64,000 nt of DNA from Betaproteobacteria bacterium (lineage in GTDB: Bacteria; Pseudomonadota; Gammaproteobacteria; Burkholderiales; Burkholderiaceae_C): NCBI GenBank assembly GCA_009921265.1, contig RFYV01000002.1:1-64000 (forward strand), in the 5' to 3' direction. Positions 1-64,000 of this stretch are shown piece by piece. Each line of letters opens with the position of its first letter. The first letter of the stretch is position 1. A model generated the notes under the pieces. The model was not told where the DNA came from and made no database searches. It saw only the letters and a list, made by a program, of their open reading frames with translations. The translations under genes and the position numbers were made by a program.

Positions 1-35
1 CATTGCTATAAATGGGGGGCGGGGGTAGTGGGGGT
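1..35 (+). repeat. G-rich repeat, copy 1
   Basis: This segment starts CATTGCTATAAAT, followed by runs of six, five and five G separated by C and TAGT. It is closely similar to 749-783, with a two-base length difference in the middle and a few substitutions. With GGG at 42-44 it gives four G-tracts with short loops, the usual pattern for a G-quadruplex on the plus strand. The two copies bracket the tspO gene. Whether it is a genome-wide repeat cannot be told from two copies. Confidence 0.55.
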
Positions 36-140
36 GCAGTGGGTTTCATGGTGGCGCAGGTGGTTAAAATGGGCGAGGTCTTTCGCTCCTATGAAATGAA
101 CACGGGCAAAGTGCCTTATCGACTCATGTACTCCCTTTAA
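12..140 (+). other. short open frame, possible C-terminal remnant
   Basis: A 42-codon frame opens at an ATG inside the G-rich repeat and ends in TAA at 138-140. Its C-terminal part (about residues 13-42) looks protein-like, while the first 11 residues are only the translated G-rich repeat, mostly glycine. No family is recognised. It may be the tail of a gene cut off by the repeat, or a chance frame. No Shine-Dalgarno sequence can be judged this close to the window edge. Confidence 0.15.
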
Positions 141-185
141 TGCTACGCTCACCATTTCCTGAAACTCCCCAAGGATTGACTTAAA

Positions 186-671
186 TTGGTTTTCAAATCA
201 AAACGAGCAAGTGCTATAGCGTTGCTAGTCTTTCTCGCCCTTTGCTATGGCAGGTTCTACCTTGGAAGCATGGTTACAGCCTCCAGCGTGGGGACTTGGT
301 ATCAGACCCTAAACAAAGCCCCATTCAATCCCCCTGACTGGGTTTTCTCACCGATTTGGGTGCTTTTGTATTTCATGATGGCGGTTGCCGGATGGCGTAT
401 CTGGACAAAAAACAGTGCGGGTGCCGGAAGGTATGCCTTGCTTCTTTTCTCTGTCCAGCTTGCCCTGAACCTTGGATGGTCAGTGCTGTTTTTTGGCTAT
501 CAGCAGGTCGGAATTGCTTTGCTTGAAATGTTTGTGCTTATTTTTACGGTGACCTTGACCACCTTGCAATTCTGGGCCATCGATAGGAATGCTGGAATTC
601 TTTTACTGCCCTATGGACTTTGGCTCCTATTTGCTGCCGTTCTCAATGGATTCATCTTTTTTATGAATTGA
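186..671 (+). CDS. tspO: TspO/MBR family tryptophan-rich sensory protein
   Basis: This is a 161-residue, five-helix membrane protein of the TspO/peripheral benzodiazepine receptor family, which binds porphyrins and related ligands and is tied to oxidative or light stress. The family signature is clear: WYQTLNKAPFNPP at about residues 38-50, then WVFSPIWVLLYFMM and several conserved Trp. Length fits the family. The start is a TTG preceded at about 11 nt by AAGGA; no ATG is better placed. Three of its five arginines use AGG, a codon scarce in the neighbouring genes, which hints at transfer. It stands alone between two G-rich repeats, so context gives no partner. The family call is firm; the ligand is unknown. 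Confidence 0.9.
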   Translation: MVFKSKRASAIALLVFLALCYGRFYLGSMVTASSVGTWYQTLNKAPFNPPDWVFSPIWVLLYFMMAVAGWRIWTKNSAGAGRYALLLFSVQLALNLGWSVLFFGYQQVGIALLEMFVLIFTVTLTTLQFWAIDRNAGILLLPYGLWLLFAAVLNGFIFFMN

Positions 672-748
672 TATGTAAGAACTTTCGTGCTTTAGCACGA
701 CATGAAATCGTTTGAGTAAAACAGTGCGCATAGCCTGCTAGATGGAAC

Positions 749-783
749 CATTCCTATAAAAGGGGGGTACGTGGGTAGTGGGG
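749..783 (+). repeat. G-rich repeat, copy 2
   Basis: This begins CATTCCTATAAAA and continues with G6, G3 and G5 tracts, matching positions 1-35 apart from a two-base indel and a few changes. With the GGG at 786-788 it again offers four G-tracts with loops of 2-5 bases, so plus-strand G-quadruplex formation is plausible. Confidence 0.55.
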
Positions 784-877
784 GCTGGGTTGGTAGAAAA
801 TTATCGGTCTTGGGAGAGCATTTGTATAAATAAATAGCTTGTTAAGGGCGCTATTCCAGCGCCCCAAAATGGTGCAA

Positions 878-948
878 TGTGTAGCAGTTTGGGGATGAGT
901 TATGATGTTTGTGTAGCAGTATTTTTTGCAACCGCATACTGTTACACA
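878..948. repeat. triplicated 11-bp element upstream of tRNA-Arg
   Basis: TGTGTAGCAGT occurs at 878-888 and again at 910-920. An inverted copy with one change, ACTGTTACACA, lies at 938-948. The second and third copies can pair over 11 positions (one G-T) around a 17-base loop. Their purpose is unknown: protein-binding sites or a hairpin in a leader are both possible. Confidence 0.4.
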
Positions 949-973
949 TCGGGTCAAATTTGCTTTTTCAGGT

Positions 974-1057
974 GCGGATTCTTGGCTGTAGCTCAGTTGG
1001 ATAGAGTACTTGGCTACGAACCAAGGGGTCGTGGGTTCGAATCCTGCCAGCCGCACC
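974..1057 (+). tRNA. tRNA-Arg(ACG) with an apparently interrupted 5' acceptor strand
   Basis: The cloverleaf from the D arm to the CCA end is standard: D stem GCTC at 991, anticodon arm CTTGG-CTACGAA-CCAAG with anticodon ACG, T arm GTGGG-TTCGAAT-CCTGC, acceptor 3' strand CAGCCGC, discriminator A and encoded CCA. The partner of CAGCCGC should be GCGGCTG. The bases directly 5' of the D arm (982-988) are TTGGCTG, leaving U-C and U-G at pairs 1 and 2. GCGG is present at 974-977, separated from CTG (986-988) by eight bases, ATTCTTGG. Removing 978-985 gives a perfect stem. It is either a disrupted copy or a tRNA with a weak end pair. Coordinates span GCGG to CCA. Confidence 0.75.
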
Positions 1058-1064
1058 AAATTTA

Positions 1065-1097
1065 AATAAAGCCCCATTTTTTGGGGCTTTATTTTTT
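1065..1097 (+). terminator. rho-independent terminator after tRNA-Arg
   Basis: A 12-bp perfect stem, AATAAAGCCCCA (1065-1076) and TGGGGCTTTATT (1082-1093), with a five-T loop and a following T-run. It begins eight bases after the tRNA CCA. Confidence 0.85.
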
Positions 1098-1125
1098 CGG
1101 CAGTCTTTTTTAAGAGAGTAATGAC

Positions 1126-1518
1126 ATGACACATCTCCCATACACAACTTTAGTTACTTTATTGATTGTTGCTTTAATGTTTTGGACGTCCATAATCGTT
1201 GGCAAAGCGCGCTACAAGTACGAGGTCAAAGCGCCAGCCACTACGGGGCACGAAATGTTTGATCGTGCTTATCGTGTTCAAATGAATACCATTGAAGCTG
1301 CACTGCTGGTGTTGCCCGCGATGTGGATTTATTCGGCATTCATTGGTGATGCTGGCGCAGGTGTCGCAGGTTTGATTTGGGTGATTGCTCGAATCGTTTA
1401 TGGCGTCGATTATTTAAAGGATCCTGCTAAGAGGGGGCGCGGTTTTGGTGTTGCATTTCTGGCCATGGCGGGTTTATGGGCGGGCGGTTTATATGGTGTT
1501 GTTCGCGTCTTGCTATAA
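1126..1518 (+). CDS. MAPEG family membrane protein
   Basis: A 130-residue integral membrane protein with four predicted hydrophobic helices, matching the MAPEG family (membrane-associated proteins in eicosanoid and glutathione metabolism). The family motif region is visible at residues 36-50 as HEMFDRAYRVQMNTIE, containing the conserved R-x-x-x-N-x-x-E pattern that binds glutathione in characterised members. The length is normal. The ATG at 1126 follows an AAGAGAG stretch. It ends six bases before greB, so the two may be co-transcribed. Bacterial MAPEG substrates are mostly unknown, so glutathione dependence is family knowledge, not shown here. Confidence 0.85.
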   Translation: MTHLPYTTLVTLLIVALMFWTSIIVGKARYKYEVKAPATTGHEMFDRAYRVQMNTIEAALLVLPAMWIYSAFIGDAGAGVAGLIWVIARIVYGVDYLKDPAKRGRGFGVAFLAMAGLWAGGLYGVVRVLL

Positions 1519-1524
1519 ATTAAC

Positions 1525-2088
1525 ATGAACAAGGCGTTTGTTCGCGAATCCGATGGAGATGAGGACGAGGAAGGTGCTTTGCCTTCATTGCCAATTGGCA
1601 GCAAAAACTACATCACGCCACAAGGCTACGCCGCATTAAGAGAGGAATTATTTGAGTTGATGGATGTTGATCGTCCCAAGATTGTTGAGGTCGTTCATTG
1701 GGCTGCAAGCAATGGCGATCGATCAGAAAACGGAGACTATATTTATGGCAAAAAAAGATTGCGTGAAATCGATAAACGCATTCGTTTTTTGACCAATCGA
1801 TTGGATATTGCAGAAGTTACAGACCCAACGGTACATCACGGAAAAGACCAAATATTTTTTGGGTCGACTGCGACGTATGTGGACGAAAAAAATGTCGAGC
1901 GCACCATCACTATTTTAGGAATTGATGAGGCAGATAGTTTAAAAGGCCAGGTGAGCTGGGTCTCACCCATTGCGCGCGCATTAATCAAATCGAGTGTTGG
2001 TGACGTGGTGAAGTTGCAAACGCCTGCGGGCATCCAAGAGGTAGAAGTTTTAAACGTCAGTTATCCGCCTCCCAGCGACAAGACTTAA
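1525..2088 (+). CDS. greB: transcription elongation factor GreB
   Basis: A 187-residue GreA/GreB factor. It enters the RNA polymerase secondary channel and stimulates cleavage of backtracked RNA. Residues 28-100 form the N-terminal coiled coil, with the acidic tip region SNGDRSENGDYIYGKKRL at about residues 60-77. The C-terminal FKBP-like domain has the usual ending region with WVSPIARAL and the G-D-V pattern. An N-terminal acidic extension (residues 9-17, ESDGDEDEE) precedes the conserved ITPQGYAALREEL start of the coil. GreB rather than GreA is chosen from the tip sequence and the C-terminal motif. Its stop overlaps the stop of convergent spoT by 3-4 bases. Confidence 0.93.
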   Translation: MNKAFVRESDGDEDEEGALPSLPIGSKNYITPQGYAALREELFELMDVDRPKIVEVVHWAASNGDRSENGDYIYGKKRLREIDKRIRFLTNRLDIAEVTDPTVHHGKDQIFFGSTATYVDEKNVERTITILGIDEADSLKGQVSWVSPIARALIKSSVGDVVKLQTPAGIQEVEVLNVSYPPPSDKT

Positions 2089-4331
2089 TGTTCGCGCGTT
2101 GAAATTTGTCTACGCACCTGAAGCACAGTGGGTATCCGAGATAAGTTGGCGATCACGCTATTGAGGTGTTGCAGATCGCGCACTGCAATTAAAAAACGCA
2201 AGTCGATCGCTTCTTGACCACTAACTTCATCGGCCATGTTAACCAAACTAATATCCGCTTCGGCCGATGCAATTGCAGAGGCTACACGCGCTAAAACACC
2301 TTTGCCATTAGTCACCGTAACGACGATATTGGCTTCAAATGTTTTCACGGGTTCATCACTCCATTCAACTCGAATGAATCGCTCACTGTCTTTGTGAAGC
2401 AACTTGCTCGCAACCGCGCAAGCTTCGCGATGAATAACAAGGCCCTCGCCTCTGCCCAAGTAGCCGACAATCTCGTCTCCTGGAATGGGGCGACAGCATC
2501 GACCGTATTGCACCGATACGTTTTCAGATCCATCGACAATGACGCCACCTTGGGAGACGGTTTCATGAGATGTGAATCGTTCGCGACTTAATAAAAGAAC
2601 ATCGGGCTTTTCACCCAATTCACCCAGCAACACCACCAAGCGTTTGGCCACAATCGTTGCGACGCGTTTACCCAAACCAATATCAGCCAATAACTCTTCT
2701 TGTGATTTGCTGCCTGTGAATCGCAATAATTTTTCCCACAGGTGTTGATGATTGCCAAGCATATCGGGCAACTGCTCAAACCCTTCGGAGCGAAGTGCTT
2801 GCGTGAGCAGTTTGTTTCCTAACTCGTGTGACTCACTCAGCGCTTGTGTTTTGAGGTAATGTCTGATTTTGGATCGAGCGCGTCCTGTTCTTACAAAATC
2901 CAGCCATGCAGGATTAGGTGATGAAACAGACGAAGTAATCACTTCAACAATATCACCATTGCGCAACTCGGTTCGAACTGGAACTTGTTCGCCGTTGATT
3001 TTTCCGCCCATGGTGCGGTCTCCCACGTTGCTGTGAACTGCGTACGCGAAGTCAACAATCGTGGCGCCCCTGGGCAAGGCCATGATGCGACTTTTGGGCG
3101 TAAAAACATAAACAGCGTCAGGAAATAAATCAACTTTGACGTGATCCCAAAATTCATTGGCGTCGACGGTTTCATTTTGAATATCTAATAAAGATTGCAA
3201 CCATTGAGTTCCGAGTCGATCGGATTGCTCGGTGTCAGGCGACTTGGCTTTGTAGAGCCAATGCGCTGCAACGCCAGATTCGGCAACCACGTGCATGGCC
3301 TCGGTTCGCATTTGAAATTCAACGTTGAGTCCTGCAGGTCCAACCACTGTGGTGTGCAAGGATTGATAGCCGTTTATTTTTGCAATCGCAATATGATCTT
3401 TGAATTTTCCTGGAACGGGGTTGTACATTTGATGCAAAACTCCCAAAGCGGTGTAGCAATCGGTGATGGATGTAACAATAATTCGCATGCCGTAAATATC
3501 GGTGACTTGCGCAAAGCTCAAATGCTTTTGATCCATTTTTTTGTAAATCGAAAACAAAGTTTTTTCGCGACCAAAAATTTGAATTGGCATTTTGGCTTTG
3601 TGAAAAGCGGTTTCAATTTCGAGTTGAACTTTTTTCATCAAGTCGCGACGTCGATGACGCGCTTTTGCAACCGCTTTTTTTAAGACTTCATATCGCCAAG
3701 GTTTTAAAAACTGAAAGGATAAATCTTGTAACTCACGATAGGTTTGATTGAGTCCCAATCGATGCGCAATCGGCGCGTATATTTCAAGCGTTTCTGCGCT
3801 AATGGCTGCACGCTTGTCAGAAGGCATACTCTCAAGAGTGCTCATGTTGTGACTGCGATCTGCGAGTTTGATCAAAATAACGCGCACATCACGCGCCATG
3901 GCCAACAACATTTTTCTAAACGATTCGGCTTGACCTTCTTCTTGTGTATTAAATTGAAGCTTGTCGAGTTTGGTGAGGCCATCGACAAGTTCGGCCACGT
4001 TAGAACCAAATTGATTGACCAACTCTGATTTGGTGATGCCTGAATCTTCAATCACATCGTGCATTAAAGCAGCCATCAGGGCTTGTGCGTCGAGTTTCCA
4101 TTCAGCACATTGAGAGGCAACTGCGATTGGGTGCGTGATGTAGGGTTCGCCGCTTTTGCGAATCACACCTAGATGGGCCGCGTCAGCCAACTTGTAGGCT
4201 TTTTTAACTTCGCGAATGCCTTCTGGTCCTAAATAATCAAGTTTGCTCACAAGCGTAGCAAAACTCGCCGCCGCCGCTTGTTTGGCAGGCAATGGATTTT
4301 TAGGAGTTGCTGTGGGAGTGGCTTCACGCAT
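2085..4331 (-). CDS. spoT: bifunctional (p)ppGpp synthetase/hydrolase SpoT
   Basis: A 748-residue RelA/SpoT homologue that makes and degrades the stringent-response alarmone. In order: an HD hydrolase domain (ITHPIAVA at about 65, HDVIEDSG at 91-98, intact, so hydrolysis is expected); a synthetase domain with DIYGMRIIV near 285; a TGS domain with VFTPKSRIMALPRGATIVDFAYAVH; a Cys-containing zinc-finger-like region with GRCCRPIPGD; and a C-terminal ACT domain. The intact HD motif separates it from hydrolase-dead RelA. The ATG at 4331 lies about 100 bp after rpoZ, behind a terminator. It is the usual neighbour of rpoZ and gmk in beta- and gammaproteobacteria. Confidence 0.96.
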   Translation of the reverse strand: MREATPTATPKNPLPAKQAAAASFATLVSKLDYLGPEGIREVKKAYKLADAAHLGVIRKSGEPYITHPIAVASQCAEWKLDAQALMAALMHDVIEDSGITKSELVNQFGSNVAELVDGLTKLDKLQFNTQEEGQAESFRKMLLAMARDVRVILIKLADRSHNMSTLESMPSDKRAAISAETLEIYAPIAHRLGLNQTYRELQDLSFQFLKPWRYEVLKKAVAKARHRRRDLMKKVQLEIETAFHKAKMPIQIFGREKTLFSIYKKMDQKHLSFAQVTDIYGMRIIVTSITDCYTALGVLHQMYNPVPGKFKDHIAIAKINGYQSLHTTVVGPAGLNVEFQMRTEAMHVVAESGVAAHWLYKAKSPDTEQSDRLGTQWLQSLLDIQNETVDANEFWDHVKVDLFPDAVYVFTPKSRIMALPRGATIVDFAYAVHSNVGDRTMGGKINGEQVPVRTELRNGDIVEVITSSVSSPNPAWLDFVRTGRARSKIRHYLKTQALSESHELGNKLLTQALRSEGFEQLPDMLGNHQHLWEKLLRFTGSKSQEELLADIGLGKRVATIVAKRLVVLLGELGEKPDVLLLSRERFTSHETVSQGGVIVDGSENVSVQYGRCCRPIPGDEIVGYLGRGEGLVIHREACAVASKLLHKDSERFIRVEWSDEPVKTFEANIVVTVTNGKGVLARVASAIASAEADISLVNMADEVSGQEAIDLRFLIAVRDLQHLNSVIANLSRIPTVLQVRRQISTREH

Positions 4332-4374
4332 AGGTGTCTACTTTAGCGTGAAGTGAGGATTTTGTGGAGTAAAT

Positions 4375-4403
4375 AAAAAAGCACCGCTGTTAACGGTGCT
4401 TTT
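4375..4403 (-). terminator. rho-independent terminator between rpoZ and spoT
   Basis: The stem GCACCG (4381-4386) pairs with CGGTGC (4394-4399), extended by an A-run and a T-run on the two sides, so it can act on either strand. It sits between the rpoZ stop and the spoT start and probably attenuates gmk-rpoZ transcription into spoT. Confidence 0.8.
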
Positions 4404-4431
4404 AATGGGGTATGCAACGTTTTTTTGAAAA

Positions 4432-4635
4432 TTAACCAGGTACTTTTTTGAGCATTTCAATGCCGATTTTGCCAGCGGCTATTTCGCGCAAGGCGGTAAC
4501 TGCAGGTTTATTTTTGCTCTCAACCTTAGGTGTGTGGCCTTGGCTGAGCATGCGTGCGCGGTAAGTGGCCGCCAAAACTAGCTGAAAGCGGTTGGGGATT
4601 TGTAAAAGGCAATCTTCGACAGTGATACGTGCCAT
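4432..4635 (-). CDS. rpoZ: DNA-directed RNA polymerase omega subunit
   Basis: A 67-residue omega subunit, which helps beta-prime fold and assemble. It begins [23 protein letters not shown], the conserved N-terminal omega signature, with the A-R-A/R-x-L region following. The length is typical of Burkholderiales. It lies 18 bases after gmk, the standard arrangement, and is followed by a terminator. The ATG at 4635 is preceded by a GGAGTTCCGAG-type leader. Confidence 0.96.
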
Positions 4636-4653
4636 CTCGGAACTCCGTTGGTG

Positions 4654-5277
4654 TTAGGTGAGGTTGAGGGCTTTAAAAACCGTCACACGGCTGATTTGCT
4701 GTGCGGCGAATTTGAGTCTTTGTGAGTGAACGATGGCTTTGAGATCAAACAAAGCACGTTCAAACATTTCGTTGATTATAACGTAGTCAAATTCTTGCGT
4801 CTGAGCCATCTCAATGGCGGCGTTTTTGAGGCGCAATTCGATGACTTCGGGAGTGTCTTCTCCGCGGCGCTGAAGTCTGGACCGCAACTCTTCCCAGCTA
4901 GGGGGCAAAATAAAAATCAAAACGGCATTGTTGAAGATACGTTTGATTTGCAACGCGCCTTGGTAATCAATTTCAAGGATGACATCGCCGCCTTGTTTGA
5001 TGCGCTCTTCGATGGAGCTGCGAGACGTGCCATAGCGATGGCCGTGTACATGCGCCCATTCCAAAAACGAGTCCGACAAGACCATGCTGTCAAATTGCTT
5101 ATCGTCAATAAAAAAATATTCACGCCCATGCATTTCTTGTCCACGAGGAGGGCGCGTGGTGTGAGAAATTGAGGGTTGTACGCGTGTATCTAGTTCCATC
5201 AAAGCTTTGACGAGACTCGATTTGCCCGCCCCACTGGGGGCGGCGACGACAAAGAGGTTGCCAGGGTAGTTGCTCAT
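4654..5277 (-). CDS. gmk: guanylate kinase
   Basis: A 207-residue guanylate kinase converting GMP and ATP to GDP and ADP. The P-loop [11 protein letters not shown] is at about residues 14-24, followed by the GMP-binding segment [13 protein letters not shown] (about 36-48) and the YFF...F pattern. The lid with RLQRRGEDT lies near 134-142. The length is normal. Its ATG overlaps the yicC stop by one base (TAATG), which implies translational coupling in a yicC-gmk-rpoZ operon. Confidence 0.97.
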
Positions 5278-6194
5278 TATTCGAGATTTTGAACTTGTTC
5301 GCGCATTTGCTCAATCAGAACTTTCATATCAACCGAGATGCGCGTGAGGTCGAGAGATGTGGATTTGGAGCCCAAAGTATTTGCTTCGCGATGCAATTCT
5401 TGAATTAAAAAATCGAGTCGTTTGCCGATTCCTTCCGATTTTCCGCCTTTTATGAGTAGCGATTGAATTTCTTCAAGGTGAGCGCCCAAACGTGTGAGTT
5501 CCTCAGAAACATCGATTCGAACCGCATATGCGGTTGCTTCAGCTAAAGCGCGTTCTTGTACGGTATCGGGCAGTTGATTGGCTTGCACCAATCCCATGGC
5601 CTCGCGCCATCGCTCTAAAAACCGAAGTCTTTGTTGCTCCACAGCACAGGGCACTAATGGCAGAGCCTGTGCGTTGAGTTGTTGGATTTGTTCGATTCGC
5701 TCGATGAGTGATTTGGCCAAGCGCTCGCCTTCGCGTTGTCTGGATTGAATCAATTGTTTGATCGATGATTGGGCCAGGTCAATAAGCGCAGGGCCCACCA
5801 AGGCTTTGTCAAAATCGGGTTGACTGCCGAGTTTGAGAACATCGGATACGGATAAATCTTTGGCATGCGGTAACCAAGCCTTGATTTGATCTTGCAGATG
5901 ATTTAGGCGTTGCAAAAGTGCGACGCTGGGCTCCAACAAAGCCTGCGCAGCGTTGGATTCGAAGGACGCCCTGACCTCCACCTTGCCTCTTTTGAGGTGG
6001 GACGTGATTAATTCGCGAATGGCGGGTTCGTGTTCGCGCAACTCATCGGGCAACCTAAAACTTAAATCTAGAAAGCGTGAGTTGACCGAGCGAATTTCCA
6101 GTCCGAGGCGCATATGTTGCGGGAGCGTGGGATTGGCAGGGCCTTGCAAGGAGACTTGGGCGCTGGCATAGCCCGTCATGCTAAAGAGTGGCAT
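5277..6194 (-). CDS. yicC: YicC family endoribonuclease
   Basis: A 305-residue member of the YicC/YloC family; the E. coli protein is described as an endoribonuclease acting with PNPase on small RNAs. The N-terminal MTGYASAQ signature, the conserved [13 protein letters not shown] segment (about 32-44) and the C-terminal [17 protein letters not shown] motif are all present. It is the first gene of yicC-gmk-rpoZ and diverges from rph with a gap of about 90 bp that must hold both promoters. Family assignment is secure; local activity is inferred. Confidence 0.93.
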
Positions 6195-6284
6195 GGCTTA
6201 AATTTGGAGGAAAACGACGATTATCTCAGGCTTCGGTCTCGCTTAGAAGACAATCAGTTGTTTTGACCTTTCATTGTTTCGATT

Positions 6285-7019
6285 ATGACCATAACATCCA
6301 TCCCATCTAGGCAAAAACGCGCGGTTGATCAACTGCGTCCTGTCACAATCATCCGTCGCTTCACGATTCATGCCGAAGGCTCGGTGCTCATTGAATTTGG
6401 CGACACCAAAGTTTTGTGTACCGCATCGGTTGAAGAAAAAGTGCCGCCGCACAAAAAAGGCAGTGGAGAAGGTTGGGTTACGGCTGAATACGGTATGTTG
6501 CCGCGTTCAACGCATACACGCAGTGATCGAGAAGCCGCGCGAGGTAAACAAAGCGGTCGCACACAAGAAATTCAACGCTTGATTGGTCGAAGCATGCGTT
6601 CGGTTTTCGATCTTAAAAAATTAGGCGAACGCACGATTCATTTGGATTGCGATGTGTTGCAAGCCGATGGTGGTACAAGAACAGCGAGCATCACAGGTGC
6701 ATTTATTGCTGCGCAAGATGCTGTGTCTACTTTATTGAAGAGCGGCAAATTAAGTGTGTCTCCCATCATCGATCATGTGGCGGCAATTTCTGTGGGTATT
6801 TTTAAGGGTGTGCCATTGCTTGATTTGGAATATGTCGAAGACTCCGATTGCGACACCGATATGAATGTGGTGATGACAGGCGCGGGCGGTTTTGTTGAAG
6901 TGCAAGGCACGGCGGAGGGCGCAGCTTTCAGTTCGGATGAAATGCAGACCATGTTGCGATTGGCAAAAAAAGGCATCGATGAGTTGGTCGTCATGCAAAA
7001 AAAATCATTGTGTAGTTAA
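6285..7019 (+). CDS. rph: ribonuclease PH
   Basis: A 244-residue phosphorolytic 3'-5' exoribonuclease that trims tRNA 3' ends. It starts near [22 protein letters not shown] and keeps the catalytic [14 protein letters not shown] region (about 125-138) and the phosphate-binding [14 protein letters not shown] segment. The length fits full-length RNase PH, with no truncation of the kind known in E. coli K-12. It is first in the probable operon rph-rdgB-hemW, followed by a 6-base gap to rdgB. Confidence 0.96.
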
Positions 7020-7025
7020 TTATTT

Positions 7026-7643
7026 ATGCTAAAACCAATTCGCGATATTGTTTTAGCGTCCAACAATCGTGGCAAGTTGCAAGAGTTGCAAGCCATGTTT
7101 GCGCCGTTGCGCTTAACGCTCAAATCGCAAAGTGAATTTGATATTCCTGAGGCCGATGAGCCTTTCGATACTTTTATTGAAAATGCATTAGCCAAAGCCA
7201 GACACGCGAGCAGTCACACGGGCTTGCCTGCGTTAGCCGATGATGCGGGTTTGTGTGTGGATGCATTTGATGGCTTGCCTGGCGTACAAACAGCTTTTTA
7301 TGCAACGCAGTTTGGTTATCCCAAGGGTGATGATGAGAATGTAAAAGCCTTGCTTGAACAAATGGCACATATCGATAATCGACGCGCTGCATTGGTGAGC
7401 ACATTGGTTGCTGTGCGCACACCGCACGATCCAGAACCCTTGATTGCTGTTGGGCGCGTCGTGGGTGAAATCACACGTTCGCCACAGGGCAGAAATGGAT
7501 TTGGTTTTGATCCTGTGATGTGGATTCCAAAATTTGAAAAAACATTTGCGCAGTTGCCAGTCGAAATAAAAAATGCAAACAGCCATCGCGGATTTGCAGC
7601 GCAACAGATGTTGAGTTTGATGCTCGAGCGATGGGTAGTATGA
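7026..7643 (+). CDS. rdgB: XTP/dITP diphosphatase (RdgB/HAM1)
   Basis: A 205-residue non-canonical purine NTP pyrophosphatase that removes XTP, ITP and dITP from the nucleotide pool. The hallmark VLASNNRGKLQEL is at residues 9-21; the DDAGLCVDAFDGLPGV segment with the catalytic acids is near 72-87; and GRNGFGFDPV is at about 156-165. Its TGA overlaps the preferred hemW ATG as ATGA at 7640-7643. Confidence 0.96.
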   Translation: MLKPIRDIVLASNNRGKLQELQAMFAPLRLTLKSQSEFDIPEADEPFDTFIENALAKARHASSHTGLPALADDAGLCVDAFDGLPGVQTAFYATQFGYPKGDDENVKALLEQMAHIDNRRAALVSTLVAVRTPHDPEPLIAVGRVVGEITRSPQGRNGFGFDPVMWIPKFEKTFAQLPVEIKNANSHRGFAAQQMLSLMLERWVV

Positions 7644-8845
7644 ATTTAGATGTTCAACATTTGATGCGGCAAGGCACACTAAATTTACCTGCATTGCCAC
7701 CGCTATCGATTTATATTCACTTGCCATGGTGTATCAAAAAATGTCCTTATTGCGATTTCAATTCGCACGAATGGCGGCAAGGCGGCTTGAATGAACTGCC
7801 CGAGCAACATTATTTAGATGCTTTGCGAGCCGATTTAGAAGCGTCATTGCCTTTAATATGGGGCAGACCCGTTCACAGTATTTTTATTGGCGGTGGAACG
7901 CCGAGTTTGTTTTCTCCAGCAGCGATTGATCGATTGATCAGTGATTTGCGTTCATTGTTGCCCTTGGTGCCCGATTGCGAAATCACTTTAGAGGCCAACC
8001 CTGGTACTTTTGAAAAAGACAAATTTTTTGCGTTTCGCGCAGCGGGTGTGACGCGTTTGTCGGTGGGTGTGCAAAGTTTCAACGATCAACATCTTCAAAT
8101 CATTGGCCGTGTTCACAATGGTCAGCAAGCGATGGATGCACTCACGGAGGCGAGTCGTGCGTTTGAGACATTTAATTTGGATTTGATGTATGCATTGCCC
8201 ACTCAAACGCTGGCGCAATTGGATGCAGATTTAAAAAGGGCCTTGTCTGTTAATCCACCACATCTGTCGATTTATCACTTAACGATTGAACCCAATACCT
8301 TATTTGCCAAGCACAAACCGTCTGGCTTGCCCGATGATGATCACGCGTATGAGATGCTGGATCGAATCGTACAGACGACGCAAAAAGCAAACATGGCGCG
8401 CTACGAAGTATCTGCATTTGCAAAAAAAGGTCACGCTTGTTGGCATAACACCAATTATTGGCATTTTGGCGATTACTTGGGATTGGGCGCAGGTGCGCAC
8501 AGCAAAATTAGTTTTCCGCATCGCGTGATGCGTTTGGTGAGGCATCGCGAGCCTTTGTTGTACATGCAAAAGGCCATGCAGGCATCCGCAGTTGCGCAAT
8601 CTGAAGAAGTTAAACGCGATCAACTGCCCTTCGAATTTATGTTGAATGCCTTGCGATTAAAAGATGGTTTTGATTTGAAGTGGTATTCAGATCGAACGGG
8701 GCTTCCCATTTCGTCCATTTCGAAGGCCTTGGATGAAGCAAAAACCAAGGGATGGATAGAGGCAGACCTTCAAAGAGTGGTGCCAACCAACATGGGATTT
8801 GATTTTTTAAGTGATTTGCAGTCCCTTTTTTTGGCAGATGCCTGA
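7640..8845 (+). CDS. hemW: radical SAM heme chaperone HemW
   Basis: A 401-residue HemW/HemN-like radical SAM protein. The iron-sulfur motif CIKKCPYCDF (CxxxCxxC) is near residue 31, followed by GGGTPSLFS (SAM binding) and the C-terminal HemN-like domain. HemW members bind heme and deliver it to respiratory enzymes; they are not coproporphyrinogen oxidases. The start chosen is the ATG at 7640 because it overlaps the rdgB stop as ATGA; an in-frame ATG at 7631 would add three residues. The rdgB-hemW pairing is common in proteobacteria. Confidence 0.94.
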   Translation: MNLDVQHLMRQGTLNLPALPPLSIYIHLPWCIKKCPYCDFNSHEWRQGGLNELPEQHYLDALRADLEASLPLIWGRPVHSIFIGGGTPSLFSPAAIDRLISDLRSLLPLVPDCEITLEANPGTFEKDKFFAFRAAGVTRLSVGVQSFNDQHLQIIGRVHNGQQAMDALTEASRAFETFNLDLMYALPTQTLAQLDADLKRALSVNPPHLSIYHLTIEPNTLFAKHKPSGLPDDDHAYEMLDRIVQTTQKANMARYEVSAFAKKGHACWHNTNYWHFGDYLGLGAGAHSKISFPHRVMRLVRHREPLLYMQKAMQASAVAQSEEVKRDQLPFEFMLNALRLKDGFDLKWYSDRTGLPISSISKALDEAKTKGWIEADLQRVVPTNMGFDFLSDLQSLFLADA

Positions 8846-8880
8846 AACTGGCGAATTGTCAGGCTAAAATCTCGCGTACA

Positions 8881-8970
8881 GGAAGCGTGGCAGAGTGGTC
8901 GATTGCACCGGTCTTGAAAACCGGCAACGTTTCGCGACGTTCGTGAGTTCGAATCTCACCGCTTCCGCCA
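8881..8970 (+). tRNA. tRNA-Ser(TGA)
   Basis: A 90-nt class II tRNA. The acceptor stem GGAAGCG pairs perfectly with CGCTTCC, followed by discriminator G and encoded CCA. The anticodon arm reads CCGGT-CTTGAAA-ACCGG with anticodon TGA. It has a long variable arm and the T loop TTCGAAT. The gene stands 35 bases after hemW. Confidence 0.96.
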
Positions 8971-9018
8971 GTAGCTTAGTTTTATTTAAATAACTAAGTT
9001 ATTAATACGGAGTAGTCC

Positions 9019-9387
9019 ATGAAATTTAGTATTCAGCATGAGGCAAAGGCCCCATTCATACCCGACGGATTACGCCCCTACTTTGAATACCGCGATCTCG
9101 GTATCAATCAAGCAACTTCAGGTAAGGCGGTCATGCATGTGATTCGGGCGCGCGATGGTTTACATACAACTGGTGAATGGCATCACCATGAAGTTGAAAT
9201 GCAAATTATTTACATCCTCAAGGGATGGGTAATTTTTGAATACGAAGGCCATGGCGAACACAAATTAGTAGAAGGTACTTGTGTGCATCAGTCTCCTGCG
9301 ATTCGTCATCGAGAAATCGCACACTCCGAAGATCTGGAAATTTTGGAAATTATTTTGCCCGCTGAATTTAAAACAGTTTCTTCATAA
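9019..9387 (+). CDS. cupin-domain protein
   Basis: A 122-residue single-domain cupin. The first metal-binding motif is visible as HHHEVEMQIIYILKG (about residues 55-69, His-rich followed by Glu) and the second as HQSPAIRH (near 93-100). Such small cupins bind a metal and do many jobs, from isomerase to sensor; the substrate is not predictable. It follows tRNA-Ser, has AATACGGAG upstream of its ATG, and ends at a strong terminator, so it looks monocistronic. Confidence 0.8.
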   Translation: MKFSIQHEAKAPFIPDGLRPYFEYRDLGINQATSGKAVMHVIRARDGLHTTGEWHHHEVEMQIIYILKGWVIFEYEGHGEHKLVEGTCVHQSPAIRHREIAHSEDLEILEIILPAEFKTVSS

Positions 9388-9418
9388 AAAACGCGCCGCA
9401 AAGCGCGTTTTATTTTTG
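9387..9418. terminator. bidirectional terminator between the cupin gene and the small lipoprotein
   Basis: ACGCGC (9391-9396) pairs with GCGCGT (9403-9408), flanked by an A-run on the left and a T-run on the right. It can end both the cupin transcript (plus) and the convergent lipoprotein transcript (minus). Confidence 0.8.
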
Positions 9419-9431
9419 AACTGGTTTAAAT

Positions 9432-9560
9432 TTATTTAACCCAACCCGAAACGGTATCCTTTGCAGATTCGTATGCAGAAGTTAATGATGCGCATCCAGT
9501 TGTTGACAAAATAACAGCAGTCCAAACGACGGCAAATAAAGTTTTGAATTGACGATTCAT
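9432..9560 (-). CDS. small entericidin-like lipoprotein
   Basis: A 42-residue gene. Its product begins MNRQFKTLFAVVWTAVI, followed by the lipobox LSTTGC, so cleavage before Cys23 would leave a mature lipoprotein of 20 residues (CASLTSAYESAKDTVSGWVK). The AAAGGAAA sequence immediately upstream of the ATG is an excellent ribosome-binding site. Size and layout resemble entericidin-type and other tiny outer-membrane lipoproteins, but similarity is too short to prove kinship. It is convergent with the cupin gene and shares its terminator. Confidence 0.75.
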   Translation of the reverse strand: MNRQFKTLFAVVWTAVILSTTGCASLTSAYESAKDTVSGWVK

Positions 9561-9684
9561 GTTGTTTCCTTTGAGGTTATGCATGTTGCATTTCGCATCT
9601 TAATCAAACTTTGAGACTTAATGAAAAAACTATGGGATTTAGTGGCTAAAAGGAATCACGGCCTTATTTTGTACTAAAAAAATG

Positions 9685-10077
9685 TTAATGAGCGCCGTGT
9701 CCTTTGCCCTCGCCACAAAGTCTCAGAAAAATAGTTTCTGCCACGGTGTCGCCAGAGATGGGCTGCCATTGTGTAGCAGTAGCATTGGCAAATTTGGGTT
9801 TTCCTTCGGCCATCGCTTCTATATGTGAAGAAAAAGCAAGCGTTCTGCGTTTGCGCTCTTTGCAGTCGTACTCAATGAGCGCGCGTCGAGACCTGACCCC
9901 CGTTGTACTCATCTTTTTTAAATCCATGAGTTGCCATACCTGAGGATAGAGAGAGCTTTCACGGATGCGATCAACGTCAATATAAACCGTGGCTAAGAAG
10001 TTTTCGTCGACAGCCTCCCACTCTGCGTGTGAAAGCAAAGGGGTGATCAACAAAAACAAACTCAATAAAAGTTTCAT
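9685..10077 (-). CDS. secreted surface-adhesin E-like protein
   Basis: A 130-residue protein with a clear signal peptide (MKLLLSLFLLITPLLSHA, cleavage near residue 18). The mature part resembles the adhesin-E-like domain: WEAVDENFLATVYIDVDRIR, then VWQLMDLKK, RSRRALIEYDCKERKRRTL with a conserved Cys, and a C-terminal Cys in FLRLCGEG that could form a disulfide. Function in most bacteria is unknown; the name comes from a Haemophilus surface protein. The start at 10077 is chosen for the signal peptide; a longer frame would run into the upstream gene. It lies 19 bases after that gene. Confidence 0.75.
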   Translation of the reverse strand: MKLLLSLFLLITPLLSHAEWEAVDENFLATVYIDVDRIRESSLYPQVWQLMDLKKMSTTGVRSRRALIEYDCKERKRRTLAFSSHIEAMAEGKPKFANATATQWQPISGDTVAETIFLRLCGEGKGHGAH

Positions 10078-10096
10078 GGGCGTGATGCTCGATGGG

Positions 10097-11440
10097 TTAG
10101 GCCGACAAACTTTGGAGTAAGCCCGACAAGTGGGGCAAATTGGCCAATTCCATGCAATGGTCCCAAGCCTGTTCGCTTTGGGCATTGCCTAAAACGGGTT
10201 CGCTTTGGTCCATGAATTTGCCGTGCAATTGGGCATGGGTCATTGGATTTTCCAAACTACCAACAGCCTTATCGACATGAAGCGGGATTTTTTGACCCTC
10301 GTTGGTGGTCAAGACCACATCCACAGAGGCGGCATGCATCAGGGGGTCGATCACAAGTTCTACTTTTTGGCGCAATGCCAACACATCGGGTCGATTGACC
10401 GCTTCGTCGGTGTACTCGTGTTCAGTGGCGCGTCCTAAAATCAGTGCAACGGCGCAAGAGTGAAAGACGCTGAATTTGGCCTCGAGGCCTGTGCTTGGTG
10501 TTTTTTTGCCTGTGAGCTCTAACACTAATGGATGCGCTTTAACTAATAGGTGCGCAACTTGTTGATGCTTGATGTGTTGATTGTTTCTGAGTTGAACGCA
10601 CGCATCAATGGCGGGATGAATCACGATGCCGCAGGCAAAGGGTTTGTAAGTGTTGAGAGCAATTTCCCATGTTTGCCCCAGATTTTCTGTGATTTGTGAC
10701 CAATCAGTTTTGTCTGAAATAACGGGCATCAAGCCGCGTTTGGCTTCAATGGCCTGCAGGGACGCGGTGAATCCGTGTTTGGCCATCAATGCTGACATCA
10801 AACCTACTTTTGCAGCAGCACCAGGATGCAATGGTTTGGTCATCGTGCCAAATTGTTCGCGCAAACCAACGGGTTGAGAAGCTGCAATGCCCAAGGCCAT
10901 TTGTGTTTGATGCACATCAAGACCCAGTAAACGTGAACATGCGGCTGCACTGCCAAGCATGCCTGTGGAGCCAGTGATGTGCCAACCACGATCGTAGTGA
11001 TCTGGATAAATCGCATTGCCGACACGACAAGACACTTCAACACCCAATACCAAAGCATCGATGAGTTGTCTGCCTGTTGAATCTAAATACTCGCCCAACG
11101 CCAAGATGGCGGGTGCTACAGGGCCGGCTGGGTGAATGATGGTTTTGAGGTGGGTATCGTCAAAGTCCCATGTGTGTGAACTGATGCCATTGAGCATCGC
11201 CGCATTGGCTAAATCAACACGTTCTTTTCGACCAATGAGTGTGGCTTGAGGCGAGGGTTGAAGCATCTTCACAGCGGCAAGTGCAGAGGTGACGGTTTCG
11301 TGATTGCTGGGGCCAATGGCGCAACCCGCCCAATTGGCGAAAGTGCGGTGCGCTTGATCTTCGACGGTTTGATCCCACGAATGAGAGGGGTGTGTGGCTA
11401 CAAATTGAGCGAGCAGCTGGGTGATGGGTGGTGAGGACAT
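10097..11440 (-). CDS. MmgE/PrpD family protein
   Basis: A 447-residue protein of the MmgE/PrpD family, which includes 2-methylcitrate dehydratase, cis-aconitate decarboxylase and many uncharacterised members. Family features include HTWDFDDTH (about residues 89-97), GYxx/HITGSTGMLGSAAA and the HPGAAAKVG segment. No prpB or prpC is near, so propionate metabolism is not supported; another small dicarboxylate or tricarboxylate substrate is possible. It starts 55 bases after the recD stop on the same strand. Confidence 0.8.
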   Translation of the reverse strand: MSSPPITQLLAQFVATHPSHSWDQTVEDQAHRTFANWAGCAIGPSNHETVTSALAAVKMLQPSPQATLIGRKERVDLANAAMLNGISSHTWDFDDTHLKTIIHPAGPVAPAILALGEYLDSTGRQLIDALVLGVEVSCRVGNAIYPDHYDRGWHITGSTGMLGSAAACSRLLGLDVHQTQMALGIAASQPVGLREQFGTMTKPLHPGAAAKVGLMSALMAKHGFTASLQAIEAKRGLMPVISDKTDWSQITENLGQTWEIALNTYKPFACGIVIHPAIDACVQLRNNQHIKHQQVAHLLVKAHPLVLELTGKKTPSTGLEAKFSVFHSCAVALILGRATEHEYTDEAVNRPDVLALRQKVELVIDPLMHAASVDVVLTTNEGQKIPLHVDKAVGSLENPMTHAQLHGKFMDQSEPVLGNAQSEQAWDHCMELANLPHLSGLLQSLSA

Positions 11441-11495
11441 GAGGGGGTAATGCTTGTGGTTCGAATAGAGCGAGTATAGATATTTTCATGTGAAC

Positions 11496-13244
11496 CTAAT
11501 TTAGCAACCCACCACAGCGCATAACCGCTTTTGTACAAGCATCAAAAACAATGTGAGGTTGATTTGCCCAAATACATGCACCCAATTTCGCTCGAGTCAG
11601 GCCTGTATAAATTAATTCGCGTGTCAATAAAGGTGAGTCTTGATCGGGCATCACTAATAAAACGCGATCAAATTCGGAGCCCTGCGATTTATGAACCGTC
11701 ATAGCAAAAACAGTTTCGACATGATCAAGGCGTTGCGGTAATACCCATCGAATGCCTATGCACTCATCCAAAAAAGCAACGCGCATCACCATTTGATGGT
11801 TAATCATTTGAGGCAAACACATACCAATGTCGCCATTCATTAAATGGAGGTTGTAATCGTTTTGCGTAACCATCATGGGGCGACCACAGTACCACTCGGT
11901 TTGGCCCAATTGAAAATATTTTTCGATGGTCCGATTAAGTGTCTCAACACCCCAGTATCCTTTACGCAATGCACACAACACACAAAATTGTTGAAACAGA
12001 TGCATCAGTTGTGCAGCTTGTTCATCGGTGCAACCGTTTTCCTGTTGATTGACTTGTCTCAATAACAAAAGCCAATCTTGCCACGCGTATGATATTTCTT
12101 TCAACACATCAGGATGATGTGTTGAAAGAGTAAGTTGTGTCACGGCCTCGTGTGGATGTGTGAGCCCAACGGGTGCTTGATTCCACAGTTGACGCAACGC
12201 TTGTTGATTCATGCTTTGAATGGTTCGCGCCCATTGACCAATACCTTTTGTTTCATCAAAGCGATGACTGTGCGTGAGAGTTTGAGTGTGATTGCGAAGG
12301 AGTTGCCCCTCGCACAGTTGAGACATCACGGCGCCTGCTTCAATGGAAGCCAGTTGATCTTTGTCGCCCAACAAAATTAATTGCGTATGAGGGGACACTG
12401 CACGAAGCAAACGAGCCATCATTTCTAGGTCGATCATGCTTGCTTCGTCCACAATGATTAAATCAGCGGCCAGATATTGCGACTGTTGATTGGGACGGTC
12501 TAATAAACGATGCAATGTTTGCGCTTGTTGAGGAATGTGTTGAGCAAGTGTTGATGGCAAATGCGGAATGGATTGTCGAATCGATTGACTGAGCCTTGCG
12601 CTGGCTTTGCCTGTGGGTGCTGCCAAAACAACACGCAAGGGTGTGGTGCGGTTGGCCTGCAAGCAGGCGATGAGTTTGACAACGGTTGTGGTTTTTCCTG
12701 TGCCTGGGCCGCCTGTGATGAGTGTGATCGGACTTTGCACAGCAAATCGGCATGCTGCTTTTTGTTGAGAGGATGAATCGTCAGATTGTGAAAATAATTG
12801 ATCAAGCACCGCAGGGCCTGCAGGCTTAAGCAAGTGGGTGCTTTTTAGATGTTGCTTAATCAATATTCGAATATTGGTTTCTGCGGTGAAGGCTCGGCGC
12901 AAATACACGCGACTATTTTGTAAGACGAGTGGTGAATGATCTCCCATCGTCCAAGGGCAATCTGCGATGTGATTGGCAATATCTTTTGGAATGCAATCGA
13001 CTTGTTGTAAATTCCAGTTGAGGAGTGATTGAGGATTGCTTTGGAGTTGATCGATATCAAGGCACGCGTGCCCACGCATCCATTGATAACTGGTAAGCGC
13101 TGCAATCCATTGATGAGACGCATGTGTGCTGGTTATTTGAGAATATAAAAATTCAGCAAAAGCAATGTCGAGGTGACTCAAAACCTGTGGCGCGTGGGTA
13201 TCCCTAGAAATTTTTAAAAAAGTTTGAAAAAAGGGTGAGGTCAT
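11496..13244 (-). CDS. recD: exodeoxyribonuclease V alpha subunit RecD
   Basis: A 582-residue RecD, the 5'-3' helicase of RecBCD. The Walker A motif TGGPGTGKTTTVVKL is at about residues 156-170, Walker B as IIVDEASMIDL near 262, and late helicase motifs include AMTVHKSQGSEFD near 520. Length is in the family range. Its ATG overlaps recB's stop by 4 nt. All helicase motifs seen appear intact, so a functional RecBCD of the classic recC-recB-recD order is expected. Confidence 0.94.
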   Translation of the reverse strand: MTSPFFQTFLKISRDTHAPQVLSHLDIAFAEFLYSQITSTHASHQWIAALTSYQWMRGHACLDIDQLQSNPQSLLNWNLQQVDCIPKDIANHIADCPWTMGDHSPLVLQNSRVYLRRAFTAETNIRILIKQHLKSTHLLKPAGPAVLDQLFSQSDDSSSQQKAACRFAVQSPITLITGGPGTGKTTTVVKLIACLQANRTTPLRVVLAAPTGKASARLSQSIRQSIPHLPSTLAQHIPQQAQTLHRLLDRPNQQSQYLAADLIIVDEASMIDLEMMARLLRAVSPHTQLILLGDKDQLASIEAGAVMSQLCEGQLLRNHTQTLTHSHRFDETKGIGQWARTIQSMNQQALRQLWNQAPVGLTHPHEAVTQLTLSTHHPDVLKEISYAWQDWLLLLRQVNQQENGCTDEQAAQLMHLFQQFCVLCALRKGYWGVETLNRTIEKYFQLGQTEWYCGRPMMVTQNDYNLHLMNGDIGMCLPQMINHQMVMRVAFLDECIGIRWVLPQRLDHVETVFAMTVHKSQGSEFDRVLLVMPDQDSPLLTRELIYTGLTRAKLGACIWANQPHIVFDACTKAVMRCGGLLN

Positions 13245-16200
13245 GTTTCAGCCCTAAAAAGCGAATCTAAACGGTCGATCAAATCCACACTGGGCCTGTG
13301 CAAATGAAGGCCTGAGTTGGGATGATCAATTCCGCGTAAATAAAGATAAATAGCGCCGCCCATGTGTGTCTCATAGCTGTAATTAGAAAGGCGGGAGCGT
13401 AGCAGGCGATGTAATGCCACGGTATACAGAACATACTGCACATCGTAGCGATGAGTTAAAACGGATTTTAAGAGATGTGCATCATCGTAATCATTGAGCT
13501 TATTGGATTTGTAATCAATAATCCAATAGCGGCCGTTGTGTTCGCACACCAAATCCATCACGCCAGTGAGCATGCCGTGCATGGTTTTGCTTTGCAGGGG
13601 CGGGCGGTCATTGTTTGGAAAAACAGACGAGGTGATGAGTGAATCAATGGTTTGTGTGTTGGTGCGATCAACAGGTAAATGAAACTGCATCTCTGCCCAG
13701 CATTGCTCAGGTTTGAGTTGTCCTAAAACCAATAGTTGTTGGGTGTTATCAATTGAATACGTGTGATGAATGATGGATTGGAGCCATGGCTCAAGCAATG
13801 CAGAGTCTTCATCTTTGAGTTGGCGATGAATTTTTTTTCTGCCAAGTACGGTTTGCCACGCATCAGATTTTTCCTCTTTTAGGTTGGAGTTGAAGATAGG
13901 CCATTGGTGCAGACATTGCCACTCCAATAATTCGTGCAGCAAAAGACCATATAAGGCACCGGCAGAAAAGGATTGCCATTTGCTATTAAAAGTAGACGCT
14001 TGATTTGATGATTCGTTGATCGCTTGTTCGGTTTCATCTTCGTTGGTGAGTAATTCATGCGTGGTTTCTTTTTCAATCCTAGGGTCGAGGTGTTTGCTGA
14101 TTGCGCTAAAACTCGCTGTCCACCAACGTTGCGAATTGCGTGGCGTTGAAATTAATAAGCGACTGTGATCCCATTGGGTTTGATTAGGCGTAACCGCGGT
14201 GAAACAAGGTATTGCATCAGATTCAAAATATACAATCTTAATGTCATCGATTGAATTTCCCCACAATGATTTCAATTGCTGCAGCGCATCGAGGCGTGAT
14301 TTGCGTTGAAGTAGGTGTGATGTGGCGTTCCAAGCAGTTGGCTTATTGTTTTTTGCATCACGGTATTCGCCGCTCACGCTCGACAAGCCTACCCAGATTG
14401 CTCGCTGAGCGCGAGTAAGTGCCACATAAATTAAACGCAAATCTTCGTCGACGCTGCTGTCTTCGTCTTCGTCGTCCTCAGACTCGTCATCGGATGATGA
14501 ATCATTTTTGGGTATTTTGAATCCTGACAAAAAAGGTATCATCACCAATGGAAACTCTAAGCCTTTGCTCTTGTGATAGGTGATGATGGGTATGCGTTCG
14601 GCATCAGATTCCAGTCGCATTTGCGCTTCATCGGTTGTGGATGTGCGCGACATGCATTGGCCGTGCAGGTATCGCTCAACCGCCAAAGTACCTTGTAATT
14701 GTGTGGATGCACGCTGGAGCAATTCGCCCAAGTGCAAAAGATTGCTAAGCCTGCGCTCGCCCATGGCATGCGCCATCAAACGTTCGGATGCGCCGCTTGC
14801 TTGTAACCATTGATGCAACATGGCAAGCAAACCCTGAGATTGCCAGATTAGATGCCAATGATTCATCTGCTCTTGCCACATGTCGAGTTGTTTTTCGCTC
14901 ATCAGCAGTTGTTGAAGTTGTTCATCTGATAAACCCCATAAGCGCGTTGCAAGTGCACAGCGCAATTGACTCAAACTGCGGGGTTGATTGATGGCGCGTA
15001 AAAGCGTCCATAAATCAAGAGATTCTTGGGTTTTATAAACACTCTCTTTGTCGGATAAATAAACACTAGAAATTTTTCTTTTGCCGAGGGCTGCACGCAT
15101 CAGTTGTGCTTCAGAATAATTTCTAACTAAAATTGCAAAATCTTCTTTTTTGGCCTGACCGTTTTCTAAAAGAACGGCCATAGTTTGCGCTATTTGATTA
15201 GCCATAAAATATTGATACGTGGCTGACTTGGTGGGCTTGTTGTCGAGGGTGTTGTGATAAAAAACAGTCATTGCTGTTTGTTGCTGATCGTTAATTGCTA
15301 AAGGTTTTATCTTTGTGTTTTTGGCGGTCACTGGAATGTATTCAAGTTGTCCAAAAACTGACGGTTCAATTTTAAAAATATGATTGATTGCATTGATCAA
15401 CTGCGGTGTTGATCGGTAGTTGCTACTGAGCGTATGAACACAATTTGGATTTTCTTGTAACGCTTCGTTTCTGGCTTTTAAATAGGTGGGTAAATCAGCA
15501 CCTCTAAAGCTATAGATGGCTTGTTTGGGGTCGCCAATCATGACGAGGCTGGCATTGGTTTGGCCATAATAAATTTGACGCAAGGTGCCGTATTGCCATG
15601 GATCGGTATCTTGAAATTCATCGACTAAGGCGATTGGGTATTGCACGCGAATAGCCTGTGCCAATCGACCATCGTCACTCAAGGTTGCATGATAAAGATG
15701 CTGTAATAAATCAGAAAAATCAAACTGAGCACGTTCTCGTTTGAGGTTTTGAATTTGAATGCGCGTGAAGTGACACGCGTGTTGAGCGATGGCGTCTTGC
15801 AAGCTGGGTTGACGCGTGTATCGATCGCACAAGCTTTGAATATTATCAAACACTGAAAATTGAGTGGCGTCGGTCCAACCTTTGTCGATCAGAGCTTGAG
15901 TGGTGAAGCGTTGCATTAATTCATCGTCAAATTTAGCGCCATCAAACCATAACTGCATTTTATTAAGCCATATCGCGAGATTCTTGCTACTGACGCCTTT
16001 GAGTTTCTTCTTTACTAATGCTTGTTGAAGTGCTTGCACCACATTGGCTGTCCACAGCTGATGGATTTGATTTTGAATTTGTTCAGTAGCTGCATTCCAA
16101 TCTGAATCATTTAAAATGCTTGTATTTGGGCTAGGCAAGATGGCGTCAGACGTTGAAGGTCTTTTATCTGCCATACGCCACAAGGGCTTAACAAGATGTA

Positions 16201-16795
16201 GCAATTGCGCGGGGGACGCGGCAACTTTCTCTTTCAATACTTTGGCTTGCACTGACGTGAGTGGATAAAACCACTGACGCCAATAATTAGTAACGGCTTC
16301 TAGCTCCAAGGCTTGCGCGTCTTCCACGAGTTTTTGTTCAAACAGGTGTTTGCTATCGAATGCGTGCTCGCGCAACATACGAATACTCCATCCGTGAATG
16401 GTGTGAATTGCGGCCTCGTCCATCCACTGCGACGCCAATGCGAGTTTTTGTTGACAGACGGGCCACACATCTACTGGAAAAGTGGCTCGTAATTGTTTTA
16501 AAAACTCATCCGATGGTTGATTGTCTGACGCAAATGAAAGCGTTGCTTCGTGCAATCGCGATCGAATGCGATCTCTGAGTTGTCCGGTTGCAGCTTCTGT
16601 AAACGTCATCACCAATATTTGCGGTGGTAACAAGGATTTTTGAAAATCAAATGCAGTGCTCGATTGATGACCTAAGACCAATCGCAAATAAAGTGCGGTG
16701 AGCGTATAGGTTTTACCTGTGCCAGCACTGGCTTCAATGAGTTGCCGCCCCGTTAGGGGCAAGTCGATGGGATTGAGTTCTTGCACTGAGTTCAT
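13241..16795 (-). CDS. recB: exodeoxyribonuclease V beta subunit RecB
   Basis: A 1184-residue UvrD-like helicase with a C-terminal nuclease. Walker A EASAGTGKTYTL is at about residues 22-33; motif II as VDEFQDTDPWQY near 393; motif VI region RLIYVALTRAQ near 786. The nuclease core is present near 1085-1110 as GMLTGVMDLVCEHN followed by WIIDYKSNK, so the metal-binding Asp and the DYK are kept. An unusual acidic run of about 20 residues sits just before motif VI (around 14445-14506). Overlaps of 4 nt with recC and recD indicate one transcript and coupled translation. Confidence 0.95.
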   Translation of the reverse strand: MNSVQELNPIDLPLTGRQLIEASAGTGKTYTLTALYLRLVLGHQSSTAFDFQKSLLPPQILVMTFTEAATGQLRDRIRSRLHEATLSFASDNQPSDEFLKQLRATFPVDVWPVCQQKLALASQWMDEAAIHTIHGWSIRMLREHAFDSKHLFEQKLVEDAQALELEAVTNYWRQWFYPLTSVQAKVLKEKVAASPAQLLHLVKPLWRMADKRPSTSDAILPSPNTSILNDSDWNAATEQIQNQIHQLWTANVVQALQQALVKKKLKGVSSKNLAIWLNKMQLWFDGAKFDDELMQRFTTQALIDKGWTDATQFSVFDNIQSLCDRYTRQPSLQDAIAQHACHFTRIQIQNLKRERAQFDFSDLLQHLYHATLSDDGRLAQAIRVQYPIALVDEFQDTDPWQYGTLRQIYYGQTNASLVMIGDPKQAIYSFRGADLPTYLKARNEALQENPNCVHTLSSNYRSTPQLINAINHIFKIEPSVFGQLEYIPVTAKNTKIKPLAINDQQQTAMTVFYHNTLDNKPTKSATYQYFMANQIAQTMAVLLENGQAKKEDFAILVRNYSEAQLMRAALGKRKISSVYLSDKESVYKTQESLDLWTLLRAINQPRSLSQLRCALATRLWGLSDEQLQQLLMSEKQLDMWQEQMNHWHLIWQSQGLLAMLHQWLQASGASERLMAHAMGERRLSNLLHLGELLQRASTQLQGTLAVERYLHGQCMSRTSTTDEAQMRLESDAERIPIITYHKSKGLEFPLVMIPFLSGFKIPKNDSSSDDESEDDEDEDSSVDEDLRLIYVALTRAQRAIWVGLSSVSGEYRDAKNNKPTAWNATSHLLQRKSRLDALQQLKSLWGNSIDDIKIVYFESDAIPCFTAVTPNQTQWDHSRLLISTPRNSQRWWTASFSAISKHLDPRIEKETTHELLTNEDETEQAINESSNQASTFNSKWQSFSAGALYGLLLHELLEWQCLHQWPIFNSNLKEEKSDAWQTVLGRKKIHRQLKDEDSALLEPWLQSIIHHTYSIDNTQQLLVLGQLKPEQCWAEMQFHLPVDRTNTQTIDSLITSSVFPNNDRPPLQSKTMHGMLTGVMDLVCEHNGRYWIIDYKSNKLNDYDDAHLLKSVLTHRYDVQYVLYTVALHRLLRSRLSNYSYETHMGGAIYLYLRGIDHPNSGLHLHRPSVDLIDRLDSLFRAET

Positions 16796-19700
16796 GCTTC
16801 TTCCTCAATCGTTGCGTCGCTCTTGAGTGGATGCATCACCACATGATCAAACAGCGCTTGATACAGTAGTGGAGCAAATTGTGGAAGCTGTTCGAGCAGT
16901 TGTTCAAAGTTATCAAAATATCGACGCAAGACGGGCGTGCTGTTTCGCTCACCAAATAGTCGGCGACCTTTTCTGAGTAGATCGTTGAATGCAGATCGAG
17001 CATATTGATTGGCGTAATCTGAGCGTTTGTTGTCTTCAATATGTGGATTGCTCATAAAGCTCATCCACTCACTCGCAGCTTTACAAGCAAGTGGCAGGGG
17101 CTGATCCCAAGCCTGTTGATAGTGTTGATGCAGCAATTGAATGTGTTGCAATGCGTCTTCCTTAGAAATAACAGAAAAACTAACGCAACCATCGGGACCC
17201 ACTAAAACCGATTTGGTATTTAAGCCACTCGCGCAAGCAGACAAATGTTCCACCCACAAGCCAACCAGTTGATGCGATTTGATGCGACAAGCTTTTGTAG
17301 TGCCTTGTTTGTTTAGTTCACCTTTAAAAATCGAAGTGGGCGAGTATTCCAGATGAAGTAAATGTTGATTACCGCGATCAAACCACTGACCGCTTTGCAA
17401 TACACCCGTGACACTTTTATCATCATCCCATTGAATATGGATGATGGGCGCATCGATGCTTTGATACGGTGTTGCGTCTAACCAAGTTTTCGCATTAGTT
17501 TTTAACTGAATGACTTCGTCTTTGAGTTGTTGCTCCATTACTTGCCCAAAACCCGATAGCGGCAGAACACCCGCGTGCTGTAATGCCTCTGTGTCGTTAC
17601 CGTGTGCTTGCATGAGCAGCGTAATCAATTGATATTTTTGCAAGCCATTTAATAAAAACGGCTCATCGGTGTCGTCAAGCTCTTGCGGTTGCTCCATTTG
17701 AATTTGCAAATGGTGGAGGTAATAAACATCTAAGGGTTGACGCAGTAATTGACGCAAATGATGAACTTGCAGTGCATGGGGTGCTGTAATGGGAACATAG
17801 GCTTCAATGTTGGCAACATTGCTTGAGGTGTTTCTTGCGGTAATCCATTCGTGCGAAAAAGTTTGAAAGTGTGAATGTGGTGTGATGTATTGATTAGAAA
17901 ACGCTTGCAAAGGGTATTCAGTTGCAACCGCAGAGTTGGGCCAAATTTGATTGAGGTAATCCATGAGTTGAGAAATCAACACCGATGGCGGGAGCTCTTC
18001 GTGATCGCTGGGGTGACGACTTTGCCAACTGATATACAAACGTTCGCGAGCAGACAGCAATGCTTCTAAAAATAAATAGCGATCGTCTTCGCGGCGCGAT
18101 CGATCTGCAGGTCTGCACCACGGTGCATGCGTGAGTAAATCAAAATCTCGGGTCGTTGAAGGCCTCGGATAAGCGCCGTCATTCATGCCGAGTAAACACA
18201 CGCGTTGAAAGGGGATGGAGCGCATGGGCATCAGCGTGGCGAATTGCACACCATCGCCTAAAAACCGTTGATGCATGGCAGGCAACTCAATGCTACCGAG
18301 CCAATGATCGCGCACAACGGTGATGAGCATGGGTTCATTGAACTGCGCCCATTCGCATTGTTGAATCCATTTTTCTAATGCACTACTGAGTTTTTGTGAA
18401 ACCCATATGTATTCATCTTTTTCGTTTGAGAAAAATGTTTGCATTAATTCTTGCAATGTAAGTAGCCACTGCTGTGGTGTTTGTGCATGCATTAACGATT
18501 GACGCGTTTGCGTGATGGCGTCTAGCAAAAAAATGAGTTGGCCAATACGCCATGCATTGATGCCACCAATATCAGGCGTGGGAACAGTGTTGTTCCATGT
18601 TTGATTCCAAGCTTCTTGCGTATTGGCGGCGCCTGTGGCGTAACCCAGTAACATGCGTCGCAAACCAAACTCCCAAGTGTTGTGATCTGCATCCGTGATA
18701 TCGGGTAGACCCATAGATTTACGATGCTGCGGTGTGAGTCCCCAACGAATTGCCGACGCGCGAATCCATTCGTGCAAAGACTCTACGTCGTGAATGCTGA
18801 GTTCGAATTTTTCACGAATGGCGCCCACATCCAATAGGCTCAACCAATCCTCGGGTGTAAAACGCAAGCTGGGCAATTGGAGTAACAATTCCAAGGCTTG
18901 GACCATGGGGTGATCGCTGGTTGTTGGATCCGCAATATGAAATGGGATGTATCGAGGGTCGCTTGTATCAAAACGGCCCCAAGCGGCTTGAATATGCGGT
19001 GCAAAGGTTTGAATATCGGGCACCATCACCATGATTTGTCGAGGTGAAAGATGTGGATCGAGATTAAGCCATTGCAAAATATGATCATGCAAAACTTCAA
19101 CTTCGCGTTGCGCGCTGTAACAACTCACCCATGTGATGCTTTTGTCGTCCGTGTTGCGTGTTCTATTGAGTGCAACGATTTGTTGATTGGAGCGTAAATT
19201 TAAAATATCCGATTGCAACATTTGCAACTGATGATTTGTGCTGCTATCAGCGGGGTCCCAAGGATCTACAAATAATTCTTGACGCGCTTGTTGACCGTCG
19301 ACTTCAAAGCAATCAATTAAATGTAAGTAGTCGCGCGCTTGCTGCCCCCATGCTGCCAAAAGCGGATGGGTATCGCTGTGTAAATTTTGAGTGCTGATAG
19401 CCTTGGGTGTCGATTGTTTGCCTTGAGATTGAATCCAGTGATGAATCAATCGTTTGTCTTCGACCACATCTTGCCAATAGATTTGGCAAGGATTGGTGAT
19501 AAACATCAACACTTGTGTGATGCGACCCAAAGCGGCGAGCGCTTCTACGCTTTGAAGCGGTAACGATGAAATACCAAACACCATGACGCGGGAAGGTACT
19601 TGAGCAGGTCTATTGTTGGGTGTGAATGATTGAATGGCTTGCATGAAGGCCGTGTGCACCGACGCGCGCGAAGACATCGATGCGTCCCATTGATCTTGAG

Positions 19701-20295
19701 GAGCGAGGTCTTGCATCAACCATTGCCACAAATGAGCTTGCCACACATGTTCATCGGGCATGACAACCGATTGACCTTCGGCTAATGGAATACGGTAATG
19801 ACCTTGCGACCAATTTTGAAGCCAGTCGGCGCGGTAGTTCTGATAGCCGTCAAGGACATCGGCCAATTGCATGGCCAGTTGATAGGCTTTGCGTTGCGTG
19901 TTTTGTGTATCGGCTTGTTGGTTTAAATACGCATGCAAAGGCTTATAGATATCTTTTTTTATTTCTGTTGAGTGTAAAAAACGCAACAACCGCCACACCA
20001 AGTTGGATTTGTCTAAGGGCATGTGTGCAGGAACTTTTTCTTCACCCAAGACATCGCGATACATGCGCCAAATGAGGGTGGAAGGTAAATCGATGATGGT
20101 GGCGGCACAAATGCCCAATGCGCTATCTTTGGCGATTTGAATTTCGAGCCAATGCTTCATTCCGTTGCTTTGCACCAAAATAACTTCGGAGTCGAGCGGC
20201 TTTAAAGGATGTTGTTTGACAGATTTAACCAACAACTCGCATAAGTGTTCAAGCTGGTTGCTGTGAAAAACTAAAAATCCATTGGCATTGGGCAT
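16792..20295 (-). CDS. recC: exodeoxyribonuclease V gamma subunit RecC
   Basis: A 1167-residue RecC, the subunit that splits the DNA strands and reads Chi. It begins with the typical LVFHSNQLEHLCELLV segment and contains family stretches such as SNGMKHWLEIQIA (about 45-57), FGISSLPLQSVEALAAL and LLGMNDGAYPR. Like other RecC proteins it is helicase-like without a working Walker motif. It is the first gene of recC-recB-recD and starts about 100 bp downstream of the ureG stop on the same strand. Confidence 0.93.
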   Translation of the reverse strand: MPNANGFLVFHSNQLEHLCELLVKSVKQHPLKPLDSEVILVQSNGMKHWLEIQIAKDSALGICAATIIDLPSTLIWRMYRDVLGEEKVPAHMPLDKSNLVWRLLRFLHSTEIKKDIYKPLHAYLNQQADTQNTQRKAYQLAMQLADVLDGYQNYRADWLQNWSQGHYRIPLAEGQSVVMPDEHVWQAHLWQWLMQDLAPQDQWDASMSSRASVHTAFMQAIQSFTPNNRPAQVPSRVMVFGISSLPLQSVEALAALGRITQVLMFITNPCQIYWQDVVEDKRLIHHWIQSQGKQSTPKAISTQNLHSDTHPLLAAWGQQARDYLHLIDCFEVDGQQARQELFVDPWDPADSSTNHQLQMLQSDILNLRSNQQIVALNRTRNTDDKSITWVSCYSAQREVEVLHDHILQWLNLDPHLSPRQIMVMVPDIQTFAPHIQAAWGRFDTSDPRYIPFHIADPTTSDHPMVQALELLLQLPSLRFTPEDWLSLLDVGAIREKFELSIHDVESLHEWIRASAIRWGLTPQHRKSMGLPDITDADHNTWEFGLRRMLLGYATGAANTQEAWNQTWNNTVPTPDIGGINAWRIGQLIFLLDAITQTRQSLMHAQTPQQWLLTLQELMQTFFSNEKDEYIWVSQKLSSALEKWIQQCEWAQFNEPMLITVVRDHWLGSIELPAMHQRFLGDGVQFATLMPMRSIPFQRVCLLGMNDGAYPRPSTTRDFDLLTHAPWCRPADRSRREDDRYLFLEALLSARERLYISWQSRHPSDHEELPPSVLISQLMDYLNQIWPNSAVATEYPLQAFSNQYITPHSHFQTFSHEWITARNTSSNVANIEAYVPITAPHALQVHHLRQLLRQPLDVYYLHHLQIQMEQPQELDDTDEPFLLNGLQKYQLITLLMQAHGNDTEALQHAGVLPLSGFGQVMEQQLKDEVIQLKTNAKTWLDATPYQSIDAPIIHIQWDDDKSVTGVLQSGQWFDRGNQHLLHLEYSPTSIFKGELNKQGTTKACRIKSHQLVGLWVEHLSACASGLNTKSVLVGPDGCVSFSVISKEDALQHIQLLHQHYQQAWDQPLPLACKAASEWMSFMSNPHIEDNKRSDYANQYARSAFNDLLRKGRRLFGERNSTPVLRRYFDNFEQLLEQLPQFAPLLYQALFDHVVMHPLKSDATIEEEA

Positions 20296-20394
20296 GAGCT
20301 GAATGGCTTTAAAAGGGTAGAGTCATAAGCTTAACGGAGAAGAGGCTCAATGCGTGAGTCTCTTGAAATAAATTGATACTTTTTAATACCTTTG

Positions 20395-21045
20395 TTACGG
20401 CAAAAGCATGCCTTTTTTTTCTATGAAATCCACAATAGTTTGAACGCCGACCAATGTTTTTAAATTGGTCATGACATATGGTTTGAGGCCTTGTGATTGT
20501 GACCGCATGCGTTGTGTGTCCGCTTCCATCACGGCCAGGTCGGCGCCCACGTGCGGCGCCAAATCTGTTTTGTTAATCACAAATAAATCGCTCTTGGTGA
20601 TACCAGGTCCACCTTTGCGCGGAATTTTTTCACCAGCGGCAACATCTATCACGTAAATCGTGAGGTCACTCAACTCGGGGCTAAATGTTGCAGCCAAATT
20701 ATCGCCACCGCTTTCCACAAACACCACGTCTGCGTTTGGAAATTTTTCGAGCATCCGATCAATCGCTTCTAAATTGATCGACGCATCTTCGCGAATCGCT
20801 GTGTGTGGGCAACCGCCTGTTTCAACACCCATGATGCGATCGGCATCTAAAGCGCCGCTCACCGTGAGTATGCGTTGATCTTCTTTGGTGTAGATATCGT
20901 TGGTGATGGCAACCAAGTCCCATTTGCTTCGCATGTTTTTGCAAAGCATTTCAAGCAAGGTGGTTTTACCAGAGCCAACAGGGCCACCAATGCCAACGCG
21001 CAAAGGGGGTAATTTTTTGGTGCGATTTGCGATGTGATGCATCAT
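20395..21045 (-). CDS. ureG: urease accessory GTPase UreG
   Basis: A 216-residue SIMIBI GTPase that powers nickel delivery to urease. Motifs: P-loop [15 protein letters not shown] at about residues 19-33, the metal-binding CPH of [15 protein letters not shown] near 73-87, VESGGDN near 110, and the guanine-specificity NKTD near 158. The ATG overlaps the ureF stop by 4 nt. It is the last gene of ureA-ORF55-ureBCEFG; transcription may run on towards recC, as no clear terminator follows. Confidence 0.96.
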
Positions 21046-21731
21046 GATCTAAACAATCGAGAGTATTGAGTTTCGTGGCGCGCAGACACAATGGCCAAGC
21101 GCGGGCTAAAGGCTTGTCGTTGATCGTCATTGAGTTGCATGGCGTGATCAACGGCGATGGGGATTTGCAAACTGAGTGCCGCCAATATTCGTTGCCCACT
21201 TCGTTGACCCAGTGGTATGGCTTTGAGAGATGCTTGCACCATGTTTTCCGCCCAAGAAAAAGCACAAGCGGTGAGGCTGTCTTGTATGGGTAAATCGGTG
21301 GATGCAACAGCCAACGCAAATGTGAGGGGCCAAGTGGGGGGCAATTGCAAACACGTATTCAATTGCAAATCATCCACTAAGGTTTGATTTCGCAGCCATT
21401 CGAGCAAGGAGCGACCCATTTGTTCGGTTTGTAAGCGCATCTCAGACGTTTCGCGTGTTTGCAAAATCCATTGCGTCAGTGATTGCAATTTTTGTAAATC
21501 ATTGTTTCTCCACGCATTGATGGCCTTAGCCACAACCGCCAAGTCACTGCGTGATTGTGAGATATGCAATTGATCAATCAACCAATGTTGCGCCGTTGCT
21601 TCATCGGTGATGTAACCATGTTGGACGGCAGACTCTAAACCTTCAGAATAAGAAAATCCACCCACAGGTAATGCAGGCGACGCCAATTGCATCAAAAGTA
21701 ACAAGGAAGCAGGAGAGAGCGACACAATCAA
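21042..21731 (-). CDS. ureF: urease accessory protein UreF
   Basis: A 229-residue helical UreF, which links UreD-bound apo-urease to UreG. The N-terminal [25 protein letters not shown] region (about residues 12-32) is the family hallmark. The C-terminal [10 protein letters not shown] segment is also conserved. It starts immediately after ureE and overlaps ureG by 4 nt. The partner UreD is not adjacent here but at 30.7-31.6 kb. Confidence 0.93.
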
Positions 21732-22283
21732 TCAGTGCTTGCAAGAATCATCGTGCACGTGATGCGCATGATCGTGATGATCGTGTTTGTGATCGTGAGA
21801 ATGATCGTGTTCATGACCATGCGCGTGTTCGCTTGAATAAGCTCCCGCTTCGGGCTCGAAAGGTTCATCCACAGTATTGACAATGAGATGCATGGATCTG
21901 AGCATATCGGCGAGCACATGATCGGGTTCAATTTTGAGATGGTCTGCGTGCAATTCAATCGGCACATGGCGATTGCCCAAATGATAGGCCGCGCGTGTTA
22001 AATCAAATGCGCTTCCGTGCTCAGTGCAATGCGTGATCCGCAACACGGGTTGCGGTGCTGCATCTATTTTTAAAAGCGACCCATCTTCTCCCACTAAAAC
22101 ATCGCCACCGCGCACGAGTGTGCCACGCGGTAAAAAAACACCTACTTGTCGACCACTTGAGTCGGTTGCTTCGAACCGACTTTTTTGACGCACGTCCCAA
22201 TCTAGCAACACAAACGCTGCGCGTTTGATTAATACAGATGCCAATCCCTGTCCCACTGGAACACGTTTAGAAAAATGAATCAT
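21732..22283 (-). CDS. ureE: urease nickel metallochaperone UreE
   Basis: A 183-residue UreE, which binds nickel and hands it to the UreG complex. The N-terminal domain carries the peptide-binding fold, with GVFLPRGTLVRGGDVLVGE near 48-66. The metal-binding domain has a YHLGNRHVP motif near 111-119 with the conserved His. The C-terminal tail (from about residue 152) is rich in His and Asp, with about fourteen His in 30 residues plus a Cys, a nickel store as in Klebsiella-type UreE. It lies three bases after ureC. Confidence 0.95.
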   Translation of the reverse strand: MIHFSKRVPVGQGLASVLIKRAAFVLLDWDVRQKSRFEATDSSGRQVGVFLPRGTLVRGGDVLVGEDGSLLKIDAAPQPVLRITHCTEHGSAFDLTRAAYHLGNRHVPIELHADHLKIEPDHVLADMLRSMHLIVNTVDEPFEPEAGAYSSEHAHGHEHDHSHDHKHDHHDHAHHVHDDSCKH

Positions 22284-22286
22284 GAT

Positions 22287-24008
22287 TTAAAACAAAAAAT
22301 ATCGCTGGGCCATGGGCAGGCTGGTGGCGGGCTCGCAAGTGAGCAGTTGTCCATCGGCGCGTACTGCATAGGTTTGTGCGTCCACCTCCATGTGTGGCGC
22401 ATAGTCATTGTGCACCATGTGACGCTTGCCTATGCCACGGATGTTTTTAACCGCAGCTAATGTTTTTTGTAAACTATAGCGTTTGCCAATATCGGCTTGC
22501 AAGCCTGCTTGTGAAACAAACGTGAGAGAGCCTTTGCTCAATGCGCCACCAAATGCGCCAAACATCGGTCTGTAATGAACAGGTTGGGGTGTTGGAATCG
22601 ATGCATTGGGGTCGCCCATGGCTGCCAATGCAATAAAACCACCTTTGAGAATGATGGAAGGTTTGACGCCAAAAAATGCGGGCTTCCAAATTACCAAGTC
22701 GGCCCATTTACCAACTTCGATACTACCGACTTCGTGACTGATGCCGTGAGCAATGGCAGGATTGATGGCAAGTTTGGCGATGTAGCGTTTGATACGTGTG
22801 TTGTCGTGTCTATCCGTGTCCCCTTGTAGAGCACCGCGTTGCGATTTCATTTTGTGAGCCGTTTGCCAACAACGCATGATGACTTCACCCACGCGTCCCA
22901 TTGCTTGGCTGTCCGATGAAAACATACTGATTGCCCCGAGGTCATGCAAGATATCTTCGGCCGCAATGGTTTCGCGACGAATGCGACTTTCTGCAAATGC
23001 CAAATCTTCTGCAATCGATGGATCGAGGTGATGACAGACCATCAACATATCCACGTGTTCGTCAAGCGTGTTGATGGTGTATGGTCGTGTCGGATTGGTT
23101 GATGAGGGCAATACATTGGCCTCGCCCACTACTTTTAAAATATCAGGTGCGTGTCCGCCGCCCGCACCTTCGGTGTGAAAGGTGTGAATCGTTCTGCCTT
23201 TAAACGCAGCAATCGTGTCTTCCACAAAACCCGATTCATTCAATGTATCGGTATGAATCGCCACTTGTGTATCGGTGGCTTCGGCCACATTCAAACAATT
23301 GTCGATAGCCGCTGGTGTGGTGCCCCAATCTTCATGAAGTTTTAAACCAATCGCTCCTGAATGAATTTGTTCGGTTAATGCATCGGGCAATGATGCATTG
23401 CCTTTGCCTAAAAAACCTAAGTTCATGGGGAACGCATCAGCAGCTTGCATCATGCGTTCTAAATTCCATGGCCCTGGTGTACAAGTGGTTGCAAATGTGC
23501 CAGTAGCGGGGCCTGTGCCACCACCGAGCATTGTTGTGACACCAGACGCTAACGCTTCATCAATTTGTTGTGGAGCAATGAAATGAATGTGCGTATCGAT
23601 TGCACCTGCAGTCACGATCATGCCTTCGCAACTGATAATTTCTGTACCTGGTCCTATTATGATGTCAACACCGGGTTGCGTATCGGGGTTGCCCGCTTTG
23701 CCAATGGCTGCGATGCGTCCGCCTTTTAATCCAATATCAGCTTTGATAACACCCCAATGATCAACAATCAATGCATTGGTCATCACCGTATCCATTGCAC
23801 CTTGATCGCGTGTTCTTTGTGATTGAGCCATTCCATCACGAATGGTTTTGCCACCACCAAACTTAACTTCTTCTCCATAAGCTCCGGCGCGAAAGGTGAA
23901 GTCTTGTTCGACTTCAATCACCAAATTGGTATCGGCCAATCGCAAACGGTCACCCACTGTTGGGCCATACATTTCCGCGTAAGCGCGGCGTTCAATTTGA
24001 GCCATCAC
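22287..24008 (-). CDS. ureC: urease alpha subunit UreC
   Basis: A 573-residue catalytic subunit hydrolysing urea to ammonia and carbamate. The nickel-site features are present: HIHFIAPQQ (about 140-148), the carbamylated Lys in [13 protein letters not shown] (near 218-230), GGGHAPD near 278-284, and the mobile-flap MVCHHLD with the catalytic His near 325-331. All expected ligands appear kept, so the enzyme should be active. Its ATG overlaps ureB's stop by 4 nt. Confidence 0.98.
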
Positions 24009-24334
24009 TTTGCCCCTTGTTGTGATGCAGGCAGTGCGCCTTGTGTTAATCCACGAAATCCATAAACCATTCGATCGCCTGCGTAGTCGACCAATTCAAC
24101 GGTGCGTTGTTGTCCGGGTTCAAATCGAACCGCTGTGCCCGATGCAATATTGAGTCGCATGCCTTGCGCTTGCGCACGATCAAATTGCAATGCTGAATTG
24201 GTTTCTGCAAAATGGTAGTGCGATCCCACTTGAATGGGTCTGTCGCCTGTGTTTTTAATCAATAGCGTGATGGTGCGTCTGTTGGTATTGATGGGGTGCG
24301 AGCCCGCATCGGTGAGTAATTCACCTGGAATCAT
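24005..24334 (-). CDS. ureB: urease beta subunit UreB
   Basis: A 109-residue structural subunit. It begins [19 protein letters not shown], the standard UreB start, followed by [14 protein letters not shown] and [15 protein letters not shown] longer in-frame extension upstream (to 24394) overlaps the preceding small gene and is not UreB-like, so the ATG at 24334 is chosen. It sits seven bases after the stop of the small membrane ORF and 4 nt into ureC. Confidence 0.96.
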
Positions 24335-24341
24335 GTACGAC

Positions 24342-24509
24342 TCACTTTCGTTGTGACCACAAATACGCGCCCACCAACACGGCGAGCAACACATAGCCCA
24401 TCACATCGGTGGCATGCCAATGCGATGAAACTATGCCGTGCCCATCATGCGCATGCGCAATTGATGCAAAAATTGCTAAAAAAGAAAATAGATTTTTTAT
24501 CATATGCAT
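24342..24509 (-). CDS. small His-rich membrane protein between ureA and ureB
   Basis: An unannotated-size gene of 55 residues (53 from the ATG at 24503). The product has a signal-like hydrophobic N-terminus ([18 protein letters not shown]), a short His-rich stretch with HDGHG and SHWHATD, then one transmembrane segment (about residues 38-51) ending WSQRK. It begins 12-18 bases after the ureA stop and ends seven bases before ureB, so spacing supports co-translation. His-rich segments next to a membrane helix recall nickel-handling HupE/UreJ proteins, but it is far shorter and kinship is not shown. Its place inside the structural urease genes is its best functional clue. Confidence 0.7.
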
Positions 24510-24521
24510 GCTCACTTCTCA

Positions 24522-24824
24522 TTAAACAATGGGTTGATGAACGGTGACCAACTTGGTTCCATCGGGAAACGTGGCCTCGACTTGAATATCAGGGATCATT
24601 TCGGGTATGCCGTCCATGACATCGGCACGCGTGAGAAGGGTGCGACCCTCACTCATCAAGTGCGCGACTGTTTTTCCGTCGCGTGCGCCTTCCATGACTG
24701 CGGCACTGATAAAGGCCACCGCCTCGGGGTAATTGAGTTTGAGTCCGCGTGCGCGTCTGCGCTCAGCCAGCAAGGCGGCGGTGAATATCAAGAGCTTGTC
24801 TTTTTCGCGTGGGGTGAGTTCCAT
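24522..24824 (-). CDS. ureA: urease gamma subunit UreA
   Basis: A 100-residue gamma subunit. It begins [19 protein letters not shown] and contains [15 protein letters not shown] (about 27-41) and [13 protein letters not shown], all diagnostic. It ends with the typical TVHQPI. It is the first gene of the minus-strand urease operon and diverges from urtA across 285 bp. RBS not unusual. Confidence 0.97.
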
Positions 24825-24925
24825 GATCGTGAGTGTGTTTTGAAAAAGGGTGTATCTATTGTCTCTTTATATTTGAAGCTTGCAACTTGTAGGCCTCAAA
24901 AAAGGGTTGCAAAGACGGGCTAGTT

Positions 24926-24961
24926 TGCACCAATGGCGTGCATTCTCGATATTTTGGTGCA
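24926..24961. promoter_or_regulatory. NtrC-like binding sites in the ureA-urtA divergent region
   Basis: TGCACCAATGGCGTGCA (24926-24942) is a 17-bp dyad matching the enteric NtrC consensus TGCAC-N7-GTGCA shape with one deviation from the fuller GGTGCA half. A second half-site, TGGTGCA, lies at 24955-24961. They are centred about 100-130 bp upstream of the start predicted from the sigma54 promoter, a normal enhancer distance, and could serve both divergent operons. Eye-matched only. Confidence 0.55.
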
Positions 24962-25033
24962 CATTTTATTTTGGAAATTTCAACACTAACCCACTTTTCA
25001 CTAGAGGGCCTTGATTTATTGCACCGAAATGGG

Positions 25034-25050
25034 TTGGCACATCCTTTGCA
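25034..25050 (+). promoter_or_regulatory. sigma54 promoter of urtABCDE
   Basis: TTGGCAC-ATCCT-TTGCA matches the -24/-12 consensus (TGGCAC-N5-TTGCA) at every conserved base, with the GG and GC exactly ten bases apart. Transcription would start near 25061, about 50 bases before the urtA ATG at 25110. NtrC-like sites lie upstream. This supports nitrogen-limitation control of urea uptake. Confidence 0.8.
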
Positions 25051-25109
25051 AAGATACCTTCATGCATGTTGCGCATGCATTTTTCATTAACCTTTTGGAG
25101 TTTTCGCCC

Positions 25110-26381
25110 ATGTTAAACCGTCGCCTTCATCTCAAGACGATTGCCGCTGCTGCCGCAATTGTGAGTGGGTCTTTGATTTCAACGCTTGCCAATGCAGCAG
25201 ACACCATAAAGGTGGGTGTATTGCACAGCTTGTCTGGAACCATGGCTATTTCTGAAACTGTTTTAAAAGACACTGTGCTCATGGCCATTGAAGAGATCAA
25301 TGCCAAGGGTGGCGTGCTCGGCAAAAAACTAGAGCCTGTTGTGGTTGACCCCGCATCTAACTGGCCTTTGTTTGCAGAAAAAGCAAAACAATTACTCACA
25401 CAAGATAAGGTTGCCGTCACATTTGGATGCTGGACATCAGTCAGTCGCAAATCAGTGTTGCCCGTGTTTGAAGAATTGAACGGCTTGTTGTTTTACCCCG
25501 TTCAATACGAAGGTGAAGAATTATCCAAGAACGTGTTCTACACAGGTGCAGCGCCTAATCAACAAGCGATTCCTGCTGTTGACTATTTGATGAGCAAAGA
25601 CGGCGGTGGTGCTAAGCGTTGGGTTTTATTGGGTACTGACTATGTGTATCCACGCACGACCAACAAAATTTTGCGCGCTTACCTTAAGAGCAAAGGCGTG
25701 AAAGACACAGACATTGATGAAAAGTACACACCTTTTGGTCACGCTGATTATCAAACTATTGTTGCTGATATCAAAAAATTCTCAACAGGTGGCAAAACAG
25801 CGGTTGTGTCAACAATCAACGGTGACTCTAACGTTCCTTTCTACAAAGAGTTGGGTAACGCTGGCCTCAAAGCCAAAGACGTTCCCGTTGTTGCCTTCTC
25901 TGTGGGCGAAGAAGAATTGCGCGGTGTAGATACAAAACCATTGGTGGGTCACTTGGCTGCATGGAACTATTTCATGAGCATTAAAAATCCTGCCAACGAT
26001 GAGTTCACCAAAAAATGGGCTACTTACGCGAAAGCAAAAAATATCGCTGGACACAAAGACAAAGCTTTGACCAACGATCCGATGGAAGCCACATACATTG
26101 GTATTTATATGTGGAAACAAGCGGTTGAGAAAGCAAAAACAACCGACGTTGACAAAGTGATCGCAGCAATGGCGGGTCAAACTTTCAAAGCACCAAGCGG
26201 CATCACATCCAAGATGGATGAAAAGAATCACCATTTGCACAAATCAGTGTTCATCGGTGAAGTCAAGGCTGATGGTCAGTTCAACGTTGTTTGGAAAACA
26301 CCAGGCCCCGTTAAAGCCAAGCCATGGAGTCCTTACATCGAAGGTAACGACAAAAAGCCTGACGAGCCAGCAAAGAAGTAA
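25110..26381 (+). CDS. urtA: urea ABC transporter substrate-binding protein UrtA
   Basis: A 423-residue periplasmic urea receptor. A signal peptide (cleavage near ANAAD, about residue 29) is followed by the type I periplasmic fold starting TIKVGVLHSLSGTMAISE. Stretches such as FGCWTSVSRKSVLPVFEE and LLFYPVQYEGEE are typical of UrtA. The ATG at 25110 is chosen because TTGGAG lies nine bases upstream and the signal peptide starts here; an upstream frame extension has no support. It is followed by a hairpin before urtB that may keep urtA mRNA in excess. Confidence 0.96.
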   Translation: MLNRRLHLKTIAAAAAIVSGSLISTLANAADTIKVGVLHSLSGTMAISETVLKDTVLMAIEEINAKGGVLGKKLEPVVVDPASNWPLFAEKAKQLLTQDKVAVTFGCWTSVSRKSVLPVFEELNGLLFYPVQYEGEELSKNVFYTGAAPNQQAIPAVDYLMSKDGGGAKRWVLLGTDYVYPRTTNKILRAYLKSKGVKDTDIDEKYTPFGHADYQTIVADIKKFSTGGKTAVVSTINGDSNVPFYKELGNAGLKAKDVPVVAFSVGEEELRGVDTKPLVGHLAAWNYFMSIKNPANDEFTKKWATYAKAKNIAGHKDKALTNDPMEATYIGIYMWKQAVEKAKTTDVDKVIAAMAGQTFKAPSGITSKMDEKNHHLHKSVFIGEVKADGQFNVVWKTPGPVKAKPWSPYIEGNDKKPDEPAKK

Positions 26382-26433
26382 AATCTTTGATGAAAGAGTA
26401 ATCGGTTGAATACAATCGGTTGTCTGATTCAAC

Positions 26434-26465
26434 GGGGAGGCGCTCATACCCCTCCCCATTTTTTC
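26434..26465 (+). terminator. attenuator hairpin between urtA and urtB
   Basis: GGGGAGG (26434-26440) pairs with CCTCCCC (26451-26457) and is followed by ATTTTTTC. As a partial terminator it would raise receptor output over the membrane subunits, a common pattern in ABC operons. Confidence 0.65.
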
Positions 26466-26487
26466 GACCTCATTTTTTGGAAATTTC

Positions 26488-28068
26488 ATGTATCGGTTCT
26501 TGCATTGTTGTTTAGTGAGCATGATGCTGTGCATAAGCGCTGCCAGTCATGCACTCACCAACGAGCAAGCATTGGGCATTGTGGTGGGTGACACCGATGC
26601 ACGATTAAAAATACTCAATCTTGCATTGCAAGAAGCAGATGACAAAACAGCCATATTTTTGAAAGCTTTAGCCGGCGATGCCGTCAAAGCAACAGATAAA
26701 CAAGTGTGGGTCATCGATAACGGTCAAGCTAAAGACCCCGTGAGTGGTGCCGTTTCTTCATTACCCGATGACGCGCAAGATGTGGTGAGTAACAACCGAA
26801 TGCGTGGCGAAATTGATGCCGCGATTGCTGCATTGCAATTACTCAGCCCCGATGATGCGGTACGCACAAAAGCTGCCAAAGCGTTGATTAAAGAGCCCGA
26901 CGCAGAAAAGCTTCCGTTGCTTGAGCGTGCATTGGCCATCGAAAAAATTCAAACCATCAGAGAAATGTTGAAATTGGCCAAAGCTGCGATTGCCATTTCA
27001 AGCCCCGATGCATCGATTCGTCTTCAAGCAGCAGCTGAATTGGCATTGAGTCAAACTCCAGAAACACAATTGTTGCTTAATCAACAACTGTCTTCTGAAA
27101 CCGACGCTGCTGTTCAAACACAAATTAAAAATTCACTCAAAGAAATTGCATCAGCATTGCGATGGGGTGAAAAATTAGGCGCACTTTTTGCTGGCATAAG
27201 CTTGGGTTCCATTTTGTTATTGGTCGCATTAGGATTGGCGATCACCTATGGTTTGATGGGTGTGATAAACATGGCGCATGGCGAGTTGATGATGGTGGGC
27301 GCTTATGCAGCGTACGCCGTTCAAGTGATGTTTCGTCAATACTGGCCCGCGCACTTTGATGCGTATTTATTTGTTGCGATACCTGTTTCATTTTTGTCTG
27401 CTGCCTTGGTGGGCGCATTGATGGAACGATTGGTTCTCAAGCATTTGTATGGTCGCCCCTTAGAAACATTGCTGGCTACTTGGGGCATTAGTTTGATTTT
27501 GATGCAAACAGTTCGCACTATTTTTGGTGCGCAAAATGTGGCGGTTGAAAATCCTGCATGGATGAGTGGCGGTATTCAAGTGCTAGCCAATCTCACCTTG
27601 CCTTGGAATCGATTGCTGATTATTTTATTTGCGGTTGTGGTGCTCATGGCTACGGCCTTGTTGATCAGTCAAACACGTTTGGGATTGTTTGTTCGTGGTG
27701 TCACGCAAAACAGACCGATTGCGTCGTGCATGGGAATCAACACCGCTCGCATCGACACGTACGCATTTGCATTGGGCTCGGGTATTGCAGGGCTTGCAGG
27801 ATGCGCCCTCAGTCAAATTGGTAATGTAGGTCCCGATCTGGGGCAAGGATATATCGTTGACGCATTCATGGTGGTGGTACTCGGTGGCGTCGGTCAATTG
27901 GCTGGAACCGTGTATGCCGCTTTGGGCTTGGGCATTCTCAATAAATTATTAGAAGGCTGGACGGGCGCCGTATTGGCCAAAATTGCTGTATTGGTTTTCA
28001 TCATCATCTTTATTCAAAAAAGACCGCAAGGCTTGTTTGCCATGAAAGGCCGCAGCGCGGAAGCTTGA
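26488..28068 (+). CDS. urtB: urea ABC transporter permease UrtB
   Basis: A 526-residue permease. Residues 1-22 form a signal peptide; residues 23-220 are a helical, HEAT-like extracytoplasmic extension found in UrtB proteins but not in LivH; from about residue 230 there is a LivH-type membrane domain with LGLAITYGLMGVINMAHGELMMVGAY and a late VVLGGVGQLAGT motif. The extension distinguishes it from amino-acid permeases. It is separated from urtA by the attenuator and is one base from urtC. Confidence 0.94.
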   Translation: MYRFLHCCLVSMMLCISAASHALTNEQALGIVVGDTDARLKILNLALQEADDKTAIFLKALAGDAVKATDKQVWVIDNGQAKDPVSGAVSSLPDDAQDVVSNNRMRGEIDAAIAALQLLSPDDAVRTKAAKALIKEPDAEKLPLLERALAIEKIQTIREMLKLAKAAIAISSPDASIRLQAAAELALSQTPETQLLLNQQLSSETDAAVQTQIKNSLKEIASALRWGEKLGALFAGISLGSILLLVALGLAITYGLMGVINMAHGELMMVGAYAAYAVQVMFRQYWPAHFDAYLFVAIPVSFLSAALVGALMERLVLKHLYGRPLETLLATWGISLILMQTVRTIFGAQNVAVENPAWMSGGIQVLANLTLPWNRLLIILFAVVVLMATALLISQTRLGLFVRGVTQNRPIASCMGINTARIDTYAFALGSGIAGLAGCALSQIGNVGPDLGQGYIVDAFMVVVLGGVGQLAGTVYAALGLGILNKLLEGWTGAVLAKIAVLVFIIIFIQKRPQGLFAMKGRSAEA

Positions 28069-28069
28069 T

Positions 28070-29170
28070 ATGTCAACACCTCAACTACCTTCACCACCAC
28101 CAATTCTGAGCGCATCGGGATGGACTGCATTCTTGTTTGCATTCATTGTGATTGCATTGATCGCACCGATTCTCAACACCATGGTGCCTGCAAGCAGTAT
28201 GTTTCATATGAGTGACTTTGCCGTTGCATTGATTGGAAAAATCATGTGCTACGCCATTTGTGCATTGGCCATGGATTTAATTTGGGGTTACACAGGCATT
28301 TTGTCATTGGGGCACGGATTGTTTTTTGCATTGGGTGGCTATGCCATGGGCATGTATCTCATGCGTCAAATCGGTCGCGATGGCAACTACAAATCTGATT
28401 TGCCCGATTTTATGGTTTTTTTGGATTGGAAAGAGTTGCCCTGGCACTGGACGTTCAGTGATAGTTTTATCGCCACCTTGATTTTGATCGTGTTGGTGCC
28501 GGGATTGGTTTCTTTTGTGTTTGGATATTTTGCGTTTCGCTCGCGCATCAAAGGCGTTTATTTTTCGATCATCACGCAAGCCATGACCTTTGCCGCAATG
28601 CTTTTGTTTTTTAGAAACGAAACTGGTTTTGGTGGCAACAATGGATTCACCGATTTCAAAAGAATTTTAGATTTACCCATTGCTACACCTTCAATGAGAA
28701 TGACTTTGTTTGTAATCACAGGTTTGACATTGCTTGGTTTTTATTTATTTGCCAAATGGCTGATTCGCAGTAAATATGGTCGAGTATTGCTCGCTATTCG
28801 CGATGCAGAGTCACGGGTGATGTTTTCGGGCTATTCACCCTTGCCTTACAAACTCAGCATTTGGGTGCTTTCAGCCATCATGTGTGGCGTTGCGGGTGCT
28901 TTGTATGTGCCGCAGGTTGGCATCATCAATCCCAGTGAAATGAGCCCTGCACAATCCATCGAAATTGCAATTTGGGCGGCAGTGGGTGGTCGAGGCACAT
29001 TGATAGGTCCAATCGTTGGTGCATTTTTAGTGAACGGCGCCAAGAGCTGGCTCACGGTCACTGCGCCAGAATTTTGGTTGTATTTTTTAGGCGCGCTCTT
29101 TATTGCAGTCACCTTGTATTTGCCCAATGGTGTGGTGGGCTTGGTGCGCAAAAAAGGAGATCAATCATGA
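28070..29170 (+). CDS. urtC: urea ABC transporter permease UrtC
   Basis: A 366-residue LivM-type permease partnering UrtB. Typical segments: DLIWGYTGILSLGHGLFFALGGYAMGMYLM (near 72-101), GNNGFTDF near 191, and AAVGGRGTLIGPIVGAFLVN near the C-terminus. Its stop overlaps the urtD start as ATGA at 29167-29170. Confidence 0.94.
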   Translation: MSTPQLPSPPPILSASGWTAFLFAFIVIALIAPILNTMVPASSMFHMSDFAVALIGKIMCYAICALAMDLIWGYTGILSLGHGLFFALGGYAMGMYLMRQIGRDGNYKSDLPDFMVFLDWKELPWHWTFSDSFIATLILIVLVPGLVSFVFGYFAFRSRIKGVYFSIITQAMTFAAMLLFFRNETGFGGNNGFTDFKRILDLPIATPSMRMTLFVITGLTLLGFYLFAKWLIRSKYGRVLLAIRDAESRVMFSGYSPLPYKLSIWVLSAIMCGVAGALYVPQVGIINPSEMSPAQSIEIAIWAAVGGRGTLIGPIVGAFLVNGAKSWLTVTAPEFWLYFLGALFIAVTLYLPNGVVGLVRKKGDQS

Positions 29171-30039
29171 CGCCTGATTTGATGGAGCTAGGCGCTAAAC
29201 GCTATCAAGAATTCAAAGAAAAAACACTTCAAGCCGATGGGTCGGGTGGACGTGCGGCCAGTTATTCGCGCATTCACAAATCGGGTGAACTCGATTTAAC
29301 GCACGGCAGAATTTTGTATCTCGAAGATGTGAGTGTGAGCTTTGATGGATTCAAAGCGATCAACAAATTGTCATTGGATATTGCACCTGGTGAATTGCGT
29401 TGCATCATTGGTCCCAACGGTGCTGGCAAAACCACGATGATGGATATCATCACAGGCAAAACAAAGCCTGATGAAGGTCAAGTTTTTTTTGGTAGCACCA
29501 TAGATTTGCTCAAACACAATGAGCCTGAGATTGCACAACTCGGCATCGGTCGCAAATTTCAAAAGCCCACAGTCTTCGAGCATCTCACTGTTTTTGAAAA
29601 TTTAGAACTCGCACTCAAAACGCACAAAAGCGTAGGTGCATCGATGTTTTTTAAACTCAATGGCGAGAGCAAAGACAAAATATCCGAAGTGCTTGAAACT
29701 ATCGACCTCACACAAAGCATCACGCGACAAGCGGGCAATCTGAGTCACGGTCAAAAGCAATGGCTGGAAATTGGTATGCTATTGATGCAAGAACCTCGAC
29801 TGTTGCTGCTTGATGAGCCAGTGGCAGGCATGACTGATTATGAAACCGAACGCACCGCAGGATTATTTTTGAGACTCAAAGGCAAGCATTCGCTGATGGT
29901 GGTGGAGCATGACATGGGATTCATTCGCATGATTTCAGAAATCGTTACCGTGTTATGCGATGGATCTGTTTTTTCGCAAGGCACTTTGGATGAAGTGCAA
30001 TCGGATGAGCGTGTCATTGAAGTTTATTTGGGACGATAA
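29167..30039 (+). CDS. urtD: urea ABC transporter ATPase UrtD
   Basis: A 290-residue LivG-type ATPase with an N-terminal extension of about 45 residues. Walker A GPNGAGKTTM is near residue 81, the signature LSHGQKQWLEIGM near 195, Walker B LLLLDEPVAGM near 216, and the His switch VEHDMGFI near 246. The ATG at 29167 overlaps the urtC stop; a longer frame would lie within urtC and is rejected. Confidence 0.94.
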   Translation: MTPDLMELGAKRYQEFKEKTLQADGSGGRAASYSRIHKSGELDLTHGRILYLEDVSVSFDGFKAINKLSLDIAPGELRCIIGPNGAGKTTMMDIITGKTKPDEGQVFFGSTIDLLKHNEPEIAQLGIGRKFQKPTVFEHLTVFENLELALKTHKSVGASMFFKLNGESKDKISEVLETIDLTQSITRQAGNLSHGQKQWLEIGMLLMQEPRLLLLDEPVAGMTDYETERTAGLFLRLKGKHSLMVVEHDMGFIRMISEIVTVLCDGSVFSQGTLDEVQSDERVIEVYLGR

Positions 30040-30042
30040 AAA

Positions 30043-30735
30043 ATGTTAAACGTATCCCACATTCAACAATACTATGGAAGCTCGCATATTTTACGTGGCG
30101 TGAGCTTGAGCGCAAAAGCGGGTGAAGTGACCGTGTTACTCGGTCGCAATGGCGTTGGCAAATCTACCTTGCTCAAATCCATCATGGGCTTGGTGTCCAT
30201 CAAAGAGGGGCAAATTCAAATCAATCAAAAAGATATTACGCGTGCAACGCCTTATCAACGCGCGCGCGCGGGTTTGGGTTATGTGCCACAAGGCAGAGAA
30301 ATTTTTAATCGACTCACGGTTGAAGATAATTTGCGCATGGGTCTGGCCACACAATCGGCTTCTGCAAAAATCCCCTCCGAATTGTTTGAGTTGTTTCCTG
30401 TTCTTCAGCAAATGTTGCACAGACGAGCCGGTGATTTATCGGGCGGTCAGCAGCAGCAACTCGCGATCGCGCGCGCTTTGGCGGGAAACCCCAAAGTGTT
30501 GATATTGGATGAGCCCACCGAAGGTATTCAACCCAGCATCATTAAAATCATTGGTTTGGTGATTCGTCGATTGGCCAAGCGCGGTGACATGGCGATTTTG
30601 ATGTGTGAGCAGTATTACGATTTTGCACAAGGCTTGGCCGATCAATACTTGGTGATGGATCGTGGTGAAGTTGTGGCGCAAGGGCCTGGTCACGAAATGC
30701 AAAGCAAAGATATTCAAAAACTCGTTTCGATTTGA
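30043..30735 (+). CDS. urtE: urea ABC transporter ATPase UrtE
   Basis: A 230-residue LivF-type ATPase. Walker A GRNGVGKSTLLK (about 35-46), signature LSGGQQQQLAIARAL (134-148), Walker B VLILDEPTEGI and His switch CEQYYDFA. It starts three bases after urtD and closes the urt operon. It ends 11 bases from the convergent ureD stop, with no obvious terminator between. Confidence 0.94.
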   Translation: MLNVSHIQQYYGSSHILRGVSLSAKAGEVTVLLGRNGVGKSTLLKSIMGLVSIKEGQIQINQKDITRATPYQRARAGLGYVPQGREIFNRLTVEDNLRMGLATQSASAKIPSELFELFPVLQQMLHRRAGDLSGGQQQQLAIARALAGNPKVLILDEPTEGIQPSIIKIIGLVIRRLAKRGDMAILMCEQYYDFAQGLADQYLVMDRGEVVAQGPGHEMQSKDIQKLVSI

Positions 30736-30746
30736 GTTGAAAAAAG

Positions 30747-31580
30747 CTACATCGACCAAATGCGCGGTGTAACTGTGCCTAAATTCCATATTTGTTTGCG
30801 CCATTCAAGCCATATTTGCTTGAGTAGTTGCATTACGGGTTCTACTTGGTGACTCAAACTTCTAAGCACGATTACTTGTTTATTGGGTGACGTCACGCCC
30901 ACTTCGATTTCATCAGAGGGTGAGGGGCAAAGATCACTTGCAATCTCTAAGGCGAGTGTTCGTGTGGTGTCGCTCCAAGCGTGGCCTTGCGCCAAAATCA
31001 ATGTGGCCAAACAAAGGTGACCATTCAAACCCACAGGACTTTGTATCAAGCGTTGGTCTGATGCATCGATCAATCCACTTTCAAGCCATAAATTTTTAAT
31101 TTCAAGATTTTGCGAAAACTTGCCAGCGATCCAAGGTTGATTGGCATGCGGCAAACCCAATGCTGTGACGTCCCATGCCATCAGTTGCGCATCAGGATCT
31201 AAAGAAAAAACTGCACTGTTTTTTGCATACGAGGTGTTGTAGGCCAATGCTTCGAGTGGCAACCATTCGAGCCTTGCGCCATCAGTCACATGCGCGTTGA
31301 CTTGTTGTGTAGCCCAGGCCTTATCGGATCCATAAAACCGAGTGGCTCCTGGTGTGGTGATCAATGCGTGCGCCCCAGATGCAACTTCTATATTAATCTC
31401 TAGTGAGTCACCACCAACCAAGCCACTCGGTGGGTGTACCAGTACATTGTGACAAACCGCGTCGCCTTCGGGATATAAACTTTTGAGTACGCGCAAAGGC
31501 CCTTCATGCTTGTGATGCACGATGGTTTGAGAGCCTGCTAGGGAGTATTGGAGTGAAAGCGAAGCATGCCAATTGGTCAT
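30747..31580 (-). CDS. ureD: urease accessory protein UreD (UreH)
   Basis: A 277-residue UreD, the scaffold that holds apo-urease during nickel insertion. Recognisable stretches: HEGPLRVLKSLYPEGDAVCHNVLVHPPSG (about 23-51, split in the family as GPLRVLK and HPPSGLVGGD) and TTPGATRFYGSDKAWATQ near 75-92. It is on the minus strand but separated from ureA-G by the 5.7 kb urt operon, convergent with urtE. How it is transcribed is not clear; its promoter should lie in the small gap before 31594. Confidence 0.94.
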   Translation of the reverse strand: MTNWHASLSLQYSLAGSQTIVHHKHEGPLRVLKSLYPEGDAVCHNVLVHPPSGLVGGDSLEINIEVASGAHALITTPGATRFYGSDKAWATQQVNAHVTDGARLEWLPLEALAYNTSYAKNSAVFSLDPDAQLMAWDVTALGLPHANQPWIAGKFSQNLEIKNLWLESGLIDASDQRLIQSPVGLNGHLCLATLILAQGHAWSDTTRTLALEIASDLCPSPSDEIEVGVTSPNKQVIVLRSLSHQVEPVMQLLKQIWLEWRKQIWNLGTVTPRIWSM

Positions 31581-31593
31581 GCGATATTATCGA

Positions 31594-32541
31594 TCAAGAA
31601 GCATCTTTGGCTGCTTTTTCGGCTTGTACTTGAAGTGCAATCGCTTCGACTTGTTCGTTAGACATGCCAAACTTGGCTTGTAAGGCTTTGAGCTTGAGTT
31701 GTTCTTCTTCGGTTACAACGCCATCGGCCAACACTTCGCGCACTTCCATTTCATACAAAGATTCACGGCGTTGAACTTGAGCGGTGTAGGCAGTGGCCAC
31801 CACACCCGTCAAAATAGCCGCCAGTGCAATTGCCAAAATTTGCGTGACAACCACAAGCACGGTACCTAAATACGTAACAGGATCCACATTGCCCCAGCCA
31901 GCAATAATGGTGAGAATAAACCAATGCATGGCGGCAGGAATCGAGCGGAAGACTTCGGGTTGGTCGTGTCCTTCAATGATGTAAATCAAAGATGAAAACA
32001 GTAAGCAACTGATCAGCAACAAAAATAATGCCGATGAAAAAGAATCGCGTTCGGATTTGATCGCTTCAAACATGTCTTCCATCGCACTGTTGTAGCGTGA
32101 CAGTTTAAAAATCCGCAATAAACGAAACATCCTGAGAACGCGCAAATCGGCGCCAGGAAATAAAAGTTGCAAATAAAATGGAACGGTACTGAAAAAATCA
32201 ACCAATCCAAAAACGCTAAAGAGATATTCTTTTCGCCCTTTCCATGCACTGCCTTTTTCTTGGGCTGCGTGCGTGTATTTGGCGCCGTACGACCAAACGC
32301 GCAACACATATTCCATTGAAAAAACTACCACACTGAAAGTGTCAAAAATATGAAATTCGTATTCGAAGGCTTCATGCAAGCTGTGAACCGATTCCAAAAT
32401 AATCGATACCACATTGGCAACAACGAGCAATGCAATAAAAATTTCACAGACGCGACTCGATCGATCGGCGACAGAACCATCTAAAATTTCATAGGTGCGC
32501 TTTTGTAAGCGTGCATAGGTCGACAAAGAAGTGGCGGACAT
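31594..32541 (-). CDS. voltage-gated-type ion channel with altered selectivity filter (AGWGN)
   Basis: A 315-residue six-helix channel: S1 near 33-55, S2 66-88, S3 107-130, S4 with repeated Arg (LRVLRMFRLLRIFK, about 133-146), S5, pore loop and S6. The filter reads IIAGWGN where K+ channels have TTVGYGD-like sequence: Tyr is replaced by Trp and the final Asp by Asn, so K+ selectivity is doubtful. A cytoplasmic tail carries a DGVVTEEEQLKL-type helical module shared with the two neighbours. A TTG at 32553 overlapping the upstream stop (four extra residues) is the alternative start; the ATG at 32541 follows AAGGA at 12 nt. Confidence 0.82.
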   Translation of the reverse strand: MSATSLSTYARLQKRTYEILDGSVADRSSRVCEIFIALLVVANVVSIILESVHSLHEAFEYEFHIFDTFSVVVFSMEYVLRVWSYGAKYTHAAQEKGSAWKGRKEYLFSVFGLVDFFSTVPFYLQLLFPGADLRVLRMFRLLRIFKLSRYNSAMEDMFEAIKSERDSFSSALFLLLISCLLFSSLIYIIEGHDQPEVFRSIPAAMHWFILTIIAGWGNVDPVTYLGTVLVVVTQILAIALAAILTGVVATAYTAQVQRRESLYEMEVREVLADGVVTEEEQLKLKALQAKFGMSNEQVEAIALQVQAEKAAKDAS

Positions 32542-32549
32542 TGAAGAGC

Positions 32550-33455
32550 TCAATCCTTTTTATTAGGGTTCATTTCATCCATCATGGCCTGCACTTGAGC
32601 ATCTGATAAACGATATTGAGATTGAAGGCGTTTGAGACTGTCTTTTTCTGCATCAGAAACAACACCGTCTTCAAATACTTTGCGCAGTTGGCTTTGAAAG
32701 GCCGCCTTCTTGCGTGACATTTGATTGGAAAAGGCCGATGCCACAATACCTGTCATGATGGCCGCCATACACACGCCCAAAAAGCCAGTGAGTAAGGCAA
32801 TGACTTCACCAGCCTTGGTGACGGGCTCCACATTGCCGTAACCCGATGTAATGGTCACGATTGACCAATAGATGGCGTGAGGAATCGAGCCAAAGGCTTC
32901 GGGCTGCTCGTGTCCCTCGGCAAAATGCATCAACGAGGCCGATACGATGGTCACAATCAATAATAAAAATGCAGCCGAGCCAAACGCGCGCCTCTCTGAA
33001 TGAACCGCAGCAAATAAATCTTGTAGCGCGGTGTTGTATTTGGAGAGCTTAAGGATTCGTAATAAGCGCAGCACTCGCAGAATACGCAAATCGAGCGATG
33101 GAAAAAACACATGCATATAAAAAGGCATGGTGGCAAAAAAATCGATCAATCCAAAGGGGCTGAACATGTAGCCACGTCGCCCGCGCCATGCGCCGCCTTC
33201 TTCTTTGGAAAACTTGGCGCCCAATGACCAAACGCGCAACACATACTCCAGCGTGAAAAACATCACGCTCCAAAATTCAAGCTCATGAAAAAAATCTTTG
33301 TAGTCTGCGTGCACCTCTGGAATGGAATCTAAAATAACAGCTGAACAATTAAATAGCACAACGACTGTGATGAGCCATTCCACATAACGACTGACGGCAT
33401 GATTGGGCGATCCGTCCAATACTTCCATTACAAATCGTTGATATTTTGACAACAT
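32550..33455 (-). CDS. voltage-gated-type ion channel with altered selectivity filter (SGYGN)
   Basis: A 301-residue six-helix channel, clearly a paralogue of the next gene downstream. S4 reads LRILRVLRLLRILK (about 123-136). The filter, VTITSGYGNVEP (residues 200-211), keeps GYG but has Ser in place of the Val before it and Asn for the final Asp. The C-terminal tail has DGVVSDAEKDSLKRL. It overlaps or abuts the 315-residue channel gene, suggesting coupled translation and possibly hetero-oligomers. Ion preference cannot be stated. Confidence 0.84.
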   Translation of the reverse strand: MLSKYQRFVMEVLDGSPNHAVSRYVEWLITVVVLFNCSAVILDSIPEVHADYKDFFHELEFWSVMFFTLEYVLRVWSLGAKFSKEEGGAWRGRRGYMFSPFGLIDFFATMPFYMHVFFPSLDLRILRVLRLLRILKLSKYNTALQDLFAAVHSERRAFGSAAFLLLIVTIVSASLMHFAEGHEQPEAFGSIPHAIYWSIVTITSGYGNVEPVTKAGEVIALLTGFLGVCMAAIMTGIVASAFSNQMSRKKAAFQSQLRKVFEDGVVSDAEKDSLKRLQSQYRLSDAQVQAMMDEMNPNKKD

Positions 33456-33477
33456 AAAAAACTACCAAATCATGGAA

Positions 33478-33524
33478 AATAAAAACGTGTACGGAATTGT
33501 TTCATTTCTACAATTCCCGTACAC
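33478..33524 (-). terminator. long hairpin terminator after the two-sensor channel gene
   Basis: On the minus strand, GTGTACGGG-AATTGT (from 33524) pairs with ACAATT-CCGTACAC (to 33487) over 14 bp with a one-base bulge and a nine-base loop. It is followed by GTTTTTATTTT. It separates the two-sensor channel transcript from the two smaller channels. Confidence 0.75.
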
Positions 33525-33544
33525 CGAGTGGTTCAATATAAAAG

Positions 33545-35194
33545 CTAGTTTTGCTTGGCCTTGATACTTTGCCACAACGACCATTCGGTGGCAGTAAGGC
33601 TATCGGACTCTTTGGCTGTTTGCTCAAATTTGGTTGTATCAGTGAGCATGCTTAATTGACGAATTTGACCAACGAGCATCTTGTAATGTTCAACCGCAAT
33701 CTCTGGTCTTTCGGCAATCACATGAATCGGCAATTCCTTGATGTTGTGTGCAGCCTCATTTTCTCGTTGCACCATTTCAATCAAGGCATTGACCTCTTCG
33801 GTGGTTAAGTGCAATCGTTTGGATTCTTGTCTGATGAAATTGGCTTCATCTTCATCAATATGGCCGTCTTTGAGCATCTCAAACAAATTGGCTTTGAGGG
33901 CTTCGCGTTCTTTGACCAATTGATCGCTGAATGCCGAAGAGAGTAAGGCCGCAGGAATAGCAAAAATACCAATACCAATCAGCGCCAAAACAATCGTCAT
34001 CGCTCGACCCATGGGGGTAACAGGTGAAATATCGCCATAACCCACAGAGGCCAGTGTAATCACAGCCCAATAAATCGATTGCGGAATGTTTTCAAATTTT
34101 TCGGGCTGCGCTTCGTGTTCAAACAAATAGCCAAGAGACGCTGTAAGAACAACCAGCAACATCATGATGAAGGCAGATGCACTCATCACGGGCCATTCAC
34201 GCACCACCACCTTGACTAAAATAGCGGTCGCATCGTTATAGCGTGTGAGTTTGAGTAAACGCGCCAAACGAAACACTCGCAAAAATCTCAAATCAATGAG
34301 GTGATGTAAAAACACTTCAAGGAAGAACGGGAGAATGGCAAGGAAGTCAATCAGCGTTGATGCTGTTTTAGCTTGCTTGAATCGCCCGCCAATCGGACTT
34401 TTAAAGCCAGGTTCTTCAACGCAACTGTAGATGCGCATGCAGTATTCAATGGTGAAAATACCAACCGCCACACTATCCAAAATCACAAATTGCAAATTCA
34501 AAATGTAGCTGACGCTCGCCATGGATTCCATGATCACCGCAAACACAGACAGCAGCACCCAAACACCAATGAATGCGTCAAAAATCTCTTGCATTTTTCC
34601 GCCGAAAGCGCTGGGGAAAACCAAGGCGTGTACGCGTTGTCGAAAGGTTCTACCTTGATTGAGTTTGACGAAGTCTGCGTAGGCTGGAATTAAGATTCGG
34701 AAAAGCTTGAGTATTCGAAGCAATCGCAAGAATCGCAAGATGCGTAAATCAAGTGGAATGCCCAACAGTTTAAGATAAAAAGGCGCAATGGCTAAAAAGT
34801 CAATGATGGCAAACGGACTGAATAGATAACTGACATGCGCATTTTTTTTGGTTTTGAACTCTTCGTCTTCGGGTGCCAAATAAAATCGCACGGCATATTC
34901 AATTGTGAAAACAATCACTGAGAAAATATCGAAGACGTGATAGAAGCCTTTATAGGGTTCATAAAGCGCAGGAACATGTTCAAACACCAATACAAATAAA
35001 TTGGCAACAATGAGCAAGCCAATCCATTTGTCGACGGCTTTTTGGTAGTTGCCGGGAATATTGGGATCGAGAAGCCACGAATACAGCCATTTTCTAAATG
35101 GTAAATCAGATGCGATATCGGCAACAATGTCTTGATTGCCCAACAGGCTTTGGACGTCAAGGTCTTCGAGTTTGTAAGATTTATTTTGTTCCAT
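33545..35194 (-). CDS. ion channel with two voltage-sensor domains and one pore
   Basis: A 549-residue membrane protein. Residues 57-168 form a complete S1-S4 sensor whose S4 is LRILRFLRLLRILKLFRI; no pore follows it. A loop of about 35 residues leads to a second S1-S4 sensor (about 205-317, S4 LRFLRVFRLARLLK) and then S5, a pore loop with TLASVGYGDISP (380-391, canonical K+ filter) and S6 (398-423). The C-terminal tail has the DGHIDEDEANFI module shared with the neighbouring channels. The order sensor-sensor-pore differs from both ordinary Kv channels and two-pore channels. AGGTGA lies just before the ATG, which is eight bases after the preceding gene. Potassium selectivity is inferred from the filter. 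Confidence 0.85.
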   Translation of the reverse strand: MEQNKSYKLEDLDVQSLLGNQDIVADIASDLPFRKWLYSWLLDPNIPGNYQKAVDKWIGLLIVANLFVLVFEHVPALYEPYKGFYHVFDIFSVIVFTIEYAVRFYLAPEDEEFKTKKNAHVSYLFSPFAIIDFLAIAPFYLKLLGIPLDLRILRFLRLLRILKLFRILIPAYADFVKLNQGRTFRQRVHALVFPSAFGGKMQEIFDAFIGVWVLLSVFAVIMESMASVSYILNLQFVILDSVAVGIFTIEYCMRIYSCVEEPGFKSPIGGRFKQAKTASTLIDFLAILPFFLEVFLHHLIDLRFLRVFRLARLLKLTRYNDATAILVKVVVREWPVMSASAFIMMLLVVLTASLGYLFEHEAQPEKFENIPQSIYWAVITLASVGYGDISPVTPMGRAMTIVLALIGIGIFAIPAALLSSAFSDQLVKEREALKANLFEMLKDGHIDEDEANFIRQESKRLHLTTEEVNALIEMVQRENEAAHNIKELPIHVIAERPEIAVEHYKMLVGQIRQLSMLTDTTKFEQTAKESDSLTATEWSLWQSIKAKQN

Positions 35195-35202
35195 GATTCA
35201 CC

Positions 35203-35847
35203 TCAAAATTCGAGTTCGGCTACTTTGATCGGATACGCACCTTTGTCGCAAACGGTCACGCGTATTTGTATCTTGTTCTCTATCGAGTCGCTATCGACAA
35301 ACTGCGAATTGGTCGTTGGAACCGCAGAGCCAGGTGGCGTTGGAACAATTTTTTCTAGAACGATGGCGCCAACCAAACTGCGATCGGCGGGTACACACTG
35401 CGCCACAATTTGTGGGCGTTCTTTGGTAAAGGGATTGATTAAATCTTTGATATCGGTGTTGTTCATGATGTGATTCAAACAAGCGCCCCATGTGCCATCA
35501 ATTGGTGCTGCTGCCTCTTTGTTTTCTTCGGGCTTGCCAGCAGCAGCAGGTGCAGCGGGGGGAGCTGCTGCTGCGGCTTGTTCTGCAGCGATCGCGTCTC
35601 CCGATTTGGCGTTGCATGCTGCAATTTCATAATCGGGCTTCATGCGCTCAGCGCTGACTTTCGTTAACCACTCAACCCAAGCCTCACCGTTTTGTTTTGT
35701 GACTTCTGTTTTCATTGCATCTTTGTAAGCCATCATGCCTAAAAGTGTAACGATCGCAACAACTACGACCATCGACAATAAAAACACAATGTCTGAGCCC
35801 GTGAGCTTGACCGATTGAGTCGGTTGATTGTTTGAGGTTGAATCCAT
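35203..35847 (-). CDS. membrane-anchored protein of unknown function in the channel operon
   Basis: A 214-residue protein not recognised. A short N-terminal region is followed by one transmembrane segment (about residues 19-42: IVFLLSMVVVVAIVTLLGMM). Next comes a soluble part with a low-complexity Ala/Pro stretch near 90-112. Four Cys in the soluble part could form disulfides if it is extracytoplasmic. It ends eight bases before the two-sensor channel gene and probably is its partner in one transcript. The ATG at 35847 is chosen; an extension to 35922 adds no hydrophobic or conserved feature. Confidence 0.65.
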   Translation of the reverse strand: MDSTSNNQPTQSVKLTGSDIVFLLSMVVVVAIVTLLGMMAYKDAMKTEVTKQNGEAWVEWLTKVSAERMKPDYEIAACNAKSGDAIAAEQAAAAAPPAAPAAAGKPEENKEAAAPIDGTWGACLNHIMNNTDIKDLINPFTKERPQIVAQCVPADRSLVGAIVLEKIVPTPPGSAVPTTNSQFVDSDSIENKIQIRVTVCDKGAYPIKVAELEF

Positions 35848-36013
35848 TTTGTAATGCCATTGAGTTGATAAACTCGATTCAATTCCTTGAATCGACCAAG
35901 AATGGTTTGATGATATTCGCAAAAACCTTAACTTGGATGAGTGTTTATCTGAACTTCATCCCATGAATTTCAATATAAAGAACCCTTAAGTATTAAAAGT
36001 AATTGCCCTGTCA

Positions 36014-36781
36014 TCAAATATTTTGTGAGCCGCGATGCGCCCAAGCGGTTGTGTGTCGCTCGATGTAGCTAAACAATTCATACATCGCCATCGCCATCAC
36101 GCCAACCACCACCAGACCACCAAAGGCCAGACCCATTTGCATGGCCGAACCCGCAGAGATCAGTAGGTAACCAATTCCTTCATTGGCCGCCGTCATTTCT
36201 GAAACAGTGGTGCCTACAAAGGCTAATGTGATGGCAACTTTCAGAGATCCATAAAAATAAGGCATTGAGCGTGGAAGGCCCACTTTAACTAATACGTCCC
36301 ATCGCTTGGCACCTAAGACGCGCAGCACGTCTTCGAGCTCGGGCTCTAGCGTTGCGAGGCCCGTTGCAATATTGACTGTGATGGGAAAAAAACTAATTAA
36401 AAAAGCAGTGAGGATGGCAGGACCAATACCAATGCCAAACCAAACTACCAAGATCGGAACAAACGCAGCTTTGGGTAGTGCATTAAAGGCCGTCATGAGC
36501 GGATAAACAGCGGCATAAGCCAAGCGTGAACTACCAATCACAAATCCCAATAAAACACCCACCACAATGGCAATACCAAAGCCCGCCATCGTAACCCAAT
36601 AGGTGCGCCAAGCGTGGCCCGCAATCACTGCGCGGTATTCAATCAGTTGATCTACGATGCGCGATGGACTTGGAAAAATAAATTCAGAAACTTGAAAAAT
36701 TCTGCAGATGGCTTCCCAAATCACCAAGGTGATGAACAACAAAATAAAGGGCGACCATTTTTCTAAATATTTGGAAGACAT
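36014..36781 (-). CDS. ABC transporter permease, NitT/TauT (SsuC-like) family
   Basis: A 255-residue inner-membrane permease with about six helices. The EAA-type loop is visible as EDVLRVLGAKRWDVLVKVGLP near 160-180. It belongs to the nitrate/sulfonate/taurine/HMP family. The ATG at 36781 gives a normal N-terminus (MSSKYLEKWSPFILL) and sits ten bases after the ATPase stop. A longer frame would overlap the ATPase gene. It is the last gene of the three-gene transporter operon. Confidence 0.87.
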   Translation of the reverse strand: MSSKYLEKWSPFILLFITLVIWEAICRIFQVSEFIFPSPSRIVDQLIEYRAVIAGHAWRTYWVTMAGFGIAIVVGVLLGFVIGSSRLAYAAVYPLMTAFNALPKAAFVPILVVWFGIGIGPAILTAFLISFFPITVNIATGLATLEPELEDVLRVLGAKRWDVLVKVGLPRSMPYFYGSLKVAITLAFVGTTVSEMTAANEGIGYLLISAGSAMQMGLAFGGLVVVGVMAMAMYELFSYIERHTTAWAHRGSQNI

Positions 36782-36791
36782 GAGATGTTTC

Positions 36792-37616
36792 TTAAGGGGT
36801 GGCCGTTGAACCTGTTTTACGAATTGCGCCAATGTGTCCGCGTAATTCATGAACAATATCGGTAAATTCTTTGGTGTAAGTGATTTCTAAATCGCGTGGA
36901 CGTGGCAAATCAATTTGTCGACGCAATACAAATCGACCAGGGCTCTTGCTCATCACATAAACCGTATCAGCCAAAAATACAGATTCGCGCAAATCGTGCG
37001 TCACTAAGATGACGTTGAAGCGTTGCTCGGTCCAAAGATCGCGCAAGATGCACCACAATTCTTCGCGTGTGAATGCGTCAAGCGCACCAAAGGGCTCATC
37101 GAGCAGCAACATCTTGGGTTCATGAATCAGCGCTCGGCAAATGCTGGCGCGTTGTTGCATGCCACCAGACAGTTGCCATGGGTATTGACGCTCGTATCCT
37201 TTGAGACCGACACTTTGCAACAATGCAATCGCGCGAGCTTCGTATTCGTCTTTTTTTTCTTTGAAATGTGTGCGATAGGGCTCAACAATTTCAAGAGGCA
37301 ACAAAACATTGTCAAGCGTTGTGCGCCAAGGTAGCAATGATGGCGCTTGAAACGCCATGCCACTGATCTTAAGAGGACCATTGACGGGTTGGCCGTCCAC
37401 ATGAATCCTCCCTTTTGTGGGATGACGCAAGCCCGTTGTGAGCTTCATGAAGGTTGATTTGCCGCAACCTGAAGGTCCAACGATGGCGATGAACTCGCCT
37501 TGTTTGACCTGTAGATTGATGTCTTCTACAGCAAAATGATTTTGTGCAAGTAACTCGTCGTTGTAGGCGAGCCAGACATTTTTAAAATCAACAAAATTTT
37601 CAGCAACAGCAGTCAT
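36792..37616 (-). CDS. ABC transporter ATP-binding protein, NitT/TauT family
   Basis: A 274-residue ATPase. Walker A GPSGCGKSTFMK is at about residues 48-59, signature LSGGMQQRASICRAL near 148-162, Walker B MLLLDEPFGALD near 168-179, and the H-loop VTHDLRES near 202. The ATG at 37616 is preferred to an upstream TTG that would overlap the receptor gene. It energises import with the neighbouring permease and receptor. Confidence 0.9.
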   Translation of the reverse strand: MTAVAENFVDFKNVWLAYNDELLAQNHFAVEDINLQVKQGEFIAIVGPSGCGKSTFMKLTTGLRHPTKGRIHVDGQPVNGPLKISGMAFQAPSLLPWRTTLDNVLLPLEIVEPYRTHFKEKKDEYEARAIALLQSVGLKGYERQYPWQLSGGMQQRASICRALIHEPKMLLLDEPFGALDAFTREELWCILRDLWTEQRFNVILVTHDLRESVFLADTVYVMSKSPGRFVLRRQIDLPRPRDLEITYTKEFTDIVHELRGHIGAIRKTGSTATP

Positions 37617-37628
37617 GCGATCAATCAA

Positions 37629-38663
37629 TTATTTTTTTGGCTTCGGCAAGATGTCTAATTCTTTGGCCGTTGGTAAATAAGAGCCATTCCAAATTGCGTC
37701 AGGATTAACGCGTGTTTTGGTGTTGAATGCGTCCGACACTTGTGAAGACATCAATGAAAGGCGAGGTCCTTTGATTTGACCAAAGCCTTCGGCTCTTGCG
37801 TCTGGGCTGTTGATCACAGTATCAATCGCTAATTTGAGACGACGAATTTCCAATTCATTGTTGATGATGCCGTCACGCGCTTTGACCGTTTCAATCGCTT
37901 TTGCAGGATCGGTAATCACGTCTTTCACGCCTTTGGTGAATGCTTTCAAAAACGCCTTCACTGCTTCTGGGTTTTCTTTCAAAATTTTGGGTGATGCAAT
38001 GATGGCGTTGCCATACAACTTCACGCCATAGTCGGGGTATTGAAGTACCACAACGTCTTCGGCTTTGACGCCGCGTGCTTCAATATTGAGTAGGGATGTG
38101 AATGTAAAACCAGTGATCGCATCGACATCGCCACGAACCAACATGGTTTCACGCAAGGGTGGATCCATGGCTGTCCAATTGACAGTACCAATGTTGTTGG
38201 CTTTTGCAAAAATGGGGAATGCACGACGACCGGCGTCAAACACAGGTGCACCTAATTTTTTACCTGCTAAATCGGCTGGTGTTTTGATGCCTGATTTTTT
38301 GAGTGCCATCACCGATGCGGGTGTGTTGTTGTAGACCATCATGATGGCCACGGGTTTATTGGGCGCATCGGGGTTGTTGGCATGAAATTCCATCAACGCG
38401 GCCAAATCTGCAAAACCCAAATCGTAGGTTCCAGAAGCCACGCGTGTGACTGCACCGCCTGAGCCGTTACCTGCATCGACAGTCACGTCCAATTTGGCGT
38501 CCTTGAAATAATTATTGGCAACGGGTACCAAAAACAAAGCGGCGGGGCCTTCAAAGCGCCAATCGAGTTGAAATTTAATTGGCGTTGTTTGGGCTTGAGC
38601 CAAACTTAAAGTAGTGGCAAGGCTTAAAGCAATGAGTGATTTGAGAAAGGGACGTTTGTTCAT
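37629..38663 (-). CDS. NMT1/THI5-type ABC substrate-binding protein
   Basis: A 344-residue periplasmic receptor. The signal peptide ends near AQAQT (residue 25); the mature part starts PIKFQLDWRFEGPAALFLV, typical of NMT1-like receptors for pyrimidines, sulfonates or similar. GNGSGGAVTRVASGTYDLGFAD (split near 61-82) is the family core. Purine catabolic genes next door and a shared GntR-type operator suggest a purine-related substrate (urate, allantoin or a hydantoin), but that is inference. A sigma54-like promoter lies just upstream. Confidence 0.88.
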   Translation of the reverse strand: MNKRPFLKSLIALSLATTLSLAQAQTTPIKFQLDWRFEGPAALFLVPVANNYFKDAKLDVTVDAGNGSGGAVTRVASGTYDLGFADLAALMEFHANNPDAPNKPVAIMMVYNNTPASVMALKKSGIKTPADLAGKKLGAPVFDAGRRAFPIFAKANNIGTVNWTAMDPPLRETMLVRGDVDAITGFTFTSLLNIEARGVKAEDVVVLQYPDYGVKLYGNAIIASPKILKENPEAVKAFLKAFTKGVKDVITDPAKAIETVKARDGIINNELEIRRLKLAIDTVINSPDARAEGFGQIKGPRLSLMSSQVSDAFNTKTRVNPDAIWNGSYLPTAKELDILPKPKK

Positions 38664-38701
38664 GTTGTGTACTCCAGAAAATTAAAAACCAAATCAGATT
38701 T

Positions 38702-38717
38702 AGCAATTAGGATGCCC
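38702..38717 (-). promoter_or_regulatory. sigma54-like promoter of the NMT1-type transporter operon
   Basis: Read on the minus strand: GGGCAT-CCTAA-TTGCT. The GG and GC are exactly ten bases apart and the -12 TTGCT is perfect; the -24 box differs from TGGCAC at two of six bases. Start would be near 38691, about 28 bases before the receptor ATG. Confidence 0.5.
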
Positions 38718-38828
38718 ATAAACAGGGGGGATTCGAATTGACCAAAAGGTGTATTTTGCTTGCATTTGGGGCGAATTTGAGTTCCTCATCAAATAATGAG
38801 TTTTGAAATTGGTTCACCGCATTAATCG

Positions 38829-38845
38829 AGCACCAATACGGTGCG
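38829..38845. promoter_or_regulatory. NtrC-like dyad upstream of the NMT1-type transporter
   Basis: AGCACCAATACGGTGCG contains GCACC-N5-GGTGC, the core of the NtrC consensus TGCACC-N5-GGTGCA, as a perfect inverted repeat. It lies about 145 bp upstream of the predicted sigma54 start, a normal enhancer distance. Confidence 0.5.
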
Positions 38846-38869
38846 TTTCGAATGCCTTGAAAAACAAAC

Positions 38870-38877
38870 TGTATACA
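38870..38877. promoter_or_regulatory. GntR-type operator, copy 1
   Basis: The palindrome TGTATACA followed by CTTTT occurs here and, with the same CTTTT extension, at 43599-43606 beside the gntR gene. Such short palindromes fit FCD-type GntR regulators. Here it would act on the transporter operon starting at 38663. Confidence 0.5.
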
Positions 38878-38918
38878 CTTTTGAGTTGATATTGAATGGG
38901 GATTACCCTGCGAATTGC

Positions 38919-40166
38919 TTAATTTTTAAGCAGATCGAGCAAGGTTCGAGCGATCACTTGCGTTGCGCGTCGTAAATCTTCCAAATCAATGCGCTCGTCG
39001 GCGCGCTTGGCATGCGATTCCAAAACTGTTCGTGGCCCGGCTCCATAAATCACGCCAGGAATACCGCGCTCCACGTACAAACGCACATCGGTATACAAGG
39101 GCGTGCCTAGCGCCGGTATTTTTTCTCCAAAAACAATTTCACCATGTTGTTGAATCGCTTGAACCAAAGGCATATTGCCCGATAAGGGTTTCATTGCTTT
39201 GGCCAAAAGCATGCGATGAATATTGACGTCGATGCATTGGTCTTTTGCTTTGCCTTTGTTAAACGCTTGGACGGCATCATCGATCACCTGGCGAATACTG
39301 GCTTCAACCACCGTTGGATCTTCTTCTGGAATCATTCGACGATCGAGTTTAAAAATCACTTTGCCAGGAACCACATTGGTATTGGTACCACCTTCAATGA
39401 GTCCAATGTTGAGATAAGGATGTTCAATGCCTTCAACAGTTGATGTGATATTTTGGTAAAGAATATTTTGTTGATACAACGCGTGTATGATTGTCGTTGC
39501 ACCTTGTAATGCGTCAACACCAGTTTGTGGAATTGCAGCGTGCGCCATTTTTCCATTTACGGTAACTTGCAATTGCAAGCAACCATTGTGCGCAGTAATC
39601 ACTTGATAGCTAAAGCCTGCAGCAATCATCAAGTCGGGTTTTGTGAGATTGTTTTTGAGCAACCAATCAGGTCCTAACTCACCACCAAATTCTTCGTCAT
39701 ATGTGAAATGCAATTCAACCGCACCGTTGAGTTTTAAGTTCAATGATTCGAGCGCGCGAACTGCAAATGTAAATGTTGAAAAATCACATTTACTCACGGC
39801 ACTTGCGCGGCCATACAATTTTCCATCAACGATTTCTGCGCCATATGGATCGTGCGTCCAACCTTCACCTGGGGGCACCACGTCGCCATGCGCATTAAGT
39901 GCAATGGTTTTTCCCTCTCCATATTCGCGTCGCACAATCAAATTAGTGATGGATTGCAATCCCTTTTTCTTAACTTCTGTATCTGGAATTTCAATAGCCT
40001 TGACGTCCATATCCCATTGCTTGAGCAATTGAGCGGTTCGCAATGCATGGGGTGTGTTGTTGCCAGGCGGCGTGTCGGTTGGGACACGAACAAGTTCTTG
40101 CAAAAATAAAACTTGTTCATCAAAATGTTGGTTCACCCAATCATCGATTTTTTGGTAGTGGTTCAT
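38919..40166 (-). CDS. M20 family metallohydrolase with unusual metal-site sequence
   Basis: A 415-residue ArgE/DapE-like hydrolase. The first metal His is in NAHGDVVPPG (His93), the catalytic Glu pair is in TYDEEFGGE (158-159), and a late His is in LESHAKRAD. Where most relatives have a bridging Asp (GRGxxDMKG), this one has GRASAVSKCDF, with Val124 in that place and Asp three residues further on; the later Glu ligand (EPT) appears as FSY near 185. It may be a subfamily with shifted ligands. As last gene of gntR-puuE-uraD/allC-this, a ureido or hydantoin-type substrate is possible. Its start overlaps the fusion gene stop by 4 nt. Confidence 0.8.
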   Translation of the reverse strand: MNHYQKIDDWVNQHFDEQVLFLQELVRVPTDTPPGNNTPHALRTAQLLKQWDMDVKAIEIPDTEVKKKGLQSITNLIVRREYGEGKTIALNAHGDVVPPGEGWTHDPYGAEIVDGKLYGRASAVSKCDFSTFTFAVRALESLNLKLNGAVELHFTYDEEFGGELGPDWLLKNNLTKPDLMIAAGFSYQVITAHNGCLQLQVTVNGKMAHAAIPQTGVDALQGATTIIHALYQQNILYQNITSTVEGIEHPYLNIGLIEGGTNTNVVPGKVIFKLDRRMIPEEDPTVVEASIRQVIDDAVQAFNKGKAKDQCIDVNIHRMLLAKAMKPLSGNMPLVQAIQQHGEIVFGEKIPALGTPLYTDVRLYVERGIPGVIYGAGPRTVLESHAKRADERIDLEDLRRATQVIARTLLDLLKN

Positions 40167-41941
40167 GTTTTTTTCTCGGTCAGGTAAATCAATTGCATCA
40201 AGGCGTCAATTGACAATTGAATGTCATCGTTGGTAGTGCTTTCTAAAGGATTGTGACTAATGCCGGCATTGAGTCCGCGCACAAACAACATGGCTTGCGG
40301 CATCACTTCGTGCAACTTCATGGCGTCATGTCCTGCTCCACTGGGTAGTTCAAACAAGGGGATGTTCAAATCAGACAATGCTTGTGTCCAACGTGCTTGC
40401 CATAAAGGATCGCTGGGTGCGCAAGAGGCGCGCATGGTTTCTTCGATGTGATAGCTCAAGCCACGTTCCTTGCAAATGGATTCGAGTTCTTGCAACACAT
40501 CACTCACCAATGAATCGCGTTGCGCGTCGTTGGGTGCGCGCATATCCAAACTGAAATGACATTGACCCGCCACTACGTTGATCGAGCCTTGTGGCACATT
40601 CAATTGACCGATGGTGGCAACGCTATCACCATCTTGAATGGCGCGCTTTTCAAGATAAACAGCCAATTGGGCAAGACCACTCACCGCGTCTCTTCTGCGA
40701 TCCATCGGTGTTGTACCTGCATGGCTTGCCATGCCGTTGATGTGACCCACAAAACGAACGCTGCCGTTGATGGATGTCACGACACCCAAAGGTAAATCTT
40801 TTTCATTGAGAACAGGACCTTGCTCAATATGCACTTCAACAAAGCCAAGGTATTTTTTTGGGTTGCGCTTGATCGATGCAATTTGAGTGATATCCAAGCC
40901 CGCGTTTTTCATGGCCTCGCGCATCGAAATGCCATCTGCGTCTAATTGATCGAGCCACTGTGGATTGAATTGACCCACCAACGCGCCCGAACCTAAAAAT
41001 GTCGCCTTATAGCGTTGGCCCTCTTCTTCTGAAAACGCTACAACTTCGATATCAAAGGGCAGACGTTTACTTTGTTGGTGTAATTGGGCAACGCAAGCGA
41101 TGGGAACATAAATCCCGAGTCGTCCATCGTGTTTACCACCGTTGCGCACCGTGTCGTAATGCGATCCTGTCATCAATGTTTGAGGCTGTTTGATATTTGC
41201 ATCGGCTTTGTAGATGCCAACAACATTTCCAACCGCATCGTGGGAGACTTCGTCAAATCCATTTTGACGCATCAAGTGTCCAATATCGCTCGCGCATGCG
41301 CGATGTGCATCGGTAAGGTATGTAACGGCGAGTTGATTTTTTTCTTTAAAACCAGGATCACTGTGTTTGGATAAATCTTCCAACCAATCCCACACACGGT
41401 TGCCCAAATCGGGTTGATCGTTCAATTTGTCATGCAAGCGAATTTCGGCAATGCGATGAATATTTCTAAGCGCTTCTTCAAACTCATAGTCGACGGGATG
41501 ATTCAGGCGTCTCTCGAATGTATCGATGATGTTTTGCCTTTGCAGACCCGTGCCTCTTGGACCTCTCACGGCCAATATAAATGGGAAGCCCATTTTTTGG
41601 TTGTACTCGGTATTGAGTTGTTGAATGCGTGCGAATTCTTCTGGGGTGCAATGCGTGAGGCCGGCTTTGCTTTGCTCGTTGGTTGAATCGTGCGTCAGGT
41701 TTTGATTGACCATCGCTTTACCCGCCAATTCGGGGTGGGCACGTATCAATGTCATTTGAGCGTCTTGCCCCGCGTTTTTAACTACTTCGACCATGCAAAA
41801 TTTAAGTTGCGCAATCGATGCAAAAGGGCGTTGCGTTAGCGCGCGTTCAACAATCCAATCCGAATGCTCGTACAAGCCACTGATTCGCTCTAAAGCATCG
41901 CGCGGCGGCAATTGGTTGATGTCTTGCAGACTTAAACTCAT
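40163..41941 (-). CDS. OHCU decarboxylase-allantoate amidohydrolase fusion
   Basis: A 592-residue two-domain protein. Residues 1-172 are an OHCU decarboxylase (UraD): IRAHPELAGK with the catalytic His69, and KMGFPFILAVRG near 116-127. Residues about 180-592 are an M20-type allantoate amidohydrolase (AllC): TGSHYDTVRNGGKHDG metal motif, SEEEGQRY, EVHIEQGP and SHNPLES. The protein thus combines the step that makes S-allantoin with the one that degrades allantoate, skipping allantoinase, which is the adjacent gene. The ATG at 41941 is chosen because it forms ATGA with the puuE stop and follows AAGGA. All key motifs look intact. Confidence 0.92.
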   Translation of the reverse strand: MSLSLQDINQLPPRDALERISGLYEHSDWIVERALTQRPFASIAQLKFCMVEVVKNAGQDAQMTLIRAHPELAGKAMVNQNLTHDSTNEQSKAGLTHCTPEEFARIQQLNTEYNQKMGFPFILAVRGPRGTGLQRQNIIDTFERRLNHPVDYEFEEALRNIHRIAEIRLHDKLNDQPDLGNRVWDWLEDLSKHSDPGFKEKNQLAVTYLTDAHRACASDIGHLMRQNGFDEVSHDAVGNVVGIYKADANIKQPQTLMTGSHYDTVRNGGKHDGRLGIYVPIACVAQLHQQSKRLPFDIEVVAFSEEEGQRYKATFLGSGALVGQFNPQWLDQLDADGISMREAMKNAGLDITQIASIKRNPKKYLGFVEVHIEQGPVLNEKDLPLGVVTSINGSVRFVGHINGMASHAGTTPMDRRRDAVSGLAQLAVYLEKRAIQDGDSVATIGQLNVPQGSINVVAGQCHFSLDMRAPNDAQRDSLVSDVLQELESICKERGLSYHIEETMRASCAPSDPLWQARWTQALSDLNIPLFELPSGAGHDAMKLHEVMPQAMLFVRGLNAGISHNPLESTTNDDIQLSIDALMQLIYLTEKKT

Positions 41942-42876
41942 AGAGAGTCCTTGAAGGGATGCGTTGACTTCCAATGCCTTGCAATATCGACGCGTCTGCA
42001 AATCCACACATGACTGTGTTTTTCAACGTGATCTAAAAATTTTTGCAAAGCCACGATGCGTCCTGGGCGCCCCAACAGTCTGCAATGCATGCCAATGCTC
42101 ATCATCTTGGGTGAGTCTGCGCCTTCGGCGTACAACGCGTCAAAACTGTCTCTCAAATAAACAAAGAAATCTTCAGCTTGTGAAAAACCTTGTGGCAATG
42201 AAAAACGCATATCGTTTGTGTCCATGGTGTAGGGCACGATCAAATGTGGGACTACATTTCCATTGGTTTTTTGAACCTTCATCCAAAAAGGTAAATCATC
42301 ACCGTAATAATCACTGTCGTATTCAAGTCCATGATCTGCCACGATTCGTCGCGTGTTGGGGCTGTCTCTTCCTGTGTACCACCCCGCAGGTTTTTGTCCT
42401 GTTAATTTTTGAATGATGTCGATGCCTTGATTGAAGTGCAATGTTTCGGTGGCTTCATCGATAGTTTGGTAGTTGAGCCATCGCCAACCGTGACACGCAA
42501 TCTCATGACCCAATTCAACAAAGGCTTGCGTGATTTCGGGGTAACGCTCAAGAGCCATGCTCACACCAAACACAGTGAGCGGTAGTTGACGTTTTTCAAA
42601 TTCTTTAAGGATTCGCCATACGCCCACGCGCGAACCGTATTCATAAATACTTTCCATACTCAAATGGCGATCTGCAAAACTTGCGGGATTGAACATCTCA
42701 CTTAAAAATTGTTCAGATCCTGCGTCGCCATGAAGCGTTGCGTTTTCAGCGCCTTCTTCGTAGTTGAGAACAAATTGCAATGCAACACGCGCTTGGTTGG
42801 GCCACTTCGCATGGGGGGGATTTTTTCCATAGCCTTTGAGGTCACGAGGGTAAACATGCGTGGTGTCGTAAATCAT
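41938..42876 (-). CDS. puuE: allantoinase PuuE (polysaccharide-deacetylase fold)
   Basis: A 312-residue cofactor-type allantoinase of the polysaccharide deacetylase family, hydrolysing allantoin to allantoate. Family stretches: YPRDLKGYGKNPPHAKWP near 9-26, NYEEGAENATLHGD near 39-52, and GWYTGRDSPNTRRIV near 160-174. It is unrelated to the metallo-dependent AllB. It follows gntR by 11 bases and overlaps the fusion gene by 4 nt, so the four genes form one operon. Confidence 0.93.
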   Translation of the reverse strand: MIYDTTHVYPRDLKGYGKNPPHAKWPNQARVALQFVLNYEEGAENATLHGDAGSEQFLSEMFNPASFADRHLSMESIYEYGSRVGVWRILKEFEKRQLPLTVFGVSMALERYPEITQAFVELGHEIACHGWRWLNYQTIDEATETLHFNQGIDIIQKLTGQKPAGWYTGRDSPNTRRIVADHGLEYDSDYYGDDLPFWMKVQKTNGNVVPHLIVPYTMDTNDMRFSLPQGFSQAEDFFVYLRDSFDALYAEGADSPKMMSIGMHCRLLGRPGRIVALQKFLDHVEKHSHVWICRRVDIARHWKSTHPFKDSL

Positions 42877-42887
42877 GACGGTTGCTT

Positions 42888-43559
42888 TCAGAGAAAAGTT
42901 TTTTTACTCATGGGTGCTGATTGGGTTTTGGAGTAAACCAAATTTTTTTCAACGTTTAACAAATGCTGTTCCATCAACTGCAGCGCTAATTTTTCATTCT
43001 TTTTTGCAAAGGCGTCAACGATGGCGACGTGTTCCCAGGCGGAATCACGCGCTTGGTGATCGGTTTGGTACATCAAGGTGATCAATGCACAGCGTGAAAT
43101 CAAATCGTTGAGTATTTGAGCCAATACCGCGTTATCCATTAAATGCGCAATCAACACATGGAAGTCACCCAACAACTCGGTTCGACCAGGAACGTCTTGT
43201 CGCTCAATGGCTTTGGCTTCAATGGCGACGTGTTCTTGGAGTGAGCGAATATGCGATGCGTTACATATTTTGATAAAACTACGCGTCATCTCTGCCTCAA
43301 GCATTCGCCTTACCGCAAACACCTGTTCGGCCTCTTGCACCGAAGGAGAAGCGACAAACGCACCTCTGGCGGGTTCCATAAAGATAATCTTTTTTTGCGA
43401 CAACTGAAAAAGTGCTTGTCGAACAATCGTGCGCGATACACCATAATGATCTGCTAATTTTTGTTCTGCGAGTTTGGCGCCTGGCTCGAGCCGATGCTCG
43501 ACAATGGCTCGCGTGAGAGCATCCACAATGGTTTTGGTGGCCGAGATATCGGTGGACAT
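42888..43559 (-). CDS. GntR family (FCD) transcriptional regulator
   Basis: A 223-residue regulator. The N-terminal winged helix has LEPGAKLAEQKLADHYGVSRTIVRQAL (about 22-48, given here as the conserved L-A-x-x-x-G-V-S-R pattern); the C-terminal all-helical FCD domain has the metal-type residues DFHVLIAHL. It is the first gene of the purine operon and diverges from uraH. The TGTATACA palindrome between them is its likely operator, and a second copy lies before the NMT1-type transporter. The effector is probably a pathway intermediate; not shown. Confidence 0.9.
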   Translation of the reverse strand: MSTDISATKTIVDALTRAIVEHRLEPGAKLAEQKLADHYGVSRTIVRQALFQLSQKKIIFMEPARGAFVASPSVQEAEQVFAVRRMLEAEMTRSFIKICNASHIRSLQEHVAIEAKAIERQDVPGRTELLGDFHVLIAHLMDNAVLAQILNDLISRCALITLMYQTDHQARDSAWEHVAIVDAFAKKNEKLALQLMEQHLLNVEKNLVYSKTQSAPMSKKTFL

Positions 43560-43598
43560 AAATTGAATGCAGCAATGTGAGCGTACGGATCAAAAATT

Positions 43599-43606
43599 GT
43601 ATACAC
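43599..43606. promoter_or_regulatory. GntR-type operator, copy 2
   Basis: TGTATACA with the extension CTTTTT lies in the 86-bp gap between divergent gntR and uraH, placed to repress both. The extended match to 38870-38882 (TGTATACACTTTT, 13 bases) is unlikely to be chance. Confidence 0.55.
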
Positions 43607-43645
43607 TTTTTAATATCGACGCAAAAAAGCTAAACAAGGGGATTT

Positions 43646-44002
43646 TTGATGGGATTGAGTACGCATGTATTAGATACGATGAACGGTTGTCCTGCCGCAG
43701 GCATGCACGTCGAGTTATTCAAAACCGAAGGTGAAAGAGCTCTTAGCGTCAAAAAATTTCAACTCAATGCCGACGGGAGAAGCCCCGATGGCATGCTATA
43801 TAGCAACCAAGACTTACGCGTTGGAACTTATCGCTTGGTTTTTGGCGTTAAAGATTATTTTTTGAGCCGCGGTGTTTCTTTGCCAGCCCCTGCCTTTTTA
43901 GACCGCGTTTCTTTGGATTTTGGAGTGGCGAATGCCGATCAGCATTACCACGTGCCTTTGCTGGTCAGTCCATGGAGTTACTCCACTTACCGAGGATCGT
44001 AA
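43646..44002 (+). CDS. uraH: 5-hydroxyisourate hydrolase
   Basis: A 118-residue transthyretin-like enzyme hydrolysing 5-hydroxyisourate to OHCU. Diagnostic: STHVLDTMNGCPAAGM at the N-terminus (catalytic His6), and the C-terminal YRGS tetrapeptide. Active-site Arg lies in the ADGRSPDG segment. It starts the plus-strand half of the purine block and feeds the UraD domain encoded on the other strand. Confidence 0.96.
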   Translation: MMGLSTHVLDTMNGCPAAGMHVELFKTEGERALSVKKFQLNADGRSPDGMLYSNQDLRVGTYRLVFGVKDYFLSRGVSLPAPAFLDRVSLDFGVANADQHYHVPLLVSPWSYSTYRGS

Positions 44003-44096
44003 CGCTTATAGCCTTTTTGTATTCGTTTCATTAACATTCGCACAATGAGATTTCCTTACATAAAATGCCTTCATTCACTTTAATTTGATTCGATTT

Positions 44097-45578
44097 ATGA
44101 CACAAGCCACCAACACCGTTCGTTTTGTACTTGACGGACGTATTATCGAAGCCAAAGGCGTGCGACGCACCACCACTGTTTTGGATTATTTGCGCGAAGG
44201 AATGCATCGAACAGGTACCAAAGAGGGGTGCGCCGAAGGCGATTGCGGCGCATGCGTGGTGATGGTGGGTGAGCTCGATGCATCTAACAAAAAAATTGAA
44301 TACAAGCCAATCAACAGTTGTATTCATTTGTTGCCCAGCCTAGATGGCAAGTCGATTAAAACTGTCGAGAGTCTCAAAAAATCAGATGACACTTTGCATC
44401 CCATGCAACAAGCCATGATTGAATGCAACGGATCGCAATGCGGATTTTGCACGCCAGGTATTGTGATGAGTCTGGTCAATTTGGTGCAACTCAATACAAA
44501 GCCGAGTCGACAAGAAATTTCTGATGCACTCAGTGGTAATTTATGTCGTTGCACGGGTTATCAACCAATTATCGAAGCCACTCACAAAGCGTGTCAAAAC
44601 CGTCACGCACTCAAACTCGACGACTCACAAGACGTACAACTGCTTGAACAAATCAAGCGCCCCACAACGCCCACTTTAAGTTTGCATGGCGAAACAATTT
44701 TGCAACCCGTGGTTCGCACCCGTAAGGGCAATGAATTTGTGTCTCCCGCCACTATTGGCGAAGTCGCCGATTATTTGGTGCAGTTTCCGCAGTCCACCAT
44801 CCTTGCTGGCAGTACAGAAATTGGATTACAAGTGAATAAAAAATTCACGCGACCCGAGCACATTGTTTTTATTGGCAATGTGCAAGAACTTCAACAAGTG
44901 ACCGACACCGAGCAAGCTTGGCGCATCGGTGCTGCAGTTTCTTTGGAGCGTGTGATGAACTTGATTCAAAACATGTATCCCGACTTTGCCCAAGTGCTGC
45001 GTCGATTTGGCTCTCCCCCTATTCGCTCAACTGCCACATTAGCAGGCAATATTGCCAACGGTTCGCCCATTGGCGACAGCATGCCTTGTTTGATGGCTTT
45101 GGGTGCTAAATTGATTTTGCGCAAAGGATCCAAAACGCGTGAAGTGTTGCTGGATCAGTTTTATACAGGACAAAAACAAAACATCTTGCAAAAAGGCGAA
45201 TTCATTGAATCGGTGATTCTTCCAAAAATTTCAAAAGATCAAATTTTTAAAGCACACAAAATCAGCAAACGATTTGAGCAAGATATTTCTGCCACTTGCG
45301 CCGCGATCTTGTATGAAATCAAAAATGGGCAACTCAAAAATGTTCGCTTGGCCTACAACGGATTGGCGCCATCGCCTTGTCGTGCACCCAAAATTGAAGC
45401 GGTACTTGAAGGCAGATCGTCTTCACAAGTAACAGAAAAAGATTTGGATGCGGCGATTGCATCAAGTTTTGTCGCTCGTGACGGTTTGCGCGCCACTTGG
45501 ACATATCGCGCATTGGTTGCACGCAATTTAATTCTTCAATTTATTCAAACGCCCCAACATGAGGAGGCCTCTTTATGA
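44097..45578 (+). CDS. xdhA: xanthine dehydrogenase small subunit XdhA
   Basis: A 493-residue iron-sulfur/FAD subunit. Residues 1-80 hold a plant-type 2Fe-2S site (CAEGDCGACVV and a later NSCI), residues 80-170 a second 2Fe-2S site (CGFCTPGIVMS and LCRCTGYQPI). From about 200 there is a FAD domain (ILAGSTEIGL) and a CO-dehydrogenase-flavoprotein C-terminal domain. The ATG at 44097 is preferred to a TTG four codons upstream. It overlaps xdhB by 4 nt. Confidence 0.95.
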   Translation: MTQATNTVRFVLDGRIIEAKGVRRTTTVLDYLREGMHRTGTKEGCAEGDCGACVVMVGELDASNKKIEYKPINSCIHLLPSLDGKSIKTVESLKKSDDTLHPMQQAMIECNGSQCGFCTPGIVMSLVNLVQLNTKPSRQEISDALSGNLCRCTGYQPIIEATHKACQNRHALKLDDSQDVQLLEQIKRPTTPTLSLHGETILQPVVRTRKGNEFVSPATIGEVADYLVQFPQSTILAGSTEIGLQVNKKFTRPEHIVFIGNVQELQQVTDTEQAWRIGAAVSLERVMNLIQNMYPDFAQVLRRFGSPPIRSTATLAGNIANGSPIGDSMPCLMALGAKLILRKGSKTREVLLDQFYTGQKQNILQKGEFIESVILPKISKDQIFKAHKISKRFEQDISATCAAILYEIKNGQLKNVRLAYNGLAPSPCRAPKIEAVLEGRSSSQVTEKDLDAAIASSFVARDGLRATWTYRALVARNLILQFIQTPQHEEASL

Positions 45579-47932
45579 ACGCGCCCACTACACTTCAAGA
45601 ATTGTTGCCCGCTGGTGTTTTAGGCAAAGGCTTGGCGCATGAGTCTGCGCACTTACACGTCACAGGTGAGGCCATTTACACCGACGATATTCCTGAGGTC
45701 CAAGGCACTTTGTATGCGGCGATTGTCAAATCACCCGTTGCACATGGCGAATTAATTGGTGAAGGTATTGATCGCGCCATGCTGATGCAAGCTTATGGTG
45801 TGGTTGCTGTTTATACAGCCAAAGATATTCCTGGTGAAAACAATTGCGGACCTATCGTTCATGACGATCCGTTTTTGGCGGACAAAAAAGTTTTATTTTT
45901 AGGTCAACCCATTGCTGTGGTGGTTGCTCGCGAAATGGTGTATGCCAGAGAGGCTGCTCATCAAGCCAAAGTATTGGTTAAAGAATTGCCTGCCATTCTC
46001 ACGATTGATGACGCAATGACACAAAACAGTTTTGTGATGCCACCCAAAGGAATCAAGCGCGGCGACGCTGATGCTGCCATCCAACATGCACCGCATCAAT
46101 TGGAAGGCTCCACCACTTGTGGACAACAAGAACAATTTTATTTGGAGGGTCAAATCACTTATGCAGTTCCGCGAGAGGACGGACAACTCACGTTGTATGT
46201 ATCGACGCAACATCCTGATGGCAATCAACGCGAAGCTGCATCGGCGCTCAACTTAAGCACCAAAGATGTGGAAGTGATTTGTCGACGCATGGGCGGTGGT
46301 TTTGGCGGCAAGGAAGGCAACGCCAGTATTTTTAGTCAGAGCGCAGCGCTTGCTGCATTCAAATTAAAAAAGCCTGTGAAGTTGCGCGTCAATCGCGATG
46401 ATGACATGATGATCACAGGCAAGCGTCATGATTTCCGCATTGACTACAAAGTAGGCTTTGACGACAACGGAAAAATTTTAGGACTTGATGCCACTTTGTA
46501 CTCACGTTGTGGTTACAGCACAGATTTTTCTGGGCCTGTTAACGATCGTGCTGTTTTACACATCGACAATTGTTATTACATACCCAACCTCAAGGTGATG
46601 AGTCACCGTTGCAAAACACATATGCAAAGTGCAACTGCATTCAGAGGCTTTGGTGGTCCGCAAGGAATGTTCGGTATCGAAACCATGATTGAGCAAATCG
46701 CCAATACATTGGGCAAAGATCCACTCGATGTTCGTCGCGTTAACTTATACAAAGATCCTTCGCAAAGCGGATCGGTTGAGACGATGACAACGCAATACGG
46801 CCAATTGATCGAAGATTGGATTGGCGACAAACTGCTAGATCAGCTAGAGGATGAGTCGGGTTATCGCGCGAGAAGACAAAGCGTTCAAGTATTCAATCAA
46901 AAAAACAAACACCGCAAGCGCGGCTTGGCGATGGTGCCACTCAAGTTTGGTATTAGTTTTACGGCCACCATGCTCAATCAAGGCGGTGCTTTGATTCATA
47001 TCTATCAAGATGGTTCTGTGAGCGTCAATCATGGTGGTACTGAAATGGGTCAAGGCTTGAATACAAAAATGGCGCAAGTCGCAGCTGATGGATTGGGTAT
47101 TAATATTTTACGCGTTCGCGTTACAGCAACCGATACGCAAAAAGTGCCCAATGCTTCGGCGACGGCGGCTTCTAGCGGTGCAGACATCAATGGTTCAGCG
47201 ATCAATAACGCATGCGATCAAATGCGCGAGCGTTTATCGACTGTGGCAGCACGACTTTTAAATTGCAACCCATCGGATGTGAAGTTTCATGGTGACAAAG
47301 CACACGCAGGGCAATCGAGTGTGGAATGGTCAAAACTCATTATTCAAGCTTGGTTGGATCGTGTGAGTTTGAGTGTCACAGGGTTTTATATGACGCCAGA
47401 AATCAAATACGATTTCATGACTTTGCAAGGCAAAGCTTTTTATTATTTTTGTTATGGCGCGGCAGTTACTGAAGTTGAAATCAATACACTGACTGGTGAA
47501 TGGTGGCTCATGGCCATTGACATTGTTCATGACGTCGGTCGCAGTATCAATCCTGCTGTTGATAAGGGACAAATTGAAGGCGCTTATATTCAAGGCATGG
47601 GTTGGCTCACCATGGAAGAATGTATTTGGGATAAAAAGGGCCGCTTGCTCACGCATGGTCCCAGCACCTACAAAATTCCTGTCGCTGGGGATGTGCCCGA
47701 ACATTTCAAAGTGAGTTTGTTTGATGGTCACAACATCAAGGCTACTCCCTTTAACAGCAAAGCAGTGGGCGAACCTCCATTGATGCTGGCTTTGTCATCC
47801 TACTTTGCATTGCGCGACGCTGTGTCGGCCAGTGCAGATCACAAAGTGGTGGTTCATATGGATGCGCCCGCCACACCCGAGCGTGTTTTATTGGCGTGCG
47901 AGCAGGCCAAAAAACTCGCAGCAAAGCATTGA
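45575..47932 (+). CDS. xdhB: xanthine dehydrogenase molybdenum-binding subunit XdhB
   Basis: A 785-residue molybdopterin subunit that oxidises hypoxanthine and xanthine to urate. Motifs: RMGGGFGGKEGNAS near 237-250, RDDDMMITGKRHDF near 272, AFRGFGGPQG near 353-362, and the catalytic Glu region KAVGEPPLML near 729-738. Length is normal. It lies between xdhA and xdhC; a convergent lipoprotein gene (47934-48446) is inserted before xdhC. Confidence 0.95.
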   Translation: MNAPTTLQELLPAGVLGKGLAHESAHLHVTGEAIYTDDIPEVQGTLYAAIVKSPVAHGELIGEGIDRAMLMQAYGVVAVYTAKDIPGENNCGPIVHDDPFLADKKVLFLGQPIAVVVAREMVYAREAAHQAKVLVKELPAILTIDDAMTQNSFVMPPKGIKRGDADAAIQHAPHQLEGSTTCGQQEQFYLEGQITYAVPREDGQLTLYVSTQHPDGNQREAASALNLSTKDVEVICRRMGGGFGGKEGNASIFSQSAALAAFKLKKPVKLRVNRDDDMMITGKRHDFRIDYKVGFDDNGKILGLDATLYSRCGYSTDFSGPVNDRAVLHIDNCYYIPNLKVMSHRCKTHMQSATAFRGFGGPQGMFGIETMIEQIANTLGKDPLDVRRVNLYKDPSQSGSVETMTTQYGQLIEDWIGDKLLDQLEDESGYRARRQSVQVFNQKNKHRKRGLAMVPLKFGISFTATMLNQGGALIHIYQDGSVSVNHGGTEMGQGLNTKMAQVAADGLGINILRVRVTATDTQKVPNASATAASSGADINGSAINNACDQMRERLSTVAARLLNCNPSDVKFHGDKAHAGQSSVEWSKLIIQAWLDRVSLSVTGFYMTPEIKYDFMTLQGKAFYYFCYGAAVTEVEINTLTGEWWLMAIDIVHDVGRSINPAVDKGQIEGAYIQGMGWLTMEECIWDKKGRLLTHGPSTYKIPVAGDVPEHFKVSLFDGHNIKATPFNSKAVGEPPLMLALSSYFALRDAVSASADHKVVVHMDAPATPERVLLACEQAKKLAAKH

Positions 47933-47933
47933 A

Positions 47934-48446
47934 TCAATGTTGCCCTTCGGTCATTGTGTGTAGCTGAAACTGACCGTTTTTGTGCCACAACCAGGTTTCG
48001 GTATAGGTCACTTTTTTGCAATATTGAGGCGATGGAAAAGGTTGTGATGCATGGATTGTTTTTTCGATTTGTTTCATCACCTCAGGTGCATGACGCGGTG
48101 CTCGTAGCCAACGAAACGATTGCACCATTCCGCTTTGATCGATTTCAATATCGATTACCGCAATAGCAGGCAACATGGGTGGAAGTTTTCCTTTGAAGAG
48201 GCGCTCGGTGTTGTTTTTGTAAAGATGAAGCGCAGCATCTTTTCGATACTCTTCGTCATTTTTTGCTTTTGAAATAGGTGCTCGATTGACAGGGGGTGCT
48301 GCTTCTATTGGGACGGCGGCGGGTTTCTCAACTGCTTTGGGTGGTGAGGGTTTGATTTCGATTGGTATTGGTGTGGTGCAAGAAATCAAAACAGCAAGCG
48401 ATATGCCTAATAGCAAGATGTGAGTGGTTTGAACTTGAAAAATCAT
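47934..48446 (-). CDS. TonB-C-like lipoprotein
   Basis: A 170-residue lipoprotein. Signal sequence with hydrophobic core LLLGISLAVL and lipobox LISC near residue 24 is followed by a Pro-rich linker (about 27-60, PTPIPIEI and PPKAVEKPAAVP types). A C-terminal TonB-like domain follows (AVIDIEIDQSGMVQSFRWL, then VMKQIEKTIHASQPFPSP). Such proteins link periplasmic or outer-membrane processes. The ATG at 48446 gives the signal peptide; longer starts overlap the xdhC region. It is on the minus strand, breaking the xdhAB-xdhC row. Confidence 0.75.
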   Translation of the reverse strand: MIFQVQTTHILLLGISLAVLISCTTPIPIEIKPSPPKAVEKPAAVPIEAAPPVNRAPISKAKNDEEYRKDAALHLYKNNTERLFKGKLPPMLPAIAVIDIEIDQSGMVQSFRWLRAPRHAPEVMKQIEKTIHASQPFPSPQYCKKVTYTETWLWHKNGQFQLHTMTEGQH

Positions 48447-48520
48447 TTTTTGAAATGGGTTTGAGTGGATACTTTGCCTGTATGTTTTATTGTTTGATAG
48501 ATGATTAACCCGAGGTTGTT

Positions 48521-49327
48521 TTGAATTCATTGAATACTTTATGGTTGCTATTGAAGAATGAGTCTGCGGTTTTGGTCAATGTGATCTCTGCACAAGGCTC
48601 GGTCCCGCGTGGCGTGGGTACTTGGATGGTGATCGCTCAAAACCAAATGGTGGCAACGATTGGTGGCGGACATCTTGAGCATGAAGCCATTCGGATTGCA
48701 AAACAAATGCTTGTGCAAAAAACAATTCAAACGCAGAAGCGGTTTTCTTTAGGGCCCAGTTTGGGTCAATGTTGCGGTGGCGTGGTGGAGTTGTCTTTTG
48801 AATGCATCAATGCATCTGATATTGAGCGATTAAAAAAAGATCTCGCACCCTCACTGCAACCCTTGGCCTTGTTTGGTGGCGGTCATGTGGGACAAGCATT
48901 GATCCGTGTGCTTGCTGATTTACCTTTTGCAATCACATGGATTGACAGCAGAGATGAAATTTTTCCAAGCGATATACCGCCATCTGTGGTTTGTGAACAT
49001 TCTCATCCCATTCAATCTGCGGTTAAAGATTTAAACCCTAATACTTGGGTCTTGATGATGAGTTTCAGTCACGCAGAAGATTTGGATATTTTGCAAGCGT
49101 GTTTAATGCGCGCGCGCGCACACAATGATTTACCTTATATCGGATTGATTGGCAGTCAAACCAAGTGGGCCACATTTAGGCATCGATTAGAAGCCAAAGG
49201 TTTTGCTGAAGATGACTTTGCAAAAGTGATATGCCCCATTGGCATATCAACGATTACAGGCAAAGAGCCCGAAGTGATTGCTGTATCCGTGGCGGCGCAA
49301 CTATTGGCGTTGCGCGCCACGCATTAA
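48521..49327 (+). CDS. xdhC: xanthine dehydrogenase accessory protein XdhC
   Basis: A 268-residue chaperone that binds molybdenum cofactor and inserts it into XdhB. N-terminal SAQGSVPRGVGTWMVI with GGGHLEHEA (about 22-55) and a Rossmann segment ALFGGGHVGQALIRVL (near 118-133) are typical; GLIGSQTKW lies near the C-terminus. The start is a TTG with CGAGG five bases upstream. It ends exactly where the convergent MetE-like gene ends. Confidence 0.92.
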   Translation: MNSLNTLWLLLKNESAVLVNVISAQGSVPRGVGTWMVIAQNQMVATIGGGHLEHEAIRIAKQMLVQKTIQTQKRFSLGPSLGQCCGGVVELSFECINASDIERLKKDLAPSLQPLALFGGGHVGQALIRVLADLPFAITWIDSRDEIFPSDIPPSVVCEHSHPIQSAVKDLNPNTWVLMMSFSHAEDLDILQACLMRARAHNDLPYIGLIGSQTKWATFRHRLEAKGFAEDDFAKVICPIGISTITGKEPEVIAVSVAAQLLALRATH

Positions 49328-50446
49328 TTAATTGCTGCCCCAAACCTCTTGAGCAGTTTCAATCACCAAACGCAATTTGTTGCGTTGTGCTTGCACTTCA
49401 ATGTTGTTGCCGTGCACGGTGCTTGAAAAACCGCATTGAGGTGATAGGGCCAATTGTTCCATCGGCGCATATTTGGCCGCTTCTTCAATGCGTCGTTTTA
49501 GTGAATCTTTGTTTTCGAGTTGATCAAATTTGGTGGTGACCAAACCGAGAACAACTAATTTACCTTTGGGTAAAAAACGCAAAGGTTTGAAATCACCGCT
49601 TCTGTCGTCGTCGTATTCCAAGAAATACGCGTCGATATCCATCTCAGACAACAACGCTTCAGCAACAGGTTCGTAGTTGCCAGCCGCGGCGTGCGTGCTT
49701 TTGAAATTACCACGACACAAATGCATAGCCAGAGTCATACCTTTTGGTTTTTGTGCAACTACCTGATTAATGAAAGACGCGTAACGATGTGGCAATTCAT
49801 TGGGATCATCGCCCCGCGCACGCGCGGCTTCGCGCATTTTTTCGTCACACAGGTAAGCCAAGTTGGTGTCATCCATTTGGACATACTTGCAGCCAGCAGC
49901 AGCGAGTGAACGCAACTCGTCGCCATAGGCCTTGGCAACATCGTCATAAAAAGCGGGATCGAGTTCAGGATAGGCTTGTTTGTTGATGCCCGCGCGACCG
50001 CCTCTGAAGTGAAGCATGGTGGGTGAAGGAATCGTTACCTTGGGTGTATGACCCGCACTAACTTTACTTTTTAAATATTGAAAATCGGCCAATTGAATGT
50101 CTTTGGCGTGACGAACCTTGTCAATGACGCGAATCACTGGAGGTGCGAGTTCTTCTGTGCCATCGGGTTTGCGAATGGTCACAGGAATATCTGTTTTGAC
50201 GCCACCCAGTTGTTCTAAAAAATCGATATGAAAATAGGTGCGACGAAACTCACCATCGGTGATGCTCTTGAGACCCACATCTTCTTGAAATTGAATGATT
50301 TCATCGATGGCTTTGTCCTCTACTTTGCGCAATTGCTCGGGCGCGATTTCCCCTTTGGCTTTTTTCTCGCGAGCTTCTAAAAGATAGGCAGGACGCAAAA
50401 AACTGCCGACGTGGTCGAAACGGGCGGGTAGGTGGGGAATACTCAT
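49328..50446 (-). CDS. cobalamin-independent methionine synthase-like protein
   Basis: A 372-residue MetE C-terminal-type barrel (YxjG-like). Zinc-ligand positions are visible as AMHLCRGN (His and Cys, near 242-249) and LSPQCGFSST (Cys near 338). The N-terminal half of true MetE is absent, so it is likely a stand-alone methyltransferase: either homocysteine-type, or transferring methyl from another donor. Its neighbours (xdhC, a LivK-type transporter) do not define a substrate. It diverges from the transporter across about 185 bp. Confidence 0.82.
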   Translation of the reverse strand: MSIPHLPARFDHVGSFLRPAYLLEAREKKAKGEIAPEQLRKVEDKAIDEIIQFQEDVGLKSITDGEFRRTYFHIDFLEQLGGVKTDIPVTIRKPDGTEELAPPVIRVIDKVRHAKDIQLADFQYLKSKVSAGHTPKVTIPSPTMLHFRGGRAGINKQAYPELDPAFYDDVAKAYGDELRSLAAAGCKYVQMDDTNLAYLCDEKMREAARARGDDPNELPHRYASFINQVVAQKPKGMTLAMHLCRGNFKSTHAAAGNYEPVAEALLSEMDIDAYFLEYDDDRSGDFKPLRFLPKGKLVVLGLVTTKFDQLENKDSLKRRIEEAAKYAPMEQLALSPQCGFSSTVHGNNIEVQAQRNKLRLVIETAQEVWGSN

Positions 50447-50501
50447 GGAAACTCCTGATTTTTGATTGTGCAGATAATAACCGCAAGATTTTGAATGATT
50501 G

Positions 50502-50517
50502 TTAACTTTTGAGTTAA
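50502..50517. promoter_or_regulatory. palindrome upstream of the LIV-type transporter operon
   Basis: TTAACT-TTTG-AGTTAA is a perfect inverted repeat of six bases around a four-base spacer, in the divergent gap between the MetE-like gene and the receptor gene. It may be an operator; no regulator gene adjoins it. Confidence 0.3.
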
Positions 50518-50631
50518 TGAATCAACTATTGGTTCAACAACCTTTTACTAAACAGTCTAAAATTGCTCTTTTATGTCATGCATGTGTCAACGCATCTTTT
50601 TGGTTGCATCAAAACTTTTGGAGACCTCTCA

Positions 50632-51795
50632 ATGAAAAAACGATTCTTTCTTCGCACCTTGGTAGCGAGCATGGCTTTAACTGGCGTCGCTTATGCACAA
50701 GACTCACTCAAAATTGGTTTGATTTTGCCAATGACAGGTCAGCAAGCTTCTACAGGTAAACAAATTGAAGCGGCGGCTCGCTTGTACATGGCACAAAATG
50801 GAGCCACTGTTGCTGGCAAAAAAGTCGAATTGATTGTTAAAGACGACGGTGGTATTCCAGACGCCAGCAAACGTATTGCACAAGAGTTGGTGGTCAATGA
50901 CAAAGTCAATGTGATTGCAGGATTTGGTTTAACACCCATTGCATTGGCTGTTGCACCCATTGCAACGCAATCCAAAACACCATTGGTGGTGATGGCCGCA
51001 GCCACATCCATCATCACAGAAGCTTCGCCTTACATCATTCGCACCAGTTTCACGTTGCCACAAGCTTCAGTTGCGATGGCCGATTGGGCTCCCAAAAACG
51101 GCATCAAAAAAGTCGTGTCATTGGTGAGTGACTATGGTCCTGGTATCGATGCTGAAAGATTTTTTAAAGATCGTTTGATGTTTAACGGCGGTCAAGTGGT
51201 TGAGAGTTTGCGCGTGCCTTTGCGCAATCCCGATTTCGCACCCTTCTTGCAAAAAGTGCGTGATATCAAGCCCGATGCGTTGTTTGTGTTTGTGCCATCA
51301 GGCGCAGGTGCGGCAGTGATGAAGCAATTTTTAGAGCGTGGCATGGACAAAGCAGGTATCAAACTCATTGGTACAGGCGACCTCACCGATGACGACCAAC
51401 TCAATGACATGGGCGACGGCGCATTGGGCGTGGTCACATCACACCATTACTCAGCTGCTCATCCATCTGCGCTCAACAAAAAATTTGTTGACGCTTTCCA
51501 AAAAGCCAACAAGGGTATGCGTCCCAACTTCATGGCCGTAGGTGGCTATGACGGTATGCGCGTGATTTACGAAGCTTTCAAAGCCACCAAGGGCAAAGGC
51601 AATGGCGATGAATTGCTTGCTGCCATGAAGGGTCAAATTTTTGAGAGCCCACGCGGCCCAATGTTTATTGACGCTCAAACACGTGATGTGGTTCACAACA
51701 TGTACATGCGCAAAGTTGAGAAAAAAGACGGCCAGCTGTTCAATATTGAGTTTGATCTCATCAAAGACATGAAGGACCCTGGCAAAACCAAATAA
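50632..51795 (+). CDS. branched-chain-amino-acid-type ABC substrate-binding protein
   Basis: A 387-residue LivK-like receptor. A signal peptide (cleavage near AYAQD, about residue 22) is followed by SLKIGLILPMTGQQASTGKQIEAAA, the type I fold start. The ATG at 50632 follows TTGGAG at eight bases and begins MKKRFFLR. Substrate unclear: LivK-like receptors next to aromatic catabolic genes often bind aromatic acids, and the protocatechuate cluster lies 7 kb downstream. Confidence 0.9.
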   Translation: MKKRFFLRTLVASMALTGVAYAQDSLKIGLILPMTGQQASTGKQIEAAARLYMAQNGATVAGKKVELIVKDDGGIPDASKRIAQELVVNDKVNVIAGFGLTPIALAVAPIATQSKTPLVVMAAATSIITEASPYIIRTSFTLPQASVAMADWAPKNGIKKVVSLVSDYGPGIDAERFFKDRLMFNGGQVVESLRVPLRNPDFAPFLQKVRDIKPDALFVFVPSGAGAAVMKQFLERGMDKAGIKLIGTGDLTDDDQLNDMGDGALGVVTSHHYSAAHPSALNKKFVDAFQKANKGMRPNFMAVGGYDGMRVIYEAFKATKGKGNGDELLAAMKGQIFESPRGPMFIDAQTRDVVHNMYMRKVEKKDGQLFNIEFDLIKDMKDPGKTK

Positions 51796-51801
51796 GTCTG
51801 C

Positions 51802-52665
51802 ATGCTGACGATTCTCTTTGACGGCATTGCCTACGGTATGCTGTTGTTTATTTTGGCTGTGGGTTTAGCAGTCACCATGGGCTTGATGAATTTTATTAAT
51901 CTGGCTCATGGTGCATTTGCGATGGCAGGCGGTTACATCACGGTGTTGTTGATGCAACATGCAAGCGTGCCGTTTTTAGCATGTTTGCCCATTGCTTTTA
52001 TTGTGCCCGCTTTATTGGGCGCATTGTTAGAAAAAACTTTGTATCGGCGCATGTACAGCAAGCCGCATTTAGATCAGGTTTTATTTTCGATTGGCCTGAC
52101 ATTTATGGCGGTGGCCAGCATTGATTATTTTGTGGGTTCTTCACCGCAAATCATTCAGCTACCCGAATACCTCAAAGGCCGCACTGAATTATGGGATGGC
52201 GCGTTAGGCATGGGTCACTATCGTTTATGCATCATTGCAGTTTGTGCGTTGCTCACGGTGTTGTTGCAGTCGGTGTTGTCGCAAACTCGATTTGGTAGTC
52301 GACTTCGCGCATCGGTGGATGATCAGCGTGTGGCCGCAGGTTTAGGCATTGATGTGAATGTTGTTTTTCTTGTGACCTTTGCTGTGGGCTCGGGCCTTGC
52401 AGGATTGGGTGGAGCGATGGGTGCAGAAGTGTTGGGTTTGGATCCCATCTTTCCACTCAAGTTCATGATTTATTTTTTAATCGTGGTGGCTGTGGGTGGT
52501 ACATCGTCCATCACGGGGCCTTTGCTCGCCGCCTTGTTATTGGGTATTGCCGATGTGGCGGGTAAATATTACATACCCAAACTCGGCGCATTCATAGTTT
52601 ATTCGTTGATGATTGTTGTTCTGATTTGGCGACCACAGGGTTTGTTCTCGCGAGGTAGCAAATGA
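51802..52665 (+). CDS. LivH-type ABC permease
   Basis: A 287-residue permease with about eight helices. The family N-terminus is AYGMLLFILAVGLAVTMGLMNFINLAHGAF (split in the family as GLMNFINLAHG), and the late VVAVGGTSSITGPLLAAL motif is present. It begins six bases after the receptor stop and overlaps the next gene by 4 nt. Confidence 0.9.
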   Translation: MLTILFDGIAYGMLLFILAVGLAVTMGLMNFINLAHGAFAMAGGYITVLLMQHASVPFLACLPIAFIVPALLGALLEKTLYRRMYSKPHLDQVLFSIGLTFMAVASIDYFVGSSPQIIQLPEYLKGRTELWDGALGMGHYRLCIIAVCALLTVLLQSVLSQTRFGSRLRASVDDQRVAAGLGIDVNVVFLVTFAVGSGLAGLGGAMGAEVLGLDPIFPLKFMIYFLIVVAVGGTSSITGPLLAALLLGIADVAGKYYIPKLGAFIVYSLMIVVLIWRPQGLFSRGSK

Positions 52666-53630
52666 GCGCGATTCAAACATCCATCATGGCGCCAAGCCGA
52701 TTCAAATCGTGGGAACTCATGGTTTGGGTGGTTGCATTTGTAATGCCATTTTTGATGCCTAATCATTCATTACTCATCAGTGAAATTGCAATCACTGCAT
52801 TGTTTGCTTTGTCATTGGATTTGGTATTGGGATACACAGGCATTGTTTCTTTGGGTCATGCCGCATTTTTTGGAATGGGCGCGTATGCTGCTGCCTTGTT
52901 TGCCAAACACGTCAATCCAGATCCCTCTTTTGGTTTGGTCATTGCATTGGCGGTCACAACAGCATTGGGTGCATTTTGCAGTCTCACCATCATGCGAGGT
53001 TCAGACCTCACGCGTTTGATGGTCACATTAGGCATGGCTTTGATTTTGCAAGAGTTAGCCAACAAACTCGATTGGCTCACCGGAGGTGCTGATGGTTTGC
53101 AGGGCGTCATGATGGGACCCGTGCTGGGTCGCTTTGAATTTGATTTGTATGGTCAAACGGCAGCGTGGTATGCCATCACGGTGGCTTTGTTATTTTTTAT
53201 TTTGATGCGTCGGTGGCTCAGTTCATCGTTTGGTGCTAACTTGCAAGCCATTCGCGATAACCGATTGCGCGCCATGTCGATTGGTATTCATGTGCATTCG
53301 CATTTAGCCATTGTGTATACGGTTGCTGCTGCAGTGGCAGGCGTTGCTGGCGGATTGCATGCGCAAACCACAGGTTTTGCATCACTTGATGTTTTTAGTT
53401 TTGATCGTTCTGCCGATTTGATGTTGATGTTGGTGATCGGTGGCACAGGATGGTTATGGGGTGGCATTGCAGGTGCGGTTGTTTTTAAATTTTTGCACAG
53501 CATTATATCAGCCATCACACCGCAATACTGGACATTTTGGATTGGTTTATTTTTAGTTGTGTTAGTTTCAGTTGGGCGCGAAAAATTTATTCGTCCTTGG
53601 ACTTGGTTTAAAAAAGAGGGTGCGCCATGA
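52662..53630 (+). CDS. LivM-type ABC permease
   Basis: A 322-residue permease. LDLVLGYTGIVSLGHAAFFGMGAYA near 48-72 and VIGGTGWLWGGIAGAVVFK near 258-276 are typical. It overlaps both neighbours by 4 nt, so livH-M-G are translationally coupled. Confidence 0.9.
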   Translation: MSAIQTSIMAPSRFKSWELMVWVVAFVMPFLMPNHSLLISEIAITALFALSLDLVLGYTGIVSLGHAAFFGMGAYAAALFAKHVNPDPSFGLVIALAVTTALGAFCSLTIMRGSDLTRLMVTLGMALILQELANKLDWLTGGADGLQGVMMGPVLGRFEFDLYGQTAAWYAITVALLFFILMRRWLSSSFGANLQAIRDNRLRAMSIGIHVHSHLAIVYTVAAAVAGVAGGLHAQTTGFASLDVFSFDRSADLMLMLVIGGTGWLWGGIAGAVVFKFLHSIISAITPQYWTFWIGLFLVVLVSVGREKFIRPWTWFKKEGAP

Positions 53631-54391
53631 TTCAAGCCCCCATCGTGTTGGAGTGTCAAAACTTAGTCAAACGATTTGGCGGTATTGCTGCCACACAACA
53701 CGTGAGTTTGCAATTGCACCAAGGTGCAAGACACGCACTGATCGGTCCCAACGGCGCAGGAAAAACAACTCTCATCAATTTATTAACAGGTGTATTACAG
53801 CCCTCTGAGGGAAGCATTCAACTCTTGGGTGAAGACATCACACAATTAGCGCTGTATCTACGCGTTCGTCGTGGCATGGTGCGAACCTTTCAAATCAATC
53901 AACTCTTTGATTCATTCACGCCTTTGCAAACATTGGCTATGACGGTATCGCAACACTTGGGATTGGGTTCTAAATGGTGGAAGCCCATTGGTACCGATGC
54001 ACGTGTGATCGATCGTTGCGAAGCCTTGCTAGAGCAATTTCATTTAACCGAAGTAATGAATCAACCCACGCGCGTGCTGGCTTACGGTAAGCGTCGTTTG
54101 TTAGAAATTGCAATTGCATTGGCGTGTGAGCCGCGTGTTTTGTTATTGGATGAACCCGTTGCAGGAGTGCCAGCTGGCGAGCGCAAAGAATTGTTGCGCA
54201 CGGTATCCGCGTTGCCCGCCGATGTTTCTATTTTGTTGATCGAGCACGACATGGATTTGGTGTTTAGTTTTGCCAATCGCATGACGGTGTTGGTCAATGG
54301 TGCGGTGCTCACGGAAGGCACGCCCGAACAAATTGCCAACGACGATAAAGTGCGTGAAGTTTATTTGGGGCAATCGCATGTCAACGCTTAA
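53627..54391 (+). CDS. LivG-type ABC ATPase
   Basis: A 254-residue ATPase. Walker A GPNGAGKTTLIN at about residues 41-52, signature region YGKRRLLEIAIAL near 146-158, Walker B VLLLDEPVAGV near 164-174, and IEHDMDLV (His switch) near 201. The tail VREVYLG is typical of LivG. Its last 14 bases overlap the livF gene. Confidence 0.9.
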   Translation: MIQAPIVLECQNLVKRFGGIAATQHVSLQLHQGARHALIGPNGAGKTTLINLLTGVLQPSEGSIQLLGEDITQLALYLRVRRGMVRTFQINQLFDSFTPLQTLAMTVSQHLGLGSKWWKPIGTDARVIDRCEALLEQFHLTEVMNQPTRVLAYGKRRLLEIAIALACEPRVLLLDEPVAGVPAGERKELLRTVSALPADVSILLIEHDMDLVFSFANRMTVLVNGAVLTEGTPEQIANDDKVREVYLGQSHVNA

Positions 54392-55088
54392 TGGTTTACA
54401 CATCTCTCATTTAAGCGCTGGCTATGGTGAAGCCATTATCTTGAACGATGTGAATCTCAGCTTGAGTGAAGGCCAAACATTGGCTTTGCTCGGTCGCAAT
54501 GGCACAGGCAAAACCACACTCATCAATACGATTGTGGGTGTGACGCGTCAACACGCGGGTCAGATTTCTTTAAATGGTAAAACTTTACATACAGTGCCCG
54601 TGCATCAACGTGCGGGTGCAGGTATTGGTTGGGTGCCGCAAGAGCGAAATATTTTTAAATCTCTTGCCGTGCACGAAAACTTAACAGCGGTTGCAAGGCC
54701 AGGCGCTTGGACGCCAGAGCGAGTGTACGAGATGTTCCCTCGATTGGCTGAGCGAAAAAAAAATCTAGGCACGCAACTGTCAGGGGGCGAACAACAAATG
54801 TTGGCTGTGGGTCGCGCGTTGGTACTCAATCCTCAATTGTTGTTGCTCGATGAGCCTCTAGAAGGATTAGCGCCGATTGTGGTGGAAGAATTATTGCGCG
54901 CCATTAAACGCATCACGCGCGATGAAGGTATGTCAGCCATCATTGTGGAGCAACATCCGCAAGCGATTTTGGCTATCAGTCACTGTGCGGTGGTGCTTGA
55001 TCAAGGAACCGTGGTTCATCAAGGTGAGGCGTCTGATTTGCTAGCGCAACCCGATTTGTTGGATCGATTATTGGGTGTCGCGCGTTAA
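54378..55088 (+). CDS. LivF-type ABC ATPase
   Basis: A 236-residue ATPase. Walker A GRNGTGKTTLIN near 37-48, signature LSGGEQQMLAVGRAL near 133-147, Walker B LLLLDEPLEGL near 154-164. The ATG at 54378, 14 bases inside livG, gives the family-typical N-terminus; a start further upstream would add residues read out of frame in livG. It completes a five-gene transporter operon; the Bug receptor follows 23 bases later and may be co-transcribed. Confidence 0.9.
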   Translation: MSTLNGLHISHLSAGYGEAIILNDVNLSLSEGQTLALLGRNGTGKTTLINTIVGVTRQHAGQISLNGKTLHTVPVHQRAGAGIGWVPQERNIFKSLAVHENLTAVARPGAWTPERVYEMFPRLAERKKNLGTQLSGGEQQMLAVGRALVLNPQLLLLDEPLEGLAPIVVEELLRAIKRITRDEGMSAIIVEQHPQAILAISHCAVVLDQGTVVHQGEASDLLAQPDLLDRLLGVAR

Positions 55089-55111
55089 ATATTTTTATCT
55101 AAGGATTTCAA

Positions 55112-56134
55112 ATGAAAACATCTCAAACCAATTTAAATCGCACAACAGCCTTCAAGCGTCGACAACTTCTTCAGCTATCAACTGTATTGATGCTGTCTGC
55201 TACATGCGCATTACCCAGTTTTGCACAATCTACTTTTCCAAATAAACCTCTCAAGATTGTGGTGCCCAATGCAGCAGGTGGTGCGGCCGATATCACTGCG
55301 CGCACAGTTGCTCAAAAACTATCAGAGGCACTGGGTCAACCCGTGTTGATTGAAAACAAACCGAGTGCGGGCGGCATCGTCGCAGCAGAGCAAGTGGTCA
55401 GGTCCGATCCCGATGGTTACACAATTTTATTGATTTCAAGTGGTACAGCGGTTAGCGCTGCATTGTTCAAAACATTACCCTTTGATACGGTCAAAGACTT
55501 CACGCCTGTTTCTAAGTTGGCAAGCTTTGACTTGGTATTAGCCGTTTCTGAAGCAGGACGATTTAAAACCTATCCTGAGTTGTTGGCTTACGCTCGCGCC
55601 AATCCAGGCAAACTCAATATCGGTACACCTCAAGTGGGCACAACGCAAAACTTAGCCGCCGAATTATTTTTATCATCATCCGGTATCACTGCACAAATCG
55701 TTCCATTCAATGGAACACCTCCCGTGATTACTGCTTTGCGTGGTGGTGAAATTGATGCGATGATCGATATTTTGGGCCCGTTGATGACGCAAGTTCAATC
55801 CAAATCATTGCGCCCTGTTGCATTGCTCAGCGATAAACGCTCACCCTTATTGCCCGATGTTCCTATTGCGATGGAAGCGGGTGGCAGTTTGGCTAATTTT
55901 CAAGCAACAAGTTGGAATGGATTGGCTGTGCCTTCTAAAACACCACGTGATGTGGTGATGAGACTCAACAAAGAATTGCAAGCGGTGTTGTCTCAGCCTG
56001 ATGTCAAAAAACGTTTGGGTGATTTGAGTTTGTATGCGCAAGGCAGTACGCCTGAGCAAGCAGCCGAGATTTTAAATGCTGATATTCGCAAGTGGACGGA
56101 CGTGATCTCCAAAGCCAAAATTCAAAAACAATAA
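55112..56134 (+). CDS. Bug family periplasmic receptor (TctC-like)
   Basis: A 340-residue tripartite-tricarboxylate-type receptor. A long signal peptide with KRRQLLQLS and cleavage near SFAQS (about residue 43) is followed by FPNKPLKIVVPNAAGGAADITART and ENKPSAGGIVAAEQVV, the Bug hallmark. No TctA/TctB membrane genes are near, as is usual for orphan Bug proteins of Burkholderiales. Ligand probably a carboxylate; the aromatic-acid cluster downstream is suggestive. Confidence 0.9.
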   Translation: MKTSQTNLNRTTAFKRRQLLQLSTVLMLSATCALPSFAQSTFPNKPLKIVVPNAAGGAADITARTVAQKLSEALGQPVLIENKPSAGGIVAAEQVVRSDPDGYTILLISSGTAVSAALFKTLPFDTVKDFTPVSKLASFDLVLAVSEAGRFKTYPELLAYARANPGKLNIGTPQVGTTQNLAAELFLSSSGITAQIVPFNGTPPVITALRGGEIDAMIDILGPLMTQVQSKSLRPVALLSDKRSPLLPDVPIAMEAGGSLANFQATSWNGLAVPSKTPRDVVMRLNKELQAVLSQPDVKKRLGDLSLYAQGSTPEQAAEILNADIRKWTDVISKAKIQKQ

Positions 56135-56145
56135 CGATTGCGTGC

Positions 56146-57039
56146 ATGAAAAAAATTCAACGCATTGGAGTGATGGGTTATGGAGAAGTTGGTAAAACCT
56201 TTGCATTGGGTTTGATCCCGCACGTGCAGAGCATATTGATGTGGGACATCAAGCTCAGCGATGCATCGCAAGCTGTCGAATTAACAAATCATGCCAAAAT
56301 GTACGGTATTGCTGTTGCGCAGTCGGTACAAGACTTGTGTTCCCATAGCGATTTGATTATTTCTTGTGTCACCGCTTCGCAAACCAAAGTGGTTGCTCAG
56401 TCGGTTGCGTCATTCATTTCAAAAGATACATTTTTTTTAGATTTGAATTCTGCGTCGCCAGGCACTAAACAATCGTGCAGTGACATCATCAACGCTGCAG
56501 GCGGTGTTTATGTAGAGGCGGGTGTGATGACTTCGGTGCCACCTTATGGCATTCGCGTGCCCATGTTGTTGGGTGGTAAAGAGGCGCATCAATTACAAAT
56601 AGTTCTGGCTGATTGGGGTTGCGATGTCAACACCGTTTCTGATCAACTGGGAGTGGCCAGCGCCATCAAAATGTGTCGCAGCATCATGATCAAAGGACTC
56701 GAAGCCTTGGTGATTGAGAGTTACACAACGGCAAGACATTACGGCGTTGAAGATCACATGTTGGCAACGATGGCTGAAACTTTCCCCACCATCGATTGGC
56801 CCAAGCAAGGCGCTTATTTTTACAGCCGGGTTGTTCAACACGGCAAGCGTCGCGCAGAAGAAATGCGCGAATCGGCTTTGACTGTTGAGGAAACTGGCGT
56901 TGTATCCACCCTCACGAGTGCGATTGCTACCAAACACGATTGGATTGCAGGTTTGGCTCGCGATGGAATCTTTGACAATTTGCCAGCAAAGCCTGTTTGG
57001 CAAGATTACGCAGACCGATTGGTCAAACATCACAAATAA
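56146..57039 (+). CDS. 6-phosphogluconate-dehydrogenase-like NAD(P) oxidoreductase (DUF1932)
   Basis: A 297-residue protein. The N-terminal NAD-binding segment is GVMGYGEVGKTFALGL (GxGxxG, about residues 7-22); a substrate-type stretch DLNSASPGTKQ lies near 102-112. The C-terminal helical domain fits DUF1932, with CRSIMIKGLEALVIES near 180-195. The ATG at 56146 is taken; an upstream frame overlaps the Bug gene. Function unknown; proximity to Bug and lig genes suggests a hydroxy-acid dehydrogenase. It does not resemble LigC, which is of another family. Confidence 0.8.
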   Translation: MKKIQRIGVMGYGEVGKTFALGLIPHVQSILMWDIKLSDASQAVELTNHAKMYGIAVAQSVQDLCSHSDLIISCVTASQTKVVAQSVASFISKDTFFLDLNSASPGTKQSCSDIINAAGGVYVEAGVMTSVPPYGIRVPMLLGGKEAHQLQIVLADWGCDVNTVSDQLGVASAIKMCRSIMIKGLEALVIESYTTARHYGVEDHMLATMAETFPTIDWPKQGAYFYSRVVQHGKRRAEEMRESALTVEETGVVSTLTSAIATKHDWIAGLARDGIFDNLPAKPVWQDYADRLVKHHK

Positions 57040-57079
57040 GAATACTTAATGACTATAAAATGCGTTAGGCTATAGGCCA

Positions 57080-57904
57080 ATGGATATTTTTATTGCGGCC
57101 TTGATTGGTCTACAAATGGGTAGCTTTCTCAACTTGCTCGTGTGGCGTTTGCCACTCATGATGGAGTGTGAGTGGGCGCAAGAGCATGCGCAATACAGCG
57201 GTTCACCTTTGCCAGAACAAGCCGCCTTCAATTTATTTTTTCCACGATCGCATTGCCCCGCTTGCAAAACCACTTTGCGCGTGCGCGATTTAATTCCTAT
57301 ATTGAGTTATTTATTTTTAAAAGGAAAGTGCGCGCATTGCGGCACGTCCATTTCTGTTCGTTATCCGTTGGTTGAGATCGTGGTGGCGCTTGCTTGGGCA
57401 GGGTGTGCATACAAATGGGGGCTTACGTGGCAGGCATTGGCATTGGCCTTGTGTGTGAGTGTACTCATTGCATTGGCACTCATCGATCTGGACACCATGT
57501 ATTTACCCGACAGCATCACATTGCCATTGATATGGTCGGGACTTATTGCTTCTTCTTTGGGATGGACCTCGGTTTCACTTGTGGATGCGATGTGGGGCGC
57601 AGTCGCGGGCTATCTCAGTTTGTGGTTGGTGTATCAAATCTTTTTACGCGTCACAGGTAAAGAAGGTATGGGCGCGGGTGACTTCAAGTTGTTGGCCGCC
57701 TTGGGTGCCTGGTTGGGATGGATGGCTTTGCCAGGCATTGTTTTTTTTGCATCATTGGTGGGTGTACTCATGGCGATTATTTTGCGTATCACGCAAAAAA
57801 TCAAAGCAGATGCACCTTTTCCTTTTGGCCCCTATCTGGTACTAGCGGGCTTGATCAGTGTTTATGGTGTATCCATCACCGATTATTTGGGCTTGATTTT
57901 TTAA
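57080..57904 (+). CDS. pilD: type IV prepilin peptidase/N-methyltransferase
   Basis: A 274-residue polytopic membrane enzyme that cleaves and methylates type IV pilin-like leaders. The N-terminal domain has GSFLNLLVWRLP and the zinc-binding pairs CPAC and CAHC (about 65-93). The peptidase domain has both catalytic Asp: DLDTMYLPD near 140 and GMGAGDFKLL near 196. It stands alone among catabolic genes; no other pilus genes are in the window. Its stop overlaps the convergent LysR gene's stop. Confidence 0.93.
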   Translation: MDIFIAALIGLQMGSFLNLLVWRLPLMMECEWAQEHAQYSGSPLPEQAAFNLFFPRSHCPACKTTLRVRDLIPILSYLFLKGKCAHCGTSISVRYPLVEIVVALAWAGCAYKWGLTWQALALALCVSVLIALALIDLDTMYLPDSITLPLIWSGLIASSLGWTSVSLVDAMWGAVAGYLSLWLVYQIFLRVTGKEGMGAGDFKLLAALGAWLGWMALPGIVFFASLVGVLMAIILRITQKIKADAPFPFGPYLVLAGLISVYGVSITDYLGLIF

Positions 57905-58824
57905 TTCGCTGTTGCGTGGGATTTCAAAATACGACGCGCAGTTTGTTGCACCAATTCAAGCGTTGTATCCAATGTCAAACTGCTGGCGCGCTTGGCACTC
58001 GTCACCAGTAGCAGTGGTATATGCAATGTTGGTTTTGTAATCGTAATCACTCGATAGGCAGATGGTCGAATTGAGTGAGCCACCGCATTGCGAGTGAGGA
58101 TGGCGTGACCTGCACCGTCAGCAACCAAATCCAAAATAGAACTCACACCATCAATTTCTAAATGAATGGTGGGCTTGCAATGATGCAAAGCCATTTGTGA
58201 TTCAAGATGCATACGAATGGCGTTGGGTCGACTCGGAATGACCAGCGGTAGTTTTGCTATTTCTTTGAGTGCAATCGGTGAGGGCGGTGGATCTTCTTGC
58301 AAACCTGCGGGTCGACGTTGCACCAATACCAACTCTTCATCTAACAAAGGCTCAATGGTGAGACCATCGTTGTTTTGCGCGTTGTACAACAAAGCCATGT
58401 CGAGTCTGCCGTTTAACAAACTTTCTTGCATGTCGGCGCTGAAGCCTTCGCGAATCGTCAGTTGTGCATCGGGCAAATGTTTTTGAAAGGCGTGCGTGAG
58501 TGGCACTGTTAATGCGTGCGCCACGCTCGGTGGTAATCCCAATGCAATGCGTCCACTCAAGTCACCACGCATACGACCCAAATCTTCTTGCGCGCGCGAA
58601 ACTTGATGCAAAATCCCGCGCGCATGATCGAGCAACAATTTGCCAGCGGCCGTGGGCAATGCGCCGCGGCCATTTCTAATCAATAGGCTTTGACGCAACT
58701 CCACTTCTAACAATCGTACTTGTCTGCTCAAAGCGGGTTGTGCAATGCCTAATTTTTGAGCAGCACGTGTAAAGCTGCCGTCCTCGGCCACTGCTACAAA
58801 ATATTCGAGTTGCTTGACGTCCAT
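57901..58824 (-). CDS. LysR family regulator, probably of the protocatechuate operon
   Basis: A 307-residue LysR-type regulator. The N-terminal helix-turn-helix is MDVKQLEYFVAVAEDGSF, then RAAQKLGIAQPALSRQVRLLE (residues about 20-40). The effector-binding domain follows. It diverges from the ligU-type gene across 131 bp, the classical position for a LysR activator of the adjacent catabolic operon. Effector presumably a pathway intermediate. Confidence 0.9.
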   Translation of the reverse strand: MDVKQLEYFVAVAEDGSFTRAAQKLGIAQPALSRQVRLLEVELRQSLLIRNGRGALPTAAGKLLLDHARGILHQVSRAQEDLGRMRGDLSGRIALGLPPSVAHALTVPLTHAFQKHLPDAQLTIREGFSADMQESLLNGRLDMALLYNAQNNDGLTIEPLLDEELVLVQRRPAGLQEDPPPSPIALKEIAKLPLVIPSRPNAIRMHLESQMALHHCKPTIHLEIDGVSSILDLVADGAGHAILTRNAVAHSIRPSAYRVITITKPTLHIPLLLVTSAKRASSLTLDTTLELVQQTARRILKSHATAN

Positions 58825-58855
58825 GGATAGATCCTAAATGAATATCAAAGTATAA

Positions 58856-58876
58856 GATATAACAATATGATATATC
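58856..58876. promoter_or_regulatory. candidate LysR-binding dyad
   Basis: GATAT-N11-ATATC forms an inverted repeat with the T-N11-A geometry of LysR boxes, 32 bases before the LysR start and 80 bases before the ligU start. AT-rich surroundings make chance matches fairly likely. Confidence 0.35.
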
Positions 58877-58955
58877 AGATAGTGGGTGAAAGGGCTAGTC
58901 CACACCTACTTGTATCAAGACAATGAGTATATTTATATGATTTTTGGAATCAGCC

Positions 58956-60128
58956 ATGGCCCGATTGCCTCAGACCGAAGTTAGCTGTTTATTTATGCGA
59001 GGTGGCACCTCCAAGGGGCCGTTCTTTAACGCCAAAGATTTGCCTGCTGATAAAGCCACTCGCGACAAAGTTTTATTAGCGATCATGGGGTCGCCTGACA
59101 AAAGACAAATCAATGGCTTGGGCGGCGCGCATCCACTCACCAGCAAAGTGGGCATTGTCTCAATGAGTCAAACAAAAGGCATTGATATCGATTTTTTATT
59201 TGCGCAATTACAACCAGATCAAGAAACAGTAGACACCACACCCAATTGCGGCAATATGTTGGCCGCCGTTGTTCCGTTTGCATTAGAGACGGGCATGATT
59301 CAAGCGCAATCGGATCAAAGCACATTTCGAGTGCTCACTTTAAACACCAATATGCAATGCGACATCACGGTTGAAACGCCTAAAGGCCCAGACGGTAATC
59401 GATTTGTGGATTACAGCGGCGACGCTCGTATAGACGGTGCACCTGGCACTTCTGCACCTGTGACGATTAATTTTTTAGACACGGCGGGTTCGGTGTGCAA
59501 TGTTTTGTTGCCCACGGGTCAAGTCAAAGATCGCATACGTGTGGAGCCCGCCGCATTGCATACTGGTTTTGATGCATTTGAAATTGATGTCACTTGCATT
59601 GATAACGGTATGCCATTGGTGATGTTCAAAGCGTCCGATATGGGTCGAACAGGATTGGAAGACGTTGCATCGCTCAATGCCGATACCGATTTAAAAACAC
59701 GCGTTGAAGCTTTGCGTTTGGTGGTGTCACACAAGATGGGATTGGGCGATGTGAGCAAAAAAAATTATCCCAAGATGACTTTGATTGGGCCACCCGTGAA
59801 TGGTGGTGCTATCAGCACGCGCAGTTTTATTCCGCATGTGTGTCATGACGCGATTGGTGTGTTGGCAGCTGTAACGGTAGGAACAGCCTGTGTTTTAAAA
59901 GGTTCCGTGTGCGATGGTGTAGCTGTGATGCCGCAAGGCAGTAGCAAAAAATTATCAGTTGAACACCCCACAGGAGAATTTAGTGTTGCCTTGCAAACGC
60001 AAGAGCAACCGCAAGCGCCTGGTGGTCATGTGGTGACACAAGCCGCCTTGCTCAGAACCGCGCGATTGATCATGAAAGGGCAAGCCATGGTTGAAGCATC
60101 AATTTGGAATACAGGAGATAAAAAATGA
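58956..60128 (+). CDS. ligU: 4-oxalomesaconate isomerase/tautomerase (PrpF family)
   Basis: A 390-residue PrpF-type isomerase. The family N-terminus VSCLFMRGGTSKGPFF has the conserved Cys and GGTSKG; a second Cys-Gly motif, TPNCGNMLAAV, lies near 93-103. By family (LigU, PmdU, GalD) it converts 4-oxalomesaconate into the isomer hydrated by LigJ. The ATG at 58956 is preferred to a TTG four codons earlier. It begins the operon and overlaps the next gene by 4 nt. Confidence 0.88.
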   Translation: MARLPQTEVSCLFMRGGTSKGPFFNAKDLPADKATRDKVLLAIMGSPDKRQINGLGGAHPLTSKVGIVSMSQTKGIDIDFLFAQLQPDQETVDTTPNCGNMLAAVVPFALETGMIQAQSDQSTFRVLTLNTNMQCDITVETPKGPDGNRFVDYSGDARIDGAPGTSAPVTINFLDTAGSVCNVLLPTGQVKDRIRVEPAALHTGFDAFEIDVTCIDNGMPLVMFKASDMGRTGLEDVASLNADTDLKTRVEALRLVVSHKMGLGDVSKKNYPKMTLIGPPVNGGAISTRSFIPHVCHDAIGVLAAVTVGTACVLKGSVCDGVAVMPQGSSKKLSVEHPTGEFSVALQTQEQPQAPGGHVVTQAALLRTARLIMKGQAMVEASIWNTGDKK

Positions 60129-61159
60129 GTTTAATTATTGATTGTCATGGTCATTACACGACAGCACCTAAGGCCTTAGAAGATTGGCGCACCCAACAAA
60201 TCGCAGGCATCAAAGATGCCAGTGTCAAACCCAAAGCATCGGATTTAAAAATCAGCGACGACGAATTGCGTCAATCTATTGAAACCAATCAATTGCGTTT
60301 GATGAAAGAGCGCGGTAGCGACATTACTTTGTTTTCTCCGCGTGCGAGTTTCATGGCGCATCACATCGGCGACTTTCATGTCTCATCCACATGGGCTGCG
60401 ATTTGCAATGAATTGTGTTTTCGTGTCTCACATCTGTTCCCCGATCATTTTGTACCTGTTGCAATGTTGCCGCAGTCGCCCGGTGTCGATCCCGCCACTT
60501 GCATTCCTGAATTGGAAAAGTGCGTCAAAGAATACGGCTGTGTGGGCATCAACCTCAACCCCGACCCAAGTGGTGGGCATTGGACGAGCCCACCGGTCAG
60601 CGATAAACATTGGTATCCCATTTACGAAAAAATGGTCGAGTATGATTTGCCCGCGATGATTCACGTGAGCACGAGTTGCAATGCGTGTTTTCATACAACA
60701 GGTGCGCATTACCTCAATGCCGATACCACAGCATTCATGCAATGCCTCACCAGTGATTTGTTCAAAGATTTTCCAACGCTCAAATTTTTAATACCTCATG
60801 GCGGCGGTGCGGTGCCCTATCACTGGGGACGCTTTAGAGGTTTGGCTCAAGAATTAAAAAAACCATTGCTCAGCGAACATCTCCTTAACAACATTTATTT
60901 TGATACTTGCGTTTATCACCAACCTGGAATTGATTTACTCAATACCGTGATTCCTGTGAAAAACGTTTTGTTTGCATCTGAAATGATTGGTGCGGTGCGT
61001 GGCATTGATCCCGAAACGGGTTTTTACTACGACGACACCAAGCGCTACATCGAATCAAGCAAAATTTTGAGCAAAGAAAATCGCCATCAAATTTATGAAG
61101 CGAATTCGCGTCGCGTCTTTCCTCGCTTGGACGCATTGTTAAAACAAAAAGGACATTGA
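60125..61159 (+). CDS. ligJ: 4-oxalomesaconate hydratase (amidohydrolase superfamily)
   Basis: A 344-residue amidohydrolase-fold hydratase. The N-terminal [13 protein letters not shown] carries the metal HxH; a central VSTSCN and HG motif [15 protein letters not shown] near 221-235 are as in LigJ/PmdE. It adds water to the oxalomesaconate isomer to give 4-carboxy-4-hydroxy-2-oxoadipate. Operon position between ligU and ligK supports the call. Confidence 0.9.
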
Positions 61160-61160
61160 G

Positions 61161-61844
61161 ATGAATAACTTAGGAATTGTTAAACGCAACATCGCTCGTG
61201 CACCACTCCCTGCTGTCGATCAGTTGGTTAAATATGGCAGTGCCACTGTGCACGAAGCCATGGGTCGAGTTGGATTACTGCATACATATATGCGACCCAT
61301 CTTCGCAGGTTCACGCGTATCAGGAACGGCTGTCACGGTTTTATTGCACCCAGGTGACAACTGGATGATGCACGTGGTGGCTGAACAAATTCAAGAAGGC
61401 GATATCGTGGTTGCTGCAATCACTGCGCCGTGCACCGATGGCTATTTTGGTGATTTATTGGCAACGTCATTCAAAGCCAGAGGCGCTAAAGCGCTCATCA
61501 TTGATGCGGGTGTGCGCGATGTGGCTGAACTCATGCAAATGGGTTTTCCTGTATGGAGCAAAGCCATCAGCGCCAAAGGAACCATCAAGGCCACCATTGG
61601 CTCTGTCAACGTGCCTGTGGTTTGCGCGGGTGCTTATGTCAATCCAGGCGATGTGGTCTTGGCCGATGACGACGGCGTGGTGATTGTGCCGTCTGCCGTT
61701 GCACAACAAGTGGCCGATGCTGCCAAAGCACGCGAAGCCAATGAAGGTGAAAAACGCGCCAAATTAGCATCGGGTATTTTGGGACTTGATATGTACAACA
61801 TGCGCGAACCTTTGCAAAAAGCAGGTTTGAAATACATCGATTGA
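61161..61844 (+). CDS. ligK: 4-carboxy-4-hydroxy-2-oxoadipate aldolase
   Basis: A 227-residue RraA-like class II aldolase splitting CHA into pyruvate and oxaloacetate. [20 protein letters not shown] near 155-174 (with the metal-binding acids) and AGVRDVAEL near 115 are family features. One base from ligJ. The same fold occurs in RNase E inhibitor RraA, but the operon fixes its role. Confidence 0.92.
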
Positions 61845-61860
61845 TTCAACAAAGACACAC

Positions 61861-62796
61861 ATGACAACAGCATTGAACAGGCCCACCAGTGGCCCCTTTG
61901 AAAAAACAATAGGCTGGATGGATTGGTACAACCAACCTGCTAAGCCGAGCTTTCAATTACCCGCAGGTGCGGTTGACGCGCATTGCCATGTGTTTGGTCC
62001 AGGTGCGGAGTTTCCTTATGCACCGGAGCGCAAATACACACCGTGTGATGCGAGCAAACATCAATTGTTTGCGTTGCGCGATCATTTGGGCTTTGACAAA
62101 AACGTGATTGTGCAAGCCACTTGTCATGGCGCAGACAATTCTGCGTTGGTGGATGCACTCATCAGCTCTAAAGGTAAAGCGCGAGGTGTTGCAACTGTGA
62201 AGCGTCAAGTTACCGATCAAGAAATTCAAACCATGCATGACGCGGGTGTGCGTGGTGTTCGATTTAATTTTGTTAAACGATTGGTTGACTTCACGCCTAA
62301 AGATGAGTTGTTAGAAATTGCAACTCGTATCAAGCAATGGGGTTGGCATGTAGTGATTTATTTTGAAGCGGTTGATTTGCCCGAGTTGTGGGATTTCTTT
62401 ACGGCGTTACCCACCACCGTGGTGGTCGATCACATGGGGCGACCTAACGTGGATCAACCTGTTGATGGACCGCAGTTTCAATTGTTTATGAAATTCATGC
62501 GTGAGCATCACAATGTGTGGAGCAAGGTGAGTTGCCCCGAGCGTTTATCGGTGACTGGTCCCTCCGCACTCAACGGCGAACAAAATCCGTATCTTGATGT
62601 GATTCCATTTGCAAGACAAGTGGTTGAAACATTTTCTGATCGTGTGTTGTGGGGAACCGATTGGCCACATCCCAATTTAAAAGATCACATGCCCGATGAC
62701 GGTTTGTTGGTCAATTACATTCCACACATCGCAGTGACGCCCCAGTTGCAACAACAATTGTTAGTCGACAACCCCATGCGTTTGTATTGGTCATAA
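61861..62796 (+). CDS. ligI: 2-pyrone-4,6-dicarboxylate hydrolase
   Basis: A 311-residue amidohydrolase-superfamily lactonase opening PDC to oxalomesaconate. The metal motif DAHCHVFGPG is near residue 40, TCHG near 85, VDHMGRPN near 183, and WGTDWPHPN near 262. The ATG at 61861 is 16 bases after ligK. All motifs expected of LigI are present. Confidence 0.93.
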   Translation: MTTALNRPTSGPFEKTIGWMDWYNQPAKPSFQLPAGAVDAHCHVFGPGAEFPYAPERKYTPCDASKHQLFALRDHLGFDKNVIVQATCHGADNSALVDALISSKGKARGVATVKRQVTDQEIQTMHDAGVRGVRFNFVKRLVDFTPKDELLEIATRIKQWGWHVVIYFEAVDLPELWDFFTALPTTVVVDHMGRPNVDQPVDGPQFQLFMKFMREHHNVWSKVSCPERLSVTGPSALNGEQNPYLDVIPFARQVVETFSDRVLWGTDWPHPNLKDHMPDDGLLVNYIPHIAVTPQLQQQLLVDNPMRLYWS

Positions 62797-62814
62797 GATT
62801 AAAAGGATTCCAAC

Positions 62815-64000
<1,186 letters not shown>

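Follow-up and report, generated by a model that had tools for sequence, protein, structure and literature searches.

Within the window, a stretch of 64,000 nucleotides of a Betaproteobacteria bacterium (contig RFYV01000002.1, positions 1 to 64,000; assembly GCA_009921265.1), we identified a gene on the minus strand, gene A (33545-35194), whose product of 549 residues carries two voltage-sensor domains (VSD1 and VSD2) in tandem ahead of a single pore domain. The product is probably a K+-type channel subunit that would assemble as a tetramer with eight sensors and one pore, the number of sensors around the pore being extrapolated from the tetrameric Kv channels. The assignment as a tandem-VSD K+ subunit follows from the domain order, the K+ filter, near-invariant sensing residues, the constant S4-to-S4 distance, the single clade formed by the VSD1s and the existence of single-sensor kin. 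The doubled-sensor channel is a conserved and large family and not a local accident. The order S1-S4, S1-S4, S5-pore-S6, proposed earlier in a sequence-only reading of the gene, was borne out by Pfam, by an AlphaFold model and by conservation across 133 distinct double-sensor homologues (hereafter doubles).

Gene A is the open frame on its strand, and plus-strand frame 1 has many stops across 33545-35194. Pfam Ion_trans matched two stretches of the protein (3.5e-45) and Ion_trans_2 one, and the first half alone scored 57.3 bits against Ion_trans (E 2.0e-15 in a genome-wide Pfam search, cut-off 25); at E 0.001 the only Ion_trans matches in the source genome were gene A and its neighbours B and C. 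All parts of the gene lie on the minus strand. VSD1 (residues 49-168; 34691..35050) was delineated by Pfam, the model, sequence and structure matches and conservation, and VSD2 (residues 199-318; 34241..34600) by Pfam, the model and conservation. The S4 of VSD1 carries R151, R154, R157, R160, K163 and R166, and that of VSD2 carries R303, R306, R309, R312, K315 and R318. Residues 151 and 303 thus begin six-charge motifs with a basic residue at every third position, a motif that did not occur in any of 20000 shuffles of the protein. VSD2 is followed by the S4-S5 linker, S5, pore helix and S6 (residues 319-432; 33899..34240), so that an S1-S4 sensor succeeded by S5-P-S6, as in the Ion_trans K+ channel superfamily, was evident from both Pfam and the model. 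The selectivity filter TLASVGYGD (residues 380-388; 34031..34057) agrees with the K+ filter TxGYG except that S replaces T (SVGYGD). The same nine residues were present in 120 of the 133 doubles and GYGD in all of them, and the earlier description of one canonical GYGD pore was correct. The helical C-terminus (residues 433-549; 33548..33898), delimited by alignment and the model, is taken to be cytosolic, and its start aligns with genes B and C.

The linker between the two sensors (residues 169-198; 34601..34690) bears no pore, as determined from alignment, hydropathy and the model. This linker, the soluble-looking loop of the earlier reading, has a sequence (GRTFRQ..ALV.P) that matches the segment with which the single-sensor relatives begin. 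A pore helix and filter hidden between residues 168 and 205 had been named beforehand as the observation that would overturn the proposed order; residues 169-205 contain no hydrophobic segment (19-residue mean hydropathy at most 0.46), and GxG occurs in the protein only at 385, in the filter, and at 407, in S6. The AlphaFold monomer model (68 sequences, mean pLDDT 81.7, pTM 0.69) displayed 4 + 4 + 2 membrane helices, with those of VSD1 at residues 51-72, 82-109, 127-143 and 150-178, those of VSD2 at 199-223, 226-260, 278-295 and 302-317, and a pore part made of S5 (334-359), pore helix (370-382) and S6 (394-441). It contained no pore helix between VSD1 and VSD2, in agreement with the hydrophilic linker and with the claim that the first Arg-rich S4 leads into no pore, and the first sensor-like region appeared as the four helices that had been expected. 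When excised and modelled separately, VSD1 again formed four helices (mean pLDDT 82.6) that superpose on Kv and Nav sensors; the Foldseek E-values for VSD1 alone were weak, the best being 1.1e-3. A sequence search with the excised domain matched KCNQ2, a NaChBac/Nav1.7 chimera and an isolated K+ channel sensor.

The conservation of VSD1 was assessed over the 133 doubles. Where stops or frameshifts interrupt a frame (L033, L035, L055 and L161), the frame was left unrepaired. The distance between the two S4 motifs was 152 residues in 124 doubles, 149 in eight and 151 in one. Within VSD1, E72, F96, E99 and R103 were present in 132/132 doubles and D132, R157, R160 and K163 in 133/133; site 154 was R or K in all 133, R166 was retained in 132 and R151 in 125. 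Sensing positions thus vary about as little in VSD1 as in VSD2. As the doubles had been chosen with the S4 charge pattern, which biases them towards conserved charges, the recount was done without the pattern. Among 131 frames chosen by length alone, site 151 was R in 123, site 154 R or K in 131, sites 157, 160 and 163 basic in 131 and site 166 R in 130. Besides, in 240 database proteins selected without any S4 rule, all six VSD1 sites were basic wherever a residue was present, with one gap at 151 and one at 154. The median dN/dS over 294 pairs was 0.047 for VSD1, 0.056 for VSD2 and 0.018 for the pore, values that are rough with dS of about 1. Judged from these coding sequences, VSD1 is under purifying selection like VSD2 and is not decaying.

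The family was widespread within the genus, where 80/84 genomes had matches at E 1e-60 and 76/84 had a match spanning both sensors (75 reaching S6 and one cut off), including G1105, whose sole match contains a stop codon. Of the remaining genus genomes, G011 and G031 had single-sensor matches only, G1109 and G1130 only fragments, and four had none. Beyond the genus, 12/299 genomes of the family sample matched at 1e-40, with a full double in another genus (G322); the order sample gave 5/399 matching genomes at 1e-60, of which G542, G666 and G691, members of two further families, have doubles. In the phylum sample 19/398 genomes matched at 1e-50; apart from the source genome and G666, these matches start at residue 176 or later and their frames have 318-402 residues, which is what single-sensor channels would give. 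A contig scan confirmed 372 stretches, of which 80 were kept; Comamonadaceae, Limnohabitans and Rhodoferax were among their titles, some of which name lakes, and the source bacterium may likewise be a freshwater member of the Comamonadaceae. One locus (L118), 67% identical to gene A, came from a record titled Rickettsia typhi among Comamonadaceae records and is probably a mislabelled metagenome bin. Two double-sensor genes were also observed in direct tandem, a few bases apart, at L023:2571-5806, L168:4623-7837 and L169:611-3828.

A distant double was encoded on a plasmid of the freshwater alphaproteobacterium Gemmobacter aquarius (L217:4707-6182), as a 491-residue protein annotated as an ion transporter. 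It aligns at 38% over residues 88-439 of gene A, covering S2-S4 of VSD1, the linker, VSD2 and the pore, and it keeps the domain order with fewer S4 charges in both sensors, which indicates that the full set of charges is not required everywhere. With this protein as query, 22/279 genomes of a second phylum sample were matched; these yielded no further double besides the source genome, and seven loci that looked unusual had one VSD each.

The single-sensor relatives L041-L047 are about 390-400 residues long, and their core is 52-58% identical to gene A. In a tree of the core, ten single-sensor channels formed a clade (100/97) beside the doubles (99/92), while two further single-sensor rows on long branches (L160 and L163) fell among the doubles, suggesting that loss of VSD1 may also have occurred. 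In a tree of the sensors, all 21 VSD1s formed one clade (100/100) and the VSD2s grouped with the single sensors (97/88); VSD1 joined B/C-like channels at 56/0 and had no clear donor in this tree. Together with the linker that matches the N-terminus of the single-sensor channels, the trees are most simply explained by a single fusion event that placed a VSD ahead of a complete channel. The doubled form would accordingly have arisen by addition of this VSD to the N-terminus of a single-sensor channel, and loss of VSD1 from the single-sensor channels would be the less simple alternative.

On the minus strand, gene A is preceded by gene D (35203..35922), a frame of up to 239 residues with an uncertain start, whose stop lies 8 bases before gene A. 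Its product contains a single hydrophobic segment and four conserved cysteines, is also conserved at its C-terminus (from CD.G on), gave no Pfam match above the cut-off and is a candidate accessory subunit. D precedes 97/103 group-1 doubles, 3/26 of the group-2 doubles described below and 0/12 singles, in rows that were not de-duplicated; the count leaves out loci with less than 900 bases upstream (12 doubles and 2 singles), and of the 14 rows first taken as singles lacking D, L035 and L161 each represent half of a broken double and were removed, leaving 12. Paralogues account for five of the six group-1 doubles that lack D, with 51-53% identity for those listed.

Gene A is followed by genes B (32550..33455) and C (31594..32553), both on the minus strand and both encoding single-sensor channels with a filter one residue short. 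B, assigned through Pfam and alignment, has 301 residues and the filter TITSGYGN; C has up to 319 residues, an uncertain TTG start and the filter TIIAGWGN. The short filter of B was retained in 73/74 distinct homologues, one giving no match; the pattern T-I-T-[SA]-G-[YFW]-G-N fits 72/74, the other retained filter differing at two places. The C filter was GWG[NG] in 71/71 distinct sequences. C-type matches at 1e-80 were found in 56/84 genus genomes, a threshold that B also reaches. The order A-B-C was present in 73/141 double-sensor rows (not de-duplicated), and B-C pairs with no A upstream occur in L211, from another family, and in L212. Between A and B lies a terminator-like hairpin followed by a T run (33487..33524, minus strand; -18.8 kcal/mol, z -1.5), which is weak alone since 15/200 shuffles were as good and was listed neither by the hairpin scan nor by our hairpin pattern. 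In other genomes, that pattern detected hairpins in 26/56 A-B gaps longer than 40 bases as compared to 7-14 in 12 shuffled sets, and these hairpins, taken with the B-C pairs lacking A, suggest that D-A and B-C may be two units. Elsewhere in the window, a frame at 40163-42007 (minus strand) combines an OHCU decarboxylase domain with an M20 peptidase-type domain and likely represents two fused steps of ureide breakdown; the channel genes lie between it and genes for UreD and a branched-chain-type ABC transporter.

A second set of paralogues (group 2), about 45% identical to gene A, are also doubles. At eight loci on seven contigs, told apart by their length, a group-2 double is preceded, with an overlap of 4 bp, by an Ion_trans gene with the filter TLESW, which we take to be the mark of BacNav channels. 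The overlap was also present in L214-L216, although two of these duplicate genomes in the count above. L021:6174-8623, L173:10861-13265 and L214:8667-11077 are examples of such overlapping pairs. Other group-2 doubles, such as L023, L030, L168 and L172, lack a BacNav-type gene upstream. In L170:6549-9639, a double is flanked on either side by BacNav-like genes with TGDGW filters, possibly of other selectivity. In L214-L216 and L021, D, A, B, C, an oppositely oriented K+ channel, the BacNav gene and a second double lie within about 9 kb. BacNav relatives at 1e-40 were detected in 47/84 genus genomes and not in the source genome. The eight-sensor K+ channel might conceivably serve as the repolarising partner in a bacterial module dedicated to excitability, where the doubled sensor would make the response steeper or delayed, a reading that we regard as tentative and rather unlikely. 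If it were true, a gene set of about 9 kb would supply parts enough for self-limiting voltage spikes. The 4-bp overlap offers a genetic handle for asking if sodium and potassium channels are used jointly by bacteria.

The role of VSD1 in the channel was considered in the light of these findings, and VSD1 most likely functions as a second voltage sensor in a tetrameric K+ channel. VSD2 would be the primary gate driver, acting via the conventional S4-S5 linker in the manner of Kv channels, and VSD1 would lie outside VSD2 as an outer sensor, gene A having been modelled as a monomer. The S4 of VSD1, which the model extends into the helical linker, could relay its voltage-driven movement to S1 of VSD2 and thereby alter the steepness, the range or the number of steps of opening. 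The channel would open upon depolarisation and restore the potential after cation entry through its companions, B and C here and BacNav beside the paralogues. Counted against this explanation are that VSD1, whose coupling to the gate is hypothetical, lacks a dedicated S4-S5 linker, that L041-L047 do without VSD1 and that two genus genomes (G011 and G031) have single-sensor matches only. The missing wiring of VSD1 to S5 would fit a folded VSD that serves in assembly, targeting or docking to VSD2, D or B/C, with its voltage response irrelevant to gating. The frequent presence of D ahead of group-1 doubles (97/103) and not of single-sensor channels (0/12) is in line with such a role, as is the loss of S4 charges from the Gemmobacter VSD1. 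However, the near-invariant S4 charges and countercharges of VSD1 exceed the apparent needs of a docking scaffold, and group-2 doubles retain VSD1 mostly without D (3/26 with D), making this role possible but improbable. Still less probable is that A, B and C form mixed tetramers that combine canonical and shortened filters in one pore, with VSD1 marking the place of A. Their related cores, the shared start of the C-terminal segment and the recurrent A-B-C order (73/141 rows) would suit it, but A is also present where B and C are missing (G019 and G027, for example, have no C match at 1e-80), B-C pairs exist without A (L211 and L212), and terminator-like hairpins lie in 26/56 of the longer A-B gaps, compared with 7-14 in the shuffled sets.

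Two further readings were disfavoured, and both appear very improbable. A VSD with a full S4 and no pore of its own has the layout of Hv1, and VSD1 might itself conduct, as an Hv1-like proton pathway joined to a K+ channel; but the S1 site seven residues before the outer glutamate, the putative counterpart of Hv1 D112, is N in 108, S in 23 and a gap in two of the 133 doubles. D112 is described as crucial for proton selectivity in PMC13095418. The first half might also be what is left, in decay, of a 6TM-6TM fusion whose first pore was lost, as single-sensor relatives exist and tandem 6TM-6TM Kv-like channels are known in eukaryotes according to PMC7576140. Decay is at odds with the dN/dS of 0.047 and the near-invariant sensing residues of VSD1, with the S4-S4 spacing fixed over 133 proteins, with the single VSD1 clade and with a linker that holds no pore remnant and aligns with the N-terminus of the single-sensor channels.

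Concatemers and mutants have been the usual tools for the long-standing question of how the number and placement of sensors determine how steeply a channel is gated by voltage. Here, a natural family has twice the sensors per pore domain, and the same genus also contains single-sensor kin whose core is similar, which makes the effect of an added VSD testable on natural proteins. Gene A resembles the Kv channels (Kv4, KCNQ and KvAP) in VSD2-S5-pore-S6, the GYGD filter and the Kv fold; unlike these, which have one VSD per subunit, it bears an additional complete VSD in front and thus departs from the ordinary 6TM Kv channel with exactly one VSD per pore domain. Its VSD1 resembles Hv1, VSP and TMEM266 in being a VSD that no pore directly follows. 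The chains of those proteins are not known to contain a K+ pore, whereas gene A includes a full pore domain, and the mid-S1 aspartate of Hv1 is N or S at the putative site. TPC and the eukaryotic tandem 6TM-6TM Kv-like channels (PMC7576140) have two VSDs per chain, as does gene A, but a pore after each, whereas the first VSD of gene A is followed by a hydrophilic linker of 30 residues with no pore helix. TOK (6TM + 2TM according to PMC7576140) likewise has unequal numbers of sensor and pore modules, with two pores and one sensor in contrast to two sensors and one pore. The tandem types named in the accessible part of PMC7576140 are K2P, TOK, TPC, four-domain channels and tandem 6TM-6TM, and two VSDs with one pore are absent from them; the accessible part of PMC13095418 makes no mention of tandem, two VSDs or eight. 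Our searches by title and the start of abstracts, in a library with few subscription papers and no preprints, returned no paper on the order VSD-VSD-pore, in agreement with the initial reading, which knew of no characterised channel with it. Also close to gene A are its single-sensor relatives L041-L047, which share its core and an N-terminus like its linker but have no VSD1.
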